Assembly (NCBI GenBank): GCA_015178975.1
Contig: WHVD01000018.1
Coordinates: forward strand, 1 to 64,000
Length of the DNA stretch: 64,000 bases
Direction of reading: 5' to 3'
Source: Hysterangium stoloniferum
Taxonomy: Eukaryota; Basidiomycota; Agaricomycetes; Hysterangiales; Hysterangiaceae
Part shown: piece by piece, positions 1 through 64,000 of the stretch
How the letters are laid out: every line of letters starts with the position of its first letter
Numbering within the stretch: the stretch's first letter is position 1
Position numbers and translations under genes: made by a program
Notes under the pieces: model-generated
Seen by the model: the letters and a program-made list of their open reading frames with translations, nothing else
Databases searched by the model: none
What the model was told of the DNA's origin: nothing

Positions 1-479
1 CCTAAGTAGTACTATGATGTATATGCAGTAGAGTACAGTACATTTATTGTAATAATAGGTAGTACTTAATCACTCCCCATGGTTAAAAGCCGGTAGTCAG
101 AAAAACTACTAATCAGCTCATACTACACTAAGTAGTATAGTACTCTGCCAAACCTGTGCCTTCAAAAAAACCCCTTTCACCCTGATCCCAGCTTATGTCA
201 AACTTCATAATTCCTATTCCTCACTGGCAGGCTTGTGACCCAACTTCCGGGTCATGGGGACTTTTTCAAGAAGTAAGCAATATTATTATGTAATCAAGTA
301 CATGCTAATTACTCCTCAGATGCAAAATAAAACGGATCTGGCAGACTCAAAGCAGACTCTTGGACTTGGATTTTCTGGAGATGGATATATTCTTTCTGCT
401 TATAGAAAAGATGGAATTGGTATGTTTATATGATGCTCTAATATAAACAAGGGATTAAGACTTCATTTTTATAGATGTT
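1..479. other. No gene recognised
   Basis: I see no convincing coding sequence here. The stretch is AT-rich and holds a few GT-AG-like signals on the + strand. It could contain upstream exons of the RRM-like fragment that follows, but I could not support any of them. Confidence 0.4.
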
Positions 480-822
480 CTTACCTTAGAGTCTGAACTG
501 TATTACCCAATGGGTTCTGGCAAGCCACCTGATAATTCTAAGAGGCCCCCCTATGTCCTGCTGCTTGATCTCCCTTGTGATGTGGAAAAAGATACTTTGT
601 ATAAAGCATTTGGGAAATATGGGAAAGTTATCTCCTTGAAGGTGAATTATAATTCCCAGGTACAGGACAATTTGATTCAAATATAATTGTTTTCATTCTG
701 AGTGATATAATAGGTTGATTTATTGTATGGACATATGATTGTATCTTCAGAGGCTATGGCTCAGGACTGTGTCAAGTACATACATGGACAGGTTTGTCAC
801 CAATTCATCTGCCACCTGCATC
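480..822 (+). pseudogene. RRM-type RNA-binding protein fragment
   Basis: On the + strand, about 524-658 reads as an RNA-recognition-motif start: a hydrophobic beta-1 strand (YVLLLDLP), an alpha-1 helix (DVEKDTLYKAFGKYG) and beta-2 (KVISLKV). After a probable intron, about 754-791 reads AMAQDCVKYIHGQ, like the alpha-2 region of an RRM. The RNP1 strand that should lie between them (a GFAFVEF-like motif) is missing, and I see no clean start or end. It is either a decayed gene or one whose remaining exons I cannot resolve. The identification rests on the fold-like pattern only. Confidence 0.4.
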
Positions 823-1609
823 CAACTGAATGGCACATATAGAGCCTGAGACCTGGTGGTGGAAGAATAAAAATAAAAATACTAGACTCTTATGAGTTTT
901 TTGGACACAATGGAATGCATAAAGTCATATACATTAACAAAACCTACTAAAGTGACCAGATAGCTCTAACCAATAAAGCATTGGATTACTATCACAGTCC
1001 ACTTATCAAGGGAGCATACTCTAGAATGCTAAAGGTGTTAGCATGCAAGCTCTAATATAAGAGAAGGGAGTTCTAAATTGATATTTGAACTGAAGACTTG
1101 TAGCATACAAAGACAAGTATTTGTATTAAAAATAAAGTCAAGGTAAATGCACCTGACACTGCTCTATATCCTTTGGGCAGTGTAATCCCAGATTTAGAGC
1201 ACAAAAAGTCCACGAAGAGGTCAATTCTGACTGAAAATGAATTATTAATTATTAAAACGGAAAATTAAATAGAATTAAATAGAGGATCTCACACACCTTT
1301 ATGTGAGCCTTTAGAGCTCAGAAATATTGCTAATATAACCCCTATAATGTGGGGAGGAGAGGGCTCAGGGTGGGAGAGGTGGCAGGAGAGAAGGATAGCG
1401 GCCTTGAGGCATCCTGCAGGCTTCCCAAGAGTGTGGGAAGTCCTTACATAAGTTTTCCCCCATAGTACACTCAACACCACATCCATTCAGGAACATATCA
1501 ATCCATCACTCATACTATCAATCTGATCACTATATATACTCTTAGCCCCTTTGATAAGGTAAGTATCATAATATCTAATATCTTTTCTGACTCAAAAATC
1601 TCTTTTAGT
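823..1609. other. Intergenic, nothing recognised
   Basis: No coding sequence, RNA gene or clear repeat is visible. The last 100 bases are the presumed upstream region of the DUF6532 gene; no TATA box stands out. Confidence 0.5.
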
Positions 1610-3867
1610 ATGAATTTCAGTACAAGTACAAATTTCGACTTCACTCCATTTCCTGGGATTCCTGAAGATTTTGACCAGCTTGAAATCCATCCAGATATTA
1701 TAGACAACCGTAACATAAATGCAGACATTGACAACTGTGCAGAGCAGGTGTTCAGTGAAAGCTATGGTGGTGCCTGCAACTCGAATGGATTCATAGCACC
1801 AGCAGGTAGTGCAGGCATAGCAGAATTCTATCAGGCGCAATCCCAGATCACATCACAGGCTGTCAGGGCTTACACAGAAAACCCTGGACCATTGCTACCT
1901 ATGCCCCAATACTTACAAGAAAATGGAGTGAATAATAGAAGGGATAATCAGGTGCGCAATTATATTTTTAGTTTTTTTATTTTTAGTACTAATTATTGTG
2001 TCATTTCCTACAGGCCCCCACTTTCCCTGTTTTGCCTGGGCTCGAAAATTCACCACCTATTAATCCTACTGGTAGTGCTTCACAGCCACAAAAGAACAGT
2101 GGACATGCATTAGTATCATCTCTCCGTGCACGAAGGGACATCCAGCCCAGGCAGCAAAGAGTTCCCATGGCACGTCCTGCTCCTTATACTATACCACTGG
2201 TTCACAGGGCACATTCCCTAGATGTCTCTGCACTGCCCACATTGACCAACCGCCCACACTACCTCAATGTACCTCCACGCACATCAACCAAGCACACACA
2301 ACCTCCCCACCTACAGGCACACGCTGCCCCATCCATTACAAATACACAAACACATATGTACACATCCCCATCCCCTAATTCAAGCTCTTTGGTGACCGAT
2401 CATGAAGATTTCCAAAAAGAGTCCAAGACACTTCAGTGGGATGGCCGTACATTTGCATCTGGTGATCGAGAGGCTAAAGCAGTGATTGGTGCAGCTGACG
2501 CTCTTTTTAAACTGTCACTACTGACGAAATATATGTTTCCGGAGGTTCACAACAATATATTACAAAAAGCAGCTAGTGATGCTTGGTTTACCGGCCAGCT
2601 AAACATCAAAAGAGAAGTTGTGATTCCTTTGGATAGTAATATTATAAGCTATGTAATATTCTCATTCTTATTCTTTTTATTATCTCACACAGTCCTTTGT
2701 AGCTTTGTAGAAATGCTCGTAGTCACCGTAACACCCTTGCAAAAGGAGTCAGGGATGACATCATTGGAACATTCAATCTGCATGAGCATAAAGAGCTCAA
2801 TGTCCGTCTTAATGTCATTCAAACATTGTCCTCCAATGCCGTCTTTATTTATGAAAAGGTAAGACTTACAAATGAAGGACGGCAGAAGTTATCACCTCAA
2901 GGTGTAAGTTTTTCTTTTCTATGACCATTTTTAACCTTATTTATTTCTTTGATAATACTATAGAAACCAATGCGCAGTGGTGAATGGCACCATCCTTGCA
3001 TCAAAAAGGCCATGATGCACATCGTGTTCAAAAATAGAAATTCACATGGCGCGCAGCATCCTGATATTTTTCAGTCCATGCCTCTTGAAACCATTGCCTT
3101 TTGCTGCATTGCGGTAAGTCATTGACTAGGCTCAATATTCCTCATACTAACAAAATGATAGATTAAGCATGCCCTAGACTATGAGGCGTCTCATGTGGAG
3201 TCACTCATACTAGGCCGTGCTACAGACGATACCTCTTTTGCTTTTGATGGCCGTGTTTATGACCAAAGCTATCGTGCATACATGAAATCCCTTCAAGAAT
3301 TCCAAAGAAATCACTACAGCTACTGCTCAACACTTCAAGAGAAGCTATGGATTGCGGGAAGGTAATGTATCTTATTCTTGCACTATTTGACACTTTACTG
3401 AACACATCTATAGCAACAAATTGAATCTATCCTTGCAGAATAACCACAGCATTGAAGACAATATCGTCTTTGGAGAAGGAATGGACCTGGCTGAGTATGA
3501 GATGTTGATTGCAGCAGAGCTAGCAGAAACAGCGTGTCCAGAGATGACAACAGCTGATACAAATACGGTGCGAACATCCTCTCACACATTTCTTTGAATC
3601 AAGCTAAATTTTCTTATAATTTTCTAGACGTCCTTCACAGACATAGGTAGCAGCGAAGATCACACATATGTGAATTCTCACCTCACTCCATCATTTGAAT
3701 CAGACAATGTGGTAGTGGCAAGTCGCACTAATATCCCATCTCCAACTCTCACTACGCCATCTCCAACTCTCAATATCCCATCTCTGACTCCCAATACACC
3801 AGCTGCGACTCTTGATATCCCATCTCAGACTCTCTGGAATCTGCCAGAACCCCATCTCCCACTCTGA
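1610..3867 (+). CDS. DUF6532 domain protein, 7 exons
   Basis: I infer exons 1610-1951, 2014-2652, 2703-2858, 2964-3113, 3162-3361, 3414-3567 and 3628-3867. All junctions are GT-AG, all phases agree, and the product is 626 residues. The first ~250 residues are low-complexity (Pro/Ser/Thr/His-rich). The conserved part starts near SGDREAKAVIGAADALF and runs through DAWFTGQLN, RNARSHRNTLAKGVRDDI, NAVFIYEK, EWHHPCIKKAMMHIVFKN, MPLETIAFCCIAIKHALDYE and SYRAYMKSLQEF. That block order matches the basidiomycete DUF6532 family, whose function is unknown. The C-terminus holds a run of related PSPTL-type repeats (about 3736-3860). No broken codons are seen, so the gene is probably intact. The exon 2/3 junction was chosen by frame and is the least certain. 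Confidence 0.75.
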
Positions 3868-4575
3868 CTCGGACACTACATCCATTGGTACCTCAGGCTC
3901 TACCTCTGCTCTCAAAGCCCCTCTTGAACTCATTTTTTTCTCTTTTCTTCACTTCATATCATTCTGGCATTTTGAATCAATTTTTTGTTTTACTGCCTGA
4001 TAGTCATAATAATCATGTTCTGTTTGATAAAAAATATATCTGCTCTGATCAACGGTCTCAAAATTGATTGATATTATTATATTGGAGCCTAGCCCAAGAT
4101 AGAGCCATACAATGTTTGAGGTTAGATGAGACTGTTGGTGATTGGGATAGCGATAACCGGATAGAATCTGTATCATATGATCCGGACATTACGATACCAT
4201 CAATGACATGGAGAAAGAATGAAACGGGTATGGGAATAGGACAGCATGCACGCATGGAATGTTGGGATCTGGGATAGACGGTCTCTTCAGGCAAAGTTGG
4301 TGCAGACAGAAGGGGCATCGTGCACCAGACATGAGAGGCTGCACAGAACAAATGGCGTTTGACCTTTCCTGCGTAATGTACGTGTGCGTTCTCAAGGAGC
4401 TCGAGCCTGCTTGAAACGTTTGAAGACTTGCAAAAATATAAACAGAACTTGACGTCTTTGAAGATTATCGAATGCGGAATTGAGACGAGACAAGATGGAG
4501 AGTGTGGAACTAGGAATTGCCTGTGACAGACAACATGTGACAGACGCTTGTTTGATCACCTGGCTTTAACACTCG
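3868..4575. other. Intergenic between DUF6532 gene and kinase
   Basis: Short overlapping reading frames occur on both strands but none resembles a protein family. The last ~150 bases should hold the promoter of the FunK1 kinase gene; I see no strong TATA element. Confidence 0.4.
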
Positions 4576-6906
4576 ATGCCGAAGAACACGATACCGCCTC
4601 ATGATTTCCGCCCAAAAACACCACCATCTCGTCCTACCACAGATCCTACCAAGTTGGGTGCCACCCCCATTCTAAAGAAGGAATCAACATCACAGGTGTA
4701 TTCTTCCTGGCATGTAGCAAGAGATGAAAGGATCACCGTGATGTGGCACGAAATATCTGGGCGAGTAGTCGGTCCCGTCAGAGTAGGGGATTTCTTGAAT
4801 CGATATCTCCCTAAAGCTCCCAAACCCTGTCCGAATCATCATACCAACAAAACAGAGAAAAAACATACAACTTTCAGTGGATCTAAAAGAGAGGTTGACA
4901 TGTACAAGTCCTGGGTACGTTATTTTGTTGTGCCTTTTGGTTCATTGGAATTTATTTAGGATATAGATTGATTTGGTTGGGAGATTTTGTCCTAACCTTG
5001 AGCTTGTGGACACTCACAGCACACCTGCGGTGGACTTCGGAGGGAAACAAGTCAAGCCAGACATACAAATCTATTCTGCCAATTGCAGGCGATCGGGCCT
5101 ATCAGATATGACACAGACAGAAATGATTGTTGAATTTAAATTAGCCCGTGGGGATGACGCGTTCAAAGATGATAATGGACCCAGTTTCTTCGAGCATAGT
5201 TCCGACGCTGCGCATGATACACTGGGTCAGATTACATTATATGCGACGGCACACCAAGCTGCACAATTCCGGACACATGTCTTCCTTGTCCTTGTCTTCC
5301 CCAAATATGCGAGATTCATGCGCTGGGATCGTAGTGGGGTTATCGTAACAGAAGAAGTCCCTTTTTCAAATCCCTCCTATGTGGAGTTCTTCTGGCGGTT
5401 CAATCATGCGAAACCTGATGTACGTGGTGTCGATACTACGGTCACAGAGTTTCCACACAACCACCCCGTCGCGGTAAAGGCTAAAAGGTCGCTTGGTGTC
5501 GAGGACGGTGACCGACTGTTTCAAGTTAAAGTTGATGCAAAAGGTGACACTTATGTATTTTGTTGTCCTACGTACATGGCTGTTGGATCCCCCCTTGGCC
5601 GGTCCACTCGTGTTTTCAAGGCCTACTGCGTGGAAACTGGGAAGTTGGTCCTTCTCAAAGATACATGGAGGGTCGTTTCGCCTAGTCAGAGCCCCGAACA
5701 CATAATATATGAGGAGCTGAAGAAAGATGGTGTGAGGAATGTCTGCACGTGCAAGGAGGGATGTGATGTGCTGGATCAGGTTACGAAGACACAGGATTGG
5801 TCAATGGCAAGACAGGTTTCTTCGCGATTGAGGTTATTGCGGCACTATCGACTGGTTTTGAACGAAATTGCAAGGTCTCTAACTGATTTTGGGAATACAA
5901 AAGAGATGGTGACTGCAGTGAGAGATGCCATGATAGGTATGTCTGTCTCTTAATGGAATTGGGGCTGACTCGTTTTCGACAGGGCATGGGGACGCTTATG
6001 ACAGGGCTAAAATTCTTCACAGAGATATCAGCTCAGGGAACATTCTTATCACTGACAGCGGGGGTGGATTGTTAATTGACTGGGATCTTTGCAAAAGGCT
6101 TCAAGATATATATCAAGGAGAAGCACACATTGAAAGGACTGTGAGTACCTCCCGCACTGTGAAAATGGTATGGGGAATTCTGAAGATTTGTTTGATGTTT
6201 TATTATCTGGTTCTGTGATGGACAGGGTACTTGGCAATTCATGGCTGCTCGGTTGCTAGTGATTCCCACCCAGGGGGAGGGAGCACCGATCCCTGATCGG
6301 GCGGACGACTTGGAGTCCTTCCTCTACGTCCTTGTCTGGATTGCCTTGAGATATACCGAGCATGGGTTTGTTAAGGGTGCGCTCATCAAAATGCTCCATG
6401 CAGCTTTCGATGACCATTACCTGGATCCTCACGGAGCGGCGAAAGGAGGAGATAGGAAGATAGTCGAAGTGTGCTTCTCCAACCCCTTTCAGATTTCTCG
6501 TTTATCCAATGTCCCATTGAAGGAGTTGATCAAAACATTGGCAAAAACAATTGCGGTACGATACGGGGAGGTGCCGAATGCAACAGAAATTGCTCAATAT
6601 AAAGAACTCTTTGAGAAGCAAGGGTCATCAGATGTCAAATCTGTAGCCCTCAGTAAACCAGTGGATAATAACATCATTCTTTCTGCACTCCGTGCTGGGG
6701 AGTACCTGAATAAGCTATCTGCCTTGGACCGCTCAGACTGGATGGAATTGGAATTAACGACTGCGTTACAGAAGAGTGGTTGGAATGCGCATAGTGGCCG
6801 TGTTCAGCGCGATCTATCCACTCCCCCTCCCACACAGCCTATGGTGCCCAAGAGGGAGTATTCTGAGGGTGGTGCTGGTCCAATCTCAGGGAACCGCTTT
6901 TGCTAG
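4576..6906 (+). CDS. FunK1 fungal-type protein kinase, 4 exons
   Basis: Exons are 4576-4914, 4967-5936, 5983-6140 and 6226-6906, separated by 52, 46 and 85 bp GT-AG introns in matching phase. They give 715 residues. The kinase core is clear: catalytic loop HRDISSGNIL (residues about 449-458), a DWDLCK motif at about 469-474 in place of DFG, then GTWQFMAARLL and the DDLESFLYVLVWIAL helix typical of FunK1. The N-terminal half (about residues 100-400) is the usual FunK1 pre-kinase region, with ELVDTHSTPAVDFGG near its start. FunK1 kinases are eukaryotic-type kinases expanded in multicellular fungi; substrates are largely unknown. Length and motifs are complete, so it looks functional. Hydrophobic segments are absent, suggesting a soluble protein. 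Confidence 0.88.
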
Positions 6907-7130
6907 TGGCACAAGGTACTTACATATCTGTATGCAATCGATTGTGACTCTTAGTATTTTGTTGAATGCCCTGAATGTAATATGACTACTCACTTTCAAA
7001 ATATGTTGAAATACAATTTGTCTCAGGCAAAATATCTTTCTTATTATATTCACAGAGCTAATCCCAGAGGGGATTTGAGCCTTTGAGCATCCACCATCGT
7101 CTTGCTGTATGGACATCGACAAATCCGAAC

Positions 7131-7148
7131 CAGTAGGGAAACCTGCTG
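7131..7148 (+). ncRNA. Conserved GAAA-tetraloop hairpin, copy 1
   Basis: CAGTAGG pairs with CCTGCTG around a GAAA loop, including one U-G wobble. The equivalent stem in copy 2 (55211-55226) has C-G at that position, so pairing is kept while sequence changes. That is what a selected RNA structure would show, though two copies are thin evidence. Confidence 0.55.
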
Positions 7149-7306
7149 GCCTCGGTACTCGCTCCAAACTGTATACTACCCACCACTGGGTCACCAAGAT
7201 TCTCAGAGTTCAATGCATGTGTAGGTCAGCACGAATCGTCTATCTTATCACTCCTTTTGGACCAGGCTTAGTAGTAGACTCCTAATCAGTAATTCTGGAT
7301 GGGCGA

Positions 7307-7359
7307 AACGGTCGGGGTAGGGGTATCCCCCTGATGAGAGCTCTCGGCTCGAAACCGTT
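7307..7359 (+). ncRNA. Type III hammerhead ribozyme, copy 1
   Basis: All parts of a self-cleaving hammerhead are present. Stem III is 7307-7312 with 7354-7359 (6 bp, including the A-U pair next to the core). The cleavage triplet is GUC, with the cut after C7313. Stem I is GGGG 7314-7317 with CCCC 7327-7330. The core CUGAUGA is 7331-7337. Stem II is GAGC 7338-7341 with GCUC 7347-7350, closing a 5-nt loop. GAAA is 7351-7354. Stem III is the open stem, so it is type III. No invariant core base is altered, so cleavage activity is expected but not shown. Confidence 0.88.
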
Positions 7360-7510
7360 ACTATCCTGTTTCCCCTAGCCACCCTCTACACTAGCTGACA
7401 AAGTTCAATCTTCGGAGACAACTGTTTGTGGCGAGTGATAAGGTGATGGTCCGCCCAGCGGCGCTCTGGTGGACACTGGTGACCCTGCGTTGTCATGGTC
7501 ACCTGGCTAA

Positions 7511-7866
7511 TATATTTAGAAAATTGGGCGCTAGTACAGGGACAGATGCCCTGCATTGACGCCCATCTCAGAGGGGGGTTCATTTTCTAGAGTGGCATCG
7601 CGACTTTTTATCCACAGGCTAAGTTCTAATTTTTGCTGGAAAAAAAAAAAGACGGGTAAATAAAAGTTATGTGGATGTATATGTATCGAAATAATAATAT
7701 ATAGATATATAATATAATATAGAGGGTCCTTTTTTGACGGGTTCGTGGCACAAGGGGTTTTAATTAATATTTCAATTCACAGATAACAGCTTCTAGGTAT
7801 GTAAACAAATGATGATTTCCAGTAATTCTGTTAAAAGTGAAGCACTAGGATATTCCTCTGATTCAT
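7511..7866. other. AT-rich intergenic sequence
   Basis: It holds an A-run near 7640 and an (AT)n-like low-complexity tract near 7690-7722. No gene or clear repeat boundary is visible. Confidence 0.5.
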
Positions 7867-8475
7867 TCAAAACACAGGGACTTGAAATGACAAAGACTGT
7901 AAAGCATAGTGAAGTATATCTGCAGATGCCCCATCGGTCGATAACACTTGGATATCCTCCATCTCTCTCTCATACTTATTGATATATTCAGCTGCACCGG
8001 ATAAATGACAAACCCTGGCACAAGCTGCATGTATCTCGAGATACCTTGGGTCCGGAAGAGGGAGATGTTCATACTTTGATTGGAACGTTATCAACTCGGG
8101 ACAAAGGTTACCCGAGCTGAAGTTCGTTGTCGTGTTAGTGGATCTTCCTCGTATCTGAATAATACTTGGTGGGTTATCGTAGTTTGTCTCTCTTTTTGAG
8201 TGAAAACATGTTCGAAACTGAAAACATGAGGTTTGTCAACAATAGACGTGGAAAGGATATTTCCTTTTGCGCACCAATTCCTCCACCCAAACATTCACGT
8301 CTTCTTCAGACAGTGCTATGTGTTGGTTGTCTTTGGGTGCTAGATAACATAAACCAGGTCGATGTTCGCTACAGCTCCAGGGGGGGAGGGGGTGGCAGGT
8401 TATTGTAATATCGGAAGGGGATGCTGCCCTTTTTAAGGTGCAATCATCAGAGGAGTGAATTTCCAGGTATATCAA
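7867..8475 (-). pseudogene. HNH-nuclease family C-terminal region, partial
   Basis: Read on the minus strand, 8094-7867 encodes ITFQSKYEHLPLPDPRYLEI, then HAACARVCHLSGAAEYI and a Glu-rich helix ending near DGASADIL. This resembles the C-terminal tail of HNH endonuclease proteins common in Agaricomycetes (a remembered family pattern, not a search result). Pieces upstream (8475-8236 and 8294-8091) contain CYLAPKDNQHIALSEEDVNV and could be earlier exons. I do not find the His-Asn-His nuclease core in the window. It is best treated as a truncated or decayed gene; the exon structure is unresolved. Confidence 0.4.
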
Positions 8476-9160
8476 TGTGGCGGTGCTTTATATAGCATAC
8501 CCAACGTTTCATCCCTTCCTTTTAAATAACTTGGAAGCCCACTCACCCTCCTTCAATAATACAGACTCTGGGATACTCTCAATTCTCTTTACTATTTTCT
8601 AAATTCATTACTTCCCCCCTCATGAGATCGGCCACGCCCGCAACACATGGCACCTATGAATAGTTTGACAAGCTGTCACCGCATAATACGGCAATTTCAG
8701 TGCATTCCCGTAAATTTACCGCAGGTGGCCAGTTCTCTGGTGTTGGTGGACGTACCCGGTGTCAAGATATAGCCTCGGTGCTGTGCTTGCACGGTATATC
8801 CCGCGTTTCTTCCCTCCCTTTAAACCGGGCCGTTCACCCTCCTTGAATCATGCAATAGTAATCATATTTATGAATGGCGATAAAGACCTTTCTGAATCAC
8901 GACCAACAAGTTTTTCAACGGCCAAGACATTTTTGAACGGCGACAAACAAGTTTTTGAATGGCGATCAAGAGGTTTCGAATCATGACCCAGAGCTTTTTA
9001 AACTGCAAAGATCTTTTCAAACAGCAATCAAACACTTTCAAACCATCACGAACACCCTTTTCAATCCTAATTGGCGTTTAGGCAATTCATTCACTTGATC
9101 TAGACAGAAAACATACATGTCCTTCCATCCCCTTTACAAGCCTCTCCGCCTATCGTATAA
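8476..9160. repeat. Duplicated ~80-bp block plus satellite outlier
   Basis: A segment near 8478-8560 (GCGGTGCTTTATATAGCATA, then CCACTCACCCTCC) recurs in diverged form at about 8773-8850, roughly 300 bp away in the same direction. From about 8870 to 9060 the sequence becomes a loose tandem of units built on AACGGCGA(C/T)AAA and AAGTTTTTGAA. This is the same repeat core as the large array at 12.6-14.6 kb. No gene is seen. Confidence 0.5.
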
Positions 9161-12100
9161 TTAAGAACAGTCCATCGACGTACTCCCCAACGACGAGACG
9201 GACCCGGTACTCTTCAGTGTCTCACCGCTCGCGTTCCCACTCCCACCCCCACCAACAACACTTGCCCTAAGATGAGGCAAGGGCGGAAGCGCCTTCGAAG
9301 GTGGCCGTGGTGCAGGCGCCGGAAGCACCCTTCCAGGCCCAGAAGGCGAAGGCAAAATGCTAATCTACGTAGAGCCGTTAGAGATGGTACGTATCGTTGG
9401 CGTGTTAGGCGCAGAGGCCGAGCCGGACCTAGCACGTATTGAGGTGTTTAGCTGTCCGTTTGGTGCAATCGCGCTTCCACCACCTGCGCCGCCCGTCCCC
9501 ACCGCACCTGCACCCGCACCAGAACCACCACCCATCCGATTCCCAGCAACAACGCCTTCAACCCCCCAGGACTCTGCGATCCCGCAGAAAGCGTGCGCAT
9601 CGTGACCCCTTTCGCGCGGGCCGTCTCATTTGGGTCTGTGGATAATAAATGAATGAGATCAGAGTTGTCATCGGGTTTGGGAGTTAAGACTGAGACTGAT
9701 TTAATCTAAAGAATTATTTAACACACCTGTACCCAGACCAGCAGAACTCGCACTCGGGAGACTCGTCTGCCTCATAGCCGGATTAACAACCGCCCCAGCA
9801 GACCCAGACCCAGACACGGGAAACTGTTGCATACAAGAGGCAGTAGGTATCGGTATTGATCTACCCCCCAAGCCCCTAGACGGCGTCGTGGTAATACTTG
9901 CAGGTGCGGACATCCGTGCCCGTATTTGGGTCTGCGTCTGTGGCCCACGTCCTTCCCTTCTAAACGGATCCCCAGCATCAAACAACGGCGATCGGGGAGG
10001 TTTCTGTGCAGACTCCATGCTTTCCTTCATGTTCATTCCACCACCACCTCCGTCGCCATGGGTATTGTCATCGTTCTGGGCAATAGTAGGATCCTTCCCG
10101 GTGTCATGATCATGGATATGAGCTTGAAGGTGTCCATTCCCGTCCATCGTCTGCACGATGCTCATGGCTCCCCCAGCCCACGCCGCAGGAGGATTAGAAG
10201 CAGGACACGAAGGACTCGGAGGGACTCGTGGGAACGTGTAAGGGTATTCGGGGACTGTTGGGGACTGCGCGACGTCGACGTTGAGATTCGCCTTCGTTTG
10301 CATTCTCATCTTCAACCTAACGCTTAGACCAACAGGCGGTTTTTGCAGACGCAGTACACCGTGTCCGTGTCCATCCTCGTTCACCATTGCTGTAGATGCC
10401 TCTGCCTCCACATGCTCGTGACGCTCACTTCCCCTCCTCATCACGTTCAACGAGATACCGCAGCACCGATCCTCCCACACCGGTCCCCGATCCCACAACA
10501 TGTCCGCATGACTCACTTCTAACATGTCCATATGAATCACTCCTTACATGTCCATCCAAACATTCCATCATATCCTGCTGCGCGAGGCGTATACTTGTAG
10601 GAAGGGAGAAACGACGGCGTCGGGGACGCGATACGTGCCATGGGGGATGAGACCCTGGCGATATGTGGTGTAGGTGTGGGGGATGCAACACGAGCCATTT
10701 GTGCTTGTGCCTGTGCTGCGGGTGCTTGTGCTTGTTTTGCGGGTGCAGCTATGGGTGCATTCGCGGGTGCAGTTGCGCTGGGGGGTGAAGGTGGGGATGG
10801 CGCCGAGGCCGACCTCGGAAAAGATATCCCTGTCCGCATCGACATCTGGCCAACACTAAAACCCCCACTCGTAGCAGTCCCAGCTTCCCTATCCACACTG
10901 AGCCCCACACCAGCACCAGCACCAGGATCAAGTCTACCGCCCACACCAGAACCAGAACCAGAATCAGAACAAGTCTGCTCGTCGCGGCCAGGGCCACCAC
11001 GATCACGATCACGGGCGTCCACCCAAACATGCGGATGCGTCTTCGCATGCGGGTACGCCGCTTTTTCGGGAGAGTGAGGAATTGTCAGCGTTGGCGGTGG
11101 GATGGTGCTGGGTGGTCTGTGTAGGGATAGATGCACGTGTACAAGTCGTCTCATCGGTGGTGGCAGTAAAGTTTAAATGGGGAAGCGAGGGCTGAAGCGA
11201 GATCTGTGATGATATTGAATATTGAGATGTTGCTGTTGCCACTGAAGCTGAGGCTGACGTCCAAGTCAGAGTCCAAGTCAGGGTCAAACTCGCAGCCGAT
11301 CCTGAAGCCGAGCTCGACGCCGATATCGACGCAGAAGAGGGGTGCCCCAGCCCCAATCTAAATCCATATCCCTGCCCATCCGACGCCTTCCTCGCACCAT
11401 GTCCGTGTCCACGTGGGCGTGAATGCAACCTTCTCGGTGAATGGTGATAAATATGCGGATGGGAGTTCGACGCGGACGAAAACGACGATGACGACGACGG
11501 CTGTCTCGGCCTCGGCCGCGACGATGTCATGGTATCTGCATTTGCATTCCCTGCTATTCTCATCCCCGTGCCCGTGCCCAAACAGCCCTTCCGGGAGATC
11601 GTATTAATAGACGATTTCCTCGACATGGACATGGACATGGACACTGCCATGCTGCTTTTTCTCGACAGGCTGGGTGCGAGACGGGAGAGGCGGTCTGTTA
11701 GTTCCGACGGGGCGTCTTCATCTTCGCTGTGGGTGAGCGGGGGTGGTTGTTAGTCGGAAGATGGAAGAAAAAGGTGAAAACGAAAACTGACCTATCGCTC
11801 CACCCCAACCCCGTAGAAGCCAAACCATCCTCTCAACAGCCTGCCATCCTTGTGCCTCTGCCTCCTCTTCTCTGTATCACGGGCATCGCGAGGATGTTTC
11901 GATAACGTCGCTAATTTCGCAATTTCGCAATTCGAATCGGTTGGCTAGCATAGATGAAAGCACGATTGACTTACAGAACATACTCCCCACAGGACTCATC
12001 CTGGCTACATCTCTTTCAAGAGATGCATCACGACCACGAGCCTGAGGTTCCGGCGAAGGACGATCATCACCTCCCTCCAGGCTCATACTCAGACTCAGAC

Positions 12101-12654
12101 TAGGCGTCGAGCGGGCTCGATACAGTCTCGCCGCCTCCTCCGCCGAAGCAAAACGGAGGGTACCGGGCATCGACTTGCGGCCGCGACTCTGGCCCTTCCC
12201 CTTTCTCAAATTATGACAGCTCCGGCTGCGTATGAGTGTTTGGATATCCAGGGATGATGTTCGCGTTGACGGTGTGGGTGAAGGAAGTCGTGATAGCGAT
12301 AATGGGTTGTTTTCTTGCGTGGAGGTAGTCATTCCGATCGTCGTCGTATCCAAGTTCGAGTTCAAACTGGATCGCAGCTTTTGGGGTGATCGTGGGTGAG
12401 CGTGCTGCTGTCGTTGGCTTTGTGGATGTCGTGGTGATGGTGGTGGTAGTAGTGATCGTGTGTTTGGATGGAGAAGAAATCGGGAAGGACTTTGAGGATG
12501 AGTTGGGAGGCTTGTATGAAGATGGCGTGGCTGCTGCTCTAGTAGCAGACGTGAGGGTCGTATTGATCCGAGTAGTCACAGGCGCAGATGGCATTGTCAG
12601 GAGGAGGCTGCACATGGATAGAAGGGGATTTGACCGTGACAAAGACGTTTTCAA
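9161..12654 (-). pseudogene. Low-complexity Ser/Pro/Gly-rich protein gene, broken
   Basis: On the minus strand a chain of long open stretches (12654-12211, 12365-11877, 11650-11009, 11154-10537, 10540-9701 and about 9600-9161) encodes one type of sequence: Ser-, Pro-, Gly- and Ala-rich with blocks such as MARVASPTPTPHIARVSSP, TLRFASAEEAARLYRARSTP and GETLKSTGSVSSLGSTSMDC at the C-terminus. I do not recognise the family. The last block is interrupted by an in-frame TAG at 9367-9365. Frames change between blocks; some changes may be introns, others damage. The 5' end runs directly into the minisatellite at 12.64 kb. The N-terminal part has a paralogous fragment at 20899-21306. Probably a pseudogene. 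Confidence 0.5.
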
Positions 12655-14632
12655 ACAGCGATGACGTTTATGAATGGCGACGAAGAGGTTGTGGAACGGC
12701 GAAGATGTTTTCTAACAGCGATGACGTTTATGAACGGTGACGAAGACATTTTGGAACGGCGAAGATGTTTTCAAACAGCGATGACGTTTTGGAATGGCGA
12801 AGATGTTTTCGGACAGCGATGACGTTTTGGAACGGCGACGAAGTTTTGGAACAGCGATGAGACACTTTCGAACGGCAGTAACAAAGACGTTTTCAAACAG
12901 CGATGACGTTTATGAACGGCGATGTGGAACGGCGAAGATGTTTTCTAACAGCGATGAGACACTTTTGAACGGTGACAAAGAACTTTCAAACAGCGATGAC
13001 GTTTTGGAACGGAGAAGATGTTTTCGGACAGCGATGACGTTTATGAACAGCGACGAAGACGTTTTGGAATGGAGAAGATGTTTTCGAACAGCGATGAGAC
13101 ACTTTCGTACGGCGGTGACAAAGACATTTTCAAACAGCGATGACGTTTATGAACGGCGACAAAGAGGTTGTGGAACGGCGAAGATGTTTTCTAACGGCGA
13201 TGACGTTTATGAACGGCGATGAAGACATTTTGGAACGGCGAAGATGTTTTCGAATAGCGATGAGACACTTTCGAACGGTGACAAAGACGTTTTCAAACAG
13301 CGATGACGTTTATGAACGGCGACTAAGGGATTTTTGAATAGTGACAAAGAAGTTTTTCAATAGCGAAGACGATGTTTTAAGGCAAAGGCGACGGTTTGAA
13401 CGGCGAAGACACCCTTTCAATGCCATGCGCAACGGTGATCAAGATCATTACGACGAAGAGCCATGGGCGGCAAAGATTGGAGGTTGAGTGGCATTTCGGA
13501 CGGTGATGAAGATATTTTGGGACGACGACGAAGAGGTTTTGGGATGGTGATGAAGATGTTTTGGGACGGCAATGAAGAGGTTTTGGGACGGCAATGAAGA
13601 GGTTTTGGGATGGCGATGAAGAGGTTTTGGACGGTGACAAAGAGGTTTTGGTGTTTTGAACGGCGATGAAGACATTTGATCAACATTTTGAATGGCGACG
13701 ACAATAATGCTTGTCAATGGTGAAACGGCGAAGGGGAGGATTTGACAACGGCAATGAAGACCATTTTGATTAGTGTTTTCAACGGCGACGAAGACGTTTG
13801 ATCAGTATTTTGAACGGCGATGAAGATGTTTGATCGGTATTTTGAACGGTGACGAGGCATTTTGATTAGTGTTTTGAACGACGACAAAGACATTTGGTCG
13901 GTATTTTGAATGGCGATGACGATAACGTTTGCTAACGGTGAAATGGCGAAGAAGACCATTTATATTAGTGTTTTTGAACGGCGACGAAGACGTTTGATCG
14001 GTATTTTGAACAGCGACGAAGACGTTTGATCGGTATTTTGAACGGCGACGACAATAATGTTTGCCAACGGTGAAACAGCGAAGGAGAGGATTTGACAACG
14101 GCGACGAAGACCATTTTGATTAGTGTTTTGAACGACGACGAAGACCTTTTCATCGGTATTTTGAACGGTGACGACTATAACGTTGACAATGGTCAAACAG
14201 TGAAGAAGACATTTTGAAACGGTGATGAAGACGTTTTGATTAGTGTTTTGAACGGCGACCACAATAATGTTTGTCAATGGTGAAACAGCGAAGGAGAGGA
14301 TTTGACAACGGCGATGAAGACCATTTTGATTGGTGTTTTGAACGACGATGAAGACGTTTTGATCAGTATTTTGAACGGCGACGACAATAACGTTTGCCAA
14401 CGGTGAAACGATGAGGTAGACGATTTTAAACAGCGATGAAGACGATTTTGATCAGTGGTTTTGAACGGCGACGAAGACAATTTCGAGGATGTGTCAACGG
14501 TGGAGGGGCAACAGTTTGAATGGCGAAGAGGATGTTTGAAACGGCAAAGACGGTATTTTGAACGGCGAAGGCGACGGTTCGGACAGCGAAGACACCCCTC
14601 TTGACGCCGTGCGCGAACGAGGTCTCGTTCGC
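12640..14632. repeat. Degenerate AACGGCGAYGAAGA minisatellite array
   Basis: About 2 kb of imperfect tandem units of 30-40 bp. Each is built on AACGGCGA(C/T)GAAGA followed by a T-rich link such as CGTTTTGATCAGTATTTTG. In the second half, larger blocks repeat: the phrase AACGGTGAAACRGCGAAGG recurs near 13725, 14070 and 14280, suggesting higher-order units of roughly 125 and 215 bp. Many short reading frames on both strands are by-products of repeats lacking stop codons, and I do not consider them genes. Single or few copies of the core also occur at 8.9 kb, 38.0 kb and 43.5 kb. Confidence 0.75.
14613..14632. other. Perfect inverted repeat at array edge
   Basis: GCGAACGAG and CTCGTTCGC form a perfect 9-bp stem around a GT spacer, exactly where the minisatellite ends. 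It may be an array boundary or recombination point; no known element end is matched. Confidence 0.5.
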
Positions 14633-15033
14633 GGGGGGAATACCCATAGGTCACATCATTATAAGTAATTATAATTATCAAGGCTGCTAGCCAAAAAATA
14701 CTTTCAATGAGTCTTATATTTGTAGTATTTCCATATTTGGAGCTGATGTAATGAAATTGTATTTCCACAATCCATATATAATAAAACATACTCACAAATA
14801 CTTTTGATACTTTTGCATTTTTATCCTCTGAATTATCAAGAAAATACATCTGAAGTACCAAACATTGGAAAGGTTTTTTGAGTCACTGTATACATATGTT
14901 ACTTGATGATTGGATCTACTTTGGAGTAATATCATTGTGAGAGGCAAAACCTTCTTACTATAAAAAAAGCAAAAGTGACTCTGCAAAAGACAGACCATTG
15001 CTAACAATATAGTATATAGAAATAAGAGATCCA
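14633..15033. other. Intergenic, downstream of the NLR gene
   Basis: AT-rich sequence without a recognisable gene. It should contain the 3' untranslated region and poly(A) signal of the minus-strand NLR gene; several AATAAA-like motifs exist but none is decisive. Confidence 0.4.
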
Positions 15034-18000
15034 CTAACCTTGGCATCCTTGCCAATGTTTTCCATGGGCCATACAACTCAAGTCAAGCTCAATAGCTTTT
15101 CGGGAGATAATAAGTCTAGTAAATGGGGTATAAAATGGCTCTCGAGAACCAGGTGGTACCCAAAATAAAAGCCGGTTGTTGGGTCCCTTCATCCATCCTT
15201 CACTATCCAGTGTGAATGAAGTCCGCCAGTAATCTGTTAAGGAGATACCTTTCAGAAGCTGCGCCATGTCACAAAGTGCATGACCACTGCACGATGAAAA
15301 GCTAACTGAGAGTCGCATGATGACGCCGGAAAGCTGGATGGTCTTGTCACCAGAACCGGACACGATCCCAGTCCCGTCAGACGAAAACGAGACCGAAGAA
15401 ACCGAATCCCTGTGTCCCTCCAACGGCTCCTGCAACGGCTTTCCCGTCGCCGCATCCCAGAGCCGGATGGTCTTGTCATAAGAACCGGACACGATCCGAG
15501 TCCCGTCAGGCGAAAACGAGACCGAATAAACCGAAGACGTGTGTCCCTTTAACGGCTCCTGCAACGGCTTTCCCGTCGCCACATCCCAGAGCCGGATGGT
15601 CTTGTCACGAGAACCGGACACGATCCGAGTCCCGTCAGGGGAAAACGAGACCGAATAAACCGAAGACGTGTGTCCCTCCAACGGCTCCTGCAACGGCTTT
15701 CCCGTCGCCGCATCCCAGAGCCGGATGGTCTTGTCACCAGAACCGGACACGATCCGAGTCCCGTCAGGCGAAAACGAGACCGAATAAACCGAAGACGTGT
15801 GTCCCTCCAACAGCTCCTGAAACGGCTTTCCCGTCGCCGCATCCCAGAGCCGGATGGTCTTGTCATAAGAACCGGACACGATCCGAGTCCCGTCAGGCGA
15901 AAACGAGACCGAACGAACCCAATCCGTGTGTCCCTCCAACGGCTCCTGCACCGGCTTTCCCGTCGCCGCATCCCAGAGCCGGATGGTCTTGTCACGAGAG
16001 CCGGACACGATCCGAGTCCCGTCAGGCGAAAACGAGACCGAAGAAACCCAAGACGTGTGTCCCTCCAACGGCTCCTGCAACGGCTTTCCCGTCGCCGCAT
16101 CCCAGAGCCGGATGGTCTTGTCACCAGAACCGGACACGATCCGAGTCCCGTCAGGGGAAAACGAGACCGAATAAACCGAAGACGTGTGTCCCTGCAACGG
16201 CTCCTGCAACGGCTTTCCCGTCGCCGCATCCCAGAGCCGGATGGTGTTGTCACCAGAACCGGACACGATCCGAGTCCCGTCAGGCGAAAACGAGACCGAA
16301 TGAATACAATCCGTGTGTCCCTCCAACGGCTCCTGCAACGACTTTCCCGTCGCCGCATCCCAGAGCCGGATGGTCTTGTCACCAGAACCGGACACGATCC
16401 GAGTCCCGTCAGCGGAAAACGAGACCGAATGAATCCAATCCGTGTGTCCCTCCAACGGCTCCTGCAACGGCTTTCCCGTCGCCGCATCCCAGAGCCGGAT
16501 GGTCTTGTCATAAGAACCGGACACGATCCGAGTCCCGTCAGGCGACAACGAGACCGAAGAAACCGAAGACGTGTGTCCCTCCAACGGCTCCTGCAACGGC
16601 TTTCCCGTCGCCGCATCCCAGAGCCGGATGGTCTTGTCATAAGAACCGGACACGATCCGAGTCCCGTCAGGCGAAAACGAGACCGAAGAAACCGAAGACG
16701 TGTGTCCCTCCAACGGCTCCTGCAACGGCTTTCCGTCGCCGCATCCCAGAGCCGGATGGTGTTGTCACCAGAACCGGACACGATCCTCGTCCCGTCAGGC
16801 GAAAATGAGACCGAATGAATCCAATCCGTGTGTCCCTCCAACGGCTCCTGCAACGGCTTTCCCGTCGCCGCATCCCAGAGCCGGATGGTGTTGTCACCAG
16901 AACCCGACACGATCCGAGTCCCGTCAGGAGAAAACGAGACCGAATGAATCCAATCCGTGTGTCCCTCCAACGGCTCCTGCAACGGCTTTCCCGTCGCCGC
17001 ATCCCAGAGCCGGATGGTGTTGTCACCAGAACCGGACACGATCCGAGTCCCGTCAGGCGAAAACGAGACCGAAGAAACCCAAGACGTGTGTCCCTCCAAC
17101 GGCTCCTGCAACGGCTTTCCCGTCGCCGCATCCCAGAGCCGGATGGTCTTATCACCAGAACCGGACACGATCCCAGTCCCGTCAGGCGAAAACGAGACCG
17201 AATGAACCCAAGACGTGTGTCCCCGAACTACACTTTGAACAACCGGCCAGTTGAAATTATGCCCACAAGCCAATTGAAGAGTATTAGGATATTTTTCATT
17301 GAATTTGCGTGATATTATGCAGTTACTTGGCGACAATGGAAGTGCTGACAGGTATAGGTGCGGAGTGCTGTATGCAATCGCAACGCCAAACATCTGAATG
17401 AACCTGACAACATCTGATACAGTGGCAGAAACCTCTTTACATCCAGCATGCTCCTACCATGGTCCATTAGCATCTTCCATTGTTTCCATTATTAAACAAT
17501 AATCACTAACCTTTAGCCACTCAGCTATTCGCACAAGTTCTGCTGTGGTGTTACTCGTCAGAGCATCGGCAAGGCTGAGTGCTTCGAGCCAAAATAATAT
17601 ACATTTATCATTGACAAATGATGCCACTTCCTCAACCAGGCGTTTTTCGAGGGCAATTATTTCCTCCTCATTTACCGTTCCATCGCGCGGTGCTTCCAGA
17701 ATGTGTTTCGGCCAGAACCGGCATGAATACGATAGATGAGGAGAGATACATCTCTTGACGGTTTCCTGCAGGCCCGGAATCTGTGCATTGGGGTAGTACG
17801 ACGACTCTATCTCGCAAATGTTAAAACGAAGACCACGTTCTGAGTCAGCCATGACTTGCAACGACGCGAATGCAAGGTCATGTTGCACTTTCGAGACTTC
17901 AACAAAAAATTCTTTACTGAGATTCTTATCTGCCAAGAAATCACGAAATGATGCATGAAGAGGCCGGATGGGGGAAGACGAGTCAGTTACCCCACTCAGA

Positions 18001-20321
18001 AGTGAACCCATGTGGTTCACCACCAAGCCCACGTCATATCGGTCATTGCTGTCTGGGAATTGGGACCGCATGGCCTTCAAAGAAGCCAGGGGAAGAGGTT
18101 CGGCTGCGCCAAGCACTTGACTCATCACTGAACGGAACCTTGATAGGAATTTTGTACGTGGTGTGTCTTCACCTTTAACGCCCTTTACATCATCATCTGG
18201 CAAAATCTGTGACAGAATGAAGTGGTATAAGTTGTTAAGCTTTCGAGGACTGCGCAACATGATATCACGATATTGTTCCATAGGAGTCGAACCACGCGTG
18301 TCTTTGATATATTCGCAAGCAATCCGTGCCCACTCAAAAAGCCCTTCAGCCTTCTTCGCCAGAAATGTGAACTCGTCCTTTCCAAGACTGGTAATCTCTT
18401 TCAGCTTATGCTCGACATAAGTCCGGACGTCATGCTCTCCAGAGTCCTGTGGAATATCATCCATGGAAACTAGTTTGATGTGGTCGACTCCTTTGAACTT
18501 GTCTGATATGTCATCAAGGGGACGGGATGTGACGATGATCCGAAAATTGTCAGGAAGTTTAGTAACACTTGGAATGGCAGGATCATCGAGTTTGCTGGAC
18601 AAAACACGAAGGAGGTGCTCTCGCGTCGCAGCGTCTCCGCTTTCATCCAATGCATCCATGACAATGACTACAGGGCCCGTATGCTGCCCGTGCATTTTCT
18701 TGAGAGGTTCTATTAAAAGCTTGTGCCACTGCTGTACGGTGTCAACCGTACCCTTCAGTTGCGTGTTACCCTTAAGAGCGTTCGCCAGTGCTAGCATCAT
18801 CGCAGGATCGACATCCGCGAGGTCCCGAGCGATAGTCGAGAAGACTTTTTCGTGGCGCTGATCGCTTGCTCTGTTACGGTCGAAGCAGAAGCATGAACCG
18901 AGGGCGCCAACATCCTTGCACCACCGAGCTATCGTGTGAGCGATTGCTGATTTACCTTTGCCTGCAGGACCAGATAGCCACAGGATACGGGGAACGTCAC
19001 CTCCTGTCATGGAGATCCAACCAACGATATCCTTAAGGATCTCTTCACGTGTGTTCGGCAGGCATTGTTTCGTGGTGTTTAACCCAGCGCCACTTGCATA
19101 GACTATCCCGTTAATGTCGAGTGTTTCAGCTGGAGAGACAAATTAGTCAATATCCAGTCAAAGGCACGAAAGTTCCCTGCCTATGTGATGAACGAAGAGC
19201 TCTACGTCTCGAATGGCATTATCTCGGAACTGCTGCATGAGATCATCCAAGACCCTATTGTATTTTTGGATCACGTTGTCCGTCTCTGAGATAATGTTTT
19301 TACCGAGCCTATTCCCTGCCATACGATATGTGAATGAACGTCCGTGAAGCGCGGTAGGACATTGATGGTTGATTACTCACAGAACGTTTTGGTCTCCGAA
19401 TAACGACCGATGAAATCCGCACATTCGAGAGTTTGCTGAACCAGCTTCCCAAAGACAGCATCCATAGACGGGTTCTTGCGCAGCTTCTCTTGTTCTCCAG
19501 CCAGGAAATGGTAGACGCTACCCAGCTTTTTGAGTAGCTCAAGTATAGATGTGTCACGTTCCGCTTGGGCAAGTACCATCTGCGAGAAGTTTTAGGTAGA
19601 AATAAAATTCTGTATGGAAAAATGTACCCTAGAAGCAGCGGAAAGAATTCCCAAGGCCAGCTTGATATATGGATGGACCTAATCAAAAGAAAATGAGCTT
19701 TTCCATTCCAAGAAGCGACAAGACATACATCGCCGATCTCCTTTATCACACTGTCGAACACCTTGAGCGGCTGGAGGTACATCGTTTCAATGTTTTCCAA
19801 AGTATCAATGTCGCCCTCCACGGTACCAAGATAACTTGACACAGACTGGGGATGACCCTGAAGCGTTTTCATCTGACTTGTGCTGTGCTTGGCACCGTCA
19901 AGTGCCCGTTTTGCCTGCTCTGAACAGATTGACGTCTCGGGTGTAGGTCCACTGGAAGTCTCTTCCACCACTAGCAAATCCTAGATATTTGGTCAGATGA
20001 CCACGCAGCGGGATATGGTAAATCACCTACTTCAGTAGGACTAGTAGAGGGATGGGGGCAACCAGGTCTAGAACGACCAAAATACTTTGGAGATATCGGT
20101 GTCACAACAGTATACAGCATCCATCTGGACATACCAAACTATCCTTAACCGTGCGCAGGGATTGTTTGATGTGGCTTCTTAGCTGAGGTTGGTCGAGAAA
20201 TGCATCAGGAGATAAGCCTTCAAAATCAGATCTCAGAACTACCTACTCTTTGAAGACACTTTTCCTGCAAAACTGGAACACGAGAGTCACGCTGAGCGAG
20301 ATTATCATTGTCCTCACTCAT
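15034..20321 (-). CDS. NACHT-WD40 NLR-like protein (frameshifted)
   Basis: A NOD-like receptor of the fungal type. Minus-strand exons I infer: 20321-20243 and 20217-20135 (uncertain, see findings), 19980-19729, 19678-19628, 19579-19381, 19315-19181, 19129-17458 and 17403-15034. The NACHT domain has Walker A GPAGKGKS and Walker B VVIVMDALDESGD. The N-terminus is a helical region with IKLALGILSAAS and ECADFIGRYSE. Next comes QSTPHLYL-like IAYSTPHLYLSALP, then 15 WD40 repeats and the family's usual tail (KGPNNRLLFWVPPGSREPFY). Such proteins act in heterokaryon incompatibility and innate recognition; the repeats bind ligand and NACHT oligomerises. One base is missing near 16733 in repeat 4, so the annotated frame breaks there. 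Either the allele is damaged or the base is an assembly error. The 19181/19180 junction appears to be a GC-AG intron. Confidence 0.8.
15290..17225 (-). repeat. 15 WD40 repeats of 129 bp
   Basis: The array encodes 43-residue WD40 units of the form GHTxxxxSVSFSPDGTRIVSG, SxDxTIRLWDAATGKPLQEP, LE. Units differ almost only at a few positions: after GHT (SSVS, SSVY, SWVS, SWVH, DWIH, DCIH, DWVR) and before D in SxDKT (G, Y or R). Unit 15, nearest the C-terminus, is degenerate. Because 129 is a multiple of 3 and units lack stops, long shadow reading frames exist in other frames. High identity with change confined to predicted ligand-contact positions is the pattern known for concertedly evolving WD40 repeats of the HNWD family. 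Confidence 0.9.
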
Positions 20322-20357
20322 CACGAATGGCTACAATGAACAGCAAGTTGGAGGGCG

Positions 20358-20485
20358 TGTTAAAAGTGTAGAAAATGAATGGCCAGACTGGGGATTGAAC
20401 CCAGGGCTTCTGCATATATAGCAGGGGTGTTAACCATTACACCACCTGACCCTGGGAAGCACTGCTAGCATTACTCAATCTAACA
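20358..20485 (-). repeat. TRIM long terminal repeat (3' LTR on minus)
   Basis: 128 bp, TGTTA...TAACA ends, appears base-for-base the same as 20641-20768. Contains a 71-nt tRNA-like domain. Confidence 0.88.
20381..20451 (-). tRNA. tRNA-like domain in LTR (Gln-like D arm)
   Basis: On the minus strand a cloverleaf can be drawn. The acceptor stem is GGTCAGG with TCTGGCC (7 bp, two wobbles). The D arm is GTGT/ACAC around AATGGTTA. The T arm is CTGGG/CCCAG with loop TTCAATC, and the variable region is short. The anticodon arm is poor: CTGC/GCAG around TATATAT, without the invariant U33. The D-arm sequence resembles tRNA-Gln. Both internal Pol III promoter boxes are intact. I regard it as a tRNA-derived promoter or structural module, not a working decoder. 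Confidence 0.5.
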
Positions 20486-20628
20486 CACTCCCTTAATGCT
20501 AGCACTCAACTATACTATAAGCAGATATAGGTCCTCTCTGGCTCTTTTGTCCAGACTTGTCCACTATACCATACACAAATATAGCTGTTCACTCTACACA
20601 CAGGAACCATGCCCTATAGCACACAGCG

Positions 20629-20640
20629 GGGCCCATAACC
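20629..20640 (-). promoter_or_regulatory. Primer-binding site of the TRIM
   Basis: GGTTATGGGCCC on the minus strand lies immediately after the 5' LTR. It is complementary to the anticodon stem-loop of initiator Met tRNA (GGGCCCATAACC), as in half-tRNA priming known for Drosophila copia. The same motif precedes the Copia gag remnant at 60523. Confidence 0.65.
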
Positions 20641-20768
20641 TGTTAAAAGTGTAGAAAATGAATGGCCAGACTGGGGATTGAACCCAGGGCTTCTGCATAT
20701 ATAGCAGGGGTGTTAACCATTACACCACCTGACCCTGGGAAGCACTGCTAGCATTACTCAATCTAACA
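20641..20768 (-). repeat. TRIM long terminal repeat (5' LTR on minus)
   Basis: Appears identical to 20358-20485. Bordered on the right by the target duplication GGGCG. Confidence 0.88.
20664..20734 (-). tRNA. tRNA-like domain in LTR, second copy
   Basis: Same 71 nt as 20381-20451, carried by the other LTR; same fold and same weak anticodon arm. Confidence 0.5.
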
Positions 20769-20898
20769 GGGCGGGAAGCAGGAAGCGGTAGATCCTCTGG
20801 TTGAGGAGTTAGAAGCCCAGCCGGCGCTAATGGTGAACGCTCAAACCTCGCTGCTGCCTCGTGTTCCGTGGTAATATGGTGTCTCCACTTAAATACAA

Positions 20899-21306
20899 TT
20901 ATGTGGCCGTTTCGGGGGTGGAGAAGGAGGCTTGGGCGTTGGACACTGCGAGGGAGAACATGTCGTTTGCTCGGAGCGTGAGGGAAAACGTGTCGTCGAA
21001 TTCGAGTTCAAGCTGGATCGCGGGTTTTGGGGTGATCGTGGGTGAGGGTGCTAGTGTGGTTGGGTTTGTGGATGTGGTGGTGGTGGTGGTGGTGGTAATG
21101 GTGTGTTTGGATGGAGAAAAAATGGGGGAGGACTTCGAGGGCGAGTTGGCAGGCTTCTGTGAAGATGGCGCGGCTGCTCTACTAGCAGACGTCAGGGTCG
21201 TATTGATCCCAGTAGTCATCAGCGCGGATGGCTTCGTCAAAAAACACCTCGACTTGCCATACGCGTTTCCACTCGTCAAGGTCTGGCCGTTACTACGGCG
21301 GCTCAT
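20899..21306 (-). pseudogene. N-terminal fragment paralogous to 12.3-12.65 kb
   Basis: From ATG at 21306 the minus strand encodes MSRRSNGQTLTSGNAYGKSR followed by a Thr/Ser-rich stretch (INTTLTSASRAAAPSSQKPA, a run of threonines, SPTITPKPAIQLELEF). The region from about 21230 to 21010 matches 12600-12360 closely in both DNA and protein (same order, small differences). This copy keeps an N-terminal start that the 12-kb copy has lost to the minisatellite, but it stops early at 20899. Function unknown. Probably a partial duplicate. Confidence 0.45.
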
Positions 21307-23899
21307 GAACACCTTTCCACCTCATCTCACATCTACATCCGCATTCCTATTCCGCAGCGAAACTTCTTTCACAACATAACAGAGCGCACAAGCCACTGGC
21401 TGACTCACAACTCCCCTTTAACAACGCATCTCGTCGTCCCCCACCCTGCTGGAACCTCCTCGACGCCCCTCCTGCCCTCACTCCTCATAATCTCCGGGAC
21501 GCGATCCTGCGGCTTCTTCTCGAAGAGGCTGACGGTGTGGTTGTGTTGTTGGGAAGGACTCATTAGCGCACGTTTGTCGCAGGATAAACATGATAATAAA
21601 GTGCAGTATTGAGAATAAGTGTGTGTGAAGTATGAAGAGCCATAGAGGTCTTTTGCTACTGCTCGGGGATTCAAGGCATTTCGTTCCTACGATTGTTTTA
21701 TGGCAGTTTGGGAGGTGTTAGCACGGAGTTGGGAGAATAACTGTCCTGGTTTTTGCGTGTTAATAAAGAACATACCAAAACAATAATACAGCAATATATA
21801 ACCAAACCCACTTGAAGAACCCCATCAATTCGTTCGCTTTTAACCAGAATCTTGTCGCCTATGACGCATTATCATGCTGAGAGCTAAGGAGACATTTCGA
21901 CCTAAAACTTGACTCACTCCCAGGACATTCTCGTGCAATGAGAGAAACAGTAGAGGCTCGGGACAGGACAGAACCTGGTCGAGCAAGCCAAGTAATGCAT
22001 CTTGGTGTAGTGTGCAAGCTCTAATATTTGATATGGAGTAAGGGGCACAGAGGGATGTTCGGTATAACAATGGTGACAATATGGTGGTACAAAGGGTGAG
22101 TAGTTTAAGCTTGAAGTTTTGAAATGGAGTCAACTTTAGGCTAGTTGGGGAAACTATGGATTATGGTTATATGGTCATTACTCAATCTGCACAGTTCAAG
22201 GGGTATAAGGATATGGATTCATCACTCATTCCACAATTCAAAGAGGGAGAATGAGAGTGAATTGCTCGATAGCTATTAGCTGAGGAATGTGTGTGGCTTA
22301 GCCTGAAGCTTTTGGGACAAGGTGTGATGAGTGGATGAGTTTGAGTTCAGGACGGTGCTGGATTAATATGGAAGCTACTGTACTAGTAATAGGTAGCGAT
22401 GTCTACTCTTTCACTTATACTATAGGGAGGGCAGAATCACTAAGTCGGAGGGTAAGGAGTCACGGTTTGTAGGGGATGCAATTTAAAGGTACAGTATGAT
22501 GATGAGGGAAGAGGGCAGAAAACTAAGAGTGGATAATCTAAGTTAATTTTCAAACTAAAGAAACTGTAGCATGAATGAAAGGAACTTTATACTCCATTCA
22601 CAGGAATGATGGAGAGGCCGATTAGCGAAGCAAACTGTCAAGCTGATCCCAAGGAAGTGATCACAAGGTGGAGGACAATAGAAACTAATGTATAATTGCT
22701 AAACACAATATTAGAATGGTGTTAGGTGGCAAATGAGGTATATACATGGGGACAAAGGCTGGGGAGTGGATAGGAGGGAGAGGGAAGGAGATGCCAAGAG
22801 GCTAGAGTATAATATAAAGAAGCATTGGAGGTGCTGTAAGGGGTAGTGGGGTGGAGAGGGGGGATAATGAGATAACTCAGGTTTCCTAGTGAAGGAAGGG
22901 TTGTGGTGGTCAGAAAAAAGGGAATTCTAACACACTGGCACTAAATACATGAAACACATTACTGCAGTAACAGTAATTTGGCAGTTTTAAATAAAATGAG
23001 AGAATCTACTAGTACTTTCTAGAAAATTGGGAGTTTAAAAATTAAATATGTGATAGTAAATATATCAAGAATATGCCGGGAGATGGCTTTGCAGAATGAG
23101 GGAGAGAAGAAGCAGCCATGGATGAGAAGTGGCAATGCCCACTCTAGCTAGATGAGCCCCTGTGAAATGGCTATCAATACAGGAAATCTTTCCCTGTACT
23201 AGTGCTCAATTTCTAAATATACTGCCTCACCAATGTCATAACATCCCTGTAAGCTACATGGGGGAGCACCAGGACCATATGATATCATATGGTCCCTATA
23301 GCTACATATGTGGGGGAGCTGTAAAACTAATATTGAACTAGAGTGGCATTAGCAAGGGCAAGATTTCATCTCAAACACATTTCTGGATAATGATTCTGTA
23401 CCCAATAGCCAAAGTTTGGATGGTGACAAAGATGGAAATGAGGATATCTCTCCTGATATGAGTGTAGGCAAGTCCAGGTCTCGATCATACACACAAGAAG
23501 GAGGTGCCATCATCCTGTTGGCCTCTAGAGAGAAAATGGGGAAATTAGTGTGTGTTTTCTAATGAGATGTTGGTGACAGATGGTCTACATAATGGTGTTG
23601 ATCTGTGGACAATGGTTGTGATGGGAGAGAAAGATATCAACTTGATGTGATTAACCTCAAGGAATATATGTATATTGTCCTACAAACAATATTTTCTTAA
23701 TCTCACTCTATCAAGTCCTGCTTACATAATCTGTATTACATGAGCAGTCTGGACCCTGTCCATTTTCAATGTCACAGGTGACACAATGCCAAAATCCTGG
23801 TCAATGTCCATCACCCTCATCAAAATCCCATTTCCTGGGTAATACCCATCAGAACCCTATCATTCCCATCATCCACCCAATTCCTGGGTTTCACACACT
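21307..23899. other. Long intergenic region, nothing recognised
   Basis: About 2.6 kb without a convincing gene on either strand. Open stretches such as 22133-21840 (minus) are short and unlike known families. A phrase ATTACTCAATCT at about 22179 matches the end of the TRIM LTR and could be a trace of an old copy, but it is too short to prove. Confidence 0.5.
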
Positions 23900-25440
23900 A
23901 ACCCTTGACCCAGATCAATCTTCTTAATTAATATGAGCCATGTGTTGCAACCAGATCAACCCCTTAATTAATATAACCCTTCTATCTCAACCAGATCAAC
24001 TTCTTAATTAATCTGAACATTGTCTTGCAATCAGGATATTCCCTAAATATTCCTGAACACTCTCTGATAATTAGATAGTCTATTATCAGTCTTGCATTGC
24101 AATCCAATCAGCTGTTAAATTCTTCTGTGCATCATCCCACAATCAGATCAACCTCTGAGCACTGTCATGCAACCAAATCAGCCCCTTAATTAATATGGGC
24201 CTTCTACTCCCATCAGATGAGCTCCTTAATCAATCTGAGCCTTCTATTGCCATTAGATCATTCATTAATCTCAGTCTTGTGTTGCAACCAGATCACCTTC
24301 TCAATTGATCTGGGCATTGTCTTGCAATCAGGATAATTCCCCAAATATTCCTGAACACTCTCTGACAACTTGATTCTTTGCTCTAAGCCTTGCATTGCAA
24401 TCAAATCAGCTGCCTGACTTTTCTAAGCACTGTACTTCAATCAGATCAACTCCCTGACTGATCTGGGCACTGTCATGCCACCAGATCACACCCTTAATTA
24501 ATCTGAGCCTTCTCCTGCCATCAGATCATCCCCTTAATCAATCTGAACCTCATGGTGCAACCAGAGTAGCCCCTTAATTAATCTGAGCCTTCTATTGCCA
24601 TCAGATCATTCATTAATCTCAGCCTTGTGTTGCAACCAGATCACCTTCTCAATTGATCTGGGCATTGTCTTGCAATCAGAATAATTCCCCAAATATTCCT
24701 GAACACTCTCTAACAACTAGATGCTTTATTATAAGCCTTGCATTGCGATCAAATTAGCTGCCTGATTTTTCTGAGTACTGTACTATAGTCAGATCAACCC
24801 CCTGACTGATCTGGGCACTGTCATGCCACCAGATCACCCCCTTAATTAATCTGAGCCTTCTCCTCCCATCAAATCATCCTCTTAATCAATATGAACCTCA
24901 TGGTGCAACCAGAACAGCCCCTTAATTAATCTGAGCCTTCTATTTGCCATCAGATCACTCATTAATCTCAGCCTTGTATTGCAACCAGATCACCTTCTCA
25001 ATTGATCTGGGCATTGTCCTGCAATCAGAATAATTCCCCAAATATTCCTGAACACTCTCTGACAACTATATTCCTTGTTCTAAGCCTTGCATTGCAATAA
25101 AATCAGCTGTCTAATTTTTCTGGACACTGTACTTTAGTCAGATCAACCCCCTGACTGATCTGGGCACTGTCATGCCACCAGATCACCCCCTTAATTAATC
25201 CGAGCCTTCTCCTCCCATCAGATCATCCCCTTAATCAATCTGAAACTCATTCTACAACCAGATTAGCCCCTTAATTAATCTGCGCCTCATCTGGCAACCA
25301 GAACCCCTTCTACATTCATCAAGCCCTTGTGCTTCAACCAGATCACCCCCTTAATTAATCTAGACCCTTGTGCTCCAACCAGATTACCCCTTAATCAACC
25401 TTAACTTTATCTGCCAATAAAACCATATCCTTTTCTGTGA
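23900..25440. repeat. Higher-order minisatellite upstream of Helitron remnant
   Basis: Units of about 36-40 bp with the phrase CCAGATCACCCCCTTAATTA, then ATCTGAGCCTT, repeat through the region. On top of this, a larger block recurs: CTTGCAATCAG with CCCCAAATATTCCTGAACAC follows at about 24020, 24330, 24680 and 25030, a period near 300 then 350 bp. The array is non-coding and ends about 500 bp before the Helitron Rep reading frame. Confidence 0.7.
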
Positions 25441-25456
25441 ACAATACCTCTCAACA

Positions 25457-25465
25457 TATAAATAG
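25457..25465 (+). promoter_or_regulatory. Possible TATA box
   Basis: TATAAATAG lies between the minisatellite and the Helitron remnant in an otherwise pyrimidine-rich stretch. It could have driven the Helitron gene. Position and sequence are the only evidence. Confidence 0.25.
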
Positions 25466-25929
25466 TGTACCTCTACCACCCCATCTCCTGAATCCTGACT
25501 CATCCAGTCATCCCTCTATCCAAACTATCAAGTAAAAATACTTGTCACTGTCCTCTGACTCATCTCTATCACATCCTGCCCCTACTTTGGCCAGATTGCA
25601 CTGTGAGCTTGAATTATGATTTTCTACCTTGCAACTTTGATTTTGATACCTTTCTTTGTTTATTTATCTTTATTTTAAACAAGTCACTTATGCACCTCTT
25701 GTTTGCTTTATCCCTTCATCCTTGTCACTGTGCTCTTCTGCACTCTCCTCTGGAATATTCCCTTGCTTCTTGGTGTTCTACTGCAAAGGTGAGTGCACTA
25801 TGTCGAACTTATCCTTAGATGCCTTTGATTTGTACCTTCTTCTTTGTTGCTTACATTTTCTCATATGTTATATGGTTTCCATACTTCATGTATGTCCCAT
25901 TGAGCTGCTATGACTCTCTCGGAGACTAG

Positions 25930-27482
25930 TATTAAACCCTACCTTCCAAGGTAGCAGTTGGGATATGATGGAAAATTTGCAAAATTCACTGGCTATATCA
26001 CACAAATATGGCAATGCAAGCATATTTATTACTATGACAGCCAACCCCAAATGGAGGGAAAGAACTGAAGCACTTCTTCCAGGGCAAACTGCAGCTGATC
26101 ACCCAGATATAGTGTCATGTGTTTTTGCATTGAAAAAGGCACACTTGCTTCAGCTCATTATGAAGAAAGATTACCTTGGCAAAACAGTTGCCCATGTCCA
26201 TACCATTGAATTTTAGAAGCGTGGACTCCCTCATATGCATTTACTTATATGCTTTGAAGAGGGGGAAAAGCTTTGTACTCCTGCAGAAGTTGATTCTATG
26301 ATAACTGCAGAGTTTCCAGATCAAGAGGAGCAACCCAAGCTTTACAAGTTGGTATCTGAGCTCATGACTCATGTATGTGGTGAAAAATGTATTAAAGATA
26401 ACAAATGTACAAAGCATTTTCCCAAGCCCTTTCGTGAATCTACAAGTACTGTATAAATGAAGATGGCTATTCAAAGTACCACTGTAGAAATGATAGCAGA
26501 AAACATAAAGTCAGAGGTCATGAGCTAGACAATCAACATGTTATCCCTTACTGTGCTGCCCTTCTTCTCATTCTGGAATGTCATATCAATGTTGAGATAA
26601 CTTTTAATGTTCACTCTATTAAATATATTCACAAGTATATATATATAAAGGACATGATCGTACAACAATGGAGTTTGGAAAGAACAAGGATGAAATTCAA
26701 CAATATATTGATGCCTGCTATGTCAGTGCACATGAAACATTTTGGTGACTTTTGGAAAATGAGATACATACTCAAATTCCTGCTGTCATAGCCCTCCCTG
26801 TGCATTTAGAGAATCACCAGTCAATTATATTTGATGGCATAGAGGGCCCAGAAGAAGCTTTGGATACTTCCAAGACTAAGTTGATGGCATACTTTGAAGC
26901 CAATTCTAACAATACAATAGGCCTTAATGGTAGAGCAGCCAATTCACTATGTTGATTTTCCAGAATATTTCACATGGAATTCAAAAAACAGAAAATAGAA
27001 TACAAGGAAAAGGGGATTTGCCATTGGACATATTCATTTTGCAGGACCCTCAAGTGGCCCAAGGTTCTTCCTACGTACTTTACTCAAAGTTGTCTAGGGG
27101 ACAACTTCTTTTGAAGATCTCAGGACCTATGAAGGACAGGTCTATCCTTCCTTCCAAGCAGCCTGCATGGCACGTGGTCTACTTGAAGATGATAAAGAAT
27201 GGAAGTTGTGTCTTTGAGAGGCAAAGGCTATACAGACTGGATCTCAATTAAGGAGACTATTTGCTACTATTCTCAGCCAATTCTTTCCTTCTGATCCAGC
27301 TGCACTCTGGCATGAATTTAAAGCAGACATTTGTGATGACTTAGAATACTTTCTTCAGACACATCTTAATGAGCCAAACCCATCTCCTGAGACAGTCTAT
27401 GACTTTGGCCTCTTTAAGCTTGATGAAATTCTTCGTACAAGGGGGAAACCACTCTCAGAGTACCCTCATATGCCTCAATATA
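25930..27482 (+). pseudogene. Helitron Rep (Helitron-like N) fragment, decayed
   Basis: The + strand encodes, across several frames, MMENLQNSLAISHKYGNASI, FITMTANPKWRE, LLPGQTAADHPDIV and VAHVHTIEF, then KRGLPHMHLLICFEEGEK. This is the order and spacing of the Helitron_like_N replication-initiator region (NPKW, IEFQKRGLPHxH). Later parts read NGRAANSLYVDFPEYFTWNS-like and FFPSDPAALWHEFKADICDD. The Gln of EFQKRG is a TAG stop at 26214-26216 and other frame breaks exist, so it is dead. The helicase half is absent: homology ends near 27482, where unrelated repeats begin. It derives from a rolling-circle DNA transposon. Confidence 0.75.
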
Positions 27483-27499
27483 CACTTAGGTCTATTCCC

Positions 27500-27660
27500 G
27501 GCGGAGGTGGAGGGGTCGACTCTTTTCGTAGAAGACTCCAACGTTTTTCGTAGAAGAGTCCGCCGTTTTTGTACAAGACTCGAACGTTTTCATACGAGAC
27601 TCGAACGTTTTCGTAGAAAACTGCACCCAAAACAGACCCTCGCGAGGGCGCGCACGTCTG
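27500..27660. repeat. Short tandem CGTTTTCGTAGAAGACTC repeat
   Basis: Four to five imperfect units of about 26 bp around ACGTTTTCGTAGAAGACTC. They are followed by a perfect 12-bp palindrome CCCTCGCGAGGG at 27637-27648. The block marks the sharp end of the Helitron homology. Confidence 0.5.
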
Positions 27661-27699
27661 GCAGTTTCTGGCAGTTTAGACGCCTGCCCCCACACCCAC

Positions 27700-27900
27700 G
27701 GGGGGTGGTCCTCTGTGGGTGGCGAGAATAATATTCATTAAAAAAAAAAAAAAAACATCCTCTTGTTGTACGTAATGGGGTGGTCCTGTGTGGGTGGCGA
27801 GAATAAATACAAGTATCATTAAAAAAACATCCTCTTCGGGGGTTTACGGACGGGCGGCGAGAATAATATATAATATTCACTAAAAAACATCCGGGGAGCG
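27700..27900. repeat. Three ~65-bp units with A-run and ACATCC
   Basis: GGCGAGAATAA, an AT-rich link, CATTAAAAAA and CATCCTCTT recur three times with decreasing similarity. Non-coding. Confidence 0.55.
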
Positions 27901-28346
27901 CTGTACATTTCGATCGGCCGACTCCCCAACGTGGATTACAGTATCAAGAGCGAAAGCCTTCTTCCCTCCTCCTCCTCCTCCTCCTTGCATCATTTTTTCC
28001 ATCGACGCCTAGGGTTCATGTCAGTTTGCCGGAAGGGCGAGGTTGAGTGGTGGTGGTGTGTGGTGTAAGGCGTTTAGTTTATGAATTTGTCAGTTGATCA
28101 AGGAGGTATTCTCGTTTGATGTAAATTTCGATTAGTGGGGGACCGTGCTGATAAAAAATGACATTATGAACGAACTTACTTTAAGCCCCCCTAATTGAGG
28201 TTTCAGTCAGCCTCTCAACGACATAACGTGCCTTTCCTGCCCAGCATCCAACGACAGCTGGAGGCCTTGCCCTTGGCCTTGGCCTTGGGGGGGGCCGGTT
28301 GCAGCGTGCGTGGTCCTCTTTGCCATTGCTCTGGGCAGCCTTCTTG
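27901..28346. other. Intergenic, nothing recognised
   Basis: Contains a CTC-rich microsatellite-like tract near 27965-27985. No gene assigned, although part may be the 3' end of the minus-strand gene that follows. Confidence 0.4.
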
Positions 28347-29205
28347 CTACTGGCGATCCTCTTTGGTACTTGTGAAATGATCGCCCTCGAGGCCATATAT
28401 CGACAGAGAATGTTGCGTGCTATGCTTGATACCCCGCACAGTGTGCATAAAGAAGATGTCATGTCCCCATTCAATTTCATTCAACTCGAGTTGATTACGA
28501 ATCTTGTCACCGATCGTGCCGACTATGTATTGGGGGAGCATTTTCGATTGGTAGGACAAATATCCAGAACGCTTGCATGCACAAAACATTTCAGTGTTAT
28601 AAGTGCTAGGCCAGTCAGAAGAGTGTTGAGGAAGAGAATCTTCTATAGCGGGGCGAAGACCTTTTTGATAAAAGATGACCTTCTCTTCCTTTGTCATCTT
28701 TGGACTTTGACGGCCAGGAGTTGCAAGATGGGGGAAGAAGATATGGATCATATGTTGTGTTCCCCATGAACCGAAATGGAGATTAGGGATTTTGTGATAA
28801 TCGATAGATCTCATCTTCTGTGGAGAATAGTTAGTTAGGATCGTTAACGAATCAAATACCACTTACATTGCCATCCGGTATCGGATACTTGAGGTGAATG
28901 CTTGTCGACAGTGACTCCATGGGATTGCTGACTGGATAGACTGTTATGGATGACTGAACAATAATGTTTTGGGTAATTCCAATCAGAGAGTCATAGTCAC
29001 GATTTGCAATGATGCCGTGATCCAGAGTTAAGGGGTTGCGTATTGGATCCACCACTGCAAGCTCCCCACTCATAGTGTCTTCTCCAGTTAGAATGAACTT
29101 GATAAAATCAACATCTCCCTCATTTTGATAGTCCATTGCGCAGAGGATAAATTCCTCAAGGGTGTAGGCTTGCGTGGGAAGTGAAAGGTAAAGATCACGA
29201 TTCAT
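28347..29205 (-). CDS. Basidiomycete protein of unknown function, 2 exons
   Basis: Exons 29205-28867 and 28816-28347 on the minus strand, joined by a 50-bp GT-AG intron in phase 0. The product starts MNRDLYLSLPTQAYTLEEFI and has SLIGITQNIIVQSSITVYPV and HLKYPIPDGN in exon 1. Exon 2 contains FGSWGTQHMIHIFFPHL, IFYQKGLRPAIEDSLPQHSS and DWPSTYNTEMF. I recall similar hypothetical proteins (QKGLRPA.. LLP..SDWP.TY) from mushroom genomes, but no function is known to me. No signal peptide or membrane segment is evident. The frame is open and the codons look ordinary, so it may be a real gene; the 3' end could be longer through another intron. Confidence 0.5.
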
Positions 29206-30504
29206 TCTTATTGTGGTTTGTTAAAATAAAAGCAAGCTCAAAAGGGAGATAGTGCAATGTCAAGTAACAGATTGGGCAAGTATTGGAACGTGGGATACAG
29301 TACTCGGAAATTCAATAGTCGGTTGTAAGATTCCTCTCACCAACTCCGACAAAAAGAGCAATGAACGAACAAAACGAACAAAACTAATGACCCAATAGCC
29401 CCACCATACATGCTACATTTTAAGTGTATCCAACAAATTATTGACAATCAGGTATATATTCTTTTTCATATTATTGGATTACCGTGCTGACCAGTTTGAA
29501 GGATTAACACAACACAAGCGAATGAAGCACGAGGCAGGGCGCAAAAGAATATGTATAGGGAAATGACGCCCTTCTGGCATTTTACATAAATTGCATTAGA
29601 GCATTATATTTCAGCAGAGGTAAGTGCAGGTAGAAATTGACTTGGAAGTTAGGCTGAAAAGGCGCGATATGAATGCTGGTATCCATGCCATTAAGATCAC
29701 CCATAGTTTGGAATTGCCAATACTGTGGGAATAGTGCTTCCGAATGAATCAAATTATATTCTCAAAGATTCAAAAGAATACCACATTATGGCGTTTAAAT
29801 AATAATGATAAATCTCACCGAATCACGACTTTACTGTAGTTATTCCTATATGGGCTTTAGAACAAAGAATGTCGATATAGAAAATAAATATATTAGAACA
29901 TACCAATATAAGCTACCACTTACAGTACCTTTAGTGGAACTATACTGGAAGAAATCACTAAAAATATGGATACGTCCAGAGGTCTTTCGCTGTCATTGAC
30001 AATTAAAAGTAGCTGGGGTCTTACAGCGGAGCCCGTCAACCTCGTGTGATTTCACACCTGATGCGATCAGATCAGATATAGTATAACTCTGTTTTCGTCA
30101 CCATTGTTTAGTCACACATTGCTTGGTCACACCATGTGTCAGTCATCATCTCAGAATTTCCTTCTTACAACACAACCCTCCAAACCCCATTCTCCAAGTT
30201 ACTGGGGTCCCATATCATTACTCAATCTGTCTACTCTGCCGTCGTCATTTCCTCTCTTACGTTTGAACCCTTTCCATTTTAATTTTCCCAGTTTAAACCC
30301 TTACCGTTGAATTTCCCATAGATCCATGCTCATCCGACCTCTGGACATCAGCAATGACTGCTTTATGTATGTTTATCCCTCATTACTCTCTATCGCCCTC
30401 TTTTCCCCTTCTATTTCACACATTCCTGCCATATTTTTCCGAGTTTCCCATTGCCCAATTTGCTGCCTGATCTTCTCCAAATCTCTCTTCCATATCTCTC
30501 TCTC
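29206..30504. other. Intergenic, nothing recognised
   Basis: No gene found. From about 30270 to 30500 the + strand becomes pyrimidine-rich, as is common just upstream of fungal starts, and would be the promoter region of the helicase gene. Confidence 0.4.
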
Positions 30505-33500
30505 ATGCCTAGTCTGACTGCTGCTACAGCGTTTATTGACCTCTATTATAATCCTATTTTTCCTGGTGCTCCCTGGAACTTTCCCCAATGGAAAGACATT
30601 TCAAACGTCCAACATGGACTCTTCTCAAACGATGATCAACTTCTTCCCAAAGGGATAAACCGACAGCAGTCTGACAGCATCCAATCCTACTTCCATCAAT
30701 ACAAAATCCTTGACCCGAACAAAAACAAGGCCAAGTTCTCTTCTAGTGACGATAAAAAGAAGGCGGTAGTTATGGGTCGAAAATTTTGGAATGATTACAT
30801 CAAGACAAAATGGGTAACGTGACAGCTTCATGACAAAATCATCAGGGCATTCACCACATGTGGCATTCATCCTCTCACTATCTTTGTTGCCAAAGGTATG
30901 GATCAATGGCCTAACGCAGACACGTATATCCCAGCAGCAGTGGAGACAATTGCAATCCAACTTTTTGGACTGGACACCTTCAGTTCCAATGATCATCTGC
31001 ATAGTCAAATCCGCAGATCTATACAAACTTTTGCTCAACGTTCTTGGCTAAGAATCCGAGTCAAGGCCAAGAGAGACCAGCATGATATGAGAAAGTTAGA
31101 AAATGAGGCGATCAAGGCATTCAAAGGTCATACATCGTCCTCATTTCATTCTTCATTTATCTCTAACCAACCTTTCTATAGATCTTGATCAGGATGACGT
31201 TACAAAGGGGAAAATAATTCAGACCATACGTGCCGTTGCAAAATGGAAAGAGATTGCGGATACTTACGATACTAAGAGCAATCAGGATAAGGCCGCAGAG
31301 ATGTTAGGTGAGACTGAGTGCTTATTAGAGAATATTGGCATCAAGGGTGCAGGGGAACCCAAGACCAAAAGGACTGGGCCACAAAGACGTATGTACACCA
31401 TTTTCACACCATGTATCAGATTCTGAAACAGCCGTTTAGGGCTATTCTGGAACAATTCCACCCTATTCATCAATATGGCCACTGAAAAGGACTTAGAAGA
31501 GTTATCCCACCTTTATGAACGATATTTTAGTACATCCCAAGATGACAAGAATCCTTTACTCAATTATGAACGGCCAATTAGGTTTTCGTTGAACGATATA
31601 GAAAGTGGAGATATGGGAATGGAGAAGGAGTATAATCTCGATCCCAACACTCTTGCAGTGAATATCGGCTTCACCAGGGACAACCTTCCTCATCAATTCA
31701 TCTCTACTCGCCATGTCATGGGGAAGAATGCTTGGGATCAGCCAGAGCTTTTTGTCACAAAGCCAAATCCAGACTACCTTGTGGAAAATAGGCTGCACTG
31801 GCATCAAATAGCGGGCGTTCATTCCATCGCTAGAAACATTTTTACTCCTACCTCTGACCCTGACCACTGCTGCGGGATATTAATCTGTGATGAAGTGGGC
31901 CTCGGAAAGACTTCACTCACTATTGCAATCATCGCTTTCTTGAATCAGTCAATATCAATGCAGCAGCGAGGCCAACTGCCCCCAGTATTGGGTGAGTGCT
32001 CTCTTAATCAAAGGTGTTCCCCCATGCTTATAATTACAATCACAGCCGATCGTAAATATCTTAATGGGCATCACACAATTCCAGCATTGCCCCATTTGAT
32101 CGTCGCCCCTGGAACACTGAGAGGTCAGTGGATAAAGGAACTTAAATCAATGTTCCTTCCCAGAAGTGTCGATATTCTAGTGTATGAATGTCCCAGGAAG
32201 GGAAACCCGGATTTCTGGAGCATTAGTGGGCCAATTTTAAACTCGGTACATGAACCACAAAATATCATTGTGGTCACAAGTCATTCCAGTCTTCAGAACG
32301 AGTATCAGCAACTTCACAAGTCTAGACCTGAGCGGGGGAAGCGCTCTTGGGAACTTCCAAATCAGAAGAGCAGTGCGACTACATATGACACTTTTCAGTC
32401 AGGATTGGCTGATGGTGAGCCTGGACGAGGCTCACGAGATGCGAAGCATCAGTGTTAAGTATTATTCTGCTTTTGCCCTCTTCAAGCAGGCCGTGGTGAA
32501 GATCACATTAACAGGCACTCCTTTGCAGACTTCACCGAGGGTAAGTACAATCGTACAACTTGTATCGTCTAATCTAACAGTTTTTCTTCAGGATATATCT
32601 GCTCTAGGTCAACTGATTGGGCTAAAAAGTTTTATGACGGAAGAATTCCACAATCAGGAAAAAGACGACAATGCCGCCATTCACCAAGCCAAGAAGTATG
32701 ATGATAATGGCGAATCTATGAGGAAGGCACAGATTAAGGCAGTTAGAAAAATGCACAGGATGTTTGCAGGCCATATTCTACGCCGTGTCCCAGATAGCAA
32801 GGATTGGGAAGGCAAGAAACTGCTCGATATACCTCCTTACAAAGATATAATTGGAATCCTAACGCTGACAGAGCGTGAGAATGAAATCCTCAAGGATTGT
32901 GCAGAGATGGCTAGAACATGGTACCATCACTGTGCTTGCTGTATTATTCAGGCTAAAGAAAACATTACCAGTGTCCTGAGTGCAAATGAAACCGGAAAAT
33001 TGCAAACAAAGGTGAGTCATCCAGTAACATTTAACTGTCATCTGTGCTGGCTGACGTGTTACCCTTAGAAATTTTACTACGAATACCGAAGTGCAGTTTC
33101 TTATGCGCAGGAAGATACAGAAGCCCAATTACCTGAGTTTCAGACTTTAGGAGATTGGGAGCCAGTGAAATCAACAAAGATGGATGTCTATGCCAAAATA
33201 TGCAAGCACTATCTCTCTGACGATAATATTCCTGATGTGGAATTCAACGAGGGCATTCCCATTTTCCCAAGACTGGAGGTGCCATCTCAGATAATGAATA
33301 GGAGGATACTTATCTATTCAGAGTCCCCAATCGTAACCCGCTTGCTCCGTAATGTTAGAAAAGAAAATTTGACTCGATTTATATCCTGCTAATGATGTGG
33401 TTCGACAGGTATTGGAACTGTATGGGATCAAGAGCCTTTCTATTGATGGAAAGGATGACTTTGATCTACGAGATGTAACTGTGGATGAATTCCATAAACC

Positions 33501-34247
33501 TGACAACCTGAGAATTCTTATCATCTCTAGCATTGGAGGAACTGGTCTGAATCTGACCATTTGTGACGTGATCATCCTTTTTGTAAGCACGTATTTTTTA
33601 AGCCTCAACATATCTACTGAAAGACCTGGCTCAGAACCAGCCATGGAGTTCACAGGAGACTCGTCAAATACGTGGACAAGCTCACAGACAACCACAAAAG
33701 AAGGTTGTCAAAGTGATTCACCTCTTGGCAGGCGAATCATCGGATATTCTCCTCAACCAGATCGCTTTACAAAAGGAAGATATGTTCAATGCATTTGTAA
33801 ACAAGGATCTGGGTAAAGGTAAGGTATCAATTTGATTTGCAGTGGGTGACATTACCGATAGCATTTGCAGAGCTACTGGACATTATGACTGGCAAGGCTG
33901 TATGTCATCCTGGAGATGAGAGTGATGAGTTATCTGGGTCAGATGATGGTCCAAAAAGTGGGAATGAAAGCGAAACATCCTTTCTACTGATGAAACCACA
34001 CGTCAAAAAGCGGTATGCTTCAACAGAACTGATAGATTCTGAAAACAGTAATGTGACCTCTGCTCCTTTCAAAAAAAGGAAGAATTGCACAAAGAAAACT
34101 CGGGATGCTTGTAGAGAACAGGAGGAGTCAAAGAGCAAGCTGAAACGGAAATCAAAATCAATGTCAAAGGTCAAGTCTAAGCTACGGGATACCATGGACA
34201 CAGATTTTGAAGACAAGATAAGGTGGAAGGTAACAGAGTTCAGGTAG
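30505..34247 (+). CDS. SNF2-family DEAH-box helicase/ATPase, multi-exon
   Basis: The start is ATG 30505 (MPSLTAATAFIDLYYN). After an N-terminal region of ~300 residues comes an SNF2_N domain: Walker A in CGILICDEVGLGKTSLTIAI, HLIVAPGTLRGQWIKEL (motif Ia), SLDEAHEMRSI (DEAH box, motif II) and KITLTGTPLQT (motif III). The helicase C-terminal lobe follows: RRILIYSESP, RILIISSIGGTGLNLTICDV (motif V) and WSSQETRQIRGQAHRQPQKK (motif VI). Introns that restore frame include 32320-32365 and 33593-33634. A Lys-rich tail (KKRYASTE, KSKLKRKSKSMSKVKSK) looks like a nuclear-localisation signal. Family members use ATP to move along DNA and remodel nucleoprotein. All ATPase motifs are present, so it may be active. 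A stop at 34245-34247 ends the last sure exon; more exons may follow. Confidence 0.78.
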
Positions 34248-35282
34248 AAGGTGGTGATCTGTCTATGAAAAGAAATGAAGCAGTCTTGGATACTGATGGC
34301 CCGATGATGGACTCCAATGGAAATTCTCCAGAGCATTTCCACATGGATATGAGGAGCGCTTCACCACAAATTTTGAACACAGGCGAAAAAGAAAGTCTTG
34401 GATGGAAGGGGAGTGAGTATATTTTACATCGGGTATACTACCATTACTCACCTTCTTCGAGTTTTGAGATCCCAGCACAGGCCCTCAATTGAACGTTCTT
34501 GTAAGTGTCATCTTAACCGGGTTCATTTCAAGTTTACAATTACACCTTTTAGCTTTCCCAACGGATAAATTCCTGTCCAACCAGAGTGAACTTGGAACTC
34601 ATGCACACGAATCAGAGGCAAGTGAGTAAAGATCACATGGTGCCATTAGGTGTAACCCTTGTTGATGTACTTCAAGTTTCCACATTACAGGACTTTACAA
34701 TGGAGCAATCGGCCGAGCAAGACTTGGAAGAGTTGGTTTATGATGAAAGCAGCCCTCCTCTTACGAGCAGTGGAGTTTCAAATGGAATTCACAACGATCG
34801 GTATTCTGGAACTAAAAGTAAGCTGGCAATAATAAGATCAAGTGATCCCTCACAATCATGTTGAAATCGGTCTGTATAGTCGCTACACCCTCTACCTCTA
34901 ACCAGAAGGCTGGGATGAGATTGTCCCAACCAAAATTTAAATCAAATCCTTTCAGCCGGTCTTCTGGAAACTTGGAAAAGCAGAAGAAGGATTGCCAGAC
35001 AGAGGGCACTGTGACTGCTGAAGGTAATTTTGTTAAGCCTTCGGAACGTGCCAGAGATACTAATGTTGACCAAAGGTTACGGTAGTGGAAGTCAATATAA
35101 AACAGGTGAAAGTTCAAATGGTGTGTATAGTTATTTTCTGGTTCTGGATGATTGAGAAAACTGCTGTAGAAACCATACCTGCTCATCGTCGGGGGACAGT
35201 GTTAGGAAGCAATGAAAGACGGTTCCAACCTAATCCGAGCTTGCTGAAGCATAAGTTTGAGGTGAAGCACCGTCAAAAGTAG
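34248..35282 (+). other. Possible 3' exons of the SNF2 gene
   Basis: Open pieces (34261-34492, 34586-34864, 34858-35085, 35085-35282) continue the same polar, Ser/Lys/Glu-rich character and have GT-AG-like borders. I could not build a unique model. They may be additional C-terminal exons, alternative ends, or untranslated sequence. Confidence 0.3.
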
Positions 35283-35810
35283 GAATGATTCTCCTGGTGG
35301 GATTATCCTAGTTGTTGGAATATGAAATGGACGGGGCTATGTTGTAATCTAATCGCAGTGTAATGGGAGTTAGCAACGACAGGTAGAGTACAGTGAGTAT
35401 GGAATATCTTACCTTCCGAGTACAAACACATGGTGTGGGTCCAAAGTGGGAGTGACTATATATGGCATCGTGTTGCAATCATGAAGGGATGTAACGTGTG
35501 TTGGAAAACACCATCAAAACTTCTCGTACCTTAATCCTCGGCCATGGGCCCCCGGTATCACTTTGACAGTGCCTGGTAACATATGTGGTAAAATATATAA
35601 ACTAGAGGCAATAGTAGTATCACCTCAGTCCATTATACATGTATACGAGACTGAGGTGAGTTGGTTTATCCCTCAATCACTCACTTACAAATACTTATAC
35701 ACTCTAGCTTAATATTAGGTACTCTACTATAGTCCGTTATACCTGTATACGAGACTGAGTTTAATATTAGGTCTTACATTTTGTACAACGCACCCTGTGA
35801 ATGGCTATTC
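35283..35810. other. Intergenic with duplicated GTATACGAGACTGAG
   Basis: The phrase TATACxTGTATACGAGACTGAG occurs at about 35634 and 35735, and a related form occurs at 60455. It resembles the R/U3 portion of the Copia LTR near 60.4 kb, so this may be an LTR fragment. No gene seen. Confidence 0.35.
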
Positions 35811-36025
35811 CTTATCTGGGAAATGCGATTATTCCCGGCACTTCAAAGTTAGATTTGCGGGAATAATGTGATTTCCCAGAAAAGGCAATTATTACATATT
35901 GAAGCCCTGGAAACGATTGACCCCATAGGGACCCATAGCACAGGTACCCATGGATCCCTGTGGGGTCAATCTTGCCCGGCGCTTCAAAGTTGAGTTTGCA
36001 GGAATAATCTCATTTCCCAGATAAG
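35811..36025. mobile_element. Fold-back MITE-like element
   Basis: 215 bp with long imperfect terminal inverted repeats: CTTATCTGGGAAATGCGATT at the left faces AATCTCATTTCCCAGATAAG at the right. Inside, GATTGACCCCATAGGGA and TCCCTGTGGGGTCAATC form a second inverted pair, and the left arm carries its own inverted partner (GGGAATAATGTGATTTCCCA). No coding capacity. Related arms recur at 43624-43690. I see no clear target duplication. Confidence 0.6.
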
Positions 36026-36387
36026 GGAATTACTACATATCTCGCAAATCCAAAAATGGAACTTATTACATATCTTTGCAATTAATCCAAAAAGCGAAAT
36101 TATTACCTGTCTTACACATGACCCTTACTAATGATTTGTTTTTTTCTCATCTATACCATTCTCTGTGTCCTTTTTTCGTCTTGAGCTCAAGATTTCCAGA
36201 ATTTTTATTAAAGGCCACGAATCAACTCTGATTAGGTGACTTGTGCTTCCACATTGCCAAATTATAAATGTCCCTTTCCATATCCTTAGGTCGACTTCAT
36301 TCCCGCAATAAGGTCAGTCTGGTGAATATTGTTATTAATACAAAATCCATACTTCACATGGCAACGTTCACATTCTCACCCATATTG

Positions 36388-36860
36388 TCATTTCAACTTA
36401 TCATCTCTTTTCTTGCACTTTTTCTTCCCTTTGCCGCAGTCAGCTACAAAGTCACCCTTCCATTTGTAGTGCCAGCATTCCATCTTTTCCAGCTTCCTTT
36501 GCAAGGGAGTCAGCCTCCTCATTGGCTTGGAAGCCATTGTGGCCTGGGACCCAGGAGAGGGAGACATCATGGGAGGGGTTGGTTAGGAAATCATCAATAT
36601 GCTTTTGAAAGATGATGGAGGCGCACTGGCTGGGGTCGTCTGAAACGTCATCAATGGATTTTAGCACAGCTTGGTTGTCAGAGAGGAAGAGGAGGTGCTT
36701 AGCGTCAGGTATGTTGGCAAGGAGTGTTGTCAGCGCAGCACTGGCGCTTGCCAGGGCAAACATCTCAGCATCATAGATGCCTGCATGCTTGCCAAGGCCG
36801 AAGCGCCCTCTGCGGATGGAGGAGCCAAGGTGGTGGATGGAGTAGCTGGCACCTGTGCGG
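36388..36860 (-). pseudogene. LINE RNase H fragment
   Basis: The minus strand encodes IYDAEMFALASASAAL, then HLLFLSDNQAVLKSI and VSLSWVPGHNGFQANEEADS, LAKEAGKDGM. This is an RNase H fold with the D-E-D-H type motifs of non-LTR retrotransposon ORF2 proteins. It lacks everything before and after, and is joined on its right to the ARM-repeat pseudogene. It is a truncated remnant. Confidence 0.7.
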
Positions 36861-37530
36861 CGGCGGTTTCCTTGACCCTCAAAAGTGCAACAATGTCAGG
36901 AATGGCACCCGCAATGGCCTTTAGAAATTCAGCTGTTGTCAAATGTCAGCTGGATTCCGATCCAATTATCACCCACTGCACCTTGCTCTGAAAACTTTCC
37001 CAGTGCCAATACCCCCCCGCTTCGAACATCCTCGTCAGAGTCCTCCAAAAGGCAACAATGTCGAGAATGGCACCCGCAATGTCCATTCAAAATTCGCCTG
37101 TCGTCAAATCTCAGCTGGATTCCAATCCCATTATCACCCACCGCACCTTGCTCTGAAAACTTCGCCAGTGCCAATACTCTCGAGGATCGACCGTACCTGT
37201 CAGAGTCCTTCAAAAGTGCAACAAGGTCCAGAATGGCATTTGCAGTGGCCGTTGGAAATTCACCTGTCATCAAATATCAGCTTGATTCTGATCACATTCT
37301 CACCCACTGCACCTTGCTCTGAAAGTTTTGCCAGTGCCGATAATCTGCAGGATTGAATGTTCTTGTCAGAGTCTTTTAGCAGTGTGACAAAGTCACTAAT
37401 GGTACCATGTAGGCGACTTCCAAGTCTAGCTAAAAACTGCATATTATATTGCATCCCCATTTCCATTGTGATTCCCTTACCACATTCAAATAGTAATAGT
37501 TCTACTTGATCAGATATTTTTTCCAAACCT
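36861..37530 (-). pseudogene. ARM/HEAT-repeat protein remnant
   Basis: Three to four units of about 168 bp on the minus strand each encode a version of AIxDIVALLKDSDxDVRSxx, VLALAKFSEQGA. This is an armadillo-like helical repeat. Frames differ between units and stops intervene, so it is a pseudogene. The start at 38500 on the same strand may be its former 5' end. Confidence 0.6.
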
Positions 37531-37944
37531 TCTCTGCTACATTGTGCCAGTTTCTTTATCCACTCTTCTTTTCCCCTGTCGTGATAATAAAGTTAGGTGT
37601 TTGTGTTCTAATTCATTGCGTGAAGTCCCCTCACCTTCTTGTACAACTTCATCTTTGATCATCCTCCGGCAGTCCTCTGCTCCTCAATTAGCGTATTTCC
37701 CATAGTTATGAAAAAGTCCTTACCATGATCCCAATGTGCCAACATCACCCCTTTGCATCTTTTACTCAAGTTGTCATGTCCTCACAATGTTCCATCTATA
37801 GCGGCCAACATCAAAGCCGTTTGCTCATAAGATGTTGCATCCACAGTGACCAAAGTTTCAATTTGTCTGCTTAAGGACACCACCACATCAACTGATGTGG
37901 AGCTGCACACTGCAGCTTAAACAAAGATTAAGGTAAAGGCAGAT
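37531..37944. other. Intergenic or decayed ARM-gene sequence
   Basis: Nothing recognisable as a gene; it may be the eroded middle of the ARM-repeat gene that seems to start at 38500 on the minus strand. Confidence 0.35.
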
Positions 37945-38008
37945 ATAAGCATCCAATATGTAGCTGTAGCAGTCATGGTTCATGTTTATGAACGGCAATA
38001 AAGACGTG
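37945..38008 (+). repeat. 64-bp segment shared with 43511-43573
   Basis: ATAAGCATCCAATATGTAGC continues through TGTAGCAGTCATGG and TTTATGAACGGCAATAAAGA in both places with about two differences. Its end is the core motif of the 12.6-14.6 kb minisatellite. Confidence 0.7.
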
Positions 38009-38037
38009 AGGCAGCATGGGGATTCACCTAATGAAAA

Positions 38038-38500
38038 TGAAAAATATTTACAATCCCATCCCATCCACACTTGAAAATGTACCACCTACCTTTGGCTACA
38101 ACCTTTCTTCCTTGTATTGGGGTGTGCAGGCGTTCGGTATCGTCAGGTTGGAGTATCTCTAATAAGAGCGATGATGACAGATAGTGCCAGAGAAATACAA
38201 TAGAAACTTACCAAGGCTCCGAATCTCTGAAAACGATCCTTTTTGTAAACATTCGCCCAATAAGTCGAAGAGCTCATCGTTCTCGACAATACACTTGCGA
38301 GCATCTCGACGGGTGTTTAGGGCAGGCAGGAGAGGTGGATTCGCCGTTTCAGCAATTAGAGACAGAAGGGTGATGGCAAATTCTAACTCAAACTTTTTCA
38401 CGCCAGACTGGACGGCCAAGAGGATTACGGCGATAGTCTCGTTCTCCGACACCTCACGATCTTGCCTCTGCTCATCTTCAGATGTCCGTCTGGTGGTCAC
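38038..38500 (-). CDS. Possible 5' exons of an ARM-like protein
   Basis: From ATG 38500 the minus strand encodes MTTRRTSEDEQRQDREVSEN, then ETIAVILLAVQSGVKKFELE, FAITLLSLIAETANPPLLPA and ELFDLLGECLQKGSFSEIRS L. A GT-AG intron (about 38213-38160) joins to EILQPDDTERLHTPIQGRKV. It is helical and neutral in composition. Orientation fits the ARM-repeat remnant at 36.9-37.5 kb, so it may be the 5' end of that broken gene. Not recognised otherwise. Confidence 0.35.
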
Positions 38501-38601
38501 ATGATGAAGTTTCTTGATTCACGATTCGTTAGCCGACTCTGAGGATGACGATCGATTAGACATGATAGCGGTCGTGGGCAGAAATGACAGTGAGGTCACA
38601 C

Positions 38602-39187
38602 GTGACATGGTCTTTTTTTTTTTTTATTGATATATTTGTATCCCGCTTCAAGCAACAATGGCTAACTGCGGCTAGGAGGTGAAAAGGCCCCCAGAGAAAC
38701 TATGCTACAGTGGTACGAAGTTCCGAGTGAGCCACATGTGTGGAAGGGATTTTAGTAAGCAAAGGGGGGGGCATGTTGATATATACACGGTATAGAGCTG
38801 AGGCCTTGAGGCCTTGGGCCAAAGCCCCGAGAAAAGCCCGAGATCCTGCTAGCAGGCGTCGACAAGGGCTGCAGGCGCACCGAAGTCTTGCATTGCTAGT
38901 GCATAGGTGAATGCTGGAGTCGGAGGTGGGTAGGAAGGGTAGACCGCTGCCAGGCAACAGTCATGGTTGGTAGGTGCCAGTGACGTTCCGCAGACGACAT
39001 TGGTGCGCGGCTGAAGGCTGCCGACTTTGACAGAGCAGTGAATTCAGAGGTCCCCAAACCTGTTCACTGTCATCTGCCTCTCCGCCTCTCATCTGCCTCT
39101 CCGCCTCTCACCACGAGCACTGGGGGCCCCAACCCCAGAGGCAGGTGGTGGTCACGGAACAAGAGAGCCTTGTCACGTGACATGGTC
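38602..39187 (-). mobile_element. 5'-truncated LINE insertion A with target duplications
   Basis: On the minus strand a LINE 3' untranslated end finishes in a poly(A) run (T-run 38614-38625 on the + strand). The flanks carry the same 12 bp, CGTGACATGGTC, at 38602-38613 and 39176-39187, a good target-site duplication. The shared 3' sequence (TATTTGTATCCCGCTTCAAG and onward) is the same as at 39207. Only ~550 bp remain and no protein is encoded. Confidence 0.65.
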
Positions 39188-40040
39188 TTTTTTTTTTTTT
39201 TTTTTTGTTATATTTGTATCCCGCTTCAAGCAACAATGGCTAACTGCGGCTAGGGGGTGGAAAGGCCCCCAGAGAAACTATGCTACGGTGGTAAGACGTT
39301 CCGAGTGAGCTTCGTGGCTACGATGGATTTTAGAGGGCTCGAGTCAGGGTGGGGACGGTGAAAGTCGGCGTACGGAGTTAGATGTAGCTAGAAAGAGAAA
39401 AAGAGAAAGAAGACCAAGAAAGGGATATGTACATTGGCCATGGCGTTCAGGGACGATCTGTTGTGGAGGGATTGTGGGAGAGGTGTGGGGCGAGCGGGGG
39501 AGTCGGCGTCGCGACGGAGCCAGGTGGCTCTAAGGAGGTTCGTAAGGGCGTGGTGCAAAGGCAGAGGTTTGGCAGATAAATTTTGCAACTGCTCTGAGCC
39601 CAGACTTTGTACCCAGCAGAAAGGCCAGGTCAAGACCGCGCGAGACCTTTCGTAGGGGCCCACGCCAGTCTTCGTAAAGGGGGCAACTCGTTAAGATGTG
39701 GTCGCGCGTTTGGAGGGGTGCATACCCACAGGGGCATGCAGTGGGCAGATTGGGGAGGAAGCGGTTGTAGTATTCCCCAAAGAAGCCGTGTCCAAAGATT
39801 GCCTGAATGAGGCGAGTGTGCTGTGCACGGGAACCAGTGAAGCTTTTGTGGATGGCAGCGAGTTTGAGCGAGGGCGGTTTGGTGAGGACGAGAGCGGAAG
39901 CATTAGTGTGTGGCTTGGCCGCCCACTCTTTGCCCCATTCTTTGACTGCGCGGACTTTGGCCCTTTCCCGGGCCCAGGTCATGGTTGAGTGCAGTACTGA
40001 CCTGGCTGTTGTGGCCTGTTTGGCTAGTGCGTCAGCAACC
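39188..40040 (-). mobile_element. LINE insertion B, 3' end with ORF2 tail
   Basis: A minus-strand LINE 3' end begins with a T-run (39188-39206 on +) directly against the right target duplication of insertion A. Between about 40030 and 39530 it encodes the end of ORF2: ADALAKQATTARSVLHSTMT, IHKSFTGSRAQHTRLIQAI, then a zinc-knuckle-like ACPCGYAPLQTRDHILTSC and PLYEDWRGPLRKV. The frame is open to the stop near 39533. At about 40040 it meets another LINE piece in the opposite direction. Confidence 0.7.
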
Positions 40041-41655
40041 ACCACCATCTGCTTCCGCCCTGCCAACGGGCCGACGCTCTCTCTCCCTGGGGACGATATC
40101 TGCTCCGGTTTTAAAAAAGCAAAATTCGTCCACAACCCTGGTCTTAGCCACGACATGGACGAAGACTCCCCCACACCCTCACCCGCCTCCAACCCAACCT
40201 TTCCCCTCCTGAACACGCTCAGTTCCACGCACCTCCCAACTGAGCCCTCCACCCTCACCGACCTGCAACTCCTCCTTTCACGCACCATCAACTCCGTGAA
40301 GAACCTAATTGAGGTCTACTCCAAATCCTACGCTGTCGATGACCCAATTGCCGGGTGGGTCACTCTCTGCCTCAGCCTAATTGACGTTATTGTAGACCCC
40401 TTCTCCCACGGTGAACCCTTCATCGACCCTTCTATTGCCGACGCCCACTCAGAAATCTGCACATACCTCGGTCAAGCCTTCAAGGTCCCCACACCTGCCC
40501 CCCCCCCCCAGGATGCCCCGCCTCCCCCGTTCCTCCCAACCCCCCCTCCCGCACTGGATGGCAACATCACACACTACCTCCAACAATTCCAACAATCGAT
40601 CACGGCCCAACTCTCACGATTGGAACGCCAAATCTCCAACGGAACTCGCACCCCCCCCACCCAGACCCCTCCCTCTGGCCCACGATCCTTTACTGCAGTT
40701 GCTGCCTCACCGCCCATCTCAGGTCCCCCGGCTCCCAAAACTCCCAAGCCCCCCCTTCGCAAACCCCCCTCCCCAATCCGCTTCGTGGTTCGCTTCAAAG
40801 GCAACCCTCCGCCGGCGGACAGCCACCCCCCTCCCTTAAGCCTCTCCAAGAGGATCAACGGCAAACTTAAAGCCATCCCCACTGCCTGTGGCCTCCAGGC
40901 CATCGGGACCCACTGGAACCCAACTGGCAACCTCATCGTCACATTCCCCCCTGCCACCTCCCCCGCCCTCGTCTCAGCTCACCTCCCGTCCATCCACGAG
41001 GCCCTAGACCTCGGCTCGGACCCCACCATATCACGCGACACTCGCTGGTCTAAGATCGTCCTGTCTGGCATCTTTGCACATGAGTTCCCCGGAAGCCCAG
41101 TCTTCTCTGACGCCTCCCTCCTGGACTCGTTCAACAACCTCCCCTTCGCCTCTAAAATCACCCTCACCTAACCCCCTCCTGAGTCCGACCCCCAGATGCA
41201 ATTGCCAGTCTCAAGTCCTCCATCTCGCTAGCCTTCGAAGACCCTGACGGCACTCTCCTCAAGGAAGCCTTCCAAACGCAATTTTTCATGTTCGGTGCCC
41301 CGGTCGTAGTGAAATGCTGGGTGGACAAACCAAAACTCCGCCAATGCCCCATCTGCTGGGCCATTGGCCATGCCGCCCGCCCCACAATGCAAGTCCCACC
41401 CTAAGTGCCGCCTCTGCAGCGAACACCACGCTGAAGCAGACCACCGCACCAAGTGCAACGACTGCAAGCTCACCAATCTCCCTGCCAACCAGGACTGCCC
41501 CCACAACTTCAGGTGCGTCAACTGCTCTGGCCCTTATGTAGCTGACTCCCCCGAGTGCCCCGAGCGCCGCAAGTATGCCCCCCGCCCTGACTCAGGCCCC
41601 CCCACCCCCAGCCTTCAAACCACCCCCCCTCCGACGCTGATATTGCTTTTGACTA
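40041..41655 (+). pseudogene. LINE ORF1 (gag-like) with CCHC knuckles, decayed
   Basis: From ATG 40155 the + strand encodes MDEDSPTPSPASNPTFPLLN, a helical region, a Pro-rich linker and a coiled-coil-like QFQQSITAQLSRLERQISNG. The C-terminal part contains zinc knuckles: CPICWAIGHAA, CRLCSEHHAEADHRTKC and CVNCSGPYVADSPECP, spread over two frames. A TAA at 41169-41171 and a frameshift after it break the reading frame. ORF1 proteins of Tad-like LINEs bind the element RNA. Confidence 0.7.
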
Positions 41656-43510
41656 ATGTCACCCCCGCCACTTCGATGCCTCCAACTCAACGTGGCCCGC
41701 TCCAACGCCCGCATGCACTGTATACTCAACACCCTTCTCAACTATGACATCCTCTTCCTCCAAGAGCCCTGGTGGGGGAAAATTGGCACTGGATGCTCCA
41801 TCACTGATCCGTCTGGGACTGACATCAAGGGCACCGTTTCCTGCCCGGCCTGGAGGCTTTCCTCCCCCTCACCACCACTGACCAAACCCCTCGAGTCACC
41901 ACTTTTGTATGTAAAAACACTCCTGGCCTCTCGGTGCTCCCCCGCCCAGATATCCTCGACTCCCCGGACACACTCAACAACTCTTTTACATACGGTGATT
42001 TCTCCTTTATGTCCGTGAATGTATATAACGCTGGTGCCAGCAGAGACTCTGTTGCACTCCAAACATTTCTTAACTCCAACCTCCCAGCCACAACTCCCAC
42101 CCTAATCCTTGGGGACGTCAACCTCCACCACCCATCCTGGGCAATTGCTGGCACCCAACCCCGCCAACCCTCCTCTGCAGCCAACGACCTTGCTGACTGG
42201 GCAGCCGCGAATGCTCTGGCTCTTGTCAACCACCTGGACAAACCTACCCACATCGGCCGTTCCAACCAGTCCGACTCCATCATCAACCTAACTTGGGCCA
42301 ACTTTGCAGCCGCCGAGCGCAACCTAATCCAAGATTGGGAGGTCCTCCTGGACTCAGCTGTTGCCTCGGACGACAACCCCATTCACTGGGCCATCCAACC
42401 CCCAAACCCCCCCCAGCCACCCCCTGATGACCACCCCCACCCTTTCCGGATTGACCCGTCTTTGCGGAAAGAGTGGTGCGAGGTATTTTCCCGCTCCATT
42501 GGTGCTAACCCCCCACCCCCAGAATACCACTCTGCCCAAGATGTCGAAGCGGGTGCCACTGCCCACCTCAGCTCTCTATCCCAAGCCACCTTCGACGTCA
42601 TGCCCCGGAGCACTGGCAAGGCCCCTCCCCACTCCAAATGGTGGAATGAGGCCTAGGCCATGCGTACCCTCATGCACACACGCGGACCTCAACATGAGAC
42701 GGTCAGAGGCGATCTCCACGCCACCATCCGCAAAGCGAAATGCGACTGGGCCATGGACATCGTCCAACGTTCCACCCATACAGAGGTGTGGAGCCTCTGC
42801 CAATGGGCCTCAGGAAAATGCCGCCAATGCACCCCCCCAATCCGTCATGGTGATACCATAGCTATCGACCCACGTTCACAATGCCATGCCTTTGCTGACA
42901 CCTTCTTCCCCAGGACTGCCCCCTTGATAGACCCAGTCTTGCCATCCGACCCTGCCCCCCTCCCCCCACGGGACTTCACCCTCTTCTCGCAGTCTGAGAT
43001 CCTAGAAACCCTCTCATCCACCTCGAACACCTCTGCTCCCAGTGCCTCCGGCTCCACCTACCGGACCATCAAATGGGCTTTCTCCGTTTCACCTGAGGTG
43101 CTCACCAATTTCCTCAATGCCTGTGTTCAACTAGGTGTCCACCCTGCAGCCTTCAAAATGGCTGTTATTGCGATTGTCCCCAAACCACGCAAAGCTGACA
43201 TGTCCAACCACCGCTCCTACTGCCCCCTCGCGTTGCTGGAATGCCTTGGCAAGCTCCTCGAAAAGCTCATGGCAGCCTGTATCATGTATGAGGTAGACCG
43301 CCACAACTTAGTCCCCACCAACCAGTTTGGTGGCCACGACAAATCCTCAGTCATTGATACATGCCTGTCCCTCACCCATGATGTCCAGGCTGCATGGCAT
43401 AATGGCCTTGTTGCCTCAGCCCTCGCTATCGACTTCAAGGGATATTTTGACAACATCAACCATGCCCGCCTACTCCGCACACTTGAACTCCTCGGCTTCT
43501 CCCCATTGGT
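41656..43510 (+). pseudogene. LINE ORF2: APE endonuclease and partial RT
   Basis: The + strand encodes an AP-type endonuclease: LQLNVARSNARMHCILNTLL, LFLQEPWW, then SVNVYNAGASRD, TLILGDVNLHHPSWAI and SIINLTWANFAAAERN. A reverse-transcriptase start follows (AFKMAVIAIVPKPRKADMSN, HRSYCPLALLECLGKLLEKL, ALAIDFKGYFDNINHARLLR). Stops and frame changes separate the parts. The RT is cut at LELLGFSPLV (43507), before its catalytic FxDD box, by the 64-bp segment shared with 37945. Clade looks like Tad1 (CCHC ORF1, APE, RNase H). Confidence 0.78.
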
Positions 43511-43573
43511 TATAAGCATCCAATATGTAGCTGTAGCAGTCATGGTTCATGTTTATGAACAGCAATAAAGAGG
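43511..43573 (+). repeat. 64-bp shared segment, second copy
   Basis: Same sequence as 37945-38008, directly abutting the truncated LINE RT. Followed by AGAGGTTTTCGAAATAGAGG, a further minisatellite-like unit. Confidence 0.7.
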
Positions 43574-43614
43574 TTTTCGAAATAGAGGTTTTGTGTTAAG
43601 ATTTATAATAATTT

Positions 43615-43800
43615 CTATTTTTGGTAAATGAGATTATTCCTGCAAACTCAGATCCTAGGCACCGGGCAAGATTGACCCCACAGGCACCCATATCTATGAG
43701 TTCCCGTTCGGCAACCTTAGAAGCCTCTATCTTACACGTGACCTCTTACTTATGTAATGTTTTGCTTTTTCCTCCTGCTCCTCATCTATACCATTCACTA
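43615..43800. mobile_element. MITE arm, inverted relative to 35.8-36.0 kb
   Basis: GGTAAATGAGATTATTCCTG and GGGCAAGATTGACCCCACAG are reverse complements of parts of the fold-back element at 35.8-36.0 kb. The next bases (TCTTACACGTGACC and CTCATCTATACCATTC) match 36110-36170 in direct orientation. It is a rearranged partial copy. Confidence 0.5.
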
Positions 43801-43849
43801 GTTCATCCAGCCATACACTCTCATCCTATCAACCTGTCCAAATCCAGTC

Positions 43850-44875
43850 CCAGTCAGCCTATTTCAAGACAAATAACTCTAGCTGGCAATACTAATGCCA
43901 TTGGGGAAGTATCGAGTGTTCCCAGATTGTGCTGCCGTCGTTTGCTTTTTTCAAAGTCCAAGATATCGGCCCCGAACCCTAAAATAACACATAAACCGCT
44001 TGTGGAATGCCAGTCTTCGGTGTCACCAGCAAAGTCGGCATCTGAGTACGCGTGCAAACATAACGCATTTCCTCCAAGTTGCAGTTCAAAATTTCAGGTT
44101 ATGTATAAGTGTTGAAGAATGCATTTCGCTAAGTTCCAATGGGTTTGTACTGGGTTTAATGAATACTGACATAACTTCTTTACAGAATACGCAATATCAG
44201 GTCGCATTTCAATTGCTGTAAACATAAGACTGCCAATTAGTTCACGATACGGTAACTTCATATATTCATTCCAAGAATCCAATGCGCATCCTCTTCGCTA
44301 GATATTCCAAATCTCTCTTTGATCGCCTTTTCTAACTTGCAAAGTCGACTTTTATCTCCCACACTTATAACATCATCCACCCAAAACGCTACAACAGCCC
44401 AACTTCCGTCTTCCCACGTCTTAAAAAAAACGGTGCTATTGAAGTCAGAAAAAAACCATGTGAGTTCATTGACCATAAAGTTATATAACGTTTTTCTCCA
44501 CTTGTTCCCACCTGGTTTTGTTCCATACAGTGCCTTCAATAACGGCAGCACTAAGTGCTCCTTTCCTGCCTGTTCAAACCCTTCTGGTTGCTGTATCCAC
44601 ACTCTTTCTTTCATTATCCCCTGGAGATATTCCGATTTAACGTCAAATTCCCGTATTGCCATATTTTTCATTGCGCCCAGAGCCAGTAGAATTCAAAAGG
44701 ATTCCCACTTCATTACAGGTCCGTATGTTTCGTTCAAGTGTAATCCAGGAATTTGGTTAAACCCTTTTACAACTATGCGTACCTTCCTTTTTACTAGCTT
44801 ACCATTCTTATAGGTTCCACGAACCTTTGCAACCAACAAGGTTAAGTCAACCACCTTCTCAACCAAAATTGACAA
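43850..44875 (-). pseudogene. Ty1/Copia reverse transcriptase-RNase H remnant
   Basis: The minus strand reads, 44875 to 43850: RIVVKGFNQIPGLHLNETYG, PVMKWES; then REFDVKSEYLQGIMKERVWI, QQPEGFEQ, LLKALYGTKPGGNKWR and VVAFWVDDVISVGDKSRLC (YVDD-type box as WVDD). Next come ELIGSLMFTAIEMRPDIAY and an RNase H piece YSDADFAGDTEDWHSTSG. The order is that of RVT_2 plus RNase H in Copia Pol. Frames shift twice and pieces are missing, so it is dead. Its right edge meets a second Copia piece in the opposite direction near 44870. Confidence 0.8.
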
Positions 44876-45235
44876 TCTGTATCTGTCCGCGGCCCAGACA
44901 GAGGGATGAACAAGAAGTCAGCAAACCAATTGAAGAATCTTGTTTGGTGTCTGACATGCCTGATTATCCACAAGGCAAAACAAGGTCGGGAAAACTACGG
45001 GAAACTATAAGTAGTGCGACATTAGAAACGACTGATGAACTGGTAATGTACTCCACAATGGGAAAAGATCCAACAATCAAAGAGGTGTTGTGAATGCCTG
45101 GAGAGGGACATAAAGCTTGGGAAGAGGCATGACAAAAAGAGTGGAAGAATATGATTGATCATGAGATATTTGGTCCCCTAGAAGAGCCTCCGCAAGGAAT
45201 GCGTATCTTGAAAATGGGAACAGTGTATGTTCCTA
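44870..45235 (+). pseudogene. Copia Pol linker fragment, opposite orientation
   Basis: The + strand encodes DMPDYPQGKTRSGKLRETIS, then GEGHKAWEEA, a stop, QKEWKNMIDHEIFGPLEEPP and QGMRILKMGTV. This is the segment between integrase and reverse transcriptase of Copia Pol, just upstream of the part found on the other strand at 43.85-44.87 kb. Stops at 45091-45093 and 45130-45132 disable it. Confidence 0.65.
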
Positions 45236-46260
45236 TCTTTTATTTCTCCTATTTTCTTAAATTGACCTTTGCCTTCATAAGCCATGAAAACCTATAAACT
45301 ATCCTTGGAGGCCATTTATCTCAATTGTTTGCTTCAAGATGCATCTTCAGAATATTTAGATTCTCTTGCCACATTATGTCAAACCCGAATGGGGCAAGTA
45401 CTTCTATTCCGTGGACAAAGATTAATCCTACGCAAAATGTGGAAGGCTGTCTGAAGATGTTTACCTCCATAGAAGTGCTGGACGGAGATAATATGTTTGG
45501 TTGTCATAATGTGAACCCCTGTTTATTTCATATGCTAGTTATTCATTAATCCTATTGATAGTGTTGGAAGATCGCCAATGGACAAGCACCCGTGATGAAG
45601 CCATTAGTATCTGACAAAGACAGCAAAGACTCCTCAGATTCCAATGAGCAGCAAGAGAATCAGCGAATGCTCTCACCACTAGGGCTGGACCATAAATACC
45701 CACAAGTGATGGCACTAGTCAAAATGCAGACACTGCTGTCTTCTAACCCCGATCAGGAGCTGCCAACCACCCCTATAAAGGTGTCAAAAGGAGGTGAGGT
45801 GGAGATCCAGGTCAGTGCGGGTGTCGGTGCAACGACGGCTGGGCTGGAGGCTTATATCATTTTTATTCCGATCAAAGTTGATGATGATGGTAAACTTGAT
45901 ACATAGACCAAGTCGTGATCCAATAGGATGCCTTAATTGGACTTTGGACCTTGGACAGTATTAATTTTCAATATCCCCTCCCTTGTTTGGTACTTGTACT
46001 GCCTTTTTTCCACCACTTGTTTGGCTTGGCTTTTCAATTGCAGGATAAAAACACAAATGATAGTGTGTCTTATTATGGCTCCATACAATGCACACATATA
46101 CTCGTTGCTATTGTTTGGATTGGATATCACTTATAATATAATGATAGAGAAAAGCTTAAAAGCTTGTATGCAGATAATATCAGAAATATATCTGGTTTAA
46201 TTCTTACAATGACCTCTTCACCTGCACTGGGATCTGTAACACAGCTTTGACACTAGAGTG
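45236..46260. other. Mostly intergenic; one small open frame
   Basis: The + strand frame 45592-45906 (MMKPLVSDKDSKDSSDSNEQ to FIPIKVDDDGKLDT) is acidic and could be a small protein or a gag-like piece. I do not recognise it and codon evidence is weak. The remainder, 45907-46260, shows nothing. Confidence 0.3.
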
Positions 46261-46261
46261 A

Positions 46262-49135
46262 AAGGTGTGTGTGCACAGTTGTTCATCCTGGATAAACAGC
46301 TGCATCTACATAACAAGCTTCAGCACTAAAGTTGCCTGTGTGCAGGTGTTCATCCTGGATGAACACCTGCATACGCACAATACAGGTAGCTTTGGCACTA
46401 AAGTTGGCTGTGTACGGGTGTTCATCCTGGATGAACACCTGCATATGTGCAATACAGGCAGCTTCGGCGCTAAAGTTGCCTGTGCAAGGGTGTTCATCCT
46501 GGATGAACACCTGCATATGCGCAACACAGGCAGCTTCGGCGCTAAAGTTGCCTGTGCAAGAGTGTTCATCCTGGATGAACACCTGCATATGCACAACACA
46601 GGCAGCTTCGGCACTAAAGTTGCCTGTGCACGGGTGTTCATCCTGGATGAACACCTGCATATGCGCAATACAGGCAGCTTCGGCGCTAAAGTTGCCTGTG
46701 CAAGGGTGTTCATCCTGGATGAACACCTGCATATGCGCATTGCAGGCAGCTTCGGCGCTAAAGTTGCCTGTGCAAGGGTGTTCATCCTGGATGAACACCT
46801 GCATATGTGCAACACAGGCAGCTTCGGCGCTAAAGTTGCCTGTGCAAGGGTGTTCATCCTGGATGAACACCTGCATATGCGCATTGCAGGCAGCTTCGGC
46901 GCTAAAGTTGCCTGTGCAAGGGTGTTCATCCTGGATGAACACCTGCATATGTGCAACACAGGCAGCTTCGGCGCTAAAGTTGCCTGTGCAAGGGTGTTCA
47001 TCCTGGATGAACACCTGCATATGCGCAATACAGGCAGCTTCGGCACTAAAGTTGCCTGTGCAAGAGTGTTCATCCTGGATGAACACCTGCATATGCGCAT
47101 TGCAGGCAGCTTCGGCGCTAAAGTTGCCTGTGCAAGGGTGTTCATCCTGGATGAACACCTGCATATGTGCAACACAGGCAGCTTCGGCGCTAAAGTTGCC
47201 TGTGCAAGGGTGTTCATCCTGGATGAACACCTGCATATGCGCAATACAGGCAGCTTCGGCACTAAAGTTGCCTGTGCAAGGGTGTTCATCCTGGATGAAC
47301 ACCTGCATATGCGCATTGCAGGCAGCTTCGGCGCTAAAGTTGCCTGTGCACGGGTGTTCATCCTGGATGAACACCTGCATATGCGCATTGCAGGCAGCTT
47401 CGGTGCTAAAGTTGCCTGTGCACGGGTGTTCATCCTGGATGAACACCTGCATACGCGCAACACAGGCAGCTTCGGTGCTAAAGTTGCCTGTGCAAGGGTG
47501 TTCATCCTGGATGAACACCTGCATATGTGCAACACAGGCAGCTTCGGCGCTAAAGTTGCCTGTGCAAGGGTGTTCATCCTGGATGAACACCTGCATACGC
47601 GCAACACAGGTAGCTTCGGCGCTAAAGTTGCCTGTGCACGGGTGTTCATCCTGGATGAACACCTGCATACACGCAACACAGGCAGCTTCGGTGCTAAAGT
47701 TGCCTGTGCACGAGTGTTCATCCTGGATGAACACCTGCATATGTGCAACACAGGCAGCTTCGGCGCTAAAGTTGCCTGTGCAAGGGTGTTCATCCTGGAT
47801 GAACACCTGCATACGCGCAACACAGGTAGCTTCGGCGCTAAAGTTGCCTGTGCACGGGTGTTCATCCTGGATGAACACCTGCATACACGCAACACAGGCA
47901 GCTTCGGTGCTAAAGTTGCCTGTGCACGAGTGTTCATCCTGGATGAACACCTGCATATGTGCAACACAGGCAGCTTCGGCGCTAAAGTTGCCTGTGCAAG
48001 GGTGTTCATCCTGGATGAACACCTGCATACGCGCAACACAGGTAGCTTCGGTGCTAAAGTTGCCTGTGCACGGGTGTTCATCCTGGATGAACACCTGCAT
48101 ACACGCAACACAGGCAGCTTCGGTGCTAAAGTTGCCTGTGCACGGGTGTTCATCCTGGATGAACACCCGCATACATGCAATACAGGCAGCTTCGGCACTA
48201 AAGTTGCCTGTGCAAGGGTGTTCATCCTGGATGAACACCTGCATACGCGCAACACAGGCAGCTTCTGTGCTAAAGTTGCCTGTGCACGGGTGTTCATCCT
48301 GGATGAACACCTGCATATGTGCAACACAGGCAGCTTCGGCGCTAAAGTTGCCTGTGCAAGGGTGTTCATCCTGGATGAACACCTGCATACGCGCAACACA
48401 GGTAGCTTCGGCGCTAAAGTTGCCTGTGCACGGGTGTTCATCCTGGATGAACACCTGCATACACGCAACACAGGCAGCTTCGGTGCTAAAGTTGCCTGTG
48501 CACGGGTGTTCATCCTGGATGAACACCCGCATACATGCAATACAGGCAGCTTCGGCACTAAAGTTGCCTGTGCAAGGGTGTTCATCCTGGATGAACACCT
48601 GCATATGCGCAACACAGGCAGCTTCGGCACTAAAGTTGCCTGTGCATGGGTGTTCATCCTGGATGAACACCTGCATACACGAGCGCCAAAGCTGCCTGTG
48701 CACGGGTGTTCATCCTGGATGAACACCCGTATACGCGCATCACAGGCAGCTTCGGCGCTAAAGTTGCCTGTGCAAGGGTGTTCATCCTGGATGAACACCT
48801 GCATATACGCAATACAGGCAGCTTCAGCGCTAAAGTTGCCTGTGCAAGGGTGTTCATCCTGGATGAACACCTGCATATGCGCAACACAGGTAGCTTCGGC
48901 GCTAAAGTTGCCTGTGCAAGAGTGTTCATCCTGGATGAACACCTGCATATGCACAACACAGGCAGCTTCGGCGCTAAAGTTGCCTGTGCAAGAGTGTTCA
49001 TCCTGGATGAACACCTGCATATGCGCATTGCAGGCAGCTTCGGCACTAAAGTTGCCTGTGCAAGGGTGTTCATCCTGGATGAACACCTGCATACACGCAA
49101 CTTTCGCCCTAGAGTAAAAGTTGCGTGCACATAGC
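46262..49135. repeat. 72-bp hairpin-forming satellite, ~39 copies
   Basis: Tandem 72-bp units; the last inner units are nearly identical and the outer ones diverge. Each unit contains GGTGTTCATCC and GGATGAACACC as a near-perfect palindrome (11-bp arms, one central T), and CACAGGC / GCCTGTG arms about 18 nt apart. Between about 47.5 and 48.5 kb units recur in sets of three (216 bp), told apart by CATATGTGC, CATACGCGC and CATACACGC. Because 72 is divisible by 3, four long frames stay open (two per strand, 796-950 codons). I consider these a by-product, not proteins. Flanks: Copia-rich DNA on the left, truncated Gypsy on the right. Confidence 0.9.
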
Positions 49136-49139
49136 TGCT

Positions 49140-49260
49140 CATCCTGGTCCCTAGATGCCCTACCCTATGTCAAATGGATCTGGTCCCTAGATATTGCACC
49201 CTATGTAAAATGGATCTGGTCCCTAGATGAACCCTACCAGACCCATATAACCCTAAGTTT
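49140..49260 (+). repeat. Short tandem GGTCCCTAGAT units
   Basis: GGTCCCTAGAT followed by 22-24 variable bases with CCCTATGTxAAATGGATCT occurs three times, bridging satellite and Gypsy element. Confidence 0.6.
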
Positions 49261-49269
49261 TTACGATGC

Positions 49270-50817
49270 AACAATGTTCTGCATCTATTCAAGCAACTTC
49301 CCTCTACTATCCAATTATGCGTAGCGTCATGATTATGGACATTGAGCAATTACATCAAGATATCCTTTCCACACTCACTTCTGATCCGGTTCTCAAGCCA
49401 CACCTAGAAGCTCCCGATAATCCCGACCAACCCCGATGGTCACAAGACTCTCAAGGTTTTATCCGTCTTGATGGACGTATCTACATCCCAGATTCCAACA
49501 ATCTCCGACTCCGCATACTTCAGTATAAACACGATCATCCGATCTCTGGACATTACGGCATTAATAATACTCTTGGTTTAATCTGTAGAGAATACACTTG
49601 GCCCAACCTCTGAGATTTCGTAACCCAGTTCTGTAAGTCATGCACCACCTGCTTACGCTCCAAAACCCAGAGGCATAAGCCGTACGGCCTTCTCAAGCAA
49701 CTCCCGATACCAGAAAAACCCTGGAACTCAATTTCCATGGATTTTATCGAACAACTCCCGACTTCCGAAGGCTTTACATCCATTCTAGTTGTTGTGGATC
49801 GATTCTCGAAACAAGGCATTTTCATACCCACTCATGATACAATCACGTCCTTACAATTAGCAGAACTTTTCATTATTCACATATTTTCCAAACATGGAGT
49901 TCCATCTCACGTAACTTCCGATCGAGGCTCCAAGTTCGTCTCCCATTTCTTCCAGGCCTTAGGAAAAGCCCTCGACATGAAACTACACTTCACCTCGGGA
50001 TATCACCCGGAAGGTGATGGACAAATGGAACACATAAATCAAACATTGGAACAATACCTCTGCATATATTGCAATTATCAACAGGACAACTGGAAATCCC
50101 TTCTCCCGATCGTGGAATTCGCCTACAATAACTCTCCGAATGCAATTACCAGCGTATCTCCTTTTTTCACCAACAAAGGCTATAATCCGAATCTCACTGT
50201 ACATTCCGAATGAGATTTGGCTTCTGTCCGTGCTCAAGAATTTATTACCGACCTCGACAAATTACATCAAGAACTTCGAAAAGCTATTTCTTCCACACAG
50301 GAATATTATCAACGTTCCGCGGACAAAAACAGGATCCCGCCTCCTAATTTTAAAATCGGTGATCAGGTTTTTGTAAAAGCTCAATTCTTCTGTACTACCC
50401 GACCTTCTAAAAAACTCACTGAGAAATTCTTAGGCCCTTTTGAAATTATAGCACAAGCTGGTTCACTCTCATGGACTCTCCGACTTCCGATAGTATGCAA
50501 GCAGTTCATCCCGTTTTCCACGTTTCCATGTTAGAACCCTGTGTTCCTAACAAAATCCCGGAACATATTCAACCTCCGTCCCCTCCAGTCATTATTGACC
50601 GAGAACCTGAATTTGAAGTTTCCGAAATTTTGGATTCCAAAATCGACAATTGCCGACATACTTGTAAATTGCTCTATTTAGTCAAATGGGCAGGTTATAA
50701 AGGTACAAACGAGGAAACTTCATGGATATTGGCCACAGAACTCAGACACGCTATGGAAATTGTTACTGATTTCCACACGGCTTATCCAAACAAACCCGGA
50801 CCTTTATCATCACTCTG
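49270..50817 (+). pseudogene. Ty3/Gypsy chromovirus integrase with chromodomain
   Basis: The + strand encodes GHYGINNTLGLICREYTWPN and CKSCTTCLRSKTQRHKP (HHCC zinc-binding region), then the integrase core with SMDFIEQLPTSEGFTSILVV, THDTITSLQLAELF, VTSDRGSKFVSHFF and SGYHPEGDGQMEHINQTLEQ (D,D-35-E type). The capsid-linker part and a C-terminal chromodomain follow (FEVSEILDSKI, LLYLVKWAGYKGTNEETSWI). Stops at 49611-49613 and 50211-50213 replace probable Arg codons (CGA to TGA). A frame change lies near 50480. Protease, RT and RNase H are missing: the element is truncated on the left near 49270. The chromodomain would have steered integration to marked chromatin. Confidence 0.85.
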
Positions 50818-50912
50818 ACCATTTCCGTTTTCTTTCTGTTCAGTTTCTGACACTTCCATTACTTCCGATATCACACTCGTTTTGAAATCATACAAGTCAA
50901 ATTTATTTGCAT

Positions 50913-52017
50913 CTAGTTCAAAGTCTCTGACACTCCGAATCTGCCTTCCATTTCCACTCCCATATCATCTGCAATCTCCGCACTCTCCACCATATCCTGT
51001 ACCTCTTCATCTTCACTTTCCGGTCCTTTCCCTGACTCCCATCTCTTTTCGACATATTCTGCCAATGGATCGTTAGGCTGTTCCCTTGCCTTATTGGAAA
51101 ATCTTTCAGAAACTGCGATCACACCGATGCTAACCATTACCTTCTCCAGGAATTCGTTTTGTCTCTGGAAATTTCGGACCAATGAACGGAAACCTTTTTC
51201 CTGGATCTCATTATGGCAATCTAGAGTATCCCGCATTTTCATGACTTCCGTCCCGATAAAAACTAACATGTCAACAGTATCCTTGAGGAGCTCCATGCCT
51301 GTACTGTCCATTTTCGGTACCTCAGTTTCCGCAGCCTTGGCAGCTCCCGAACGTTCCGTGTCGTTAGTTCTCTGAGGCTTCTCACCTTTTGGAACCCTTT
51401 TCGAGGCGAGAGTGCATGGAAGTTTAAGAACCGCGCAGGGATAGCAAGTTCCGCCCCATTTTACCTTCTATTTCCAACATGTCATACTCCGTATGGAACA
51501 TCGATAACACAGATTTTCATGGACCACTTCCATCCATTCCAGTGCCTTGACCTTTGGCTTCTGTTTCGGAAGTTAATCAATTATCGGTCCTTTTGTAGAT
51601 GCACTTACTTTAGGACTCAAAGGTCCAGCCTCTCCCTCTACCTCCACCTCCATGGCTTTTCGCTGTACCCAATAGTTATCAGTTGAAACCACGGAATTTA
51701 TGGATAACACTTACCTTTCCTTCCCTTATCTCCTCACGTTTTTTCGCCACTTCTGACTCCCGCTGTAACCTTTCCGCCTCTTCCTTTCTTTTCTGAGCCT
51801 CCACCTTCGCCCGCTCCAACTCCCGTTTTTCCGCCTCGTCCACATCTTTCAACTCCTGTATCAACATTTTCTCCTCCTCCTCCTGTCGTTGCTTCAACTC
51901 CTCCATCTTTCGTTGTTTTTGTTGAAGTTCTGCGACCTTCGACATTTTTTGTAGAACGGCAATTTCGGTATCTGAATCTTCTGGGGTAGTGATGAACAGT
52001 GGCCGACGCATCGACAT
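50913..52017 (-). CDS. Antisense coiled-coil/Cys-motif gene in Gypsy 3' region
   Basis: Encoded opposite to pol, between the chromodomain and the LTR. Start ATG 52017 (or the one two codons downstream). Exon 1 (to about 51716) gives MSMRRPLFITTPEDSDTEIA then a long charged coiled coil (QKQRKMEELKQRQEEEEKML, EAERLQRESEVAKKREEIR). GT-AG introns lead to KAMEVEVEGEAGPLSPK and to PKVKALEWMEVVHENLCYR. The last exon has CYPCAVLKLPC (paired Cys, zinc-like), a polar linker, and DTVDMLVFIGTEVMKMRDTL with an acidic end at 50913. Function unknown. Frames are open although pol next to it is broken. Exon borders are approximate. Confidence 0.5.
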
Positions 52018-52201
52018 ACAAGTTGTGGATGAAGAAACAAAAACATTAATTCAAATATTTGGAGGTTTTTATACTTAGAACATCAGTTGAAACTCTCACC
52101 TCCAGAATTCTGTAAATTTCACGACACATAATAATCAGCTGTCGCTTCAATCACCTAGTACCTAATCACCTCTATGGGATTTTGGCCTAACAGGGGGGTA
52201 C

Positions 52202-52745
52202 TGTTATGACCCGTTCCCGGATGTTTCAATATCCGACTTCCGATCTCTGACTACGGAACATCATAGTTACCGTATCATCTGCATTCTTCCCTTGTTCCAC
52301 ATTTGGTAATTTGTCCGTTGACAAGTATTCACTCATTTGTTTGTTGTATTCCCGTTTCAGAATATTGTCTCCCTAATATGTCTTATTGTATTTCCGTTTT
52401 AACAACATTTCTGTTTCCGTCTTATTATGGTCTTAGTTTGTAGTACAATAACGAGTAGACTTATATTAGTTTCCGCGAATTTGTACTTTACCTTAGATCT
52501 GATATTGACTTAGTTTCTTATTCCTTCTCCCGTCTTTCTGTACGCTCGATATTCGGAACTCTTCGGAACTCTGAATATCCATATCTTCCATTGTAAGTCT
52601 CACCTCTGAAATTAAGGACTTTGAGCGTTTGCGTAGAGGGGCAGCACATAAGCTGAAGCCGACGTCCTGACCCTATCCAATAGTTCCCGACTTCCCGGTG
52701 ACTTTCCGATAGTTCCGGAATAAGTTCCTGACATGGCACTTAACA
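52202..52745 (+). repeat. Gypsy 3' LTR (544 bp)
   Basis: Starts TGTTATGACCCG and ends CACTTAACA (TGTTA...TAACA). It is preceded directly by a purine tract (AGGGGGGTAC), the usual polypurine primer. The LTR belongs to the Gypsy element to its left. No matching 5' LTR lies in the window, consistent with left truncation. At 52746 the sequence switches cleanly to MULE transposase code, so the element inserted there. Confidence 0.8.
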
Positions 52746-54060
52746 AATATACAGATGATACTATAAGTACCCAATCACTCATTCTCCAATAACCATGTGC
52801 AGCATCAGAGACAAATCCATGGACAGCATCATACTGAACAACATCTAGCATTATTTGTAGCTCCATCCAAGAAGTTTGAAGTACAAGGATTGTAGTTGGT
52901 CCAACCTCACTATAGCATAGAAAATCAGAATGACGAGATCCAAACTCAGCTAGCTGTTCTAATCCTGATTCTGCAGTCCCTCCAATAATATTATTTCCTT
53001 TGTGAACAATTTTCTTCTCATACCGAACACGATCAACATTTAATAGAACTGGGGATATCTCTGTGACAGATTTACCTGGACCAGAAAATCCAGGAATACC
53101 AACAGCTAATTGTAGTGATCCCATTTTTGGATGTTGCTGAAATATTTTGTGGAGCTGAGATCTTTCATTGGCAAGAAGATGGAGTCTATGAGTAGGTCAT
53201 TGGTGAAGGTGTGTCCCACCATTGTGATACATAATCCCATTCTTATAATGAATAATTGTGGACAATACATTGCATATCACATGTTGTAAATTCCATCCAC
53301 AGTCACAACTGTGGTTTAATTGTTTTTGAATACCAGTATCTCTAGTCTGAGGCCGAATGATAATATCACAGTCAGGATTTTTGCAATGTATGATACCCAA
53401 ACATTTACATTTTGTATGCTTTCCATGATCTAAAGTTGGAGAATTTATATCATGGTGTTTATCCCCACCTAGCACTACAGTTGCCCAGTGAACAGATAAC
53501 TTGTTGAGGGCTTCATATTTAGAATGTGTAAACTGATGTGACCATTCACCATCAGGCCATCCATCCCAGTCTTGAACTTTTTTATTCTCCATTGGTCTGA
53601 TAGATGATTGTGGAGCCTTGAGATGGTTTTTAGACATGAAGTTGGGAGATGGTGATAATTGCTCTAATTTTGGTAAAGGAACTGAGGGAGTAGCAATGGT
53701 AATGCTAGGCTTTGATGGCTTGGAAGTAACATCATCAGAAATAGTGTGAGGTGGGGCTTGGGAATTGAATATAGATGGAGTGATGTGATTTGGATTTAAA
53801 AAATAACTAAAAGGATTTCCTATCAATAATGAATTAATTATTCTGTATTAAATAATTGAGTATAACTTGTACCTTCCAGGTCATAACCAGGTAACATCCT
53901 AGGTGGATAAGGTCCATGATGGTATAGTCCAGCAACTACATATATAATTTAGTAAAACATAGAAATGATTAAAGGAAACTTGGCATACCTTTTCCAGGGG
54001 TAGATATTGTTGGTTCACAGTCTTTGATATTGACAATATCAGGCCTGGAATGAAATCCAA
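52746..54060 (-). pseudogene. MULE-type transposase, interrupted
   Basis: Minus strand, main exon 53826 downward: a Pro/Ser-rich N-terminus, WDGWPDGEWSHQFTHSKYEA, then a Cys/His-rich DNA-binding domain (CKCLGIIHCKNPDCDIIIRP, NHSCDCGWNLQHVIC, NGIMYHNGGTHLH). After an in-frame TGA (53199-53197), GPGKSVTEISPVLLNVDRVR, YEKKIVHKG and DAVHGFVSDAAHGYW follow; the last holds the expected first catalytic Asp region. The pattern (GCM/FLYWCH-like finger, then DDE core) is that of basidiomycete Mutator-like transposases, by memory. The gene is cut at 52746 by the Gypsy LTR, so the rest of the DDE domain is lost. Upstream exons may lie near 53940 and 54050. Confidence 0.68.
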
Positions 54061-55170
54061 ATAACTTGTGAAAATAATGGAACAGAAACTATATGAATAG
54101 TATATAAGAATTAATTCAAAAGGTATTATAATAATATACCATTAGAGAAATAAGAGAGATAGTTCCCAGATAAGAGGAATGGCTGAATAAATTTCAAAAA
54201 GTCTAATAAGCAGTGTAAGTGATCTAGTAAGCCGAGACTTTCAAAGTATACATTCACAGGGATCCAAAGTGTCCACAGATGATGCTTCTTGACTGATATG
54301 ATATTCCACCAGCAGAGAAGGAAAAGAGATGGCTATCTAAGAGAATGGATAGTATCTTTCCAAAGCAAGAGATTCCCAAAACTCTTACAGAAGTGTAGAA
54401 TAACTGGAAAGAAACAATGCTCTATAACACTGGATTAATAGAGAAGCTGATCAGAGTGTCACCAAAAGATATAGTGTGATTTGGCTCAAGAATTGGAGAG
54501 GTTGACTGTCGAGGCTCGAAAAAATGTCAAACTCCGACATTGAATCTCACTGTGGGGGTGCCGCGCACTGCTGTGAGGGGTGCCGCGAAAAGTGGACAAT
54601 TGCCGCGAATATACATTTTGGCTTCAAACTAAAACATAGCTATATTTTGAATGGTAATACTCAAAATACCATTTTAAATGATATATGCTCTTCAAAAAAG
54701 GACTATTTACAATTTTAAACATCCAAACCCAGTCTTAAAGTAAATTAACAGGGCCCCAATGAACAGATTGATATATTATGAAGAACATAGACAAAACTAT
54801 GTCTATTTTATGCTAGGTAAATGTGTCTTTGAAGGCATTTTGAGGTGTTCGCGGCAGTCGCGACACCTGCGCGGCACTTTCCCATGGCCCTCGCGCACCA
54901 CCTCATCGTTAGTTTGGTAAAATCTTTCTCCCTCCCACCCTCCATTTGGTGTCTTGATGGGGAAGTGGCATCTTCCTCCATCTCACACTCGGGCTGTTTG
55001 TCTGCTGTTTGTCTGCTGATCAGCGGACAGGCAAACCTCCCTTTTTGTTTCCGTTTAAGGTTCCTCTCACTAGCTGTAGTTGACAGCACCATTAGTCAGC
55101 GTAGCATGGGCTATCACGGACTCCAAGTTAGGCTTCCAGGCTTCCTTTGAGCGTGCGAAAAGGTGGAACG
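54061..55170. other. Intergenic, nothing certain
   Basis: Short frames only. Around 54530-54610 there is a GC-rich patch (GGGTGCCGCG repeated twice). 54845-55150 is open on + but looks like no known protein. Confidence 0.35.
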
Positions 55171-55642
55171 TCCACCATCGTCTTACTGCATGGACATCGA
55201 CAGACGAGCTAGCAGGGAAACCTGCTGCCTCGCAGCACGACCTACGTCAGCTTCGGTGATCGTTGATCTCGGGTTAAAGCCTCTATCTCCTGACAGGTGT
55301 ACCACCCAACCGTATACTACCCACCATTGGGTCTCAAGATTCTTGATTTCGTTGCGCGCAAAGGTCGGCACGAATTCATTATCTTATCACTTCCTTTGGA
55401 CCAGGCTCAGTAGTAGACTCCTAAACAGTAACTCTAGAAGGACGAAACGGTAGGGGGTATCCCCCTGATGAGAGCTTTCGTCGGCTCGAAACCGTTACAG
55501 TCCGTTTCTCCTAGCCACCCTCTACTCTAGCTGACAAGGTTCAATCTTCGGAGACAACTGATTGCGGCGATTGATAAGTGGTCTGCCCAGCGGCGCTCCG
55601 GTGGACGCTGGTGACCATGCGTTGCCATGGTCACCTTGCTAA
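55171..55642 (+). mobile_element. Hammerhead-ribozyme element, copy 2
   Basis: Diverged homolog of 7090-7510 in the same orientation, 472 bp. It keeps the TCCACCATCGTCTT start, the GAAA hairpin (55211-55226), the ribozyme (55446-55496), a C-UUCG-G loop motif (TTCAATCTTCGG) and the terminal hairpin (GGTGACCATG at 55610 with CATGGTCACC, 10 bp), then CTAA at 55639-55642. It has an extra ~70 bp near 55233-55300. Non-coding. The start of the DUF2235 gene lies 440 bp downstream. Confidence 0.75.
55446..55496 (+). ncRNA. Type III hammerhead ribozyme, copy 2
   Basis: Stem III is 55446-55451 with 55491-55496 (6 bp). The cleavage triplet is GUA, with the cut after A55452 (any base but G is allowed). 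Stem I is GGGG 55453-55456 with CCCC 55461-55464. The core CUGAUGA is 55465-55471. Stem II is GAGC 55472-55475 with GCUC 55484-55487 around an 8-nt loop. GAAA is 55488-55491. Compared with copy 1 both loops and the cleavage-site base differ while every stem and core base is kept. Confidence 0.88.
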
Positions 55643-56080
55643 CTCCCACACCCACCACCAGCAGCGGAAATGTTCCTGCGGCACGAATATTTACCCCCAC
55701 GATTTCAAAATGCTCCCGCAATAGCACGAATGCACACTGGGAAGAGGGCCTAGGAGATGGTGCTAAAAACGGTACTTTACGGCCTCCCACGGACCCACTA
55801 AGCTCCTTTACTACAGAGGTCCTTCGCTATAAAGGTGATATATATATATATATAGTTGATGTATAGATGATCTCTTAACACGTCTGTCTTGTTTTTCTCT
55901 GGTCCATTAATTCAGTGCCGACTTGTGATGGTTTCTACTCACTGATTGATGTTGAATCTTCGCCAGCATTGAAGTTCCTATCCGGAATGAACTCTAAACT
56001 GACAGCGTCTCTCGTCGAAATAAAAGGAGCTAGATGGTGTCTCCAAACCAACCAGACGATATCCATCCAGCTCGAGCAAG
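55643..56080. other. Upstream region of the DUF2235 gene
   Basis: It contains an (AT)n tract at about 55840-55855. A longer open frame from 55915 overlaps the chosen start in another frame; I prefer ATG 56081 because it gives a short first exon that splices in frame to the conserved domain. Confidence 0.4.
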
Positions 56081-59000
56081 ATGACCGACAACCCGAGGTC
56101 AGTAATATACTAATAGTGTTGATCATTGATGTTCGACTTAGTGTTCCTCGCTCGTCATATAGTGAAAATCCCGAAGGAACTCGATGCGAATGTAAAGCCC
56201 CACCTGAAGGGAAGTCTGGCAGGAATTTGATCGTCTGCATTGACGGTACCTCCAATCAATTTGGAGAAAAGGTAACTTCATATATCTTCCAGAGGTTTTA
56301 CAATGGTTTAGACTTGGCTCTGCAGAACACTAATGTTATCGAGCTATACAGTCAACTCGTCAAGGATGACGGGACACAACTCACTTACTATAACAGTGGT
56401 ATCGGTACTTATGCCAAACCGTCTTGGAAGTCTTGGAGTTACCTGAAACAAGTTGTTAACAACAAAATTGATTTGGCGATTGCCTGGTATGTCAGCATTG
56501 TGTCTAGCATGTAGCCAACTAAACACGGCATCTCCAAGGAATTTTGAGAAGATTGTCATCAGTGCATACCGGTGGTTGGCCGATAATTACCAAGATGGCG
56601 ACAAGATTTATTTGTTCGGTGAGGTAGAACAAATTTGTTGCTTTATGACACTCATTAAATGATCACACCCGTGTATGATAGGATTTTCACGCGGCGCTTA
56701 TCAGGTGCGCGTTTTGGCCGGAATGATTGACAAAGTAAGGGATTATTAGCCATCTGAAGATTCTACGAGATCTTGATATGATTAGGTCGGTCTCATATAC
56801 AAAGGGAACGAAGAACAGATTCCATTGTGAGATGGGTTTCCTCATATCAATGCCAGGAGACTACTGAGGTCATATTAGTGCATACGAGTTATATGCAGAT
56901 CCAAGGAGTGATGGAACCACCCCACCTAGCCGTCGCTTTTCAAGACCATGGAAAAGGAGGTCATCTCTGTTGAAGGAACCTATTGAACAGCATCAATCGG
57001 AAGGCCCGTCGCCGGAGTTGAATGGTGAGGGATCACCTGTTCCCCAGGATAAGGGATTTTTCAAATATGGAAACTTTCAAAAATACCTGAAGGGATCACG
57101 GTCCTCATCACAAGCAGAGCCCCTGAACTTGGCAAAACGTTTCAAGGATACCTTCTCGAGAAAAGGGGTACGAGTGCATTTTATTGGAGTCTGGTACAAT
57201 TAATTACCTTCTTGTTCGGTCTTCCCTATTAATAATGACCCCCATTCATTATCAGGGATACCGTCTCTTCCATCGGAATTGTAAGAGGTCGGAATCTTCC
57301 CGGCACGGTGAAATTGGATCATACTTGTTATTTCCGCCATGCACTGGCCCTCGATGAGCGCCGAGTGAAATTCCTTCCCGAGTACGCGAGTGGTGGAGTC
57401 ATGGTTGATGAAAGTAAGTCGTTGTATAACAGCATGGATTTGGTATAACTGCTTTTCACAGAATCATCGGAGAATCCGCCGCAACGTCTTCCGCATAACG
57501 ACCCGACCGCAAGTGAAAACCATACCTTGCCAAAAAAGAGACAGCAACCACAGAAAATTCCGCACATCAAGGAAGTGTGGTTCCCTGGAACCCATTCAGA
57601 TATGTCAGTCTATTGATGTTATCTCTTCAATATACTCCGTGGTAACTCACTACGATGTGTAGAGGTGGAGGGAACGTTGTTAATGGCAACCTAGACCGCA
57701 GACACCCTTCCTTCTTATGGATGTCATTTGAAGCTGTGTGGGCAGGTCTGAAACTAGACCGTTCCAATGTAGCGTGGAAGTGGGATGAGCTAGGCTCAAT
57801 CCGTGAATCCCTGACGCTTCCTTGGCAAATTCTGGAGTATCTACCTATGAAACAACTATCCTACCAGTCAGCCGATAGTGTCACTTGGTGGTACGCACAT
57901 ACTGTCAATATAAGATGAATATACTAATGTTTCTCACATACAAGGCCCCATCGTCGTCGGGGACGCAAAATACAACCAGGACAGAAGGTGCACGTCTCGT
58001 TGGCATATTGTGTATCGACATATTTGCCCAAGGCCCTTCTTCCTGTGGGCAAAGGAACATGGTCCGATTTCAGGAGGCCTTATAAGCTGGAAGCCGAGTA
58101 TTATCTCCCATGGTGGGTGCAGCGGAATGATCTATTCGAACTCGATATATTTGATCCCGATGCCACGGAGCACATCATGAAAATGATTGAAAGCGCAGCT
58201 GACCCAACGGGGGGACTGCACCGTCTGGAAATTATGTTCAAGTCATGTTCCTAAATTTACCTATTATATCTTCCCAACGCATACTAATCTGTATGTTGTA
58301 GACGAGGGGCGAGAAGCTTTGTGCACTATGGACAACGCCAGTGATCGCTTGGTGTCACTCATGGCACGCTTTCCTTCACAGCTTAGATCGACTATAATCC
58401 ATCATCTTGCATATCATTCCTCGAGTATCCAGCTATTCTTCGATCCCTGGCGTCCTTTTGATAGAACAGATGGGGATGCTGACTCATCCACAAAGTGTCT
58501 TATGGAGATTCTCCGCACGTGTGACGAAGCATTTTTCAAGGAACTTCTATCAGACCGACAAGAATCAAACGTCACTCAAGGGGACTTCCGAAATTGGCCT
58601 CTTGTCGCACTAAAAGGTGCTTTGAACAACGGTAAAGCTGGTCAACGGGCAGAAATAGTGCACGTGTTGATTCGTATGATAGATGTCGTCCGCCGTCACC
58701 TAATTGACGCCGGCATGATTGAGTCCGTTTTATCCCCGCTCTCCGATAAGAACAAAAGGGTCCGCATACTTGGCATCGAATTTGCAGCGCGCTTGGTTTT
58801 CGATGGTACAGTGCCTGAAATATCGGTGATAAGCCGCTCATGTCATATAGATGAGATCCGCGGCAGGGTTGACTGGGAACAATGCCTTGCGCTCCTCCGA
58901 GATGGGCTGGGAGATGACGATAAGAAAATTCGAGATTCCTCCTGGTGGTCAGTAGCATGTATGTGTGCACGTGGTACGTCAAGTGCATTCCGAGTCAGAG

Positions 59001-60063
59001 TCATCAACTAAATAATATCAGATGACCTGAGCCGTAACATGTTGGCATCGGGTTTCATTGAAATTGCTTTGGATGCGATGATTTCTCGTTCTTGGGCTGA
59101 TGAACGGAGCAGTGATTCCTTTATGATTAGTCTGGCCTTAGACGCGATGGCGCCCAATGGTAAGCCCCGTACAATATCCGCTAATTTAACTTAATCAACG
59201 ACAGACGAGTTGCGAAGGCGTATCCTATCTTCTAACCTCGTCAAGCATTGTGCAAACGTCATTTCAGCGGATCTCTTCTGGGAAGATCCACTTTCACACT
59301 CTTCATTCCATCTCCGTTTCATTCGCACCTTCATGAAATATGGTTAGTAATGGTTCGACTTGGCGGTGTTTGTATGATCTCTGAACCCCACCTCAGATGA
59401 TGGACGCAAAGAAATTTTGTCGTCTGGCATTTTCGACGCTGTTGTCAACCACATTTTCGTTAATGAGAACGCTATGAGGTACATTCCGTATGAGTTATAT
59501 GATGGGGTGTTATTCCTTGCCCACATGCTGCAATATGGTAATACACAATAATATTTCCCACTAAATCCCTAAAGTACTTATCGAGTACAGACGTGTTTCG
59601 AGCTCAGATAAAGACATTTGACTTTAAAAGGTTTTTCAAGTCCGTCTTCAAAACCAACGGAGACGACGACGACGACGACGGCGACGATTATCTGCGTGTC
59701 ACCATCATAGACCAACTTTCGGAATTCGGTAAGTATCTCCCCATTGACATATGTTAAGATATTTAATGCTGCGACAGATGAAATGCGCTCCCAAATTCCC
59801 ACTCAAGAAATTCACACCTTGATAAGACGATGTCTGAAAAGTGACATGCACTACAACCGCGAACTCGCTCACCGGCTAGAGGCGGTTCTTGCACGATGTG
59901 GTGGGTCATTATCCTACAGAAAGTTTTGTATTTTTTTGCGTCCTCAATCTTAATTTATTTAGATGAACCCCAGACCAGCAGAACAGGAAACGACGGTCCA
60001 CCGGGGGTCCCGGAGGAGCACACAAAGTCTGGAGGAGCCAATCCTATGAGGGAGAGCGAATGA
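56081..60063 (+). CDS. DUF2235 hydrolase-like protein with repeat exons
   Basis: 18 exons with consistent phases give 1025 residues: 56081-56097, 56142-56271, 56326-56486, 56539-56618, 56682-56734, 56786-56826, 56879-57193, 57256-57413, 57462-57603, 57663-57890, 57945-58246, 58302-58973, 59022-59159, 59205-59342, 59397-59537, 59591-59728, 59778-59900, 59963-60063. Residues ~34-540 are a DUF2235 alpha/beta-hydrolase domain: LIVCIDGTSNQFG, TYYNSGIGTYAKPSWKS, nucleophile elbow GFSRGAY (Ser132), GVWDTVSSIGIVRG, RHALALDERRVKFLPE and VWFPGTHSDIGGGN. DUF2235 includes the bacterial Tle1 phospholipase effectors; fungal roles are unclear. Residues ~545-990 are helical ARM/HEAT-like repeats. An acidic Asp run sits near 59655-59690. 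No damage seen. Confidence 0.87.
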
Positions 60064-60349
60064 TGAAGCGAGAGAAATAAATGGCAGTTTTCTGACTTGA
60101 ATGTTGGGCCATCGCAGCGCCAGCTCAGATTCATTCCCGCCACCACCAGATTCAAAGACTACCTCAATATCGCTCCCGATTGATGCATTCCACACATCTG
60201 CACCGCCATGCTAACCTCTATCTCTACAGACCCATTGTCACTGCCCTACTCCCCCCAATTACCCTCGTTTCTGCCCTCCAAAATGCCACTACGCCCATCC
60301 TCACACGTCAACGCTACATCACCTCTATTGAGATACGAGCGTTGAAGGT
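60064..60349. other. Downstream of DUF2235 gene, nothing recognised
   Basis: No gene. Probably the 3' untranslated region and the left flank of the Copia remnant. Confidence 0.4.
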
Positions 60350-60521
60350 ATAGGCACCGGAACGAGTGGAGCCGCGCATATGATACAATAGGTGATGTGG
60401 TTTATGATGTGGCTTATGATGTATCGATCCACTTAGTGGGTAAACTCTATCCACCTGTATGATATATATATACGAGAATTAGTGTAATGAATAATTATCA
60501 TTCACACTTGTTAAATCTTCA
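60350..60521 (+). repeat. Probable Copia 5' LTR end
   Basis: An AT-rich stretch with TATATATATACGAGAATTAG ends just before GGTTATGGGCCCCAG, which fits a Copia primer-binding site. The left LTR border was not found. Confidence 0.4.
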
Positions 60522-60522
60522 G

Positions 60523-60537
60523 GTTATGGGCCCCAGC
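60523..60537 (+). promoter_or_regulatory. Copia primer-binding site
   Basis: GGTTATGGGCCC is complementary to the initiator Met tRNA anticodon arm (half-tRNA priming). The gag start codon (ATGGGCCCCAGC) overlaps it. Confidence 0.6.
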
Positions 60538-61692
60538 CCTTCTTATCAGTGGAAAGTCATAACTGGAGAATTGGCAGATCCCATATGCGCTAAATTGGAC
60601 ACCCCGATGAAAGATGAATTGGAAATCAAAGAAGCCTGGGTGCTTTGAAAGAAGAGGGTGTATAGCAAAATAATGTTGTGCATAGAAGATGAACCAAGGG
60701 TAGCTATTATGACCAATGATAATCCTGTTGACACTTGGAATAAACTGAAAAATACTTACAGAACACATCTTGCTAACAGCTGGGCAACATTACTCTCCAA
60801 ACCCATATGTATGAGGTACAATGGAACTGGAATAATCGAGTATAAGGCCCAAATGGATTCTATCTGAATCAAATTGTTAGAAGCAGGACACAGCATTGTG
60901 AACCCTGATTACCTTAGTCTTTTCATGAGCACACTCCCAGAAGACTTCAATATCATGTCAACAATGATCAACTATGACAAGGACACTGTTGAAGAAATCA
61001 TCAACAAGCTTTGACAAATCGAAATATGAAAAGAAATATGTCCCGGTTTTGCAGACGGTTCTGCATTTCGTGCTCAAAGTGATACAAACCGGTCCCGGGG
61101 ACGATTCCAACATGAATGTGGGAACCTGGGATAAGGCACAGGCAGGCCAATTAATAGAAGTTTGCAAGGATACTACGAGTGTGGATATTTGTCCCATTGG
61201 GTGTGAAATTGTCTGAAAAGGAAAAGGAAGAATCTTCAGCAATTGGGAGGACAATCAAAGCAGGATAAAGGGCTGGCAAAAGCACCTGATAACCCATCAA
61301 CCTCAGTTTCAAGCTGAGGGATGTTTACAGCAGTGGATTCAGTACTTTTTATGGGTAAAGACATGACTCAACACAAATATTTCCTGGATTCTGCATCATC
61401 AGGACATTATGTGCCAAATATCCAGGAATTACACAATTTTATAGCATATAATGTGCTGAAGAAGATTCAAACAGCGAATGGTGGATACATTTACACCAAG
61501 TGTGTCGGAACATTGAAATTGAATGTGTTGAGTTTTGGACTGGAATTCATAGGTGAAATTCTGAATGTCGAATGGACACCCGAAGCCAAGGTACAATTGC
61601 TGAATCCTGCACAGCTCTTTAAAGATATGTTAGAGGATGTGTTTCCAGAGAAACCCATGGGAAAGCCGGTAGGACTTGGCTTCAGCTTATAG
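60527..61692 (+). pseudogene. Copia gag-protease remnant
   Basis: The + strand encodes a gag: MGPSPSYQWKVITGELADPI, DNPVDTWNKLKNTYRTHLAN and FMSTLPEDFNIMSTMINYDK. A CCHC-like knuckle follows in another frame (YYECGYLSHWV, NCLKRKRK), then an aspartic-protease region: KYFLDSASSGHYVPNIQELH, where DSG/DSA is the active-site triad with A for G. Stops at about 60646, 60865 and 61012 plus frame changes disable it. Pol is absent: after 61692 the sequence becomes another retroelement end. Confidence 0.7.
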
Positions 61693-62090
61693 GCTGTATC
61701 CTCGCAAGATTGTCTTGTCCAATTTCAAACTGGCAGATGGGAATCCCGGGAAGTCCGGGTGGGGTTCGTGGGTTGAGAGGTCGGGAAGTTGAGATAGATA
61801 AGTTGGAGGTTGAGTGATAGATGGGTCAGAGCCCGTGGACTCCAACAAGTAAAAGTGGTGTGTTTCAAAGAGGAGTTTAGAGCAGAAAATATATAAGATT
61901 ACTGGGGGGAATCTAGGCTGATTTTCTGACTGGATTGTATGGACAACATCTGCCAGACTATATAGACTGTGGAATGAATAATATACCAAATCCAGTAATA
62001 ATGAAACTAAACTAACAAACATAAAACAAGATAAATAAACACCAAACTTGCTGTTACGAATGGGACAGAATGGAGTGGAGTCCAAATTGT
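61640..62090. repeat. Retroelement 3'-end copy L (direct repeat)
   Basis: About 430 bp (from TTTCCAGAGAAACCCATGGG to the TGTTACGAATGGG at 62052) matches 62770-63215 in the same direction with scattered changes. It looks like the last internal part of an LTR element followed by the start of its LTR, which is cut after about 40 bp. Confidence 0.6.
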
Positions 62091-62483
62091 GAGAATATTT
62101 TTCTCCTGTAGGTGTTCTGTCACTTCAATCCTCATATCCATTGGAAAACCTTCCAGGATCAGTGGGTGATTGAGTGAGCAGAGGAAGCAAGTATCGGGGG
62201 AACCCTTGAGCTCTTGCATGAATGAGTCCATCATAGAACCTGGAGATGGGTGTATTTGCATTGTCTCATCAAATTCATGCAGTAATTCCATCATCATTTT
62301 GTCACATTTTTGCTGGATGTGCAGGAGTCTAATCCGGAGGTTGAAATACATGAAAGATATGTTGGGCAACCTTTCATAGAGAGAATGTTCTAAGATCCTA
62401 ATGTACATATACAAAGTATTGATAGTCAACCTTGGGGATGGGATGAGGATGTCTAATCAATACATGCAAAATCAGCAACATAT

Positions 62484-62723
62484 TGTTGTGTACTTTGAGC
62501 AGGTCTACTAGTTGGATATGTAAGAATTACATGAGCAGGGTGAAGTATTGACCTGAGCTGGATTTGAACCAGCAACCACTAAGTTTGGATTACATGTCTA
62601 GTGCTCTTAACCCCTGAGCTATCAGATCATTAAGAGTAGTTCTATTAAGAACCAGTTACTACTGAGATGATTAGTCATCAGTAAGATGTTAATATATCCA
62701 GGTCAACCATTACTCATTCAACA
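62484..62723 (-). mobile_element. Solo LTR with tRNA-like domain
   Basis: 240 bp with TGTTG...CAACA ends. Its right end (CCATTACTCATTCAACA) resembles the TRIM LTR end (GCATTACTCAATCTAACA), and both carry a tRNA-like domain in the same relative orientation. No target duplication is visible and no second LTR is nearby. I infer a solo LTR of a related element family. Confidence 0.45.
62550..62628 (-). tRNA. tRNA-Thr(UGU)-like domain, degenerate
   Basis: On the minus strand: acceptor GATCTGA with TCAGGTC (7 bp, one wobble), D arm GCTC/GAGC around AGGGGTTAA, T arm GCTGG/CCAGC with loop TTCAAAT. D arm and anticodon context (GAGCACTAGACATGTAATC) resemble tRNA-Thr with anticodon TGT, but U33 is replaced by A. 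The anticodon stem's 3' strand also contains an insert of about six bases. A working tRNA is unlikely; Pol III promoter boxes remain. Confidence 0.45.
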
Positions 62724-62769
62724 GGATAAACAATTCCTTCTTATGTTAAGGGTGTGTACATGGAGGGTT

Positions 62770-63173
62770 TCTGGAGAAACCCACAGGAAAGCTGGTAGGA
62801 CTTGGCTTCAGCTTATAGGCTGCACCCTTGTGAGATCATCTTGTCCAATTTCAAACAGGCAGACGGGAATCCCAGGGAGTCTGGGGTTTATGGGTCAAGA
62901 GGTTGGGGAGTCGAGATAGATAAATTGGAGGTCAAGTGATAGATGCATTAGAGCCTGTGGGCTCCAACGAGTAAAGCAATGTGTTTTAAAGAGGAATTTA
63001 GAGCAGAAAATATACTAAGATTACTGGGGGGAATCTAAGCTGATTTTCTGACTGGATTGTATGTACAACATCTGCCAGTTTAAATAGACCGTGGAGTGAA
63101 TGTCATACCAAATGCAGTAATGATGAAACGAAATGAGCAAAACATAGAACAGGAATAGTAAACACCAAATTGG
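62770..63173. repeat. Retroelement 3'-end copy R (direct repeat)
   Basis: Second copy of the 61.64-62.09 kb block, ending at the start of an LTR at 63174. Confidence 0.6.
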
Positions 63174-63563
63174 TGTTAGGAATGGGATGGAGCAGAGCAG
63201 AGTCCAAATAGTGACAAATCATAAACCATAATGGGAAATGGAGTGGGAGTGGAGTCCGAATCGTGACAGGTCATTTGACTAAAATGGGAACGGGGCTCTG
63301 TTAGAGAGGTGACAGGTTTTACTGAGCGGGGTCCGGTGACTGACATGCAGGACGAGGTCAGAAATAGACAGAGACGGAGTCCGGTGAGTATTCTGGTGAC
63401 TGAAACACAACGTAATGAAGTCGAACATAGACAAGGCTGATGTATGGAGTCCGGTGGGAATTCCAGTGAACTGATAATGGGTGCGTATAGGGCACAGGTG
63501 TGTATAGGGCACAGGTGTGTATAAGGTAGTGCCCAGAGTCTGACGGGATTTCCAGTCGTAACA
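63174..63563 (+). repeat. LTR, 390 bp
   Basis: Begins TGTTAGGAATGGG and ends CAGTCGTAACA (TGTTA...TAACA). It contains internal repeats of GAGTCCGGTG and a 22-bp tandem of TATAGGGCACAGGTGTG near 63488-63525. Its first ~40 bp match the truncated LTR at 62052. It may be a 3' LTR of the element to the left or a 5' LTR of one continuing past the window. Confidence 0.55.
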
Positions 63564-63821
63564 ATAGAGGCCCAAAATGAATTGCTTTGGAAGAGCAACA
63601 AGGTGCAGGTGGTGGTGGCCAATGAGCTCTGTGGGCTCTGTGATGAATTTTGGAAGTTCCTCATGGAGTATGGTGGCTATGTGTATGAAGAGCCACAGAT
63701 CAGAAGTTCCAAGGATACTGGTTCAGATGAGGATGGGGTGCCCACAGAGATAGCAGAGCCCCCTGAGAAGATGGCTGAGGTGGGGAAGAAACATAGCCCC
63801 ATAAATGTAGATGAAGAATAA
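63564..63821 (+). pseudogene. Gag-like fragment
   Basis: Open frame 63582-63821 reads LWKSNKVQVVVANELCGLCD, EFWKFLMEYGGYVYEEPQ, then an acidic tail (PEKMAEVGKKHSPINVDEE). Its position right after an LTR suggests a gag start or a gag relic; I do not recognise the family. The remaining bases to 64000 are A-rich and uninformative. Confidence 0.3.
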
Positions 63822-64000
63822 TAAAACTTAATAATAATTTTGAAAATAAAAGTAAAGTGTGAAAAAAACATAAAAGTCAAAGTCTGCGAGAGTCCACTTA
63901 GGACTTGAAAACATGTCAGAAACCTGTAAAAGCAAAGAGAGACATAGGGCAGCAGGGAATAATGAGAATGAGTCCAAATGTAACACGGGGTCTGTGGAGT

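Follow-up and report, generated by a model that had tools for sequence, protein, structure and literature searches.

In the papers cited here from partial texts (PMC7761336, PMC4918200), genomic hammerhead ribozymes are tied to retroelements. For example, plant LTR retrozymes possess two LTRs, a primer-binding site, a polypurine tract and 4-bp target duplications (Cervera et al. 2016, PMC4918200, partial text). A survey of Pleurotus ostreatus reports five Rfam Hammerhead_3 matches of 55 nt (PMC5040776, partial text), and another study, known from part of its text, filtered hammerhead matches out of its transcripts. The initial annotation of the locus described below called hammerheads sparsely described in fungal chromosomes, and the five type 3 matches of P. 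ostreatus fit that statement. Among the titles and abstract openings listed by searches of open-licence literature, none describes a hammerhead in a Helitron-like or fungal mobile element. Viroid-like circular RNAs are now reported from fungi. Here we describe a hammerhead-bearing repeat family in the genome of Hysterangium stoloniferum. Two of its copies lie in the window, the 64,000-nt stretch of contig WHVD01000018.1 (positions 1 to 64,000) that was analysed.

Results

Hammerhead ribozymes in the window

The initial annotation placed a type III hammerhead ribozyme at 7307-7359 of the plus strand. All of its parts were found at the positions claimed, and both CUGAUGA and GAAA are intact. The features of the element and of the second copy are as follows.

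7090-7510, plus strand: complete copy of the hammerhead-bearing mobile element, 421 bp, inserted at GAGCA^TATATT
7090-7096, plus strand: 5′ terminus TCCACCA, left arm of a 7-bp asymmetric inverted repeat (copy alignment)
7305-7361, plus strand: type III hammerhead ribozyme, model span with two flanking bases per side (RF00008, family model R1, grammar scan)
7307-7312 with 7354-7359, plus strand: stem III, 6 bp
7313, plus strand: predicted cleavage base H17, C, end of the triplet GUC; cut expected 3′ of C7313
7314-7319 with 7324-7330, plus strand: stem I, four G-C pairs, a bulged U, then two pairs
7331-7337, plus strand: catalytic core CUGAUGA (sequence, copy alignment)
7338-7341 with 7347-7350, plus strand: stem II, 4 bp
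7351-7354, plus strand: catalytic core GAAA (sequence, copy alignment)
7467-7473, plus strand: right arm of the same inverted repeat, TGGTGGA, 37 bp short of the 3′ end
7478-7503, plus strand: 3′ hairpin GGTGACC / GGTCACC with a 12-nt loop, followed by TGGCTAA (3′-end pattern, copy alignment)
55171-55642, plus strand: diverged second copy, subfamily B, 472 bp (5′-end pattern, sequence, alignment)
55444-55498, plus strand: hammerhead of the second copy, triplet GUA, predicted cut after A55452 (RF00008, grammar scan, R1)

The Rfam type III model (RF00008), which the initial annotation had named as a check, agreed in extent and fell short in score. It aligned to 7306-7360 (55 nt) over model positions 1-54 of 54 with an E-value of 1.7e-5 (251-nt query against 4227 Rfam families); the score of 32.6 bits is below the gathering score of 48.5 bits, which is a curation cut-off and not a biochemical one. 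The scores for the second copy (32.8 bits, E 3.6e-5, full model) and for four further loci (30.2-31.9 bits) are below this value as well. Because 32.6 bits is less than 48.5, the hammerhead is absent from the scan of the 64-kb window at Rfam gathering scores, in which three tRNAs and no hammerhead are listed.

We scanned the window with a grammar that requires CTGATGA, GAAA, UH and three helices. Two plus-strand sites (7313 and 55452) and no minus-strand site were obtained, and 300 dinucleotide shuffles of the window gave no site. The ribozyme at 7307-7359 has CUGAUGA, GAAA, a UH site and three helices and is open at stem III, which assigns it to type III. The family model R1 scored 81.2 bits for this hammerhead and 76.0 bits for that of the second copy, both copies being among the 18 rows from which R1 was built. 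A further, weak match by a hammerhead model at 30819-30884 (16.1 bits, E 0.041) has broken helices and was set aside as chance.

Nearest-neighbour folding, which ignores tertiary contacts, favours another structure (-19.8 kcal/mol versus -15.9 kcal/mol for the hammerhead fold); by this calculation the hammerhead lies about 4-6 kcal/mol above the optimum. The 66-nt hammerhead segment is of ordinary stability (z 0.24). The stem II loop of the window copy is 3 nt shorter than that of most aligned copies. In the subfamily A consensus of this segment, a GATGAGAG/CTCTCGTC hairpin could compete with the hammerhead fold and might form a switch. A genome-wide search with RF00008 at E 1e-3 gave no matches and is uninformative because control genomes likewise gave none. 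One exact hammerhead pattern had no matches in IMG/VR.

The window holds other features. Just upstream of the element, at 4967-6906 of the plus strand, there are open frames which we take to resemble a fungal FunK1-type kinase gene. At 15034-19142 of the minus strand, a NACHT domain frame adjoins a WD40 region with about 15 copies of a 129-bp unit (94% matches), which from its sequence looks like an NLR-like receptor with young repeats. The relatives of the NACHT protein, among 120 of 907 listed, include proteins of Suillus and Hygrophoropsis (48-58% identity), and the best match has 81% identity; judged by these relatives, the host would probably be placed among mushroom-forming fungi close to Boletales. 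Two identical tRNA genes, at 20380-20451 and 20663-20734 of the minus strand, lie 283 bp apart. At 46316-49101 there is a 72-bp tandem array of about 39 units with the internal palindrome GTGTTCATCCTGGATGAACAC.

The element and its copies

The initial annotation placed the hammerhead in an intergenic element. This was borne out: the hammerhead lies inside a dispersed, non-coding element with copies at many places in the fungal genome (111 Mb, 554 contigs), across which the ribozyme is constrained. When 7000-7740 was used as the genome query, 40 of 261 candidate matches were scored. Seven of the 40 span the whole stretch (the place in the window included), and the remaining 33 lie only within query bases 82-519. 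The seven copies of the whole stretch are nearly identical (97-100%), and none is more than about 8 kb from the end of its contig. Because all are near contig ends by the listed coordinates, the stretch surrounding the window copy is perhaps subtelomeric. The same stretch is also present in the genome without the element.

The ends of the element were determined from 45 rows with flanks and from the unoccupied paralogues of the window site (five aligned of eight listed). The window element runs from TCCACC at 7090 through GGCTAA at 7510, and the hammerhead is central. Its first 33 bases occur at 114 genome places at up to three mismatches, and the 3′-end pattern has 76 exact matches; the reversed control gave zero in each case. 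An exact pattern of core plus stem II, which the window's own subgroup does not fit, was found at 36 places (reversed control, zero). Among 20 copies fetched by the 5′ end alone, 14 have the 3′ end too, in a search that finds only copies with a 5′ end. Most aligned copies are 409-485 bp long, and there are at least two subfamilies.

Both ends are structured. Across 68 aligned copies, both arms of the inverted repeat are intact in 52, one arm in 14 and neither in two. TGGTGGA occurs in 25 of 5000 shuffles of the 50-nt 3′ segment. The arms of the 3′ hairpin stem are altered in nine of the 68 copies, and the next inner pair is A-T in 27, T-A in 20, T/T in 11 and C/T in one. The 3′ terminus is GCTAA in 38 copies (the window copy included), GCTAT in 27 and something else in three.

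A head-to-tail junction pattern of the element had no exact match in the genome, and the closest same-strand 5′ ends are 14.6 kb apart among the 100 of 114 places listed. In copy L053 the 5′ end is doubled over 34 nt, 23 of which are element. Four longer copies contain no long open frame. By eye, the 1685-bp one of these contains an apparent inserted LTR, and copy L091 an apparent Tc1-like insertion. An internal tRNA-like promoter, also considered by eye, was dropped because subfamily B does not preserve its box. Folded as a circle, the unit has most of its bases paired (-134.3 kcal/mol), and its linear fold is only mildly more stable than those of shuffles (z -1.72); both values were computed on 7090-7511, one base more than the 421 nt of the element.

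Conservation of the ribozyme

In 62 of the 68 copies, all 12 core positions are unaltered. Three of the six altered cores have a change at a CpG, one has another substitution and two have gaps. The base before a hammerhead cut is, by the NUH rule, not G. As expected from this rule, H17 is C in 43 copies, A in 19, T in five, a gap in one and G in none. The 68 copies comprise 24 distinct helix rows, in which 354 of 366 pair cells are standard (96.7%). Both bases of a pair are changed in five cells at three pairs when all 68 rows are counted, and in four cells at three pairs when the 56 rows that were not found by the hammerhead pattern are counted. We also used 18 hand-picked copies, chosen to include rows with paired changes; here 97.5% of the pair cells are standard and seven cells are changed on both sides. 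None of 500 shuffles of this set reached the observed number of paired cells, of both-changed cells or the covariation score, whereas 21 reached the number of both-changed pairs and 161 the pair types. At one position the pairs changed on both sides are CpG sites, and separate CpG decay may account for part of them.

Substitution rates were compared inside and outside the hammerhead. Because copies found by the hammerhead pattern bias these rates, 12 such copies were left out of subfamily A, together with seven with duplicated flanks, so that 27 of 46 rows were kept. In these 27 copies, non-CpG substitutions number 4/1133 in the hammerhead versus 112/8760 elsewhere. In subfamily B they number 12/871 versus 465/7440 (20 copies; two of the 22 B-type rows were left out at first), and 16/955 versus 550/8150 when the two rows were restored, which gives all 22 non-A rows. 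Thus, non-CpG sites of the hammerhead are about fourfold less substituted than the remaining element, on cells that are not independent since the copies are related. In contrast, CpG sites have decayed alike inside and outside the ribozyme. Ranked among windows by conservation, the hammerhead is 7th of 427 in subfamily B and 101st of 370 in subfamily A, where it is not the best-kept stretch. The consensus sequences of A and B differ at 2 of 53 positions in the hammerhead versus 40 of 364 outside, which is not significant (p 0.14). The contrast between non-CpG and CpG sites would be expected if the ribozyme was required in master copies and copies, once inserted, were free to decay.

Insertion sites

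For 26 of the 37 distinct sites, the two flanks were joined and searched against the genome (13 + 13 sites). Because about 40 matches were listed for each search, unoccupied sites may have been missed. Unoccupied paralogues were found for at least seven of the 26 sites (the window, L009, L012, L015, L023, L042 and L054). Six of the seven are clean: once TCCACC...GGCTA and one further base (A or T) are removed, the flanks meet, nothing is lost and no target duplication reaches 2 bp. L009 has lost 11 bp. The junction is A^T at the window and T^T, G^T, T^G, T^T and G^T at the other five clean sites. The last base of the element equals the base preceding it at the window, L012 and L054, so a 1-bp duplication is possible at these three. 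It differs at L015, L023 and L042, the unoccupied copies of L042 varying by one base at the joint. We counted the last base to the element because on the whole it follows the subfamily.

A plant-type retrozyme context, which the initial annotation had listed, gained no support: none of the seven sites with unoccupied paralogues has a 4-bp target-site duplication, and there is no LTR pair among the 100 of 114 places listed. Over the 37 sites, the two flanks are more alike in direct orientation than permuted pairs: of 2000 permutations, 24, 38 and 0 reach the observed similarity for 15, 25 and 40 nt. The excess weakens when the repetitive sites L034 and L061 are removed (55, 401 and 20 of 2000). 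What is left is weak and of no fixed length, and where unoccupied paralogues exist it does not take the form of a duplication. Inverted similarity between the flanks is not significant overall (487, 337 and 974 of 2000). At one site (L030, G000:C441:1344954-1345379), the element lies in the middle of a near-palindrome with arms of about 17 bp, and the inverted similarity is striking.

Helitron-like features and resident RepHel genes

The way in which the element inserts resembles that of a Helitron. Insertion without target duplication was observed at six of the seven sites, a 1-bp duplication being possible at three of them, and the hairpin near the 3′ end and the asymmetric inverted repeat are those expected of Helitron2. 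The A^T insertion of Helitron1 was found at the window alone among the six clean sites. The window copy has the ends TC...CTAA, but 27 of the 68 copies have GCTAT instead of CTRR. The hairpin lies 3 nt from CTAA, versus about 12 nt in canonical Helitrons (PMC4289320, partial text). Because A^T insertion is not general, GCTAT ends occur and no RepHel partner with these ends was found, we did not file the element as a Helitron.

The Helitron_like_N domain has at least 151 matches in the genome, several of them in frames of over 1900 codons. No match among the 150 of 151 listed comes within 10 kb of any of the 76 3′ ends of the element; of the 100 listed 5′ ends, one has a match that close, at 9.2 kb and outside the element. 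No RepHel gene sharing the ends of the element was found among the resident RepHel termini, which were read in part. Another palindrome, noticed in a fetched flank, occurs at 101 genome places. Among the 100 listed, 22 follow a same-strand RepHel match at no more than 12 kb, nine of them at 3454-3477 bp. Because of this matching same-strand spacing, the palindrome probably marks the 3′ part of resident RepHel elements. TCCACCA is common to this palindrome and to the 5′ end of our element; its role differs between the two, and we take the coincidence as chance. RepHel matches about 7.1-7.2 kb apart on one strand (contigs C153, C2 and C63 of G000) may be head-to-tail Helitron arrays. Two of the C153 pieces, when compared, are only 77-89% alike.

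Discussion

The reading that we prefer, and to which we give about an even chance, is a non-coding, non-autonomous mobile element with a constrained central type III hammerhead, moved in trans by Helitron-type machinery and giving an RNA that cuts itself. The element would move as single-stranded or circular DNA by means of a rolling-circle RepHel or Helitron-type enzyme, and its RNA, as the initial annotation also predicted, would cut itself after C7313. A DNA circle is reported for a Fusarium Helitron (PMC5148889). Because the cleavage position, element base 224, falls midway along the unit, the cut would serve to process the RNA of the element and not to build the mobile DNA. Self-cleavage so far from both ends would break a linear RNA intermediate, and the position is compatible with movement at the DNA level or with an RNA circle. 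If transcription made more than one turn of a DNA circle, cleavage would yield RNA of unit length, which ligation could close into circles. We put forward only tentatively the fuller proposal that the element is a rolling-circle (Helitron-like) DNA transposon, the first with a conserved hammerhead, in which a DNA circle gives multimeric RNA and the ribozyme cuts it into unit circles.

It is rather unlikely that the circle is instead one of RNA, namely that a self-cut RNA of about 421 nt is ligated, reverse-transcribed by the enzyme of a resident retroelement and inserted without duplication, as a new type of fungal retrozyme. The constraint on the hammerhead is easiest to explain if propagation depends on the ribozyme. 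In the circular fold most of the unit is paired, and the hammerhead is on one strand only, as in retrozymes (PMC11721086, partial text). However, fixed ends far from the cleavage site demand a second site-specific step, the exact head-to-tail junction is absent genome-wide, the seven sites have no 4-bp duplication and the linear fold is only mildly more stable than those of shuffles. A SINE-like or Penelope-type retroposon whose transcripts are trimmed by the hammerhead is improbable. The element is small, non-coding and dispersed, and hammerheads are known in Penelope-like elements (PMC7761336, partial text); against this, the 3′ end is present in most copies that were fetched by their 5′ end, no tail is seen in the flanks and there are no clear duplications.

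That the ribozyme is an inert passenger, conserved through recent ancestry, would agree with the likeness of the subfamily A copies, with several other stretches that are equally well kept in that subfamily and with a hammerhead fold that is not the predicted optimum. We consider it quite improbable in view of the non-CpG contrast in subfamily B, where CpG decay is equal inside and outside the hammerhead, the absence of G at H17 and the changes on both sides of pairs. As a rule, LTRs have the ends TG...CA, and our element does not. No two-LTR arrangement occurs among the 100 listed 5′ ends, and the unoccupied sites, with no 4-bp duplication at any of the seven, already oppose an LTR. Thus, it is highly improbable that the element is a solo LTR of a plant-type LTR retrozyme, although the LTR size of 300-400 bp and the internal hammerhead would fit (PMC4918200, partial text).

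The constrained hammerhead and the clean insertion of this fungal family suggest that retroelements are not the only kind of hammerhead carrier and that there is a second. Judged from sequence, the element seems to insert cleanly, in which it differs from the known ribozyme-bearing retrotransposons, and it may be a new kind of carrier for hammerhead ribozymes that are predicted to cut. The family provides dozens of natural hammerhead variants for assay and a genomic source to examine for the viroid-like circular RNAs of fungi. If the reading with rolling-circle DNA and RNA is true, one element uses rolling circles at both levels and could itself be a genomic source of such RNAs.

Among known systems, plant LTR retrozymes are likewise non-coding and non-autonomous, with a type III hammerhead in a repeat of 300-400 bp; the LTR pair and the 4-bp duplication are theirs, and neither is seen for our element (PMC4918200). 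Animal non-LTR retrozymes are likewise small, hammerhead-bearing repeats without protein (PMC7761336). However, they carry type I hammerheads and are usually in tandem, whereas our element has a type III hammerhead, fixed ends and no head-to-tail arrangement that we found. The Hammerhead_3 matches of P. ostreatus are also type III matches of 55 nt in a mushroom genome, the same length as the Rfam match in the window; the likeness is by description and not by sequence, and the part of that paper used here describes no element, copies or insertion sites (PMC5040776). The Helitrons of P. ostreatus share with our element the lack of duplication, the T[C/G] start and a hairpin near the 3′ end, but our element matches their A^T insertion and CTRR end only in part, and the HELPO families are larger than our family (PMC4289320). 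For the Helitron2-like elements of Fusarium and for HINEs, the parts of the papers used here describe no ribozyme, and for our element no RepHel with the same ends was found (PMC5148889, PMC4067079). Nevertheless, these elements share with ours the absence of target duplication, the TC start (FoHeli1/2), an asymmetric or subterminal inverted repeat and a 3′ hairpin or palindrome. Moreover, multiple 5′ termini are reported for Fusarium Helitrons, to which the doubled 5′ end of L053 can be likened.
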